Shown here one piece after another: positions 1-33,713 of a DNA stretch of 33,713 bases. Position 1 is the stretch's first letter. Each line of letters begins with the position of its first letter. The position numbers and the translations under genes were made by a program. The notes under the pieces were generated by a model. It saw only the letters and a program-made list of their open reading frames with translations, ran no database searches and was not told the DNA's origin. Location of the stretch: positions 1 to 33,713 of the IMG/VR virus record IMGVR_UViG_3300010354_000306; one strand, 5' to 3'. The stretch comes from a virus.

Positions 1-123
1 AGCATCTCCCATGTTGGACTGCAGGTACGGAGTCGTGCCAAGGTTGCACTTGGCCTGCTGGTCCTCGGCGAGCTTGTAGTACCGAAGGAATTCAGGATAG
101 TAGTGGGTTAGTTCAATCTTCAT
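1..123 (-). CDS. Unknown phage protein, N-terminal part only (cut by window edge)
   Basis: The first 41 codons of a minus-strand gene that continues past the left edge of the window. The visible N-terminus begins MKIELTHYYPEFLRYYKLAE and stays open to base 1. Its ATG (121-123) overlaps the end of the UDG-like gene by 11 bases, a tight coupling typical of co-transcribed phage genes. The stretch is rich in aromatic and charged residues with no signal peptide or membrane segment. I do not recognise the family and too little is visible to suggest a function. That the frame is real is supported by the open frame, the overlap with its neighbour, and the absence of a competing gene. Confidence 0.6.
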   Translation of the reverse strand, partial: MKIELTHYYPEFLRYYKLAEDQQAKCNLGTTPYLQSNMGDA

Positions 124-493
124 GTAGGTAGTTATAGCACTCGCGGAGGACCGTTTTCTCGTAGGAAGGATCGTTCAACTTTCGATTGAGAGGGCTGGGA
201 TGGGGAAGTTGAAAGTGCGCGATCGACAGACGGTCAAGCGCAGCAGAGGCAAAATTGCCAAGTGCTAGGACTCGCTGGTACGGCCTGGCTAATTCTAGCA
301 CTCCCCAATCGACGTTATCGGTAGAAGCCACGTCACAATCAGTTGCGTTGATGAATGACCAATGCCGGACACCCATGTCGGACATCCAACTATTGAGCCT
401 TTTGAGGGAAGGACTTGATCGGCTCCCAGTCAGGCGCGACGGATTCTGTCCCACTATCAGGATAGGTGAAATCGATTTCGACATGGGCTTCAT
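113..493 (-). CDS. Uracil-DNA-glycosylase-superfamily-like protein
   Basis: 126 aa. Two short motifs suggest the uracil-DNA glycosylase fold: a GQNPS loop at residues 15-19 close to the N-terminus, as in the water-activating loop of UDG families, and LPHPSPLNRKLND at about 96-108, resembling the HPSP-type C-terminal loop that contacts DNA. The protein is short for a full UDG (usually about 200 aa), so it may be a minimal or non-catalytic member. The GQNPS loop needs the start at 493 or the in-frame ATG nine bases later, so the gene overlaps the 3' end of the dCMP deaminase gene by about 95-104 bases in another frame. A role in excising or sensing uracil in DNA is inferred from the motifs only. 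Confidence 0.55.
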   Translation of the reverse strand: MKPMSKSISPILIVGQNPSRLTGSRSSPSLKRLNSWMSDMGVRHWSFINATDCDVASTDNVDWGVLELARPYQRVLALGNFASAALDRLSIAHFQLPHPSPLNRKLNDPSYEKTVLRECYNYLHED

Positions 494-953
494 CGCACAT
501 TCTACGACTTAGTTCAAATGATTGTTTCCACTTCTCAGGAACATCCTGCTTCGGCATCACGATACGCTTGATCCCTACTTGGATCATCCCCTTCGTGCAT
601 TCTGAGCAGCAAGGCAATCCATGGACGTACATCGTAGCACCGTTGAGAGAGACTCCAACGAGACTAGCGTTGTAAATCGCATTCATCTCGGCGTGCACGA
701 TGTACCGGTACTTCAGCTCACGGTTGGCTAACCGCTCAGGATTATCAGAGATCCCACGAGGAAATCCATTGTAACCCTGAGACAGTACCTGGCCGTGGTC
801 GCCTACCGCGACCGCGCCAACTTTAGTGGACGGATCCTTTGACCAGGATCCGACCTGTTGGGCTAGGCGGATGTACCGTTTGTCCCATTTGATCTGCTGT
901 TCACTCGGTATACTCACTTGGTTCGATATACTCGCGCAGTGTACGGTGCTCAC
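390..953 (-). CDS. cd: dCMP deaminase
   Basis: 187 aa, close to T4 Cd (193 aa). Deoxycytidylate deaminase converts dCMP to dUMP, feeding dTMP synthesis. The zinc-site signature is complete: HAE at residues 87-89 (His ligand and catalytic Glu) and a Cys pair in PCCSEC at 114-119, followed by the usual MIQVGIKRIV strand. The SKDPSTKVGAVAV stretch at about 38-50 is the family's conserved N-terminal part. The start used is GTG at 951-953, which overlaps the stop of the upstream gene; no clear Shine-Dalgarno sequence is seen, and an internal GTG at codon 13 is an alternative. The last ~100 bases double as the start of the UDG-like gene. In T4-type phages this enzyme works beside the dCMP hydroxymethylase, also present here. 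Confidence 0.92.
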   Translation of the reverse strand: MSTVHCASISNQVSIPSEQQIKWDKRYIRLAQQVGSWSKDPSTKVGAVAVGDHGQVLSQGYNGFPRGISDNPERLANRELKYRYIVHAEMNAIYNASLVGVSLNGATMYVHGLPCCSECTKGMIQVGIKRIVMPKQDVPEKWKQSFELSRRMCDEAHVEIDFTYPDSGTESVAPDWEPIKSFPQKAQ

Positions 954-1267
954 TTAGTGTACGATGTACCGTCGCTGAGCGACATTAACCCAAAGGTGAG
1001 GTTGAGTTTCAACCACGGCCCATTTTGATCTTCGCCTTCGACGAGTTCCGCTGTAAATCCTCCAGTGCACGAGTATCCGTTACGAGCTGCCTGCTTCAAG
1101 CGCTCACGCGCGGCTTGACGGATCTCGTAGATCTCGGGTACTCTTGCCTGTCCATCCATATTACCCCATTCCCAGTTAGAATGTGTCATCCATGCATGAA
1201 CCTCCTCAAAGTCGAAAGTATCCATGATCTCGTCGATCTGCTCCTGAATTGCTTCTTGGCGTGTCAT
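950..1267 (-). CDS. Conserved phage protein of unknown function
   Basis: 105 aa from the ATG at 1265-1267 (MTRQEAIQEQIDE). An upstream in-frame start at 1345 exists but would overlap the HNH gene, whose stop is at 1272; starting at 1267 leaves a 4-base gap, so I prefer it. The protein has a charged helical N-terminal half and a C-terminal half with NGYSCTGGF and a strand-like WLKLNLTFGLMS run near the end. No catalytic motif is recognised. Its stop overlaps the GTG start of the dCMP deaminase gene, suggesting they are co-translated. Soluble; function unknown. Confidence 0.7.
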   Translation of the reverse strand: MTRQEAIQEQIDEIMDTFDFEEVHAWMTHSNWEWGNMDGQARVPEIYEIRQAARERLKQAARNGYSCTGGFTAELVEGEDQNGPWLKLNLTFGLMSLSDGTSYTK

Positions 1268-1271
1268 TTGA

Positions 1272-1814
1272 TTAAGTTCTGTCTTCGTTATTATTACAGG
1301 CTGCCTTACCAGGGCCGTGTCGATCCAATTTGGATGGAGATACATGTTTTCTGCAAAAGATACAGTAGCATTCTATTTTCTTTGGAGATTCGCGTCCCTT
1401 CAGTGAATCTGAAATTTTTTTCTTGCATCGTTCCGATTGCTTTCTACCGCGATTAGCGTCTGAGATTTTTTGTCTAGTTAATGCTGACGGTGGTCCCAAT
1501 TTCATCCCAGTCGTCGGGCTTCTTCTGCCTTTTAGTTTTTCACTTATCTTGTTGTAATCGGTATTGGCCACTCTCTTCGCAATATGCTCAGGTGATTGTT
1601 TGTATCCGTCCAATGATCTTGCACCAAGCCAATGCTTCTTAAGACTGTTGTATGCCTGAGCATCTTCATAGTGCCCATATTGCTCATATAATGCCAGATG
1701 CGCTTTAGCGTGCTCTTCAGGAGTCAGATAGACAATATTGCTATCGTCGTCCGTCCCTCCCTGATGCTTAGGAATTACGTGGTGTCGGTGGAATCCTTTT
1801 TTCTTAGGTAACAT
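1272..1814 (-). CDS. Free-standing HNH homing endonuclease with NUMOD3 repeats
   Basis: 180 aa. The N-terminus carries the HNH core: HRHHVIPKHQGG at about 9-20, then N26 and a LTPEEHAKAH helix at about 30-39. The middle has three NUMOD3-like DNA-binding repeats of the form KIS(D/E)..KGR (about 89, 116 and 133), followed by a Cys/His cluster near the C-terminus (CYC, FC, RH, C) that could hold zinc. This is the layout of phage homing endonucleases that cut a cognate site in related genomes and spread by repair. The gene sits between the dCMP hydroxymethylase gene and a small conserved gene and looks richer in A+T than its neighbours, consistent with recent arrival. The start codon (1812-1814) is buried in a hairpin and lies just downstream of a late-promoter box. 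No intron is visible. Confidence 0.88.
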   Translation of the reverse strand: MLPKKKGFHRHHVIPKHQGGTDDDSNIVYLTPEEHAKAHLALYEQYGHYEDAQAYNSLKKHWLGARSLDGYKQSPEHIAKRVANTDYNKISEKLKGRRSPTTGMKLGPPSALTRQKISDANRGRKQSERCKKKISDSLKGRESPKKIECYCIFCRKHVSPSKLDRHGPGKAACNNNEDRT

Positions 1815-1850
1815 AGTTTAGAAATGAAGATAACCTTCTTTCCAAACTAT
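1813..1850 (-). promoter_or_regulatory. RNA hairpin burying the HNH start codon
   Basis: On the minus strand, arm ATAGTTTGGAAAGAAG (1850-1835), loop GTTAT, then arm CTTCATTTCTAAACTAT (1829-1813). Pairing is complete apart from one G-U wobble and one bulged A. The 3' arm takes in the first two bases of the ATG, and the only purine-rich Shine-Dalgarno-like run (AAGAAGG) is in the 5' arm and loop. Transcripts reading through from the hydroxymethylase gene would carry the whole hairpin and should translate the endonuclease poorly. Confidence 0.7.
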
Positions 1851-1855
1851 TTATC
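1848..1855 (-). promoter_or_regulatory. Late promoter box GATAAATA (HNH gene)
   Basis: Minus strand GATAAATA, matching the NATAAATA late-promoter core of T4-type phages, 33 bases before the HNH start codon and just after the hydroxymethylase stop. Using T4 late-promoter geometry the transcript would start near 1842, inside the 5' arm of the hairpin, so the late mRNA would lack its basal half. Confidence 0.6.
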
Positions 1856-1858
1856 CGA

Positions 1859-2548
1859 TTACTCGCGATAATTGGGATCAATGAGAGAAAAATGTCTAGA
1901 ATACACGTGGAGTGAACCGACCTGCCAGGTCAGAGTACCCATGCCATAGCGGCAGTCGCCCTTCATGTTGAGGTCGTCAAGCAAACGGTTCATCACCTCG
2001 TGCTGCCAGGCACGGTCATTCTTATAGCCAAAGACGACGTCATTGGAACGCATCTGAACGACGGCATGCAGGTTGTCATTGCGGATCATGTACTGCACAG
2101 CATTGGTACACATGAAGTCCGACATGTCGTCTCGGTTGTACTCCGAGTGCATGGACGGTCGGGTGTAGATCATGACAGCACGGCGGCTGTTAGGATTGGC
2201 CAACAGCTCGAGCATCACGGACCAGTACTGCTTGTGGTTTTTGGAGGAATAGATCGCCCAGCCATAGTTGGAATTGATCTCTCCGTTCTTGGAGGCGACC
2301 ATCTGCCAGATCTTCGGGGCACCTCCGCGGATGTCAGCGACCTTCAAAGACTGGGAATCATACCACTCGATCTCGCGGCGAACGTAGTCCCAATTAACCT
2401 CACCGAAGATAGCATCTTCATCTGCCAAGAAGGAGGCGCCGACCAATTCGATGGTCTTGACGCCTGTCTTGTCGTTTACGAAGTTACCAGCAGCGAGGGC
2501 AGACTTGAAGTGCTCTCGGATGTCTTTGACTTTAAGAATTGGAAGCAT
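1859..2548 (-). CDS. 42: dCMP hydroxymethylase (thymidylate synthase family)
   Basis: 229 aa, near T4 gp42 (246 aa). A thymidylate-synthase-fold enzyme. The catalytic Cys is C147 in DFMCTNAVQY. The nucleotide-choice position, Asn in thymidylate synthases (GLPFN), is Asp here: RSNDVVFGYKND places D178 there. In T4 gp42 the matching residues are C148 and D179, and this Asp selects cytosine, so the product is 5-hydroxymethyl-dCMP rather than dTMP. SNYG at 93-96 and SRRAVMIYTRPS at 121-132 are the phosphate-binding region. The start codon overlaps the upstream Nmad1-like gene by 17 bases. Together with dCMP deaminase it implies control of the cytosine pool and probably hydroxymethylcytosine in the phage DNA. 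A plain thymidylate synthase is less likely because of D178. Confidence 0.85.
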   Translation of the reverse strand: MLPILKVKDIREHFKSALAAGNFVNDKTGVKTIELVGASFLADEDAIFGEVNWDYVRREIEWYDSQSLKVADIRGGAPKIWQMVASKNGEINSNYGWAIYSSKNHKQYWSVMLELLANPNSRRAVMIYTRPSMHSEYNRDDMSDFMCTNAVQYMIRNDNLHAVVQMRSNDVVFGYKNDRAWQHEVMNRLLDDLNMKGDCRYGMGTLTWQVGSLHVYSRHFSLIDPNYRE

Positions 2549-2888
2549 TGTCTTTCTTACGGTTGGGTCGGTTCAGGAAGTCACGCTTAGGATCTTGTCC
2601 GTCGATGCCACCGCGAATGAACGAGACGGCAAAAGACGAGTAGTTGATCAGATCTTTGGCTGAATCTTCGAGAGACTCGAAGTTGGGATTGTAGTTGGGA
2701 TCGTTTTCCATGGCCTCGAGCACCGAACGCATACGAAGGATCTTGGTATGCATGATGTCTAGGATGGAAGCAAAGCCGCGCGGATAGTAGTCCGCTTGTC
2801 GGATCGTGCTGTTAGGATTTTGATAGTCGTTAGACTTCTTGAGTTGCAGCTCGGCACACTCGTGGAGAACTTTGATGGATTCCTTCAT
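2532..2888 (-). CDS. Nucleotide-modification-associated (Nmad1/DUF1599-like) protein
   Basis: 118 aa, soluble and mostly helical. The segment KKSNDYQNPNST (about 17-28) followed by a conserved ILDIMHTKILRMRSVLE helix and LEDSAKDLINYSSF resembles the Nmad1 family (formerly DUF1599), found in phages with modified nucleotides and thought to act on or bind modified bases. The assignment is from recall of the family pattern and is moderate. The neighbour supports it: it overlaps the dCMP hydroxymethylase gene by 17 bases and is presumably co-translated with it. A promoter box lies directly upstream. Confidence 0.6.
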   Translation of the reverse strand: MKESIKVLHECAELQLKKSNDYQNPNSTIRQADYYPRGFASILDIMHTKILRMRSVLEAMENDPNYNPNFESLEDSAKDLINYSSFAVSFIRGGIDGQDPKRDFLNRPNRKKDNASNS

Positions 2889-2896
2889 AGTGTTAG

Positions 2897-2924
2897 ATCT
2901 TAAACTGTATGGGACGGTTGTAAA
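2897..2924 (-). promoter_or_regulatory. Promoter TTTACA-N16-TAAGAT
   Basis: Minus strand -35 TTTACA (2924-2919), 16-base spacer, -10 TAAGAT (2902-2897). The -10 ends 8 bases before the ATG of the Nmad1-like gene, so the transcript would have almost no leader. Member of the window's recurrent TKTAC / TARNAT promoter family. Confidence 0.55.
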
Positions 2925-3512
2925 TCACAAAAGGATCAGGCCTAACCCGGCATCGTGGATTTTGTTCTTATTGAGGAACGAATCTCCTCGAACATATTGA
3001 GATGGCCTGCGATAAATCATTCGGCTGTCAGCCAGAACCTTAGGTCCGATAATTCCGGTGAAAGCCACATCGGCCTCATAACTCTTAAAATCGATGTTCT
3101 GAATTCCGTAGAAGACAACATAGTCCAGAAGACCGGCCTTCGCGGAACGGGTGGCATGCTTGAACATCTGGTCATTGAACGAGATCCACTTCCGGTTCTC
3201 GATCGGACGAACCTTAATCTCGCACCGAGCATCCTCCCCCGGAGAGCGGCAGTCTGACCATCCACAGTAACGGCGAACATCTAAATTCTTGCAAAGTGCG
3301 TCGTATCCAAAGTGAGGGCATTCCTCCTTGGTCACGCGGCGACCTCCAGTTCCGTGGAGAAAGGCCTGTTGCCCAAAGACGCCGACCATCGAGTTGTTGA
3401 TCTTTTTCTGCAGCGTGTCTCCAGGTTGGAGACTGCGAGAGGTGTTGAAAATTTCTGTGCCTTCGGCAATGGCAAAATCCACAGACTCTTTAGTTAGTTT
3501 GATGCGAGTCAT
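2925..3512 (-). CDS. Unknown Cys-rich phage protein, possible PD-(D/E)xK nuclease
   Basis: 195 aa from the ATG at 3510-3512 (MTRIKLTKES). This start is favoured over an upstream one because GGAG sits 6 bases before it and because a small gene ends just ahead. The central part has five cysteines (about 65, 74, 83, 88, 97) around acidic residues, then CEIKVRP with E98 and K100, and a later LLDYVVFYGI strand. An Asp some 25 residues before an E-x-K on a strand recalls the PD-(D/E)xK nuclease core, and the Cys cluster could hold zinc, but no specific family is recognised. Function unknown; a DNA-cutting or DNA-binding role is a guess. Confidence 0.6.
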   Translation of the reverse strand: MTRIKLTKESVDFAIAEGTEIFNTSRSLQPGDTLQKKINNSMVGVFGQQAFLHGTGGRRVTKEECPHFGYDALCKNLDVRRYCGWSDCRSPGEDARCEIKVRPIENRKWISFNDQMFKHATRSAKAGLLDYVVFYGIQNIDFKSYEADVAFTGIIGPKVLADSRMIYRRPSQYVRGDSFLNKNKIHDAGLGLILL

Positions 3513-3513
3513 A

Positions 3514-3651
3514 TTAGCTCCAGCGGTTGTAGCGATCCTTGCGGACGTAACTGCCTTTACCGCGGCGGGTCTTGTGGACCTGACCACCGAGGTTTAGGCC
3601 TGAGGTGAAGATCGAACGGAGCTTCAGCTGATGTTGTTGAACGAGTTTCAT
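3514..3651 (-). CDS. Small basic phage protein (45 aa)
   Basis: 45 aa, starting MKLVQQHQLKLRS and ending KGSYVRKDRYNRWS. Very basic, with Arg, Lys and Tyr in the C-terminal half, suggesting nucleic-acid binding. The ATG at 3649-3651 is 3 bases after the stop of the preceding gene, and its stop (3514) lies 1 base before the ATG of the next gene, whose GGAG ribosome site is inside this frame. That packing is the main evidence that it is real. No clear Shine-Dalgarno sequence precedes it, so it may depend on translational coupling. Function unknown. Confidence 0.6.
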   Translation of the reverse strand: MKLVQQHQLKLRSIFTSGLNLGGQVHKTRRGKGSYVRKDRYNRWS

Positions 3652-3654
3652 AAA

Positions 3655-4083
3655 TCAGGAAACGGGGGTCCAGCCCTTAAGGCGACGGGGAAGGCCAAGA
3701 GCAGTGCGGACGGTGTCCTCGCTGGCAACGTAGGTCTTGCCGTTGGTCTGAGAGACGAGGCTGAACGGCTTCGCATAACGAGCGCGCTTGTAGCCTCCGA
3801 TCTTGAAGGTGTCGTTCCCGATGCGGACAGCTGCCTCGAGGTGTTCGGACTTCAGACCGAGCCACGTCAGATTGGCGACGAGGTACTCGCGCTCGCGGTC
3901 AACGGTGTTGCCGTTCCGGTCGAACGTGGCCATGTCGATCGTGATCGACGCAGACTTCTCGCTGAACTTGGCACGACCGGCAGTGAGCTTGATACCGTAA
4001 CGGCACTCAATGTCACGGATGGCCATCTGGAGCTCTTCGCGAATAGTCTGAATCGAGGGCTTGTCGAACGTGGTGATCTTCAT
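3655..4083 (-). CDS. Conserved phage protein of unknown function
   Basis: 142 aa, soluble. It opens MKITTFDKPSIQTIREELQ, with a predicted helix and then strands, and ends in a segment with FKIGGYKRARYAKPF and GKTYVASEDTVRTALG, a pattern I recall from conserved tailed-phage proteins with no assigned role. No catalytic motif is visible. A TGTACA / TAGGAT promoter box lies immediately upstream; its AGGA may also act as ribosome-binding site. It begins a short unit with the 45-aa and 195-aa genes. Confidence 0.7.
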   Translation of the reverse strand: MKITTFDKPSIQTIREELQMAIRDIECRYGIKLTAGRAKFSEKSASITIDMATFDRNGNTVDREREYLVANLTWLGLKSEHLEAAVRIGNDTFKIGGYKRARYAKPFSLVSQTNGKTYVASEDTVRTALGLPRRLKGWTPVS

Positions 4084-4092
4084 CGTGAGACA

Positions 4093-4120
4093 ATCCTACA
4101 AAGTTCTCAGCAAATGTACA
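4093..4120 (-). promoter_or_regulatory. Promoter TGTACA-N16-TAGGAT
   Basis: Minus strand -35 TGTACA (4120-4115), 16-base spacer, -10 TAGGAT (4098-4093), ending 9 bases before the ATG of the 142-aa gene. The AGGA inside the -10 could also serve as a Shine-Dalgarno sequence. The palindromic element 4136-4186 lies 15 bases upstream. Confidence 0.5.
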
Positions 4121-4135
4121 GCTCTAAGAATTACC

Positions 4136-4186
4136 TAAGTTGTTGATACCCAACAGCCGTGCAAGCTATTGAGTATCAACTACTTA
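4136..4186. repeat. Inverted repeat at operon junction (TAAGTTGTTG element)
   Basis: Arm TAAGTTGTTGATAC (4136-4149) and arm GTATCAACTACTTA (4173-4186) are inverted repeats with one mismatch in 14, around a 23-base loop. The right arm includes the stop codon of the AEP-primase-like gene. The first 20 bases match the element at 16650-16674 in all but one position. There is no T-run, so it may be a 3'-end hairpin or a protein-binding site rather than a simple terminator. Confidence 0.6.
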
Positions 4187-5129
4187 CGGTGCGATAGGCG
4201 TACTCAATGGCGCGTTCCGCCTCGACCTTCAACGGCCGGTTCTGGTAGATCCTAGACGACTCGGCATCAAGTTGATGAATGAGCTCTGCGATCTCAGTGG
4301 AAGAGATCGGGTACTTCTGACGAATTGCGTTGCACGCGATGCTCGTCATGATCTTGTAGATCATCAGGTACCGGCCGGATCCATCGGTGTTCGCAATGAT
4401 GCGGTACTGGTTAACCATCTTCTTGTTGACGAACGGGCAATCACGGTAGGTCGACCACGTGATGGAATGGTTGGTCATTTTTTCCTTTTCCATCTCGAGA
4501 ATAGCCTTCTGGATACTCTCAGGCAACCTATCCATGAACGACTTCCCTTGCTTGTCAACGTAGGGATACTGAGCCATGAGGTCGAACGGATTCATCCACT
4601 TTCCAACATTAGTGAAGATGAAGTTATGGGCATTCGGATACTGAGCAGGAACATAGTACATGCGGCTCAGGTCCTTGGTCTGCTCATCGGCCATACCGCC
4701 AAAGTGCTTGTTGAGGGCATACCAGAAATGGCGGATCTCCTTGTTCTTAACGGGAGACGTCAGTGGGAAGACCACGCGGAATTTCGGCTTCTCCTCGGTT
4801 GAGGATGCCGTCGAGTAGCACACGAAGTAATAGGGTCGATACGGCTCGAGCATCTCATCCAGCGGCTTATCGGCACGATCGACATCTAATGCTGCCCAAC
4901 CAGCCCATTCCAACACGTTAGCGTTGGCTCGAGTTGTTCCTTCGGTGTAGATCGCTGGAGAGATGAGAGCAGAGGCTTTCTTCCCCCGCTCTCCCCTCTT
5001 CGGTTTACGACCCGGCTGCTTCGATAACTGGTACAGCAATCTCTCGAAGCTGGGCCAGTTATCGAAGTCCATTCTCTTCTCGGTCTTGTTGTCGAAGATC
5101 GAGTTGAAGATGGTCAGGCTATAGGTCAT
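4176..5129 (-). CDS. AEP-type primase-like protein
   Basis: 317 aa from the ATG at 5127-5129, which overlaps the MazG-like stop as ATGA; a longer in-frame start is less likely. It carries a pattern of archaeo-eukaryotic primase (AEP) domains: WAALDVD at 78-84 supplies the D-x-D metal pair, KFRVVFPL at 116-123 fits the middle motif strand, and DLSRMYYVP at 153-161 fits the third motif seen in plasmid and phage RepB/primpol-like proteins. The C-terminal ~120 residues form a helical domain with an SSTEIAELIHQL segment. T4 uses a DnaG-type primase (gp61), so this would be a second or replacement primase, or a nucleotidyltransferase with another task. No helicase domain is fused. Moderate confidence. 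Confidence 0.55.
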   Translation of the reverse strand: MTYSLTIFNSIFDNKTEKRMDFDNWPSFERLLYQLSKQPGRKPKRGERGKKASALISPAIYTEGTTRANANVLEWAGWAALDVDRADKPLDEMLEPYRPYYFVCYSTASSTEEKPKFRVVFPLTSPVKNKEIRHFWYALNKHFGGMADEQTKDLSRMYYVPAQYPNAHNFIFTNVGKWMNPFDLMAQYPYVDKQGKSFMDRLPESIQKAILEMEKEKMTNHSITWSTYRDCPFVNKKMVNQYRIIANTDGSGRYLMIYKIMTSIACNAIRQKYPISSTEIAELIHQLDAESSRIYQNRPLKVEAERAIEYAYRTVSS

Positions 5130-5524
5130 TCCAGGCGATGGAGCAATCCGACATTGTCGCAGTGAGAGGGAGCGACCCATCCCTCAGGCTTGATCAGGTC
5201 AGGAAGACCGAGAGGATTCGGTCTACTCGCCTTGATACCAACCTGCTTCGCCATGTTTGCTGCATGGACACGATCCCAGGCAATGTAGGGATCGATGTCC
5301 AATGCATTCAACGTGCCGATAGCAACGACGCATAGATCGATCAGAGCATCAGTCACGTCTTCCATCTCATTCGTGTTCTTCATCTCATCCAGTTCTTCCT
5401 GAAGGAAACGAATACGAAACTCGAGGAAAGACTTGAGTGTCTCCGCGTCCATCTCGCGCACAACTTTATTCACGCCAAACTTGGCGTGCATGTCGGCGAT
5501 ATCCTGTGGCCAATCTTTAGACAT
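5126..5524 (-). CDS. MazG-like all-alpha NTP pyrophosphohydrolase
   Basis: 132 aa, mostly helical. The metal-site pattern of the all-alpha NTP pyrophosphatase superfamily is visible: FLQEELDEM (about 40-48) gives the E-x-x-E half and MEDVTDALIDLCVVAIG (about 53-69) the E-x-x-D half. A WDRVHAANMAKQ segment (about 83-94), typical of phage MazG/PRA-PH-like proteins, follows. Such enzymes hydrolyse (d)NTPs to monophosphates and pyrophosphate; the preferred nucleotide cannot be read here, though the modified-cytosine setting makes a pool-cleaning role attractive. It overlaps the upstream gene by 8 bases and the downstream one by ATGA. Confidence 0.75.
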   Translation of the reverse strand: MSKDWPQDIADMHAKFGVNKVVREMDAETLKSFLEFRIRFLQEELDEMKNTNEMEDVTDALIDLCVVAIGTLNALDIDPYIAWDRVHAANMAKQVGIKASRPNPLGLPDLIKPEGWVAPSHCDNVGLLHRLE

Positions 5525-5897
5525 CGGCAGATCCTTTCGGTTCTTCCTTCGTCTCAGCAGCTCCGAAGTTGAACTCCATCTGTGAGCTATCAGAAGGATC
5601 CTCGGTTACGCTCTCAGGTGCCTCGAAGCCCATGGTCGCTGGATCCGGCTGCAGGTACTTGGTGTAGTCAGTGTTGGGGTCGTACGAATCCTCGAGTTTT
5701 TCGTGTTCCACAAATTGGAACGTACCATGATCGACGTAAAATCCGCAGCCCTTAACGAAAGCGTGGAATTCATCCAGCAACGAGGTAAGGTCCAGATTGT
5801 CGTCATGAATCTCATAAGTGATAGTTGCCCTTGGGATTGATCCGTCGGAGTTTTCGGAGACGTAGCGATTCCTGTTGTGCGTGAACATGTATGGCAT
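5517..5897 (-). CDS. Conserved phage protein of unknown function
   Basis: 126 aa. The N-terminal 65 residues (ATITYEIHDDNLDLTSLLDEFHAFVKGCGFYVD) look like a small alpha/beta domain; the C-terminal 50 residues are acidic and probably disordered (PESVTEDPSDSSQMEF). The start at 5897 is preceded by AGGA at 7 bases; an ATG at codon 4 is an alternative. It lies directly after DNA polymerase with its own promoter box, and its stop overlaps the MazG-like gene by 8 bases, so the two are probably one unit. Function unknown. Confidence 0.65.
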   Translation of the reverse strand: MPYMFTHNRNRYVSENSDGSIPRATITYEIHDDNLDLTSLLDEFHAFVKGCGFYVDHGTFQFVEHEKLEDSYDPNTDYTKYLQPDPATMGFEAPESVTEDPSDSSQMEFNFGAAETKEEPKGSADV

Positions 5898-5903
5898 GTT
5901 AGT

Positions 5904-5932
5904 ATCCTATGTTGGTTGTTGTTGGTTGTAAA
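5904..5932 (-). promoter_or_regulatory. Promoter TTTACA-N17-TAGGAT
   Basis: Minus strand -35 TTTACA (5932-5927), 17-base spacer made of CAA-type repeats, -10 TAGGAT (5909-5904), then exactly 6 bases to the ATG at 5897. If used, the transcript would be leaderless. The AGGA could instead be a ribosome site. The box begins at the DNA polymerase stop codon. Confidence 0.55.
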
Positions 5933-8458
5933 TCAAGAAAAGAACTCTTCTAGGCTAGATGTCTGCTCGAGCTTCCAGCCAATTGCATCGAAGATGATCT
6001 CGAGGGGATCGAGGAACGTCTTCTGGAACTGAGTATCGTAGTCGATGTAGGTATGCAGACCGAGTTCCTTCGGCAGAATATCAGAGAACGAGATGATGTT
6101 CTCCTGGATCGGATTCGGCATGCGAAGATAGATGAACTTGATCTTCTCGCCATTCTTCAGGAGCTGGTACTTATTCTCGAGACCACGATCCTTGAGCATC
6201 CGATTGAAGAGCAAGCATCCACGGATGTGGATCGGAGTGCCAGAGGCGTAGATGTCGGTCACTCGAGCATAACCAGAGATGTCAGAGGCCGAACGTGGGA
6301 ACGCCACGTCCTCGGGCGGGAGGCTGCAGAAGTGGTCACGGAACTTTGAAACCTCGGCCTGAGCATCGACCTCGGTCTTCGTCATGATCACCTCGAACAT
6401 CTTCTTGAGAGCATCACGACAAACGCCAGGAGTCGATGACTTGACGGCCTCAATTCCCATCACCTTGATCTTCGGTTTGGCGTACTGCACACCCTCGTTG
6501 TTGTGGACATTCAGGATGTACCGCTTCTTGGCAGTCCAGATTCCACGGTCGGCGATCGCCTCCCGCTTCATGCCCATACGATTCTCAGGGCAATTCATCA
6601 GCTTAGCCAGATCATCGTAAGCTCTCTTGAAGATCGGTTCCATGCCCTTGCCGCAGAACTCATCCAAGAACTTAACGGGGTTCTTCGGAGAGAACATCTG
6701 GATGACACGCTCCATGGAGACATAAACCGAGTCGGTGTCGATGGCAACCACGAAGTCGATCGGCTTGTCATTCGTACCAAGGACGTCGTTCAGATAACGA
6801 TTAACAGCCTGTTCAGCCCAACGGATCGCCAGCTGACCAGACAGTGTCACGGCCTCAGCCACGCGCAGGTCAAAGTAACGGAAGTGCTTGTTGCCGAGCG
6901 CACCGTAGAGTGAGTTCAGCAAGATCTTCACCGCCATCTGCTGGTTCTCCAGGCGAGTGATGTTACGCTCGCACTCAAACCTGGACGCCTTGTCGTCCTT
7001 GGGGATCGTCTCTAAGCGCTTCTTCTCGGAGATCATCTCCTTCTTGAGACGGACTCGTCGGTCGTAGATCTCATTGATGATTCGAGGAATAACGCCACGC
7101 TTCTCAGGATTGAAGTGGACACCATTAGCAGCCATAATGGCGTTCGAGATGTCCGGGTTGTAGGGACGATTCTCAAGGATCACATCAGGGTTCATGTCAG
7201 GAGTAACGACCGGAAGGATCGTCTCAGGTGACATGTTGTACTGAATGATGAGATTCGGGTAGAGCGAGTTGAGGTCGAACGAGCAGATCCAGTTGTGCAT
7301 GCCGACCTTCGGGTCTTTGACATAACCACCGGCGAACTGAGTCTTGGCCTGCTCCTTGGACTGAGGAATGGTGATGGCCTTTCTGGCCAGGTCACGGAAG
7401 ATGATAGAGTCCCAGATCGCAGTGGTCCCAAGTGTGTCGGAGTAGTTGACACCACCCATGTAAGCCAGAGTCATGACCAACGTGATCAGACCGAGCTTGT
7501 CCTCGAGACGGTCAACGATGTCGACGTCCTTGATGTTGTAATCGACGAACTTCTGGAAGTTGTGCTCGTACAGATTAGCCAGAGATCCATACTCGGCATA
7601 GGACAGCTTGGCATCACCTAGGACAACGTGTGCGATGTGACCTAGCTTGTAGGATTCCTGCTGACCATAGGTATTGAGCGTGAACTTCTGGAACAGATCG
7701 AGATAGTCAAGCTGAGAGATACCGAGCAGATCGAACATCTTGACCTGACGACCCTTGATCGAGACCTCGCGAGGCTCAACGGAACCCCAAGGGGACAGCT
7801 TCTTCGTCATGTCCGGACCGAAGACTCGCTCTAGACGGTTGACGATGTATGGAATGTCGAAGAGGCGAGTATTCCAACCGGTCAGAATGTCTGGACAATG
7901 TTCAGGCGAAGAGAACCAAAGAACGAAGTTAGCCAACATGTCCTTCTCGAAGCGGAATTGCCGGTACTTGACCTTGCCCTTGTAGATCGACTGCTCTTCA
8001 TCAAACTCCTTGAGACCCCAGATGTGGAAGATGCCATCGATGTTGTTCTTGATGGTGATCGTACTGATAGCATGCGCAGCATCCTCAGGCTTCGGGAAGC
8101 CGTCGTTGGAGATCACCTCGATGTCAAGTGAGGCAACGTTGATGATCGCACGATCGAAATGAATCTCGTCAGGGAACTTCTCCTGCAAGAACTGGCAAAC
8201 GTAGCGAGTGTTGCCGTAGATCTTGAAGGTGTCGATGCTCTCGTACTTCTCGACAAACTCCTTGGCATCCCTCATCGAGTCAAATTTATGAGGTTCGACT
8301 GGAGTTCCGTCAAGTGCAGTCCAGGTTGTCTTCTTCAGCTTGGAAGGAAGAAAGAGAGTCGGCTTGAACCGAATCTTCTCCTGAACACGCTTGCCATCCT
8401 TGTAACCCCGATAGAGGATGTTCGAGCCGAACCGACTGACGTTGGTGTAGAAATTCAC
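5933..8458 (-). CDS. 43: DNA polymerase, family B (gp43)
   Basis: 841 aa (T4 gp43 898) from GTG at 8456-8458, chosen because NFYTNVSRFGSN matches the start of T4-type polymerases and AGGA precedes it; an upstream frame start at 8500 lies in the terminator. Exonuclease: SLDIE with D112 and E114 (same numbers as T4), GWNTRLFDIPYI near 195-205, and YNIKD at 307-311. Polymerase: motif A DLNSLYP at 395-401, motif B KILLNSLYG at 511-519, motif C DTDS at 574-577, KKRY at 644-647. The tail SLEEFFS fits a clamp-binding peptide for gp45. One intact frame with no intein, intron or split. It acts with gp45 and gp44/62 in the replisome. A strong terminator sits just upstream of the start. Confidence 0.97.
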   Translation of the reverse strand: MNFYTNVSRFGSNILYRGYKDGKRVQEKIRFKPTLFLPSKLKKTTWTALDGTPVEPHKFDSMRDAKEFVEKYESIDTFKIYGNTRYVCQFLQEKFPDEIHFDRAIINVASLDIEVISNDGFPKPEDAAHAISTITIKNNIDGIFHIWGLKEFDEEQSIYKGKVKYRQFRFEKDMLANFVLWFSSPEHCPDILTGWNTRLFDIPYIVNRLERVFGPDMTKKLSPWGSVEPREVSIKGRQVKMFDLLGISQLDYLDLFQKFTLNTYGQQESYKLGHIAHVVLGDAKLSYAEYGSLANLYEHNFQKFVDYNIKDVDIVDRLEDKLGLITLVMTLAYMGGVNYSDTLGTTAIWDSIIFRDLARKAITIPQSKEQAKTQFAGGYVKDPKVGMHNWICSFDLNSLYPNLIIQYNMSPETILPVVTPDMNPDVILENRPYNPDISNAIMAANGVHFNPEKRGVIPRIINEIYDRRVRLKKEMISEKKRLETIPKDDKASRFECERNITRLENQQMAVKILLNSLYGALGNKHFRYFDLRVAEAVTLSGQLAIRWAEQAVNRYLNDVLGTNDKPIDFVVAIDTDSVYVSMERVIQMFSPKNPVKFLDEFCGKGMEPIFKRAYDDLAKLMNCPENRMGMKREAIADRGIWTAKKRYILNVHNNEGVQYAKPKIKVMGIEAVKSSTPGVCRDALKKMFEVIMTKTEVDAQAEVSKFRDHFCSLPPEDVAFPRSASDISGYARVTDIYASGTPIHIRGCLLFNRMLKDRGLENKYQLLKNGEKIKFIYLRMPNPIQENIISFSDILPKELGLHTYIDYDTQFQKTFLDPLEIIFDAIGWKLEQTSSLEEFFS

Positions 8459-8476
8459 GCTCACAGATCCTAGCAC

Positions 8477-8515
8477 AAAAAAGGCCGGCCGTACACACAA
8501 AAGTGCCGGCCGGCC
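8477..8515 (-). terminator. Intrinsic terminator just upstream of gene 43
   Basis: Minus strand stem GGCCGGCCG / CGGCCGGCC (9 perfect GC pairs, 8507-8515 and 8483-8491), 15-base loop, then T6 (8482-8477). It follows hsp20 and ends only 18 bases before the polymerase GTG, so polymerase mRNA must read through it or start inside it. Confidence 0.85.
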
Positions 8516-8534
8516 AGGTCAATTACTCAGTATT

Positions 8535-8996
8535 TCAGTCCTTCAGAAAACCCTTCTTGGTCTTGAGTGCACCAATCTCGATTTTCTTCGGGCGCTTTTC
8601 TTCTGGAACGATGCGCTCCAGATTGATTGCCAGAATTCCATCAGAAAGCGAGGCACTGACTGCCTCGACGTATTCTCCGAGGGTGAAGTTGCGAGTGAAC
8701 TCACGGGAAGAAATTCCCTTGTGGGTATACTCACGGTCGTCTTCCTTCTTACCGGTGATCTTCAGCACGGAATCCTTGAACTCGATGTTCAAATCTTCCT
8801 GCTTGAAGCCAGCTACGGCAAGCTCGACGATGTAGTGATCGTCGTCCACCTTCACGATGTTGTGAGGCGGATAGTTATTCTGGGTCCCTGTTGTCCACAG
8901 CGCTGAGTTCATTTGATCGAAGAGTCGATCAAAGCCAATCGTGTAGGCAGTCGGGAACGTATACGCGGTCGTATTACCTGTTGTTGTCGTTGTCAT
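8535..8996 (-). CDS. hsp20: Small heat shock protein Hsp20 (alpha-crystallin family)
   Basis: 153 aa from the ATG at 8994-8996, chosen because GGAGG lies 8 bases upstream; an in-frame start at 9011 is less likely. The alpha-crystallin domain runs from NIVKVDDDHYIVELAVAGF (about 46) through SREFTRNFTLGEYVEAVSASLSDGILAINLERI (about 98-130), with the family's GILAINL strand near the end. The N-terminus is rich in Thr. Small heat shock proteins hold unfolding proteins in a soluble state without ATP; cyanophages and relatives often carry one, perhaps for capsid or tail assembly. A late-promoter box and a small hairpin sit upstream, and a strong terminator follows. Confidence 0.93.
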   Translation of the reverse strand: MTTTTTGNTTAYTFPTAYTIGFDRLFDQMNSALWTTGTQNNYPPHNIVKVDDDHYIVELAVAGFKQEDLNIEFKDSVLKITGKKEDDREYTHKGISSREFTRNFTLGEYVEAVSASLSDGILAINLERIVPEEKRPKKIEIGALKTKKGFLKD

Positions 8997-9061
8997 CTGA
9001 GTTTCCTCCAATTAAGCGAGGTTATGTTACTGACCCGGCAACCCCAATTGGGCATCACCGG

Positions 9062-9083
9062 TTGCTGGCGGGATTGCCAGCAA
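9062..9083 (-). other. 8-bp hairpin after regA, in the hsp20 leader
   Basis: Perfect inverted repeat TTGCTGGC / GCCAGCAA with a 6-base loop, starting 3 bases after the regA stop. No T-run follows on the minus strand, so it is not a standard terminator. Given the late box at 9087-9094, late transcripts would begin at or just inside its 5' arm, giving a structured 5' end to hsp20 mRNA. Confidence 0.5.
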
Positions 9084-9085
9084 AA

Positions 9086-9475
9086 TTATTTATCAGACTT
9101 CGTGTTGCCGATCGAATACTTCGGCAACAATTCCCAATTAGACTTTTCCCTATGTGGGATGATCTTGATCTGGCGTAACGGAGCCTTATCCTTTGCCTGA
9201 TCCAAATTTACGATTGTAACCAGACCCCAATCAGAAAGCAAAGTAGCAATAGTGTTTCTCCGCTGTAGATCATTGACTGTGAGATTGGACGGCTTGCCAT
9301 CCAGTAAAAAAAGTTCTTTGAAGTGGACAATGAAGTATCTCCCTTGCTTGTGAAGAATGTGGCAAGACTGGTAGAGCTTATTCGTCTCCTTGCGAGATGC
9401 CACACCGATCCGAGTGAGAGTCTCTCTAACCTTAAGAAAATCATCGGGTTCGGACAGCGTGATCTCAAGCATCAT
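9086..9475 (-). CDS. regA: RegA translational repressor
   Basis: 129 aa from the ATG at 9473-9475 (T4 RegA 122 aa). The segments MLEITLSEPDDFLKVRETLTRIG, YQSCHILHKQGRYFIVHFKE and the end WELLPKYSIGN follow T4 RegA closely. RegA binds initiation regions of early phage mRNAs and blocks ribosome loading, including those for clamp and loader genes. A longer frame from a GTG at 9544 adds a 23-residue extension absent from T4 and deeper overlap with gene 62, so I place the start at 9475, leaving an 11-base overlap with the 62 stop. A late promoter box lies over its last codons. Confidence 0.93.
   Translation of the reverse strand: MMLEITLSEPDDFLKVRETLTRIGVASRKETNKLYQSCHILHKQGRYFIVHFKELFLLDGKPSNLTVNDLQRRNTIATLLSDWGLVTIVNLDQAKDKAPLRQIKIIPHREKSNWELLPKYSIGNTKSDK
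9087..9094 (-). promoter_or_regulatory. Late promoter box GATAAATA (hsp20)
   Basis: Minus strand GATAAATA overlapping the last codons of regA, 90 bases before the hsp20 start. The surrounding 15 bases (GTCTGATAAATAATT) recur exactly at the box before the 22603-23067 gene, supporting a real element. Confidence 0.55.
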
Positions 9476-9908
9476 GGCGGGAGTCCACTCGACTGGTGTC
9501 TCCTCGATGCTTAGATTTGGCTGTGTTGTTTGGTTGGTTTCCACCTTTATTTAGTTTGCGTTTGAGATCTTCGATTTGCGAAGCACTCAAGATCGACAAG
9601 GCGGACCTAGCTTTTTCATTATTGTAGCCATAGTATTCCTTGACAATCAAGAGATCCTCGAGCTCATGGGGTTTAAGCCACTTGCTGAAGCGTTTCCGCT
9701 TCCGTACACTATTTATGCAGAAGTCGAATTGGAGGCGGTGATCCAGATGGTGATTCCGGTTCATCTCGTTGGCTACCAGAACGGTGTCTACGAAATAGGA
9801 TAGACCTCGGTTGACCATGAATGGGACGTACTGCTTCTCAGCAATGTCATCCACCATGATATCCTTCTTGGTGTCGTTGATGCTATTGAGGTATTCGAAT
9901 GGATTCAT
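9465..9908 (-). CDS. 62: Clamp loader small subunit (gp62)
   Basis: 147 aa (T4 gp62 187). The sequence MNPFEYLNSINDTKK ... FMVNRGLSYFVDTVLVANEMN ... LQFDFCINSVRKRKRFSKW matches the short gp62 form of cyanophage-type T4 relatives, and the position between 44 and regA is canonical. gp62 joins the gp44 tetramer to form the loader that opens the gp45 ring on primer-template DNA. The C-terminal ~30 residues (NKGGNQPNNTAKSKHRG...) are polar and likely disordered. The ATG overlaps the stop of the 49-aa gene as TAATG, a coupling signal. Confidence 0.88.
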   Translation of the reverse strand: MNPFEYLNSINDTKKDIMVDDIAEKQYVPFMVNRGLSYFVDTVLVANEMNRNHHLDHRLQFDFCINSVRKRKRFSKWLKPHELEDLLIVKEYYGYNNEKARSALSILSASQIEDLKRKLNKGGNQPNNTAKSKHRGDTSRVDSRHDA

Positions 9909-10057
9909 TACCAGTGCCTGATTACACCTGCCACAATAAACGCATTCGTCACCATGTAAACTACCAAGATGAGAGTGCGAATTGCTGCGACGATGTTTGC
10001 TTCATGATTATCCTGAGAGGCTTTCTCTCCCAGGGCTTTAGCCCATAGTCTCCACAT
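9908..10057 (-). CDS. Small membrane protein (49 aa) between 44 and 62
   Basis: 49 aa, MWRLWAKALGEKASQ... with one predicted membrane helix from about residue 27 to 46 (TLILVVYMVTNAFIVAGVI) and a final IRHW. Its stop overlaps the gene 62 start (TAATG), and its ATG is 2 bases after the stop of the 60-aa gene. Cyanophage-type T4 relatives carry a similar tiny protein ending in IRHW near here, as I recall, which makes it likely real. Function unknown; the helix suggests a host inner-membrane location. Confidence 0.7.
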   Translation of the reverse strand: MWRLWAKALGEKASQDNHEANIVAAIRTLILVVYMVTNAFIVAGVIRHW

Positions 10058-10059
10058 AG

Positions 10060-10242
10060 TTATTCTTTTTTCCACCAATCTGCTGAATCGTCTTCTTGTT
10101 CAGCCTGCTTAGCTACCATGTCGAAGAAGATCTTGGCGCTACGAGCCGCATCTCCGACAAAGACAAGCCGGTTCTCCGTGTCCCTTTCCAACCGGCCAAC
10201 TTCAGCACCATCCAGAAATATGGTGAAGATATTGCGATTCAT
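10060..10242 (-). CDS. Small phage protein of unknown function (60 aa)
   Basis: 60 aa. The first half (MNRNIFTIFLDGAEVGRLERD) looks like paired strands, then a helix (ARSAKIFFDMVAKQAEQE) and an acidic, Trp-containing tail (DDSADWWKKE). It starts 4 bases after the gene 44 stop with a GGAA about 9 bases before the ATG, and ends 2 bases before the next gene. The packing within the 44-62 operon is the main evidence. No function is recognised. Confidence 0.65.
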   Translation of the reverse strand: MNRNIFTIFLDGAEVGRLERDTENRLVFVGDAARSAKIFFDMVAKQAEQEDDSADWWKKE

Positions 10243-10246
10243 TCGG

Positions 10247-11191
10247 TTATTTCCATTCGACCGACGCCATGAGTTCAGTCATGCATGCCACAGTGTTTAG
10301 TTCGTGATCTGCGACGAACGCATCCTTGTACTGATAGTCTGCCAAGATGAGGACGATCTGAGGGATCGACTGAGGCTTGGCGTACTCTGACATGTTGTCG
10401 TAGATCTTGCGGAACAGGGTCTGCCGTTCCACATCAGCATGCTCGACCACCCAAGCGCGCATGTCCTTGAAGTTCTTCTCCTTCAAGGCAGATATGAGAG
10501 TCTTCAGATTGCTGTCATCCAGATTAGACAGGAGACCCGTGTCGATCGAACCGCTGGCGGCATAGCGCTGGCACTCGTTGAGGATTCGTCTCCAGTCTGG
10601 AGCGAACTTCATGATGAGTTCAACGAGGACCTTCGTCTCGTACGAGATCCCTTCAGCCTTCAGGATCGTGGTCAGACGCCGATGAAACTGGCCGCACAGA
10701 TCTACCAGTTGGCTCTTGCTGGTGTTGAACTCAACGACAGAGCAGCGTGAGTGGATCGGCTCGATGATCCTATTGCGAAAGTTGCAGGTCAGGATGAAGC
10801 GACAGTTGCTCGAGAACTCCTCGATGAACCCACGAAGAGCAGGTTGAGTCGATTGGGGATTCAGGTAGTCTGCCTCGTCGAGGATGACAACCTTCGGTCC
10901 GTCTGAGTTCAGAGAGACCGTAGAAGCAAACTGCTTGATCTTGTTGCGGAGTACGTCGATGCCCGACTCCTCCGATCCATTGATCAGCAGGTAGTCAAGC
11001 TTGAGCTCGTTGCAGAGAGCACGAGCTACTGTGGTCTTGCCTAGACCGGCGGTTCCGGTCAGCAAGAGATTGTGCAGAGATCCGGACTTGACGATACCGC
11101 CAAAGAGCTTCTTCAGCTCAGGCGGGAGGATGCATTCGTCAACGGTCTTCGGACGGTACTTTTCAACCCAAAGGAATTCAGTTTGGCTCAT
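10247..11191 (-). CDS. 44: Clamp loader large subunit, AAA+ ATPase (gp44)
   Basis: 314 aa (T4 gp44 319). AAA+ ATPase that with gp62 loads the gp45 clamp. Walker A TGTAGLGKTT at 45-54, Walker B DEAD at 105-108, sensor-1 region LTCNFRNRI at 134-142, arginine-finger SRC motif at 148-150. The N-terminal LWVEKYRPKTVDECILP is a signature of phage and RFC-type loaders. The ATG at 11189-11191 has no Shine-Dalgarno sequence; it is preceded at 2 bases by the T-run of an intrinsic terminator, an odd placement. Two tiny genes and gene 62 follow in the same unit. Confidence 0.95.
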   Translation of the reverse strand: MSQTEFLWVEKYRPKTVDECILPPELKKLFGGIVKSGSLHNLLLTGTAGLGKTTVARALCNELKLDYLLINGSEESGIDVLRNKIKQFASTVSLNSDGPKVVILDEADYLNPQSTQPALRGFIEEFSSNCRFILTCNFRNRIIEPIHSRCSVVEFNTSKSQLVDLCGQFHRRLTTILKAEGISYETKVLVELIMKFAPDWRRILNECQRYAASGSIDTGLLSNLDDSNLKTLISALKEKNFKDMRAWVVEHADVERQTLFRKIYDNMSEYAKPQSIPQIVLILADYQYKDAFVADHELNTVACMTELMASVEWK

Positions 11192-11193
11192 AA

Positions 11194-11230
11194 TAAAAAA
11201 AGAAGGCGCGTTCTTTACAGACTACGCGCC
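11194..11230 (-). terminator. Intrinsic terminator abutting the gene 44 start
   Basis: Minus strand stem GGCGCGT / ACGCGCC (11230-11224 and 11211-11205), 12-base loop, then TTC and a run of seven T. The T-run ends just before the gene 44 ATG. It separates 45 and the 92-aa gene from 44, and probably sets more clamp than loader. Confidence 0.82.
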
Positions 11231-11255
11231 AAAAGTCCGATCGGATGTACTACTA

Positions 11256-11534
11256 TCAGGCCTTCGGCAGAGCGTCTCCTGGAACGGTCTCTACTCCACC
11301 TGCAGCAGGAGCTGCGGGAGCCTGGTCCTTAGGCTGATTGGCCTTGAGGAAGTCGACGAAGCGAGTGCGAAGAGTGCCGATAGCGCTAAGCTCTGGGCCC
11401 TCAAAAGCTCCACGCTTGGAGCAGACGTCGATCATCTGTACCACTGCGGCAAGGTCATTGAGACCGAGCTGCGGAGGAGTTGCAGGCTGATCAGGCGTGT
11501 TAGTAGCGGTTGTGGTTGTTGCTGTGTTTTCCAT
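11256..11534 (-). CDS. Small conserved phage protein between genes 45 and 44
   Basis: 92 aa in three parts: a Thr/Pro-rich N-terminus (about 1-20), a conserved core LGLNDLAAVVQMIDVCSKRGAFEGPELSAIG and following helix (about 23-65), and an Ala/Pro-rich flexible tail. I recall the core from similar proteins next to gene 45 in cyanophage-type T4 relatives, where it has no assigned role. The start ATG at 11532-11534 follows a CAA-rich leader without a clear ribosome site. Its stop lies 26 bases before the terminator stem. Soluble, function unknown. Confidence 0.75.
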   Translation of the reverse strand: MENTATTTTATNTPDQPATPPQLGLNDLAAVVQMIDVCSKRGAFEGPELSAIGTLRTRFVDFLKANQPKDQAPAAPAAGGVETVPGDALPKA

Positions 11535-11563
11535 TGTTGGTTGTACCTAGGTTAGTTTCGACT

Positions 11564-12235
11564 TCATTTGCCGAACGTCGAAGTTTTCTCAAGAGCGATC
11601 CAGTACTCGACAGGAGTGCTGGTGTTCTTGAAGTGGCTGATCAGCTTTGAACTGACCGACACCACGTAATCACCGGCCATCATTTTCAGATTGCCAATGA
11701 CCATGATAAACGAGAAGACCTCATTACAAGCATTCTTCTCGTCGATCACAATAGTGTATTTATTGGCCGTCGGGTTCTTCAGGTCGACAATTTGCAATGT
11801 AATTTTGCCCTTTGAACCGAGGATCTGAAGAGTGGGGTGACCGAGCACTGAAGCGGCTCGCTTGATCTTGGAGATCATGTCTGAGGAAAGATTGAACACC
11901 ACGTCGGCATTCGGCATATTGACCGTCTTGTTGGGGACCGTCAAGACATCCGGGCTCGAGTAATAGTACTGGATAGAAGCATTGCCATCGCGTACCATGA
12001 CAGAACTGTCGGTGAACTCTAATTCAGGATTCTCCAGAAGAGAGATCGTAGAAAGGAACTGCGTCAGGTCAAAGATGCCAAACTCCGCAGGGATTTGCTC
12101 GGAGATCTTAGCAGATGCCACGATATTCTTGGCTTCAGCGATCGTGCTGATGGTGCTGCCTGGCCTGAAGAGCATGTTCGGATTGATAGCCGAAAAGTTC
12201 TTGAGGATGTCGACGGTATTGTCAGAGAGTTTCAT
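11564..12235 (-). CDS. 45: Sliding clamp, DNA polymerase accessory protein (gp45)
   Basis: 223 aa (T4 gp45 228). The MKLSDNTVDILKNFSAINPNMLF start and the PEDV-like FDLTQFLSTISLLENPELEF segment match T4-type clamps. As a trimer it encircles DNA, holds gp43 and, with gp55 and gp33 in T4, activates late transcription. Its role as late-promoter co-activator fits the NATAAATA boxes elsewhere in the window. The ATG overlaps the stop of the upstream gene by 4 bases (ATGA). No unusual insertion or truncation is visible. Confidence 0.93.
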   Translation of the reverse strand: MKLSDNTVDILKNFSAINPNMLFRPGSTISTIAEAKNIVASAKISEQIPAEFGIFDLTQFLSTISLLENPELEFTDSSVMVRDGNASIQYYYSSPDVLTVPNKTVNMPNADVVFNLSSDMISKIKRAASVLGHPTLQILGSKGKITLQIVDLKNPTANKYTIVIDEKNACNEVFSFIMVIGNLKMMAGDYVVSVSSKLISHFKNTSTPVEYWIALEKTSTFGK

Positions 12236-12549
12236 GATGAAGAGGTGGTGTCATATGTATGACCCGTGTCAAACTCGTAGAGGAAAAAGAGATTGGCCGC
12301 GGCGTGCGCAAGATGATGAATGCCAGATTCCGGATCGACCCGTTCGCCACGCCTCCAGGCCCATAGATGGCGCTGAGCTGCATCGAAATATCGACGCTTG
12401 CCGTCTGGCACGTGCCGCCAATTTTCGCGGTCATACTTCTGAGCGCCGAGAGTCAGCACCTTTACCATTTCCTCCAGTGCATGCGGAGGAATAAGGCCGT
12501 ACTCGGGCTTGCCGGAATCGAATTTGCGTCCTTGGGACTGATCAGACAT
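12232..12549 (-). CDS. dATP/dGTP diphosphohydrolase N-terminal-domain (DUF5664-like) protein
   Basis: 105 aa. GRKFDSGKPEYGLIPPHALEEMVKVLTLGAQKYDRENW at 7-44, followed by YFDAAQRHLWAWRRGE and GIHHLAHAAANLFFLYEF, is the pattern of the DUF5664 family, named after the N-terminal part of a phage dATP/dGTP diphosphohydrolase. Here the protein is only that domain. The H-x(n)-HHLAHA stretch could form a metal site. The stop overlaps the gp45 start (ATGA). The catalytic claim comes from the family name, so a nucleotide-pool role is an inference; no PurZ-type enzyme is seen in this window. Confidence 0.65.
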   Translation of the reverse strand: MSDQSQGRKFDSGKPEYGLIPPHALEEMVKVLTLGAQKYDRENWRHVPDGKRRYFDAAQRHLWAWRRGERVDPESGIHHLAHAAANLFFLYEFDTGHTYDTTSSS

Positions 12550-12641
12550 TGAAAATGGTTGGGCCTGTTTTTATTGTGGGAGTCGCCCCGAACCACAAGT
12601 TGTCGGAAGCCAGCAGTTGCCTACTGGCCCCGAAAGAGAAT

Positions 12642-12667
12642 GGCTGGAGGATTTTAACCCTCCAGCC
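12642..12667 (-). terminator. Probable terminator after the winged-helix gene
   Basis: Perfect 9-bp stem GGCTGGAGG / CCTCCAGCC with an 8-base loop, 8 bases after the winged-helix stop, followed on the minus strand by the T-rich ATTCTCTTTC. The T-run is broken, so strength is uncertain. The rest of 12550-12674 holds two weaker hairpins and no gene. Confidence 0.6.
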
Positions 12668-12674
12668 GATAACC

Positions 12675-12914
12675 TTAGCGCAGGTTGGCGGCGCTACGAG
12701 CGGAGTCGTAACGATAGACGAAGACCGTCTTGCCATTCGAGGCAGTGCGGCGATTCGTCCAGATGACATGGCCCTCGTTGCGGAGGTCGGAGATGACCGC
12801 CGAGACGTTGGCGATGCTGCAGCTACGGGCTGCCTGAGCAGCAGTGGCTTCCTCGGTCTTGGCAAGGAACTTGGCGAGGCGAGCCTTCTGGGTGGTGGTA
12901 TTGGACTTAGTCAT
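12675..12914 (-). CDS. Small winged-helix DNA-binding protein
   Basis: 79 aa from the ATG at 12912-12914 (MTKSNTTTQKARL); an upstream GTG frame would include a strong hairpin and is rejected. Helices ARLAKFLAKTEEATAAQAARSCSIANVSAVISDLRNEGHVIW form a helix-turn-helix and the following TNRRTASNGKTVFVYRYDS a wing. Related short proteins recur in cyanophage-type T4 relatives. It is the kind of protein that could act as a phage transcription regulator, and it has its own promoter box and hairpin upstream and a terminator downstream, so it is a single-gene unit. Target unknown. Confidence 0.75.
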   Translation of the reverse strand: MTKSNTTTQKARLAKFLAKTEEATAAQAARSCSIANVSAVISDLRNEGHVIWTNRRTASNGKTVFVYRYDSARSAANLR

Positions 12915-12943
12915 TGTGTTTTCGGTGGTCCTATTTGTCGTTG

Positions 12944-12973
12944 CTGTGTGGACCCGGACCTCGATCCACACAG
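12944..12973 (-). other. 9-bp hairpin in the leader of the winged-helix gene
   Basis: Perfect stem CTGTGTGGA / TCCACACAG with a 12-base loop, 30 bases before the start codon. The predicted transcript start from the box at 12976-13003 falls in its 5' arm. As DNA it is a palindrome that a dimeric regulator, perhaps the gene's own product, could bind. No T-run follows. Confidence 0.55.
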
Positions 12974-12975
12974 TC

Positions 12976-13003
12976 ATTCTACCTTGTTAGGAGAGTTTGT
13001 AAA
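12976..13003 (-). promoter_or_regulatory. Promoter TTTACA-N16-TAGAAT
   Basis: Minus strand -35 TTTACA (13003-12998), 16-base spacer, -10 TAGAAT (12981-12976). This is the best match of the family to a bacterial sigma-70 promoter (5 of 6 in both boxes). It drives the winged-helix gene with a leader of about 55 bases. Confidence 0.65.
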
Positions 13004-13009
13004 TACAGA

Positions 13010-13028
13010 ACTGAGGGCAGTGCTCAGT
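13010..13028 (-). terminator. Short hairpin after the CobS-like gene, possible terminator
   Basis: Perfect 6-bp stem ACTGAG / CTCAGT with a 7-base loop, 3 bases after the CobS-like stop, followed on the minus strand by TCTGTATTT. It is weak but well placed, just ahead of the next promoter. Confidence 0.4.
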
Positions 13029-13031
13029 AAA

Positions 13032-14183
13032 TCACGCTGCCGGAGTGATATCCGGAGTCGGCTGAGGCGCTGCGGTATCGGGCTGCACAGTAGGATCGAT
13101 CTTCGTGTAGAGATCCAAGAACGCAGTCTTGGTGTCATTGTCGAAGCGCGAGATGCACATCTGAACGGCCTTTAGGCGGTCATTGAAGATGGCAAAGGTC
13201 TGCGTAATGTGGCACAGCCGACGAGTCGAAACAAGCTCGTCTACGCCACCATCGGCGAAGGTCTTGCGAATGACCTCGGACCACGTGGTCAGCTTGTCCG
13301 CGAAGTCCTCGTCGATCTTGCCGAACTTCTGCATGTGGCGAGACACGATCTTCGTCTCGGTGATGCGGGTCGGATACGGCTGTTCGATGGTCGAGACGAA
13401 GCGCTCGAGAAACGCCTCGTCGATAATGGACGCTGCCACGAAACGGCCGTCCTCAGAACCCTTGCCCTTCGTGTTGGCCGTAGCCAGAACATTGAACCCC
13501 GGAGACGGATGAATGAGCTCACCGGTCTTCTTAATCAAGACAGGCTTGCCTTCTAGAACACCCTGCAGGCACATGATCTTGTTGGTCGCTCGATCGATCT
13601 CGTCGATGAGAAGGATAGCGCCTCGTTCCATGGCCTTGATGACCGGACCTTTGGCGAATACCGTCTCACCGTTGAGCAGTCGGAAACCACCGATGAGGTC
13701 GTCTTCGTCTGTCTCCGGGGAAATTTGCACGCGGATGTACTCACGGCCAGCCTGCGCACAAGCCTGCTCGACCATCATCGTCTTGCCGTTGCCGGAAAGA
13801 CCCGCGATGTAGATAGGATAGAAAGTGCCGGACTTCAGGACCTTCAGGACGTCATCGTAGGCGCCCCACTTCACGTAGGTGGGATCGGCGCTAGGCACAT
13901 AGGTGTCCTGGTTGATCGTCGAGCTGACCTGAGCTGCCAGCTTGAAGCTGGTCGCCGGAGCAGCCGTAGGGGCTGCTGTGGACTGAGCAGCCGGACGAAG
14001 CACCGAGCTGAAGTTGTAAAGTCCACGGGCGATCTTGAACTGGTCGCCGATGAGCTCCGAAGCTCCCTTGAAGCCGAAGCCGAGCTCGACGGCCACGTCA
14101 TCGATCGCCTTGCGGCGGAACTGGACCTGATCGGGGAAGCGAGTCTTGAGGATGTCTAGGATCTGGACTGACTGGGTGTTCAT
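13032..14183 (-). CDS. cobS: MoxR/CobS-like AAA+ ATPase
   Basis: 383 aa. An N-terminal region (1-60) that may bind DNA or a partner, an Ala/Pro/Thr linker (about 64-80), then an AAA+ core: Walker A GLSGNGKT at 128-135, Walker B LLIDEID at 191-197, sensor NVLATANT at 231-238, and a DEAFLERF arginine-finger region. This is the MoxR/CobS class of ATPase, which usually works with a VWA-domain partner; that partner is encoded directly upstream. Phage copies are often labelled CobS (cobaltochelatase subunit), but here a chaperone or remodelling role is just as likely since no CobN is visible in this window. Own promoter box upstream. Confidence 0.85.
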   Translation of the reverse strand: MNTQSVQILDILKTRFPDQVQFRRKAIDDVAVELGFGFKGASELIGDQFKIARGLYNFSSVLRPAAQSTAAPTAAPATSFKLAAQVSSTINQDTYVPSADPTYVKWGAYDDVLKVLKSGTFYPIYIAGLSGNGKTMMVEQACAQAGREYIRVQISPETDEDDLIGGFRLLNGETVFAKGPVIKAMERGAILLIDEIDRATNKIMCLQGVLEGKPVLIKKTGELIHPSPGFNVLATANTKGKGSEDGRFVAASIIDEAFLERFVSTIEQPYPTRITETKIVSRHMQKFGKIDEDFADKLTTWSEVIRKTFADGGVDELVSTRRLCHITQTFAIFNDRLKAVQMCISRFDNDTKTAFLDLYTKIDPTVQPDTAAPQPTPDITPAA

Positions 14184-14210
14184 GATAAAGAAGGAATCAA
14201 CTGTGCCACC

Positions 14211-14239
14211 ATTCTACACTGTTTCGCGGCACTCGTACA
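14211..14239 (-). promoter_or_regulatory. Promoter TGTACG-N17-TAGAAT
   Basis: Minus strand -35 TGTACG (14239-14234), 17-base spacer, -10 TAGAAT (14216-14211). It would start the CobS-like mRNA with about a 20-base leader. Confidence 0.5.
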
Positions 14240-14255
14240 CAGATTTGATGTGCTC

Positions 14256-14281
14256 TAACTTGTTGATGGTCAAACCACTTA
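14256..14281. repeat. Degenerate copy of the TAAGTTGTTG element
   Basis: Plus strand TAACTTGTTGATGGTCAAAC begins a 26-base stretch that covers the stop codon of the VWA gene. About 14 of its first 18 bases agree with the element at 4136, but the inverted repeat is poorly kept. It lies 16 bases upstream of a promoter box, as at 4136 and 16650. Confidence 0.35.
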
Positions 14282-16594
14282 GGCGAGCGCCTCAGCAAAC
14301 TTAGTGACAAAGACTCGGTTGGACTTCTTGGAACCGCTGTACTTCATGAATTCACGAGCGATCTTGCCGCGAGTCATGTCAGCGCTGATTTCCAGCTCGT
14401 CGTCGGTGTCGAATTGCAGCGACGAGCAGTTAGGGACGACGAAGTACTTGTTGTAGCCGAAGCCTTCATCAATGGCCAGAACGTCCGACTTCTTGAACTC
14501 GTTCTGCAGAGTGCTGATCCACTTCTGCCACGCGGTAGATGCACTCATGCCGGTGCCAGCCGTCAGCGCATTAGCCACATGAGTGCCGATCACCGACTGG
14601 GACATGCCAGCAACAAAGAAACCGATGACCTCTGACTTCGTCGTCTCGCGAAGATTGCGAATGAGCTTCGTCGTCATCTTAGAATGGTCGGTGACAACAG
14701 TCTTGCCATTAAGCTTGAAGCGGAAATTGGTGGACTGGCAATAATGGTTGCGGCGCGCGAGATGAGCCGCAGCATTCATGTTTTTGAAGCTGACAGCAGA
14801 TTCCACAGCCTTCACCATGTGGCCATTGCCGTCGGTGAGGAAGATGGAGATCATGCGGTCCGGGTTGAACTTGGCCTTCATGTCCTCGACTACCTTGTGA
14901 GCAACGATCAGAGCCTCGTTCAACGGCGTACCGCCAAGCGACTCGCCGCGACCATGACCACCGGTGGTGGAACGGATGAAGAGGGCGTAGAGCGCATCAT
15001 CAAAGTCGGTCCGATTTAGATCGGAGCTGACGAGCTCGAGGAGGCTCAGGTTGCTGACCAGAATTCGGTTGTAGTCCGTATCCTCAGGAACCATGTAGAA
15101 GTCCGTACGAGCGTCAGCATTGGCAAAACCGTTATCAGAAGTGAAGGCGTAAACCTTGAAAGGAATACCAAGACGGCGGCAGAACAGTGACAGGTTGATC
15201 ACCTGGTTGAGCACCGACGGCAGAACCCTTTGCATGGAGCCAGAATAATCCACAAACATTACCATCGCGTGGTTCTTGGCATTAGCAAGCTTGGTGACGC
15301 TGAGGAAAAGGTCGTCCGACGTCTTGTAGGCATGAAGACGGTTCACGTTGAGCGAACCGGTCTTGGAGACCGTCGAACGGGAGTACTGATACGCCGCCTT
15401 GCGGAGTTCGAACTCCTTGATGAAATTGTTGACTACCTTCTTCGTGTGATCAAGGAACTTGTCGTAGTTCTCGCGCACATGCACGCTTGAGTAACTCGGC
15501 ATGAACATCGAGCTCTGACGACGGTACTCGGCCAACTTGGCGTACGGGATGATCACTTCGTCCAGCTCTTTGACCGACGGAGCAAAGACATCAAGAGTCA
15601 GAAGGGTCTGAACAGACGTATCCAGCAAATCCTGAGACTTGGCCTCGAAGTTCTTCATCGTCTCTGAGACAAACTCGGAAGAAGGATCGGCATGGCGGTT
15701 CACGTTGATCTGGCCATCCTTGTCGGAGGAAGCATCGGTCTCGGCCGGCTTCTCGGTAGACTCCTGAGTGGGAGTTGACTCGGAGGAGGCTTCCGACTTC
15801 TCGCCCTGCTCAGCAGTTTCATCGGAGTTGGCAGAGTCGTTGGAATCGGTCTCAGTCGACTCCTCGTCGGAGTCGTCCGAACCAGAACCATCGGTCTCGT
15901 TAGACTCATCGGACTCCTCTTCAGAGGAGGACTCGTCGCTCGATTCGGTCTGATCGGCCTGCTCGTCACCGGCGTCGTCCTGAATGGCCTCGTCAGCTTC
16001 CGGCTCAGGCGTGGAAGGCTGCTCCTTCTCGTCTTCCGCTTCTTCCTGTTCCTTGAGGAAGGTCTGAAGCTTGAGTGTGGCGGACACTACATCGTCCCAC
16101 GTCTCAGCAGAATTGATCGAGTCAACAATGACTTGCTCCTCAGCGGAGAAGGTGGTGTTGAAGAGGTTGCCGAGCTTGAACTTGAGATTCAGCCGGTCGG
16201 GAAAATTGAGGGTGGACGGGTCGCGGTCGTTGACACCAAAGAAGTTCTCGGCATGCAGTTGACCGTAAGCACGGCGGAAGCAAGAGATGAGACCGGGATA
16301 GGTGTTCTGAACCTTGCGCTCAATTCGAGCGTCCTCGACGATGTTCAGGAGCGTCTTGTTGCAACCGTTCGGAGTATCGAAGGCATCAGCCGGAGTGTAA
16401 AGGGCATGACCGACCTCGTGGCCGCAGAGGAGGTCGTAGACGTCCTTGCCCTTGTTCTTCCAGTTCGGGAGACCGAGGACGCGGTTCTTGACATCGAAGA
16501 AGGCCGTGCTGTAATTGCCGTGCTGGATCCGGATGTTCTCCTTCGCCAGTAGCTTGGCCAGCGTGCCTTGGCTGTTGTCGATGCTATTCATCAT
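14279..16594 (-). CDS. VWA-domain protein with HExxH peptidase-like N-terminus (CobT/MoxR-partner-like)
   Basis: 771 aa in three parts. N-terminal domain with HEVGH at 59-63, a zinc-peptidase-like motif, and a NIVEDARIERK helix at 84-94 that could supply a third ligand. A long acidic linker from about 182 to 293, almost only Asp, Glu, Ser and Thr. C-terminal von Willebrand factor A domain with the metal-ion (MIDAS) site: DYSGS at 449-453, T556 in GGTPLNEAL, and LTDG at 587-590. Pairing with the MoxR/CobS-like ATPase just downstream is the classic AAA+/VWA couple, known from cobalt or magnesium chelatase and protein-maturation systems. Similar phage proteins are labelled peptidase. Substrate unknown. 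Promoter box and palindrome upstream; soluble. Confidence 0.85.
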   Translation of the reverse strand: MMNSIDNSQGTLAKLLAKENIRIQHGNYSTAFFDVKNRVLGLPNWKNKGKDVYDLLCGHEVGHALYTPADAFDTPNGCNKTLLNIVEDARIERKVQNTYPGLISCFRRAYGQLHAENFFGVNDRDPSTLNFPDRLNLKFKLGNLFNTTFSAEEQVIVDSINSAETWDDVVSATLKLQTFLKEQEEAEDEKEQPSTPEPEADEAIQDDAGDEQADQTESSDESSSEEESDESNETDGSGSDDSDEESTETDSNDSANSDETAEQGEKSEASSESTPTQESTEKPAETDASSDKDGQINVNRHADPSSEFVSETMKNFEAKSQDLLDTSVQTLLTLDVFAPSVKELDEVIIPYAKLAEYRRQSSMFMPSYSSVHVRENYDKFLDHTKKVVNNFIKEFELRKAAYQYSRSTVSKTGSLNVNRLHAYKTSDDLFLSVTKLANAKNHAMVMFVDYSGSMQRVLPSVLNQVINLSLFCRRLGIPFKVYAFTSDNGFANADARTDFYMVPEDTDYNRILVSNLSLLELVSSDLNRTDFDDALYALFIRSTTGGHGRGESLGGTPLNEALIVAHKVVEDMKAKFNPDRMISIFLTDGNGHMVKAVESAVSFKNMNAAAHLARRNHYCQSTNFRFKLNGKTVVTDHSKMTTKLIRNLRETTKSEVIGFFVAGMSQSVIGTHVANALTAGTGMSASTAWQKWISTLQNEFKKSDVLAIDEGFGYNKYFVVPNCSSLQFDTDDELEISADMTRGKIAREFMKYSGSKKSNRVFVTKFAEALA

Positions 16595-16600
16595 GTCAAT

Positions 16601-16628
16601 ATCCTACTATGAGGATTGCAAAAGTAAA
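16601..16628 (-). promoter_or_regulatory. Promoter TTTACT-N16-TAGGAT
   Basis: Minus strand -35 TTTACT (16628-16623), 16-base spacer, -10 TAGGAT (16606-16601), then exactly 6 bases to the ATG at 16594. The geometry is the same as at 5904-5932 and would give a leaderless transcript unless AGGA is only a ribosome site. Confidence 0.55.
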
Positions 16629-16649
16629 ACTCATAGTGATGCCGCCGGT

Positions 16650-16674
16650 TAAGTTGTTGGGCATCAACAACTTA
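16650..16674. repeat. Perfect palindrome at operon junction (TAAGTTGTTG element)
   Basis: TAAGTTGTTG / CAACAACTTA, a perfect 10-bp inverted repeat with loop GGCAT, 21 bases after the gene 46 stop and 21 bases upstream of the -35 box at 16623-16628. The minus strand repeats the first 20 bases of the element at 4136 with one change. It could be a 3'-end hairpin or an operator. Confidence 0.65.
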
Positions 16675-16695
16675 GACCGCATTTCTGTTTGCCCG

Positions 16696-18426
16696 TCAAG
16701 CCGCTTTTTGGCGAATCTGTGAGAAATTCTTGTTCTTCTCGAACTCGATCTTGTGTCTCAGTTTACCGTCCAGAGCATCTGTTTTGTGGCTGATGACAAA
16801 TACAGAGGTCTTCCCGTCTGACAGAGTGTGAAGAATCTTGAGCAAGTTCTCAACGCCGTCGTGGTCCATCGAGGAATCGAAAGTTTCATCGAGGATGAGA
16901 AGGTTGGTGGAAATCGAGTTTTTCATCTTAGCGACCTGACGCCACGTGAACAGAAGAGCCAAGTCGATTCGTTGCTTCTCACCCTCGGAGAAGGACGAGT
17001 ACGAGAAGTCATCCCGGTGGCGTGAGCGTATGGTCTCCTCAAACGAATCGTTCAGATTGAACGAGACAAAGAAGTCCAGGATCTGCAGATACTGGTTGAC
17101 GAGTTTGTTCATCACCGGCAAGTACTGCTTGATGACCTTCGTCTTGATGCCGGTGTCTTTGAGCATCTCTGAGATAGCCTGGTTGTAGGTGCCGTCTTCG
17201 TATGCCTCGGCTTTCTTCTGAGAAAGCTTTTCTTTCTCGGTCAACAATGAGTTGAGATTGTCCTCGGCTGCGGTCAGGTCCTCGCTTCCAGTTACGCTGT
17301 TGGCTTCCTTCTCAAGTTCGTTGATATGAAGCTGGAGACGCTTGATCGCCATGTTACGAGAAGTGATCTGGGATGTCAGATCGTTGTAGATCTTCAGGCT
17401 TTCGCCGACGGCCGAAATGGCTTCTCCAAGCTTGATCAACTCGGAGTCCAACTTTTCCTGTCCTTCAGCAAGTTCCTTGGCTTTCGTCTTGCAACCTTCG
17501 ATTCTGAGGTCACGGAAGGCGCCATCTAGTTTTTGGCTGCACGTAGGACACTCACGGTTGTTCTCATAGAACTGCGCGTCTTTCACGACCTTCGTGATGT
17601 TTGATTTGATCTGACCCTGATAGACCATCAGTGATTGCCGCTTTTCGTGAAGCTTGGCAGACTTCTCTTGAGTAGCCGCTAGGTTAGCATCAACAATCTT
17701 CTGATCCTCAAGATTCTCCGCTATCAACTCTTCCATCTCGATCACCATGTTGGCAATCTTGTCGTTGTTCTTCTTCGCGGCTTCCTGAGTGCGTTTACGA
17801 AGGTCCGAGATGTACTTCTTCTGCGTCTCGATCACATGATCGTTCATCTCGGATGAGTGCGTCAGGGCCTGAAGGTCTGAACGATGGATGGCCATCTTCT
17901 CCTTCAGGATCGTGTTCATCTTCGTGAAGATGTTGATGTCCAGCAGATCCTCGATGACCTCTCGCCGATGCTGAGCTGGGAGCTGCATGAACGGCACGAA
18001 GGAAGAGGATCCCAGCACCACGATCTGATGAAAGGACTTGTGGTTCAGCTTCAGGATGTTCTGCTCAAGCACCTTCTGGTAATCCATCGAGTGTGCTTCC
18101 TGGTTTACCAGGGTTCCATTCTGCCAGATCTCAAAGATGCTCGGCTTGATACCGCGAACAATCCTGAAGGGAATCTTTCCTACGGTGAACTCGACGATCA
18201 CCTCGCAACCCTTACCGTTGACCGAGTTGACCAGCTGTGGCTTGTTGATATCGCGGTGCGGTTTGCCGAACAGGGCAAACGACAGCGCATCGAGCAGCGT
18301 GGACTTACCTGCACCATTGGGTCCTACGATCAGCGTAGAACTGCCAGTGTTTAGGTTGATGGATATTGGGGTGTCGCCAGTCGAAAGGAAATTCTTCCAC
18401 TGGATCTTTTCAAATGTGATGGCCAT
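16696..18426 (-). CDS. 46: Recombination nuclease ATPase subunit (gp46, Rad50/SbcC family)
   Basis: 576 aa (T4 gp46 560). SMC-like ATPase. Walker A GPNGAGKS at 35-42, ABC signature SFSEGEKQR at 478-486, Walker B LLILDET at 509-515, and a zinc hook CPTC at 293-296 at the tip of two coiled coils (about 170-290 and 300-420). With gp47 it resects DNA ends and degrades host DNA; T4 needs both for recombination-dependent replication. The ATG is 2 bases after the gene 47 stop, so the pair is co-translated. Membrane segments absent. Confidence 0.96.
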   Translation of the reverse strand: MAITFEKIQWKNFLSTGDTPISINLNTGSSTLIVGPNGAGKSTLLDALSFALFGKPHRDINKPQLVNSVNGKGCEVIVEFTVGKIPFRIVRGIKPSIFEIWQNGTLVNQEAHSMDYQKVLEQNILKLNHKSFHQIVVLGSSSFVPFMQLPAQHRREVIEDLLDINIFTKMNTILKEKMAIHRSDLQALTHSSEMNDHVIETQKKYISDLRKRTQEAAKKNNDKIANMVIEMEELIAENLEDQKIVDANLAATQEKSAKLHEKRQSLMVYQGQIKSNITKVVKDAQFYENNRECPTCSQKLDGAFRDLRIEGCKTKAKELAEGQEKLDSELIKLGEAISAVGESLKIYNDLTSQITSRNMAIKRLQLHINELEKEANSVTGSEDLTAAEDNLNSLLTEKEKLSQKKAEAYEDGTYNQAISEMLKDTGIKTKVIKQYLPVMNKLVNQYLQILDFFVSFNLNDSFEETIRSRHRDDFSYSSFSEGEKQRIDLALLFTWRQVAKMKNSISTNLLILDETFDSSMDHDGVENLLKILHTLSDGKTSVFVISHKTDALDGKLRHKIEFEKNKNFSQIRQKAA

Positions 18427-18428
18427 GA

Positions 18429-19493
18429 TCAGACTACCTCTAAGTTTTGGGCTTCGAGATGTAGTTCGCGAAGCTTGGTCTTGATGGTATCCTTATTTAG
18501 CGATGTCTCAACCGCATCCACGTACGAGTCGATCAGGTGTGACGTATCTGAGATGGGACCAACCGATTCGTCTTGGACGTTCGATCCAGTGAACTCTTCG
18601 TAGTTCTCTGCGATCTTCAGCTCAAGCGGATTCTGCTTTTGGAGCATATCGATGAAGCGGTCGAACTTGAAAAAGTCGGCTTTGTTGAGGACTACAACCT
18701 TGGCAAATTTTCCTGTGCAGCTAGGAACATCGTAGTTATCAGGATCCCTAGTCTTGTCATCGTATATGTATTTGTGAAACAGTACGTGCGGATTGTGAAT
18801 CTGAGTCAACTCGCGAGTATCCGTATCAAATACGTGGAAATACTTATGGTCATTTACGTCCGCCCACGTCATCTCAAACTGTGTGCCGAGGTAGTGGATG
18901 TTGCCCTTCTTCGACTTCGTGTGATAGTGACCTGACCAAACTTCCTCGAATCGTGCAAAGACGTTTGGATCCATTCCCTCATGGGCCGGCATACCGGGAA
19001 GTACGTCGAACCCTTTCAGTTCAAGGTGACCTGCCAGGATAGGAGCATTGCAGGTCTCAACGAACTTCATTGACTCCTCATAGTTCTCCGGATTGATCCA
19101 AGGGAGAACTGCGATGTTGCATCCATCGTATGTCAACACCTTCGGTCGCATCACGATGTTGACATTCTCAACGAAGAATCCTAGCAGTTCCTTCAGCGAA
19201 CACAGGTCATTGGTGTTCTTGTAGACCACATCGTGGTTACCCGGAATGATGTCCATCGTCATCCCCAGATCACGCATAGGCTCTAGAAAGGTCTTGCGGT
19301 TGTGGTGAAGCGCCTTGAAGTTGATGTACTTCCGATGATCGTAGTAATCACCTAGGTGCAGGATCTGCTTGATCCCGTGCTCCTTGCAGTACGGGAAGAA
19401 GACATCACTGTAGAACTTCCCAAAGTAATCCAGGAAAGCATCGGAGGCATTTCTGGCTCCGCAATGAGTATCGTTGAGGATGGCTAACTTCAT
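18429..19493 (-). CDS. 47: Recombination nuclease subunit (gp47, Mre11/SbcD family)
   Basis: 354 aa (T4 gp47 339). Calcineurin-type metallophosphoesterase with all metal motifs: D8-T-H10 in LNDTH, GDYYDH at 48-53, GNHD at 85-88, GHLELK at 155-160 and GHYH at 188-191. It forms the Mre11-like nuclease with gp46. The start ATG overlaps the gp55 stop (ATGA), so 55-47-46 form one coupled unit that joins late-transcription sigma with recombination. Length and motifs are ordinary for the family. Confidence 0.96.
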   Translation of the reverse strand: MKLAILNDTHCGARNASDAFLDYFGKFYSDVFFPYCKEHGIKQILHLGDYYDHRKYINFKALHHNRKTFLEPMRDLGMTMDIIPGNHDVVYKNTNDLCSLKELLGFFVENVNIVMRPKVLTYDGCNIAVLPWINPENYEESMKFVETCNAPILAGHLELKGFDVLPGMPAHEGMDPNVFARFEEVWSGHYHTKSKKGNIHYLGTQFEMTWADVNDHKYFHVFDTDTRELTQIHNPHVLFHKYIYDDKTRDPDNYDVPSCTGKFAKVVVLNKADFFKFDRFIDMLQKQNPLELKIAENYEEFTGSNVQDESVGPISDTSHLIDSYVDAVETSLNKDTIKTKLRELHLEAQNLEVV

Positions 19494-20089
19494 GAGATGA
19501 AGAACTCAAGGTCGGTCTTGACCCGCTTCTTGAAGTCCTTGATCTTCTTGTCGTTCTCTTTTACCTTGTCGATGCGCTTCTTGATGGTCTCGATGAAGCC
19601 GGTATCTTGGAACATTGCTCCGATCTCGTCATCAGGAGATGACATGAAGTTCTCGATGCCGGCATGCTCAATGTAACGGAACTTGATGTCCTGCTGCTTC
19701 TTCTCCTTCATGATACGGCGAAGGAAGGCATAGTAGCAGATCTGCGTAAAATACGCAAAGGCATTAGGCGAACCAGTTCGAGTGGCAGCCTCGATGTTGT
19801 AGTTCATGATGGCCTTGATGCAGTTCTCGACGGCATCCATGACCATCTCCTCACGGTAGGTGTACCGCACGAAATTAGGCTTGTGAGAAAGACCCTCAGC
19901 AATCCGAAGGAAGCAGCGACCGATGTATTCGGGGATCTTGTCTGGCTCCTTACCAGCAGCGATAGACTTTTTGACAGACGTGACGTAGTCGACAACAGCC
20001 TGTGAAAATTCTTTGTTATTTACGTAGTGCTCGCGTTCCTCCTTCGGTTGCGAGGACTTCTTAGGTTTGGTTGATTTCGTGGTTGTCAT
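19490..20089 (-). CDS. 55: Late sigma factor (gp55)
   Basis: 199 aa (T4 gp55 185). A small divergent sigma-70-family protein that redirects host RNA polymerase to NATAAATA late promoters, working with the gp45 clamp. The YREEMVMDAVENCIKAIMNYN and NAFAYFTQICYYAFLRRIMKEKKQQ segments (about 80-131) are the sigma region 2-like core shared with T4-type gp55. The N-terminus is a Lys/Ser-rich basic tail. A TGTACA / TAGTAT promoter box lies just upstream, consistent with pre-late expression. Position next to 47 and 46 matches cyanophage-type genomes. Confidence 0.9.
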   Translation of the reverse strand: MTTTKSTKPKKSSQPKEEREHYVNNKEFSQAVVDYVTSVKKSIAAGKEPDKIPEYIGRCFLRIAEGLSHKPNFVRYTYREEMVMDAVENCIKAIMNYNIEAATRTGSPNAFAYFTQICYYAFLRRIMKEKKQQDIKFRYIEHAGIENFMSSPDDEIGAMFQDTGFIETIKKRIDKVKENDKKIKDFKKRVKTDLEFFIS

Positions 20090-20101
20090 TACTTGCAGAC
20101 C

Positions 20102-20129
20102 ATACTAAACATCAGATTCATCTTGTACA
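20102..20129 (-). promoter_or_regulatory. Promoter TGTACA-N16-TAGTAT
   Basis: Minus strand -35 TGTACA (20129-20124), 16-base spacer, -10 TAGTAT (20107-20102), 12 bases before the gp55 ATG. It places the late sigma gene under the same promoter type as the replication genes. Confidence 0.55.
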
Positions 20130-20162
20130 TCTCAAACTTTCACCGAGCACTCATTCCCGAAG

Positions 20163-20201
20163 TTGTTTACATCCTCGCGGAAAGCCGTTATTTTGTTTAC
20201 A
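20163..20201. repeat. Direct repeat TTGTTTACA, two copies 30 bp apart
   Basis: TTGTTTACA occurs at 20163-20171 and 20193-20201, same orientation, 30 bp apart (about three helical turns), upstream of the gp55 promoter box. This is in the 139-base gap between gp55 and its neighbour, which otherwise holds the promoter and no credible gene. Possible activator or repressor sites. Confidence 0.4.
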
Positions 20202-20228
20202 CTGTTCACCCAGTGGCCACAGTATACC

Positions 20229-20600
20229 CTAGTTCCTATCTGGCTCAGTATCGCCAAAATTAAATTGCTGTTCCCAATTAGGGCTTAATGCACTCGGTGT
20301 AGTGTCGCCATCGCGTCTAGCAACCAAAGCAAAGTAATGCTTCTTTGTGTCATCATCCGGTATAGCAGCGGAGATAACGTGCTCTTTTCTGATCATGTGG
20401 ATTCTTGACTTCGAAGACAGGAACCAATCAGCATAATACGTGGTAGACTGAACACCTTCTTGAGTGGCTACACTATGAACTCGAATCTCGTAGGGATCGC
20501 GAACAAGCATATTTTTCTCAGTATCCGACAGAACCTGACAGATGACAGTCTCACCTGAGACTAACTTTAGAATGACGCTGAGATCCTCGAACTTGCTCAT
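20229..20600 (-). CDS. Conserved phage protein between uvsW and 55, possible Sm-like fold
   Basis: 123 aa. The first 50 residues (LSVILKLVSGETVICQVLSDTEKNMLVRDPYEIRV) look like an Sm/LSm-type small beta barrel: strand, GET turn, strand, and a later SRIHMIRKEHVISA strand. The C-terminal 40 residues are polar. Similar proteins sit between uvsW and 55 in cyanophage-type genomes, as I recall, without a known role. The start codon overlaps the uvsW stop (ATGA). An RNA-binding role would fit an Sm-like fold but is not shown. Confidence 0.65.
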   Translation of the reverse strand: MSKFEDLSVILKLVSGETVICQVLSDTEKNMLVRDPYEIRVHSVATQEGVQSTTYYADWFLSSKSRIHMIRKEHVISAAIPDDDTKKHYFALVARRDGDTTPSALSPNWEQQFNFGDTEPDRN

Positions 20601-22123
20601 AGTTTTACCTCGTGGATCTTGTACGAGAACTTTTCTGAGCCATACAGTTTGATCCGTTCAGCTGCATGGTCTAGCGTGTAGTTTCTGCTCTTCTTCCAGT
20701 GCAGGTCATCGGCGATATCGTAAACTTTCGTGGCTCTGCCATCATCAGATTTGCGAAGACCTCTTCCAATAGACTGGAGAACACGAATCTGAGACTTTGA
20801 TGGTGAAGCGAACACGATGACATGCAGGTTTCTTATATTTATCCCGGTAGAAAAGGTACCCATACTGGCCACAATGATAGCATCCTTCTCCTTCTCAGTG
20901 ATCTCACGGATTCTTTCGCGTTCATTGGTATCCACATCACCTGAGACGAAGAACAGCTTGCGAGTCCTGCGTGGAAGCTCATTCAACTTGGCATCGATCA
21001 TGTCGTACAGCGGTTTTCCGTGCTTCTCAACGTAGTTGTAAAGGATCAGCGTGTTTCCGTCCTGAGCGATGGCCAGGTTACGAATGAACTTGTTCCGAGC
21101 CTGATTGGCTACGATGAAATCGATCTCTTGCTGATAATCGTAGTCCTTGGCAGCCTGGCATACCAGGTCGTCGTACTTCATCAGCAACACATCGATCGAC
21201 AGCTGAGCCAGAGCATTCGAGTCCATCAGCTCCTTCGTAGTGGTGACACGATGAACAGGACCAAAGAGGCCTTCCAGTACGAGCTTGTGAGTCTGCGTGC
21301 CATCCAGCGTACCGGTGGTGCCAATGCGGTACTTGGCATCGTACAGCTTCTCCATGATGGCAGACAGCGATTTGGCCTTGAAGTTGTGAGCCTCGTCGCC
21401 GATCACCATTCCATAGGGCTCGAACCAACTTGCAGGCATCTTGTAGATCGACTGCCACGTCGTGATGACCACACGAGAACGGATGTCCATCTTCTCTTTT
21501 CCAGAGTAGATCCGGTGACACATCTCCTCATTGTTCCAATTTTCATCTAGGGTGGAGTAGTCCTTAAAGTCGTTGAACATCTGCTCAACCAAGGATGTGG
21601 TCGGTACGATCAGCAGCACCTTCTTGTTCTGATTCTCCTCGAGGAACCAGCGAATTAGAACATAGATGATCAGCGACTTTCCAGAGGCTGTCGGACTGAG
21701 CAGCATGGATCGATAGTGAACCAGGGCGTGATGGATGGCCTCAAGCTGATAATCGCGTGGTTCGATCGCCTTTCCGTGGGCGTACAAGTTTAGCGTTGCA
21801 ACGAAGTCCTTGACCTGCTCTAGCTCGATGAAAGCCTGAGCTTCCGGTCGGCCATAGTAATCGTCATCCACGTACTCGATCTCGCACCCACGCACGTCAG
21901 CAAATTCATCGATGTACTCGATAAGACCGGCATACAAGGTCTTCAGACGGCGATCGTACAGACGGATCTTGCCATCCCATAGCTTGTTCTTAAATGCCGG
22001 CATGAACTTGTAGCCGGGTACGAAGAACGTGAAAAAGTCAGTGAGTTCGTTCTGGATCGATGGATCGCAATCCACCGTGACGAACACCTCGTTCTTCTTC
22101 TTGACTTTGATGACGTCAGGCAT
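20597..22123 (-). CDS. uvsW: Helicase UvsW
   Basis: 508 aa (T4 UvsW about 500) from the ATG at 22121-22123, which overlaps the uvsY stop as ATGA; a longer frame to 22183 lies inside uvsY. N-terminal DNA-binding domain (FFTFFVPGYKFMPAFKNKLWDGKIRLYD at about 31-58). Walker A PTASGKS at 144-150, DEAH at 243-246, motif VI QSIGRGLR at 450-457, SF2 class. In T4 UvsW branch-migrates recombination intermediates, regresses forks and unwinds origin R-loops, switching replication to the recombination mode. It ends with the family tail FSYKIHEVKL. Confidence 0.95.
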   Translation of the reverse strand: MPDVIKVKKKNEVFVTVDCDPSIQNELTDFFTFFVPGYKFMPAFKNKLWDGKIRLYDRRLKTLYAGLIEYIDEFADVRGCEIEYVDDDYYGRPEAQAFIELEQVKDFVATLNLYAHGKAIEPRDYQLEAIHHALVHYRSMLLSPTASGKSLIIYVLIRWFLEENQNKKVLLIVPTTSLVEQMFNDFKDYSTLDENWNNEEMCHRIYSGKEKMDIRSRVVITTWQSIYKMPASWFEPYGMVIGDEAHNFKAKSLSAIMEKLYDAKYRIGTTGTLDGTQTHKLVLEGLFGPVHRVTTTKELMDSNALAQLSIDVLLMKYDDLVCQAAKDYDYQQEIDFIVANQARNKFIRNLAIAQDGNTLILYNYVEKHGKPLYDMIDAKLNELPRRTRKLFFVSGDVDTNERERIREITEKEKDAIIVASMGTFSTGINIRNLHVIVFASPSKSQIRVLQSIGRGLRKSDDGRATKVYDIADDLHWKKSRNYTLDHAAERIKLYGSEKFSYKIHEVKL

Positions 22124-22569
22124 CAGACTCCACTGGTGAACTTGCGCCACTCGATCATGTTCTTGATCGTCTGGTGCCTCCACTTCAGGTTGTCCATGAT
22201 CTCCTGGAGCGTATCCACTGCGGTCTTCAGATAGGTGATCTGGACCTCAGATTTCTGCAACTCAGGGTCTGACTCATAGATGTACTGCATGTCAGACTTC
22301 ATGATCTTGTGGCCACCGAAGGGATCATAATCCCAGCCCTTCTCATCGATCTGAGTCTTGTCCATCTTGCCATTGAAGTACATCCACTTGTCCTTCAGCA
22401 ACACTCTCTGATCCAGTTCTTTCTTCTTCAGAGCCAACTTCGTGATGGACAGCAGCTCAAGGTATTTGGCATGCAGCTTAGCAGTTTCCTTGGAAGCCTC
22501 ATCGAGATTCATCTCATCGATGATGCAATCCTTCTTCCACATCTCCAGAATCTGTTCAACGTTGATCAT
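22123..22569 (-). CDS. uvsY: Recombination mediator UvsY
   Basis: 148 aa (T4 UvsY 137). Mostly helical: EQILEMWKKDCIIDEMNLDEASKE, then KYLELLSITKLALKKKELDQRVLLKDKW, and the C-terminal helix YLKTAVDTLQEIMDNLKWRHQTIKNMIEWRKF. This is the UvsY pattern; the protein loads UvsX recombinase onto gp32-coated single-stranded DNA. Its stop overlaps the uvsW start (ATGA), the cyanophage-type arrangement. UvsX itself is not in this window. No Shine-Dalgarno sequence is evident before the ATG. Confidence 0.88.
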   Translation of the reverse strand: MINVEQILEMWKKDCIIDEMNLDEASKETAKLHAKYLELLSITKLALKKKELDQRVLLKDKWMYFNGKMDKTQIDEKGWDYDPFGGHKIMKSDMQYIYESDPELQKSEVQITYLKTAVDTLQEIMDNLKWRHQTIKNMIEWRKFTSGV

Positions 22570-22585
22570 AATGTAATTGACTGTA

Positions 22586-22613
22586 GTATTATCTATCTGC
22601 GCTCAGGTGACAA
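22586..22613 (-). promoter_or_regulatory. Weak promoter candidate TTGTCA-N16-TAATAC (uvsY)
   Basis: Minus strand -35 TTGTCA at the end of the preceding gene, 16-base spacer, -10 TAATAC, 16 bases before the uvsY ATG. It does not share the TKTAC core of the seven others, so it is listed as weak. It would start an early unit just past the late virion genes. Confidence 0.3.
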
Positions 22614-23067
22614 AGTAGAAGTGTGAGTAAGAGAAGGAGGCGTCACCGACGATGTACTCGACATCGGTATTCTGAGAATGGAAATCGAGTTGGCCGATTG
22701 ATACCGGAAAGGCATCCACGAAGCGAACCTGGCGAATCACATTGTTGCTGCTGTTCAGGATGTTCAGCGTCATGTCAGCAAACTTCATATTCTCGGTGTT
22801 CGAATTTGACACCATCCAGTTGAACAGTGAGATGTAGTTCTCCATGTTCTCCGTGATCATGTACCGAATATCGAAGGGAGCATATTCTACCTTGTCGCCG
22901 GCATACGTGTTTTGCAAATTGCGATAGGGCTGCGAGATCGCTCCGGCACTGACGTTTGGCAAAGCTGAATTGATGCAGAAATACTCCACGTCTGCAAACT
23001 CTTGACGGTCGATGATCAGCCGAAATCCATTCGGCGACAGGAAATTCTTGTTCAGTGTGGTTGACAT
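22603..23067 (-). CDS. Tail-tube-fold virion protein (gp19-like; gp3 position)
   Basis: 154 aa. The pattern NGFRLIIDRQEFADVEYFCINSALPNVS, then YAGDKVEYAPFDIRYMITENMENYISLFNWM, then DMTLNILNSSNNVIRQVRFVDAFPVSIG and a last TDVEYIVGDASFSYSHF strand is typical of T4-type tube-fold proteins (gp19 and relatives). It sits between 23 and uvsY, where cyanophage-type genomes carry a gene often called 3 (tail completion), so a tail completion or tube-end role is likely. It starts 5 bases inside a predicted late transcript, with no ribosome-binding site visible. A terminator and a late promoter box lie directly upstream. Confidence 0.7.
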   Translation of the reverse strand: MSTTLNKNFLSPNGFRLIIDRQEFADVEYFCINSALPNVSAGAISQPYRNLQNTYAGDKVEYAPFDIRYMITENMENYISLFNWMVSNSNTENMKFADMTLNILNSSNNVIRQVRFVDAFPVSIGQLDFHSQNTDVEYIVGDASFSYSHFYFVT

Positions 23068-23075
23068 GGTTCAAT

Positions 23076-23083
23076 TATTTATC
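23076..23083 (-). promoter_or_regulatory. Late promoter box GATAAATA
   Basis: Minus strand GATAAATA between the gene 23 terminator and the next ATG (23065-23067), 8 bases from it. T4 geometry puts the transcript start about 3 bases before the ATG. The 15-base context is identical to the hsp20 box. Confidence 0.55.
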
Positions 23084-23088
23084 AGACG

Positions 23089-23117
23089 AAAAAGGGGACC
23101 CCCTTTCGAGGGTCCCC
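23089..23117 (-). terminator. Intrinsic terminator after gene 23
   Basis: Minus strand stem GGGGACCC / GGGTCCCC (23117-23110 and 23101-23094), 8-base loop, then T5. It closes the capsid unit, as expected after the most strongly expressed virion gene. Confidence 0.88.
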
Positions 23118-23141
23118 CTAATTTGATCGGATTATTCGATC

Positions 23142-24491
23142 TTATCCGTTATCGAGGATACCGGCAACTCCCATGATGCGGAAGTAGCGGTTAGCACGAT
23201 TGGTACCAGTTCCGTTCTGAGGAGCCGTTGGGGACTCAGCGAATGGGTTGGCAACCATGCCGTAACGGGTCTTGAATCCGATACGTGGCTGGAAGTCGGA
23301 CTGACCGACTGCACGGACCATCGTCAGTGGGACGTATGGAGCGTAGAAGAGACCAGCGTCGTATGGGTTCGTGCCGCGGTAACCGGTTGTGCAGTAGTCA
23401 ACCGTGGCGTATGGATCGACGTATACCTTGATGCGGCCATTGAGAACACCAGCGAAGGTGTTGCCAGTGTCGTCAACCTCGAGCTGTGTGCTCAGGGCTG
23501 GGGCGTAGTCGAGAACTCCAGCAGCGGAGAGGGCAGTAGCAACATCGCTCGAGCAGAGGATGAAGTTACCCTTACCGCGACGGGTGTCCTTGGCGATCTG
23601 GTTAGCTTCGCGCTCGATCTGGACCAGGAGACCCTTGAAGCGCTCAACGTTCCAGCGGCCGTCAGCGTCAGCCAGGAGGTCGAACTTACCCTTGACAGCA
23701 ACGTTTGCGGTCTGGGCGCCGAGCTTGGCCTTAACATTGATGGTGCGGATGACTTCGCGATTGATTTCAGCGAGGATTTCAGCCGACAGGATGTTAGCGA
23801 GCTCTGACTCAGCATCGAGACCGTGAACGGCCTTGAGGTCCTGAGCGAGTTCCATCGTGTACTCAGCCTTCAGGGCGCGTGTTGTCGCCGTGACGGTAGC
23901 CTTCTCGATCGAGAAAGCCATCTGAGCGAAGTTGCCAGCGCCGGAAGATCCGGAACCGAGAGCTTCACCTTCAGCTGTGGTCAGACCGGTGCCGTATCCG
24001 AACGTGTCGGAAACGTTGTCAGCAGGAGTCGTGTCAACACCGGAGCCGCCCTTAGCGAGAGGGAGAGACGAGCTGTCGCCACCCTGTGTGCCTGTACCGG
24101 AGAAGGCTGTGTCGGCTTCGTTGAAGAGAGCCTCGGTGCCACCTTGTGAGGTGTACTTGCTCTTCATGGCGAAGATCAGGCCGGTAGGACCGCTCATTGG
24201 CTGAACGCCAGCGATATCATAAGCGATCAGGTTTGGCATCGAACGACGAACCAGGGAGATGAGGATTGGATCCCAGTTTGCCATTGGAGCTGCGCCAGCG
24301 TTTGTGGCGTTAGCTGCGGTCTCTGTGAGAGGCTGGAAGGAAGCCTGTGCACGCTCTTCGCGGAGGGCCTTTTCCTGATTCTCGAGGACGATAGAGGTAA
24401 CTGCCTTGCGGTAGTTATCCTTGATTGATGGGAGATCCTTGTGCTCAAGGATCGGAGCCCACTTCTTTTGGTATGTTTCTGAGTTGAACAT
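23142..24491 (-). CDS. 23: Major capsid protein (gp23)
   Basis: 449 aa (T4 gp23 521; cyanophage forms are shorter). HK97-fold major head protein. ANWDPILISLVRRSMPNLIAYDIAGVQPMSGPTGLIFAMKSKY (about 71-113) is the strongly conserved T4-type segment, and the end FAESPTAPQNGTGTNRANRYFRIMGVAGIL is also diagnostic. The N-terminal about 60 residues, helical and charged, are the propeptide region probably removed by gp21; the exact cut is not clear from the sequence. A Gly/Ser-rich insert (about 130-190) replaces the longer T4 insertion domain. Codon use is strongly biased to a few codons, in line with high expression. Strong terminator downstream. Confidence 0.96.
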   Translation of the reverse strand: MFNSETYQKKWAPILEHKDLPSIKDNYRKAVTSIVLENQEKALREERAQASFQPLTETAANATNAGAAPMANWDPILISLVRRSMPNLIAYDIAGVQPMSGPTGLIFAMKSKYTSQGGTEALFNEADTAFSGTGTQGGDSSSLPLAKGGSGVDTTPADNVSDTFGYGTGLTTAEGEALGSGSSGAGNFAQMAFSIEKATVTATTRALKAEYTMELAQDLKAVHGLDAESELANILSAEILAEINREVIRTINVKAKLGAQTANVAVKGKFDLLADADGRWNVERFKGLLVQIEREANQIAKDTRRGKGNFILCSSDVATALSAAGVLDYAPALSTQLEVDDTGNTFAGVLNGRIKVYVDPYATVDYCTTGYRGTNPYDAGLFYAPYVPLTMVRAVGQSDFQPRIGFKTRYGMVANPFAESPTAPQNGTGTNRANRYFRIMGVAGILDNG

Positions 24492-24530
24492 TGTGGTTAG
24501 ATTAATCCTGACTAGTTTGTGCTCTTGAAG

Positions 24531-25847
24531 TTATGGCTTCAGTGTGCGGGAAATTGCGGAAGATACTGCAGCGATGAGGGGGCTCATCTCGACTTCTGGC
24601 TGAGAATCCTCAGACAGCGTCATTGCGGTCTCAACTGCGGGTTTTTGGGAAACTGGCTTGCGGAAGTATGACTCCTTGATCGTCTGTACCTTCTTGGAGA
24701 AGGTCTCAGCGCTCTCAAAATCTACGTCCTCGACCAGCGAATTCAGCTTAACAGCCTCTGTGGAAGCAAGATCTGAAGAAGCCTCGGCGATCACCTGCTT
24801 GCGCAGGAGCTCGTTGACGGACTCATTCAGCTTGATGTTTGCCTCAGTGGACTTGAGGAGTTGTTCCTCGAGCTTGGCGACTTCTGTGTTGAGTGAATCA
24901 ACCAGATTCTCCTTGCCTTCTGGAACTTCGATGTAGGACTCCACGAACACGCTCTTCAGCGAGTTGATGAAGTTCTCAGCGATCTCCGTACGGAGTCCGG
25001 ACTCGATAGCAACCTTGTTCTCCTCCATCCAGGTCTTGACTACGTAGTCAAGATAGCTCTCGACCTTCTCAGCGAGGTCTTTCGTTGCCGTAGCAACTTC
25101 CTCGTCAAGACGGGCCTTGTAGCTTTCCTCGATCTTGGTGACCTCGGCTGCAACCTTGGCCTTTACTGTGGACTCGAATAGCTCAGTGGCCTTCGAGCGG
25201 AAGCCTTCGGACAGTGACTTCTCGGCCTGCATAAGAACTTCCAAGGATTCCTTGGTCGTCTCATCTTCAGCCTCGTCGCCATCGTCCTCGTCTTCACCGG
25301 CATCATCAGCTTCTCCAGCGTCACCCGTTGGGGTTGCTGGTGCTGCGTCTTGTTCCTTCTCGCTGTCCTTGTCTGCGCTATCGTCACCGGTCTGCATAGG
25401 AGCTGGCTCCTCGGCCTTCGGTGGCAGTGCTGGGTTAACCAGCGTAGCGTAGACATTAGACAGCTCTTCGGTCTTCATTGTGGCCAGCTGTTGGTAAACT
25501 GCGTTGATGAGACCTGCCTTGGTCTTTGGCGGTTCAGCCACTGGTGCTGCAGCGATCGCTGCGTCAGTTGCTGCCTTTGCCTTGTTGACCTCATCAGGAG
25601 TCTCGACAGTTCCGGGACCGGAACCGACGTGAGCTTCCTTGTCGGCGTCTTTTGAAGCCGAGGCATCGATGCTTGCCTTCGTCGCTGCGTTTGCCTGTAC
25701 GGCATCCGTAGCAGCATCCTTCTCATCTTTCTTGGATGGTGTCCCGTCAGAAACTGCAACCTCTTCAACGAGTCCATCCTTACGTAGTTCCTCAACAGTA
25801 ATGTCCTCGATGAGATCGAGTGAACGCTTTGTCTTGTTCTTTGACAT
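24531..25847 (-). CDS. 22: Prohead scaffold (core) protein (gp22)
   Basis: 438 aa from the ATG at 25845-25847 (MSKNKTKRSLDLIED); a longer frame to 25901 overlaps gene 21 and is rejected. T4 gp22 is 269 aa, so this is long, partly because of an N-terminal Ala/Asp/Glu/Lys-rich, low-complexity half (about 40-210). The C-terminal half is coiled coil (KVAAEVTKIEESYKARLDEEVATATKDLAEKVESYLDYVVKTW and the helices after it), the conserved gp22 core. It forms the internal scaffold and is cut up by gp21 before DNA packaging. Order 21-22-23 is canonical. Confidence 0.88.
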   Translation of the reverse strand: MSKNKTKRSLDLIEDITVEELRKDGLVEEVAVSDGTPSKKDEKDAATDAVQANAATKASIDASASKDADKEAHVGSGPGTVETPDEVNKAKAATDAAIAAAPVAEPPKTKAGLINAVYQQLATMKTEELSNVYATLVNPALPPKAEEPAPMQTGDDSADKDSEKEQDAAPATPTGDAGEADDAGEDEDDGDEAEDETTKESLEVLMQAEKSLSEGFRSKATELFESTVKAKVAAEVTKIEESYKARLDEEVATATKDLAEKVESYLDYVVKTWMEENKVAIESGLRTEIAENFINSLKSVFVESYIEVPEGKENLVDSLNTEVAKLEEQLLKSTEANIKLNESVNELLRKQVIAEASSDLASTEAVKLNSLVEDVDFESAETFSKKVQTIKESYFRKPVSQKPAVETAMTLSEDSQPEVEMSPLIAAVSSAISRTLKP

Positions 25848-25878
25848 GTATGTTAGATGACTACTATAATGTAGCTGG

Positions 25879-26529
25879 TTATAGTTTTGAGAGGAAATCA
25901 TTCCAAACCTTCAGCTGAGCCTCAGTGAGGCGCTTCGAAGATGCGTTCTTAATTTCAGTCTCGTACTTTTCAATTTGCTGAGCCTTCAGGATTCCATTGT
26001 CCCAAACCCACTCTACGCCTTCCATGATGCCGTTTACAAAGGCCTCAGGGGCTGAGGGATCTTGAACGATGTCCACGGTGGCGAGAATAAAATCTTCTGC
26101 TACCTCCATGATTCCGTCCTTCGATTGCTTCAGACTTCCCATACCACGAGTTGAGACACCTAGCTGAACGCCGCCTTCCATAAGGCCTTTCACGATCTTA
26201 CCCATTGGCGTGTCCAGTATCAGTGCCTTTCCGACAACGTTGTTCCCGTCCCACTTGAGTTCGGTAATACGATGCGAAACTTTGTCCAGATTTACGGTCG
26301 GACCGTCCGGGTGATTCAACTCTCCGACCGCGCGGCCGGTGTTCACCTGTTCCTTGATGTACTTGTCTACAGCTGGTGCCAGAACCGTGCGTGGATAACG
26401 ACGCTTGTTGCGGTTTGGCTTCTCGGCCTGCATGAAGATACCGTGCAGATACGACTTGCTCTGTCCGCCTTGAGTAGCCTCAGATAACAAGGAGATCTGC
26501 GAATCGATGTGTTCGGCAATGAGCTTCAT
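25879..26529 (-). CDS. 21: Prohead core protease (gp21)
   Basis: 216 aa (T4 gp21 212). Serine protease of the herpes-assemblin/U9 type. Candidate catalytic residues are H73 in GELNHPDGP and S126 in LGVSTRGMG, with the family's IFMQAEKPNRNKRRYP segment at about 31-46. It cleaves gp22, gp23 and the core proteins during head maturation and then degrades itself. Its ATG overlaps the stop of the small core gene (ATGA). Length and motif spacing are ordinary. Confidence 0.93.
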   Translation of the reverse strand: MKLIAEHIDSQISLLSEATQGGQSKSYLHGIFMQAEKPNRNKRRYPRTVLAPAVDKYIKEQVNTGRAVGELNHPDGPTVNLDKVSHRITELKWDGNNVVGKALILDTPMGKIVKGLMEGGVQLGVSTRGMGSLKQSKDGIMEVAEDFILATVDIVQDPSAPEAFVNGIMEGVEWVWDNGILKAQQIEKYETEIKNASSKRLTEAQLKVWNDFLSKL

Positions 26530-26693
26530 TTTTCAGCTTGTGTTGTCTGATTATAGATCTGTGAGGCGACGACGACCTTCTGTGCATCAAGAGCCGAATT
26601 CATCTTCTCAGCCATGGCTGCCTTGAAAGCAGATTCAGCTGCACCAGTCTTTCCGGTACGCAGCGAGTCGATCATGGAGATTAGGTTATTCAT
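26526..26693 (-). CDS. Small prohead core protein (gp67/gp68-like)
   Basis: 55 aa, MNNLISMIDSLRTGKTGAAESAFKAAMAEKMNSALDAQKVVVAS... Helical and Ala-rich, with an ESAFKAAMAEKMNSALDAQKV run similar to T4 gp67 and gp68, and it lies exactly where those genes sit, between 20 and 21. T4 gp67 and gp68 form part of the prohead core and are cut by gp21. The stop overlaps the gp21 start (ATGA). No ribosome site precedes the ATG, and a TATAAATA box lies 15 bases upstream. Confidence 0.78.
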   Translation of the reverse strand: MNNLISMIDSLRTGKTGAAESAFKAAMAEKMNSALDAQKVVVASQIYNQTTQAEK

Positions 26694-26708
26694 TGAAATT
26701 ATAAGTAC

Positions 26709-26716
26709 TATTTATA
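26709..26716 (-). promoter_or_regulatory. Late promoter box TATAAATA
   Basis: Perfect T4 late-promoter octamer on the minus strand in the 41-base gap between 20 and the small core gene. The predicted transcript would have a leader of about 10 bases with no Shine-Dalgarno sequence. It drives 67/68-like-21-22-23. Confidence 0.7.
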
Positions 26717-26734
26717 GATTTACGTTGCTCAGGA

Positions 26735-28318
26735 TTAGGCAGATCGATCGAACTCGTCATTCGCTGAAATGTCCTCCACACCCCCTCCGGCATCTAACTG
26801 AGGATTTTGCAGAGCCTGTTCTGCGGCCATCTCTGCATCGAGCTCGATCTCCTCTTGCATCTCCTCGATGTCCTCATCAGTCATGTGCAAGACGTGGCGT
26901 CTGACCCAATTTTGAGAGAAATAGGTGCCGATGTAAGGGGTAATCGAGTTGAGCATCTCGATCCGGCCGGCTAAGATCTCAGAGTCCTTCATCTCGCTGA
27001 AGAAGTTGTCCTTGCGGAAGTCGAATCGAATGTTTTCCTTAAACTCGTCCCAATCTTCCTCAGTAATCACGCCCTTTAGGATCAGCTGTGTGCGCAGGAG
27101 CTCGTAAAATAGTGCCGCAAATTTCTTGCGGAGCTTGTTGACGAACTTCTGAAACTTGACCTCGTCCCGCGTGATCTCCGATGACTTGCCAAGGTTAAAG
27201 CCGGTCTCTGGCTCCAGACGAGAGATAGGAACATTCAGAGAACGATAAAGCTTCTTCTGGAAGAAGACGATATCATCGATTTGGCTCAGATTTTCTCCAC
27301 CTGGCAGAGTACTGATCTCAGTTCCGCGCCCGCCCTCACGGCGTGGCAGCCAGAAGTCTTCTAGCATGCTCATGTGCTTGCGATCGTCACGGATCTCTCC
27401 GGTGACGGCATCATAGACCAGCTTGTTGCGGTACTGGTTCATGATGTGACGCATGTACTCCTCGGCCTTGCCCTTTGGCAGGTTGCCGACGTCGATGTAG
27501 AAGATACGACGTTCAGGAGCACGGGAGAGACGATAGATCACCAGCGCATCTTCCATCATGCGTAGCTGGTTGACCGGCTTCAGAGCCTTATGCAGAGGAG
27601 AGAGAACGCGCTTGCGAGAAGCGTCAAGGATTCCAGATGGAACGTAGCAGACAGCATCCTTGTTGATCTTCAGACCAACGTCGGACTTCTGCAGACCACC
27701 ATCCTGATAGAGGTAGTACTCGTCCAGTGTCTTGATGATCTTCGCACCGGTAACTGAATCGGTCTCTTCCTTGATCTCACGAACCTTACGAATACGCAGA
27801 GCGTCTACAGCACGGAGTTCAAGGATTCCCTCTTCGCGATTCTCCTCACTAATGATGATGTGGAAGTATAATCTGCCGTCGACGTACCAGCGACGAAAGA
27901 TATCCTGGCCGTTCAGGTTGAAATTGAGTAATTGGCAAACACGATCAAATTCTGCAGCAATCTCCTTCTTGATGGAATTCGGTTGCTCTAGGTCATCGAG
28001 GTTAATCTCGACTGGGCGTTCATGCTCATCATGAACGATGGATTCGTTGACAATGTCCTCGACCGCCATGTCGCACTCCGGCTGCTCTGCAGCAATGCGA
28101 TACTTGCGGATTAGGTCGACATCCGTCTTTGCTGCATCTCCCTCTAGGTCCAGGTACTGCCCGTAGTACCCGCCTGCCGCGATCGCCGTCGAGCCGTCAT
28201 CAGATGTCGGCGGAACGAATGATGCTGGTTCTTCTTCTTGATTCTTCTTGCGAATCAGATCACGATCTTGGCCTGGTTGAACTCTGTCTAACGTGAATCC
28301 GAAGAATTGGAGAGGCAT
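26735..28318 (-). CDS. 20: Portal protein (gp20)
   Basis: 527 aa (T4 gp20 524). Dodecameric head portal that initiates prohead assembly and is the channel for DNA packaging and ejection. The DMAVEDIVNESIVHDE segment (about 80-95), LRMMEDALVIYRLSRAPERRIFYIDVGNLPKGKAEEYM (about 253-290) and SRLEPETGFNLGKSSEITRDEVKFQKFV (about 362-390) are highly conserved in T4-type portals. The acidic C-terminus is typical. It follows a terminator-like hairpin and a late box at 28340-28391. Confidence 0.96.
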   Translation of the reverse strand: MPLQFFGFTLDRVQPGQDRDLIRKKNQEEEPASFVPPTSDDGSTAIAAGGYYGQYLDLEGDAAKTDVDLIRKYRIAAEQPECDMAVEDIVNESIVHDEHERPVEINLDDLEQPNSIKKEIAAEFDRVCQLLNFNLNGQDIFRRWYVDGRLYFHIIISEENREEGILELRAVDALRIRKVREIKEETDSVTGAKIIKTLDEYYLYQDGGLQKSDVGLKINKDAVCYVPSGILDASRKRVLSPLHKALKPVNQLRMMEDALVIYRLSRAPERRIFYIDVGNLPKGKAEEYMRHIMNQYRNKLVYDAVTGEIRDDRKHMSMLEDFWLPRREGGRGTEISTLPGGENLSQIDDIVFFQKKLYRSLNVPISRLEPETGFNLGKSSEITRDEVKFQKFVNKLRKKFAALFYELLRTQLILKGVITEEDWDEFKENIRFDFRKDNFFSEMKDSEILAGRIEMLNSITPYIGTYFSQNWVRRHVLHMTDEDIEEMQEEIELDAEMAAEQALQNPQLDAGGGVEDISANDEFDRSA

Positions 28319-28339
28319 ATGATATATTGTTCAGTTTCT

Positions 28340-28382
28340 AAGAGAAAGGCGTGGGAGGAATCCCAAGATCCACTCCCACGCC
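28340..28382 (-). terminator. Intrinsic terminator after gene 19
   Basis: Minus strand stem GGCGTGGGAG / CTCCCACGCC (28382-28373 and 28357-28348), 10 perfect pairs, 15-base loop, then TTTCTCTT. It separates tail genes from the head unit. An AATAAATA box lies directly upstream of its 5' arm. Confidence 0.75.
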
Positions 28383-28383
28383 A

Positions 28384-28391
28384 TATTTATT
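28384..28391 (-). promoter_or_regulatory. Possible late box AATAAATA (gene 20)
   Basis: Minus strand AATAAATA directly abutting the 5' arm of the terminator. Late transcripts would start near 28378, inside the stem, and lose its outer 4 pairs. Could be chance. Confidence 0.4.
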
Positions 28392-28406
28392 GAAGAAAAA
28401 CGAACC

Positions 28407-28934
28407 TTAGTTCGTGGTATTTGATTCCCAGTAGGTGATCTGGAACTCGACGCCGAACTCCTCGATGGTGTTCTCGGCGTCATAGCTCACGTCAATTGCC
28501 GAGATATTCGATGGCCAGCAGCCACGGAAATCATAGCGCTTGAGTACTGCTCCCTGGCGATCCAGCTGCTCAACAGCAAGATCGGCCATGTACTGAGAAG
28601 GATTAGTTTCTCCAGTATTTGCAGCGTGTGCATTGATGCCATTCATCCAGCGCTCGAAAGCATTACGGAGCTGGAAGTCGGTGTCGTTGATGACCGTCAC
28701 ACCCCATGCTTCGAATGAACGATCGCCGGCAATTTGAAGCTGGCGGCCGCGGAACGGGATGGTGATCGGAGCGATCAGTGAGGAAGGCAGCTGAGCGGCC
28801 TTGATGAGGAAGGAAGCAAGCTCAACGTTTCCGGCAGCGTAGCCCGGAAAGTTTGCGGTGACCTTGAACAGGTTGTTGCGTGCTCCGCCACCGACCAGCT
28901 TTGCCTTGAAGTCATTAATACCTAGGTTAGCCAT
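28407..28934 (-). CDS. 19: Tail tube protein (gp19)
   Basis: 175 aa (T4 gp19 163). Forms the inner tube that gp18 surrounds. MANLGINDFKAKLVGGGARNNLFKVTANFPGYA, then PIPFRGRQLQIAGDRSFEAWGVTVINDTDFQLRNAFERWM (about 57-97), and the ending SYDAENTIEEFGVEFQITYWE are diagnostic for T4-type tube proteins. A good AAGGAG ribosome site precedes the ATG. It lies after 18 in the canonical order, and a strong terminator follows. Confidence 0.95.
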   Translation of the reverse strand: MANLGINDFKAKLVGGGARNNLFKVTANFPGYAAGNVELASFLIKAAQLPSSLIAPITIPFRGRQLQIAGDRSFEAWGVTVINDTDFQLRNAFERWMNGINAHAANTGETNPSQYMADLAVEQLDRQGAVLKRYDFRGCWPSNISAIDVSYDAENTIEEFGVEFQITYWESNTTN

Positions 28935-28962
28935 GATTGGGTTCTCCTTTGGTTAGTGGTTA

Positions 28963-30693
28963 TTATTTTCCAACCAGCTCGGAGAAATCGACGCCAGTGC
29001 GAGTGGCGATGAAATTCAGAGTGATGAAGTTGATTGAGCGTGCTGGCTTGATGTAGATATCAGCACGGAACTCGTTGCGATCAATTACGTCGCCGGTGTT
29101 GTTCGTCTCATCGCAGACCACCTTGAAGTCGGTGATACCACGGCGACCCTGAACGTCACGCAGGAATGGTTCGACCATATTGCGGAACATCGCGCGGGTG
29201 AACTCGTCGTTCAGCTCGAACAGCTGGAACTTAGCGGCGGTTGAGATTGCCTTCTCCAGAGTGATGAAGAGGCGGCGAACATTGATGCGATCGAAGGCCG
29301 ATGGCTTAGCCAGGGCGGTCTTGTCACCGTAGAGGACAGTACCTTGACCTGGGAAGGACACGATTGGATTGATGCGGGCCTTGTACAGGGTGTCACGATC
29401 GGCTTGCTTTGGATTGAAGGCGATCTTCGTGACTCCGAGGAGCTGACCGCGATTGAGACCGGCTGGTGAGAACCAAGCATCAGCAACATCGTCGGTGTAG
29501 GCGCAGAGACCGGCAACGTGTCCAGAAGCTGGAATCCAGCGATAGACGTCGTTGTACTTGTCGTAGATCTTCAGAGCAGTGCTATCGATCACGGCATATG
29601 ACGTCGACGTGAGTCCATCTGCCCATGTCTTGACTTCGGATACTGCCGTAGTGGCTGGAGTTACGCTAGCCTCAGTTGGAGGCGAGACGAAAGCCACAAC
29701 ATCCTTACGGGCATTGGCCAGACTGATCAGTTTTGCAGCGATCGTGTTTGCGCCGTTAGCATCGTTGACCGAGAAGAGCAGGTTGACGTCAACCGTCTCA
29801 GCATCGGCGAAGAGATCTAAGCCAGTCTCGATCTGAGCGGCCACGACTGTAGAACCGTCGGTTCCGCCAGAGAGGCTGAAGGCCTTGACTGTGGTTTCGG
29901 TGTCGAACGCGATCGCCGTTGTTGCGGCTTCTCCAGAGTTCGATAGAGTTGATCCTTCACCGTCTGGTGCATCAAAGTGATCGAGCCAATAGATGTAGCT
30001 CGAGGAGTTGTTGATGACGTTCTTGTAGTAGTTCGAGGTTCCGTCAGCCTTGACCGCGTCGGAAGCCTGTGAGACGAAGGCGAACTTCTCGAGGACTGTT
30101 CCCTGAGTTCCAGTGATGAGACCATCTTCGTCGATAACGACGATATGCAGTTCGTCGGCTGAAGAGCCGTACTTTGCAGCGTAATCGCTGGTACCAGGAG
30201 CCTTGTCAAACTCTCCGGCCTTTGACCAACCAGTGAAGGCAGCGGAGCTCGAACAAACCTCAACCTTTAGTGAATTTCCAAGGACTCCAGGGCAACGAGC
30301 TCCCCAGACGCCGACATTCAATGAACCACCGGAAGCAACGTTGTCGTATGTTTCGCGGTTCTTGATCAGGTATCCGGAATTACCACCAGAACCCGATGTG
30401 GCGTTCTTAGCAGTAGTCGACCCGCCTGTTCCATCAGGAACAACACGAACGACCTTAAGCGCCGTTGCATACTTCAGGAATGAAGCAGCGGTGAAAAATG
30501 ATTTTGCTGTGGTGTCGTTCGGGGTACCGAACACGTTGACGAGCTCTTTCTCGCTCGAAACGGTACGGATTTCCTCGGCAGGACCCCAATTGAAAGCTCC
30601 AGCGAATCCACCGATAGAGGTAGATACCGCCGGAACGACGTTGGTCAGATCAATCTCGTTGACCTGAACTCCGGGTGATACTTGGAATGCCAT
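28963..30693 (-). CDS. 18: Tail sheath protein (gp18)
   Basis: 576 aa (T4 gp18 659; shorter versions are common in the cyanophage branch). Contractile sheath subunit. SPGVQVNEIDLTNVVPAVSTSIGGFAGAFNWGPAEE at the N-terminus and FDRINVRRLFITLEKAISTAAKFQLFELNDEFTRAMFRNMVEPFLRD near the C-terminus are diagnostic. The middle (about 100-330) is variable and surface-exposed in T4. A late box (AATAAATA) precedes it after the terminase genes. Confidence 0.96.
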   Translation of the reverse strand: MAFQVSPGVQVNEIDLTNVVPAVSTSIGGFAGAFNWGPAEEIRTVSSEKELVNVFGTPNDTTAKSFFTAASFLKYATALKVVRVVPDGTGGSTTAKNATSGSGGNSGYLIKNRETYDNVASGGSLNVGVWGARCPGVLGNSLKVEVCSSSAAFTGWSKAGEFDKAPGTSDYAAKYGSSADELHIVVIDEDGLITGTQGTVLEKFAFVSQASDAVKADGTSNYYKNVINNSSSYIYWLDHFDAPDGEGSTLSNSGEAATTAIAFDTETTVKAFSLSGGTDGSTVVAAQIETGLDLFADAETVDVNLLFSVNDANGANTIAAKLISLANARKDVVAFVSPPTEASVTPATTAVSEVKTWADGLTSTSYAVIDSTALKIYDKYNDVYRWIPASGHVAGLCAYTDDVADAWFSPAGLNRGQLLGVTKIAFNPKQADRDTLYKARINPIVSFPGQGTVLYGDKTALAKPSAFDRINVRRLFITLEKAISTAAKFQLFELNDEFTRAMFRNMVEPFLRDVQGRRGITDFKVVCDETNNTGDVIDRNEFRADIYIKPARSINFITLNFIATRTGVDFSELVGK

Positions 30694-30753
30694 TGGATTT
30701 GATTCTCAAAGTTGAGGTTTGATGTGAAGCATAATACGGTTTAGTCAATGCTC

Positions 30754-30761
30754 TATTTATT
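30754..30761 (-). promoter_or_regulatory. Late promoter box AATAAATA (gene 18)
   Basis: Minus strand AATAAATA in the 81-base gap between 17 and 18, 60 bases before the gene 18 start. The predicted leader is about 55 bases. It would drive the tail and head units separately from terminase. Confidence 0.55.
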
Positions 30762-30774
30762 ACTGAGCACTTCT

Positions 30775-32406
30775 TCAGTATACCGGTGTGGCTGCTTCAT
30801 ACCAGACATTACCATCTTTATCGACCTCTCTGCCATCTTTCTTATTCTCAGGCTCTAGATTGCCCATCACCCCCACGGGAGTAACATCTTCTTCGATTAG
30901 TTTGAGACGATCTGCGTAAAGGAGGTCTCGGACATCCATGCTAGACATCTGGATGAACAGATCGGTTGCAGCGAACCAACTGAATACCACTAGGGCCATT
31001 ACCGTGTCGTCATGGTTGCCTTCAGAGGCCTCATAGGATTGCCCTACGGCCTCGAAGGTACTGAGCTCTGCAATAGTGTCGGCATCGGTTATCGAAAGTT
31101 TCTTTCCTTCGATCAAATCCTTTAGATTAGAACATCCGATACGCTTTGACTTCTTTGTAGTCGTTAACCCAATCGAACCGTTGGCCACAGTCGACTCAAC
31201 GAACATGTTCTCGTATTCTAGGTCGTAATACAGAGCATTGCAGACCACAGACCCCTGATCGTTATTCTCCACGATGATATAGGCATCATTGTAGGTCTTC
31301 GCGTACTTGTAGATCGTATCAGGAAAAATCAACGGAGAAACCGAAGAATCTCGAAATGTGGCCACCTGCTTGAATGGCTTGGCAGTCACATCAATCACCG
31401 AGAATGTAGAATAGTCCTGATTTCTCCCCTTAGCCACATCCACACACATGATGTAATTATGATCTGAGACGGGTTTCTCGTAGACCTTTACGTTATTCTG
31501 GGTGTAAATCGGCGATTCGGCCTTCAGGCCTAACAGCGTCTCCGCATTAATCAGTGTGTTACCTGTACCGTGGAAAGAGTTGCCGAATTCTTGTTCGAAC
31601 TGCATCTCCGAGGTATTCGAGACGGTCTGTTTTTTCCAGTTCTCGTCTCGGCCGGGAACATCCCACCAGTCAACTCGGAACGGCTTGAACTCGTTGATGC
31701 TCTGAACAGCGCCTTCCCAGATTCTATGAAACTGATTGCCGACTCCATTAGCAGTAGAAGTGATGATGACACGGGATGTCTTACCGGACGAAACGACTGG
31801 ATAGGTAGAGGTATAGAAGGTTGTGGCATTCTCGACGAAGGCGAACTCGTCCATGAACAACAAGTTGACGGACATACCGCGGATGGACGATCCGGATGTG
31901 GCGGAAGCGATGATTCTTGAGTTGTTCGAGAACTCGATAGATCCTTTGTTCAGTGCTCGGCATCCAGGTTGAAGAAAGAACGGGAGATTTTCCAGAGCCA
32001 GGGTAACGCGAGCCAGCATCTCGCGAGCCGTGGCCGCTTTGTTAGCCAAGATGGCGATCGTTTTGTCGGGGGAGAACAGAGCGAACCAGAGTAGGTAGAT
32101 GACCGAGCTGATCGACTTACCAGATTGGCGGCATGCAAGAACTATCGAGAATCGATTCTCATTGAAGTGCTTGAACATCCTTTCTTGATACGGATACGGT
32201 TCGAACGAAACCAGGCCACGATCGAGCGAGATCACCTTGACGTACGTCTTGGCGAAGTACACCGGATCCTTCATGCACTTCATGTACTCCGAGACCTCTA
32301 TCTCGGAGAATTTTTGCTGAACGCCATCGCGCTTGACCTGCGGGTTACCTAAGTACCCAAGATCAGCGTTCTTGACGAACATCTGGCTGTTCGGCGTCTG
32401 TGACAT
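30775..32406 (-). CDS. 17: Terminase large subunit (gp17)
   Basis: 543 aa (T4 gp17 610). DNA-packaging motor. ATPase: Walker A RQSGKS at 93-98 and Walker B LLFMDEFA at 182-189. Nuclease: D323 in CVDVAKG, E380 in IVENND, and D466/D467 in NHDDTV are the RNase-H-like metal residues. It overlaps the gene 16 end by 44 bases; an ATG at codon 9 would shorten the overlap. It docks on the gp20 portal. No disruption. Confidence 0.96.
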   Translation of the reverse strand: MSQTPNSQMFVKNADLGYLGNPQVKRDGVQQKFSEIEVSEYMKCMKDPVYFAKTYVKVISLDRGLVSFEPYPYQERMFKHFNENRFSIVLACRQSGKSISSVIYLLWFALFSPDKTIAILANKAATAREMLARVTLALENLPFFLQPGCRALNKGSIEFSNNSRIIASATSGSSIRGMSVNLLFMDEFAFVENATTFYTSTYPVVSSGKTSRVIITSTANGVGNQFHRIWEGAVQSINEFKPFRVDWWDVPGRDENWKKQTVSNTSEMQFEQEFGNSFHGTGNTLINAETLLGLKAESPIYTQNNVKVYEKPVSDHNYIMCVDVAKGRNQDYSTFSVIDVTAKPFKQVATFRDSSVSPLIFPDTIYKYAKTYNDAYIIVENNDQGSVVCNALYYDLEYENMFVESTVANGSIGLTTTKKSKRIGCSNLKDLIEGKKLSITDADTIAELSTFEAVGQSYEASEGNHDDTVMALVVFSWFAATDLFIQMSSMDVRDLLYADRLKLIEEDVTPVGVMGNLEPENKKDGREVDKDGNVWYEAATPVY

Positions 32407-32791
32407 TCTGCTCCTTCAGTTTTTGAATTAAGTGCTTCTGCAGATCAGTCGTAGATCCTAGGAAAAGATTATTCTGTGTTAGAGCAGGTTTTGCATCGGT
32501 CTCTTCCTTCTTCGCCATGTCCTTCTTGGCTTTCTGAAGCGCCATCAGCTTGTCGGTCATATCCGAGGTGTTCTTCAGCATGTTGCTCAGGACCTCAAAG
32601 GCCCGAGGATGCTCGGACTGCATCGCCAGACTCAGCATCTGCTCGATAGCCTCATTCGATTTGTTAACTAGGCTGCGATATGTCTCTCTCGAGAACTCGT
32701 AGTCGTCCTGAACCTCATCCTTCTTTGGAGGAGGTGGCGGCGCTGGCATGTTCTTCTCCAGCTGCTTGATGAGGTCTTCTGATTTGTTCAT
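32363..32791 (-). CDS. 16: Terminase small subunit (gp16)
   Basis: 142 aa (T4 gp16 164). Helical: KSEDLIKQLEKNMPAPPPPPKKDEVQDDYEFSRETYRSLVNKSNEAIEQMLSLAMQSEHPRAFEVLSNMLKNTSDMTDKLMALQ. This is the T4-type gp16 pattern, in which a central helix pair oligomerises into rings that help recognise packaging DNA and stimulate gp17. The overlap with gene 17 in a different frame is also seen in T4. The N-terminal Pro run is a flexible linker. Confidence 0.9.
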   Translation of the reverse strand: MNKSEDLIKQLEKNMPAPPPPPKKDEVQDDYEFSRETYRSLVNKSNEAIEQMLSLAMQSEHPRAFEVLSNMLKNTSDMTDKLMALQKAKKDMAKKEETDAKPALTQNNLFLGSTTDLQKHLIQKLKEQNVTDAEQPDVRQER

Positions 32792-32810
32792 GACGAAATA
32801 GAAGTCCTAG

Positions 32811-33713
32811 TTAAAGGAGAAACGGTATATTGATCTCTACCACGTTCGTGATAGACCTCGAGGTTCCGGACGTACCACCGACGATCGTGTCACCTCCACG
32901 GAAGATTCCAGTCGCCGAGTTTACCTGAAGAACGTTTCCGGAGAATGACTGAACGATCGCAGTCGTTCCAGTCATGCTGTCGGTGATCGTTTCTCCATTG
33001 GAGAAATTGCCGGTACCTGAATTGACCGTCAGCGTGTAGGAATCGGTCTGCTCCATGAAGTCAATCGAAGTCGTCACTGTATACTGATCATTCTCATCCG
33101 CCGTCAGCGGATTGACTTCAACGGTGATCTTGTCGCGGCCTGCTCCGGTAGCCGCCAGATCAATGTCAGCGGTCTTGATGATAGCGCGCTTAGACACCGG
33201 CCCGTAGAAACGAAGTCGAGTCTCGAAATCCAGCGTATAGATGATGGCACGACGCTGCACGAAGTCACCCTCATAGTCCTCGTTCATCTGAACTCCGGAC
33301 AGCACGAATGGCATATCGGTCTTCACGTTAAGTGAATCCAGGTCCTTGATCGTAACGGTGTACTCAGGCTGAAAATGCGGAAGGATCTGTTCCAGACATT
33401 GTAGCGCATCATCCTGGTTTTTTGCCATGATCGACAGCTGAAGACCCATGCGGTACGGGGAGTAGTTGCGAACCACGCTCTTCTGGTTTGGGTCCGACGA
33501 GACGACCTCGATCAAATTATTTCGATTCGTCTTTATAGAAGCATCGTATACCAGTGAGGTGATCTCAAATGACATACGCGGGAGCTTGATTGCCACCTTA
33601 CCGGCATCTAGATTTGGCTGTTCATCAAGTCTGGCCAGGAACTTCTGCCGCGGTCCGTAGGCCAGTGGAACTCGAGTGATGTTCACTACCTTGCCACTTC
33701 CGTCTTTACGGAC
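32811..33713 (-). CDS. 15: Tail sheath stabiliser/completion protein (gp15), N-terminus outside the window
   Basis: Open to the right edge; 300 codons are visible. GTG at 33686 could be read as a start, but the frame continues upstream in phase to the edge (…RKDGSGKVVNITRV), so the true start is outside. VPLAYGPRQKFLARLDEQP, LPRMSFEITSLVYDASIK, and the QRRAIIYTLDFETRLRFYGPVSK segment are conserved in T4-type gp15, which caps the finished tail and joins it to the head. The C-terminal about 75 residues, with two GxFxxGxxI repeats (GNFSNGETI, GIFRGGDTI), look like an added beta domain. It precedes 16 and 17 as in cyanophage-type genomes. Confidence 0.85.
   Translation of the reverse strand, partial: VRKDGSGKVVNITRVPLAYGPRQKFLARLDEQPNLDAGKVAIKLPRMSFEITSLVYDASIKTNRNNLIEVVSSDPNQKSVVRNYSPYRMGLQLSIMAKNQDDALQCLEQILPHFQPEYTVTIKDLDSLNVKTDMPFVLSGVQMNEDYEGDFVQRRAIIYTLDFETRLRFYGPVSKRAIIKTADIDLAATGAGRDKITVEVNPLTADENDQYTVTTSIDFMEQTDSYTLTVNSGTGNFSNGETITDSMTGTTAIVQSFSGNVLQVNSATGIFRGGDTIVGGTSGTSRSITNVVEINIPFLL

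Follow-up and report, generated by a model that had tools for sequence, protein, structure and literature searches.

How, and at what point of infection, is a free-standing homing endonuclease gene expressed when it sits directly 3' of gene 42 in a T4-like phage? The stretch of DNA analysed here (the window, 33,713 nucleotides, the whole of IMG/VR record IMGVR_UViG_3300010354_000306) raises this question. Its source is a T4-like phage, represented by 33.7 kb in which gene 42 and replication and structural genes are recognisable, with a gene 42 product 60-62% identical to gp42 of T4-like phages. It encodes both gp55 and gp45, the latter being in T4 a co-activator of late transcription (Table 1). 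The HNH ORF is intact, its HNH residues are invariant across relatives, and its AUG lies 44 nt downstream of the gene 42 stop codon (1861-1859).

Table 1. Features of the window bearing on expression of the HNH gene
Feature	Position	Strand	Basis or remark
gp55 late sigma factor	19490-20089	(-)	PHROG 234, E 4.9e-56
gp45 sliding clamp	11564..12235	(-)	PHROG 223, E 9e-71
gene 42, dCMP hydroxymethylase (thymidylate-synthase fold), upstream cistron of the HNH gene	1859..2548	(-)	Pfam PF00303, E 1.8e-16
Inserted cassette, 624 bp: recoded gene 42 tail, leader and HNH gene	1278..1901	(-)	blastn against empty-site relative L010
Late promoter box GATAAATA, predicted +1 at 1842	1848..1855	(-)	gp55 geometry; TATAAATA before the same gene in L035, L036, L037 and L087
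Hairpin 5' arm; part 1850-1843 predicted absent from late mRNA	1835..1850	(-)	RNA folding
Hairpin 3' arm, covers A and U of the start codon	1813..1829	(-)	RNA folding
Free-standing HNH homing endonuclease, 180 aa, HNH and NUMOD3	1272..1814	(-)	Pfam; PHROG 655
Gene after HNH (MTRQEA...)	950..1267	(-)	Overlaps the gene 42 stop codon in the empty-site relative

An earlier note on this DNA had placed a late promoter box in the spacer between the two genes, and GATAAATA is indeed found at exactly that position as a match to a gp55-type late promoter. The presence of a gp55 gene and an excess of the heptamer ATAAATA, which occurs 9 times in the window against 1.2 expected, all 9 on the coding (-) strand, both speak for this assignment. 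The box of gp55 promoters extends from -13 to -6, with adenines read at -12, -9 and -8 (PMC7892883); because this geometry, applied to 1855-1848, puts +1 at 1842, it predicts the very start near 1842 that had been proposed. After gene 23, a tail-tube-like gene also has GATAAATA, 8 nt ahead of its ATG (window 23067-23083), which predicts a late-mRNA leader of 3 nt.

Folding of the RNA from 1870 to 1790 reproduced both arms of the hairpin that the note had described, with a stability of -22.4 kcal/mol (z -4.6) that was equalled in 3 of 4000 shuffles, and none of 4000 shuffles was as stable as the 47-nt leader folded by itself. The start codon is covered in two of its three bases, since A1814 and U1813 form pairs with two bases of the promoter box, U1849 and A1850, and G1812 is free. 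The folds also bear out that a late start would remove the basal pairs hiding the AUG, although they number 8 rather than the 7 first counted: with transcription from 1842, 8 of the 16 pairs are lost and about 8 stay in the late mRNA. The unpaired probabilities of 1814 and 1813 accordingly rise from 0.02 and 0.08 in the long RNA to 0.77 and 0.76 in the RNA from 1842, and the energy needed to open the start region is computed to drop from 14.9 to 7.0 kcal/mol, the former exceeding the value of every other start among the 29 examined in the window. No Shine-Dalgarno sequence was found near the HNH AUG (best anti-SD duplex +1.0 kcal/mol), and regA, gene 44 and a 148 aa ORF of the window likewise have none. 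A Rho-independent terminator was ruled out from the sequence, the stem being A+U-rich and followed by no U run. An I-TevI-type autorepressor operator was also rejected, with no similarity between leader and empty site above that of shuffles (p 0.32-0.97), and an Rfam search of the window returned no match.

The history of the locus can be read from L010, a relative whose gene 42 protein is 91% identical to that of the window and which has no HNH gene, the TGA of its gene 42 overlapping the next ATG. The blastn alignment to L010 stops at 1902 and restarts at 1277, so that 624 bp replace 14 bp, and, since these limits enclose leader and ORF alike, the control region with box and hairpin is part of the inserted DNA. 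The empty site is present in both L010 and L011, where the insertion is missing beside a conserved gene 42, and cleavage of such an endonuclease-free allele is the predicted activity of the HNH enzyme. In the relative L036, the HNH ORF (L036:2001-2546) has SRHFNLIG at its end and so duplicates the gene 42 C-terminus; this copy marks the insertion point and is what would be expected for insertion there.

We therefore regard it as probable that the HNH gene is expressed only late, as a free-standing endonuclease that brought its own means of control along when it was inserted into gene 42 at the 3' end. Transcripts reading through from the gene 43-42 region in the early and middle periods would contain all 16 pairs of the hairpin; the late promoter box, transcribed as part of them, would be paired with the AUG, and few ribosomes would start on this long mRNA. 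Once gp55 took over, the promoter would be active from about 1842, the 8 basal pairs could not form, the AUG would be free and the endonuclease would be translated from the late mRNA.

Such an arrangement has precedents, as late-promoter and hairpin control has been described for I-TevI, I-TevII, I-TevIII, segB and Aeh1 mobE (PMC2988022), and gene e and others are under such control as well (PMC3014915). With the same script, the opening costs of the T4 genes fell from 15.4 to 5.2 kcal/mol for I-TevI, from 17.4 to 5.8 for segB and from 16.6 to 4.8 for e between long and late RNA. As in the window, the late box of I-TevI in the T4 td intron lies inside the 5' arm of a start hairpin, an arm missing from the late mRNA (PMC2988022). 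I-TevI, however, is an intron-encoded GIY-YIG enzyme whose hairpin hides a proper Shine-Dalgarno sequence, its box spacer measures 23 nt against 33 in the window, and its late mRNA loses the whole stem, whereas that of the window is predicted to lose only half. The T4 gene segB resembles the HNH gene of the window in encoding a free-standing endonuclease and in having a late box within the 5' arm of a start hairpin, which in segB lies over the ribosome-binding site and AUG; it differs in belonging to the GIY-YIG family, in lying in a tRNA cluster and in possessing a Shine-Dalgarno sequence. Aeh1 mobE of an Aeromonas phage, which we compared by description only, is likewise a free-standing HNH gene among nucleotide-metabolism genes with a late promoter and a sequestering hairpin (PMC2988022), although it splits nrdA and its hairpin, by that description, hides the ribosome-binding site. 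For T4 mobE and mobD, we found no box in the 70 nt upstream, and the review of these genes reports no such structure (PMC2988022).

The window thus has a homing endonuclease ORF, a gp55-type box just upstream in a phage encoding gp55, and a start hairpin that needs sequence upstream of +1. It does not have the sequestered Shine-Dalgarno sequence about 8 nt before the AUG, the AUG itself being paired instead, and that sequence characterises the known members, not the control logic as such. By its anatomy, the window would work like the known members without sharing all their parts, and its HNH gene is best read as a further case of the I-TevI, segB and Aeh1 mobE type of control, in a variant that hides the AUG. 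The earlier comparison with I-TevI agrees with this anatomy; the application of that logic to a free-standing gene, in turn, is not new, segB and Aeh1 mobE having been described already (PMC2988022).

The leader sequence itself was found elsewhere solely in a second contig, 99.65% identical to the window, and a pattern search of genome contigs gave 66 matches, none of them a relative. Comparison of the hairpin was made with the nearest IMG/VR relatives (L035, L036, L037 and L087), all four of which have TATAAATA upstream of the HNH gene and a structure covering its start, with stems that differ. The gene lies behind gene 42 in L035, L036 and L037 and, judged by eye from the translated end, behind a UDP-galactopyranose mutase gene in L087 (L087:1-2140), which suggests that the control module need not go with gene 42. 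In L035, L036 and L087, the 5' side of the hairpin starts in or just past the box and the 3' side reaches the start; in L037, the box is 6 nt before the AUG and a GGUUUC/GAAACC stem encloses both. Opening costs fell from long to late RNA in all four (L035, 12.9 to 1.7; L036, 11.3 to 5.7; L037, 7.5 to 0.7; L087, 14.0 to 7.5 kcal/mol). Few relatives can be aligned closely and also have the hairpin; the alignment of L035 with the window covers 36 nt with 8 differences, both sequences fold, and the stems differ by one exact compensatory change from A-U to U-A and by a one-base register shift. The proposed logic, closed on read-through and open on late mRNA, is hence supported by the folds of the window, those of I-TevI, segB and e, and the four diverged relatives, that is, by anatomy and comparison.

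These relatives also bear on two other explanations. If the late promoter worked and the hairpin had no regulatory role, expression would be late through transcription only, and the residual hairpin and the missing Shine-Dalgarno sequence would leave translation weak on either mRNA. Shuffling only the upstream part removed from the late mRNA gave p 0.053 in the window and weak values in L036 (0.159) and L087 (0.073), in both of which mean start accessibility hardly differs between long and late RNA. We nevertheless consider a non-regulatory hairpin quite unlikely, given a fold beyond chance and a start-covering pairing that relatives achieve with different stems. It is still far less probable that ATAAATA and the inverted repeat are relics, arisen by chance or left by decay, of a gene not properly expressed. 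GGAG precedes the AUG in L035, L036 and L087 and not in the window, which lacks some 12 nt, GGAG included, that stand between hairpin and AUG in L035, as decay might have it; against this, ORF and HNH residues are intact, the leader is kept in the 99.65% identical contig, and box and structure recur in relatives.

A different picture was obtained for cultured phages. In Karamvirus, Jiaodavirus and Biquartavirus, a homologous enzyme (53-61% identity) is encoded at the same place after gene 42, but there is no leader, box or hairpin and the HNH start overlaps the end of gene 42. In the Enterobacter, Citrobacter and Klebsiella relatives, this start and the gene 42 stop codon share bases as ATGA or GTGA, and the HNH gene of the Aeromonas relative also overlaps the gene 42 end; a late box and hairpin were sought in these cultured enterobacterial and Aeromonas relatives and were absent, there being no leader at all. 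A lack of conserved pairing in relatives with the endonuclease, which the earlier note had named as grounds for refutation, is thus observed in the cultured relatives, but there the HNH genes have no leader in which a stem could form. Their overlap with gene 42 suggests translational coupling, and an enzyme encoded at one and the same position appears to be controlled in two ways. Coupling might then operate in the window too, with ribosomes that end gene 42 loosening the base of the hairpin and some of them re-initiating, so that the hairpin would set the level and not the timing of expression. By our own estimate, a terminating ribosome would reach about 1849-1848 and touch the pairs that hold the AUG, yet across a spacer of 44 nt it would disturb only 2-3 of the 16 pairs from the stop codon. 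Coupling has, moreover, no need of a late box in the spacer, and this box recurs in relatives, among them L087, where the gene upstream is an unrelated one. We thus judge coupling unlikely in the window and retain late-only expression through promoter and hairpin.

A survey of more distant HNH relatives gave a broader view. ATAAATA lies no more than 110 nt upstream in 34 of 60 non-redundant relatives, against 4 of 352 control windows placed further upstream, and the spacing between box and AUG falls into groups of 4-8 nt, of 16-47 nt with or without a hairpin, and of 56-68 nt with a structured leader. When we asked whether the removed sequence hides the start, the combined p was 0.0009 for the 16-47-nt group, 0.002 for the 4-8-nt group and 0.57 for the long-leader group (56-68 nt), in which start-hiding is unsupported; all three values are descriptive, as the groups were formed after the data had been seen. 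The late box also lies within a stem covering the HNH start in the cultured cyanophages S-SKS1 (L168) and MA10 (L169). The annotated TTG start of the S-SKS1 gene is probably wrong, as an in-frame ATG 15 nt downstream fits the relatives better.

The 4-8-nt group comprises twelve loci, mostly with a spacing of exactly 5 nt, for which the predicted +1 falls on the A of the AUG; a leaderless late mRNA is thus a possible prediction for the 5-nt loci. ATAAATA stands exactly 5 nt before the HNH ATG in L039, L052, L057, L065, L092, L095, L097 and L098, and four other ORFs in these loci have the same spacing. A structured 5' leader of the HNH gene was observed in L100 (1926-2012), L072 (1928-2018) and 11 further loci, with a late box ahead of it in nearly all. 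Its hairpin has double changes in 9 of 11 consensus pairs and is followed by a second short stem, which in most loci carries AGGAG in its loop or 3' arm, and most of these genes carry CTATTTAT, complementary to the box ATAAATAG, in codons 2-5. Rfam gave no match for the leaders in 13 related loci, and nothing relevant for L100 at a relaxed threshold. No description of leaderless or structured-leader forms for this HNH family was found in the literature searched, which is weak evidence of novelty. In the viral contig L086, a permuted tmRNA adjoins an HNH gene (L086:2482-2760 (-), Rfam RF04321, 82 bits).

Whether HNH cassettes of this family in T4-like phages generally travel with a late-only module is, in our opinion, evenly balanced. 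If they do, the module would come in three builds. In the first, found in the window, L035, L036, L087, L103, L108 and the cyanophages S-SKS1 and MA10, a hairpin would be broken by the late start. The second would have a late box 5 nt before the AUG, with a leaderless late mRNA and a read-through mRNA without a usable start, and the third would be the 56-68-nt structured leader, which shows strong covariation and is not in Rfam.

Since the leader lies inside the insert of the window and a related cassette, laid out alike, stands behind a different gene, our results suggest that the selfish gene takes the control module along when it moves. A natural comparison is offered by the end of gene 42, one endonuclease being found there, depending on the phage, with a late promoter and hairpin or with an overlap of gene 42. 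The survey implies that late timing of such enzymes is common rather than a curiosity of T4.
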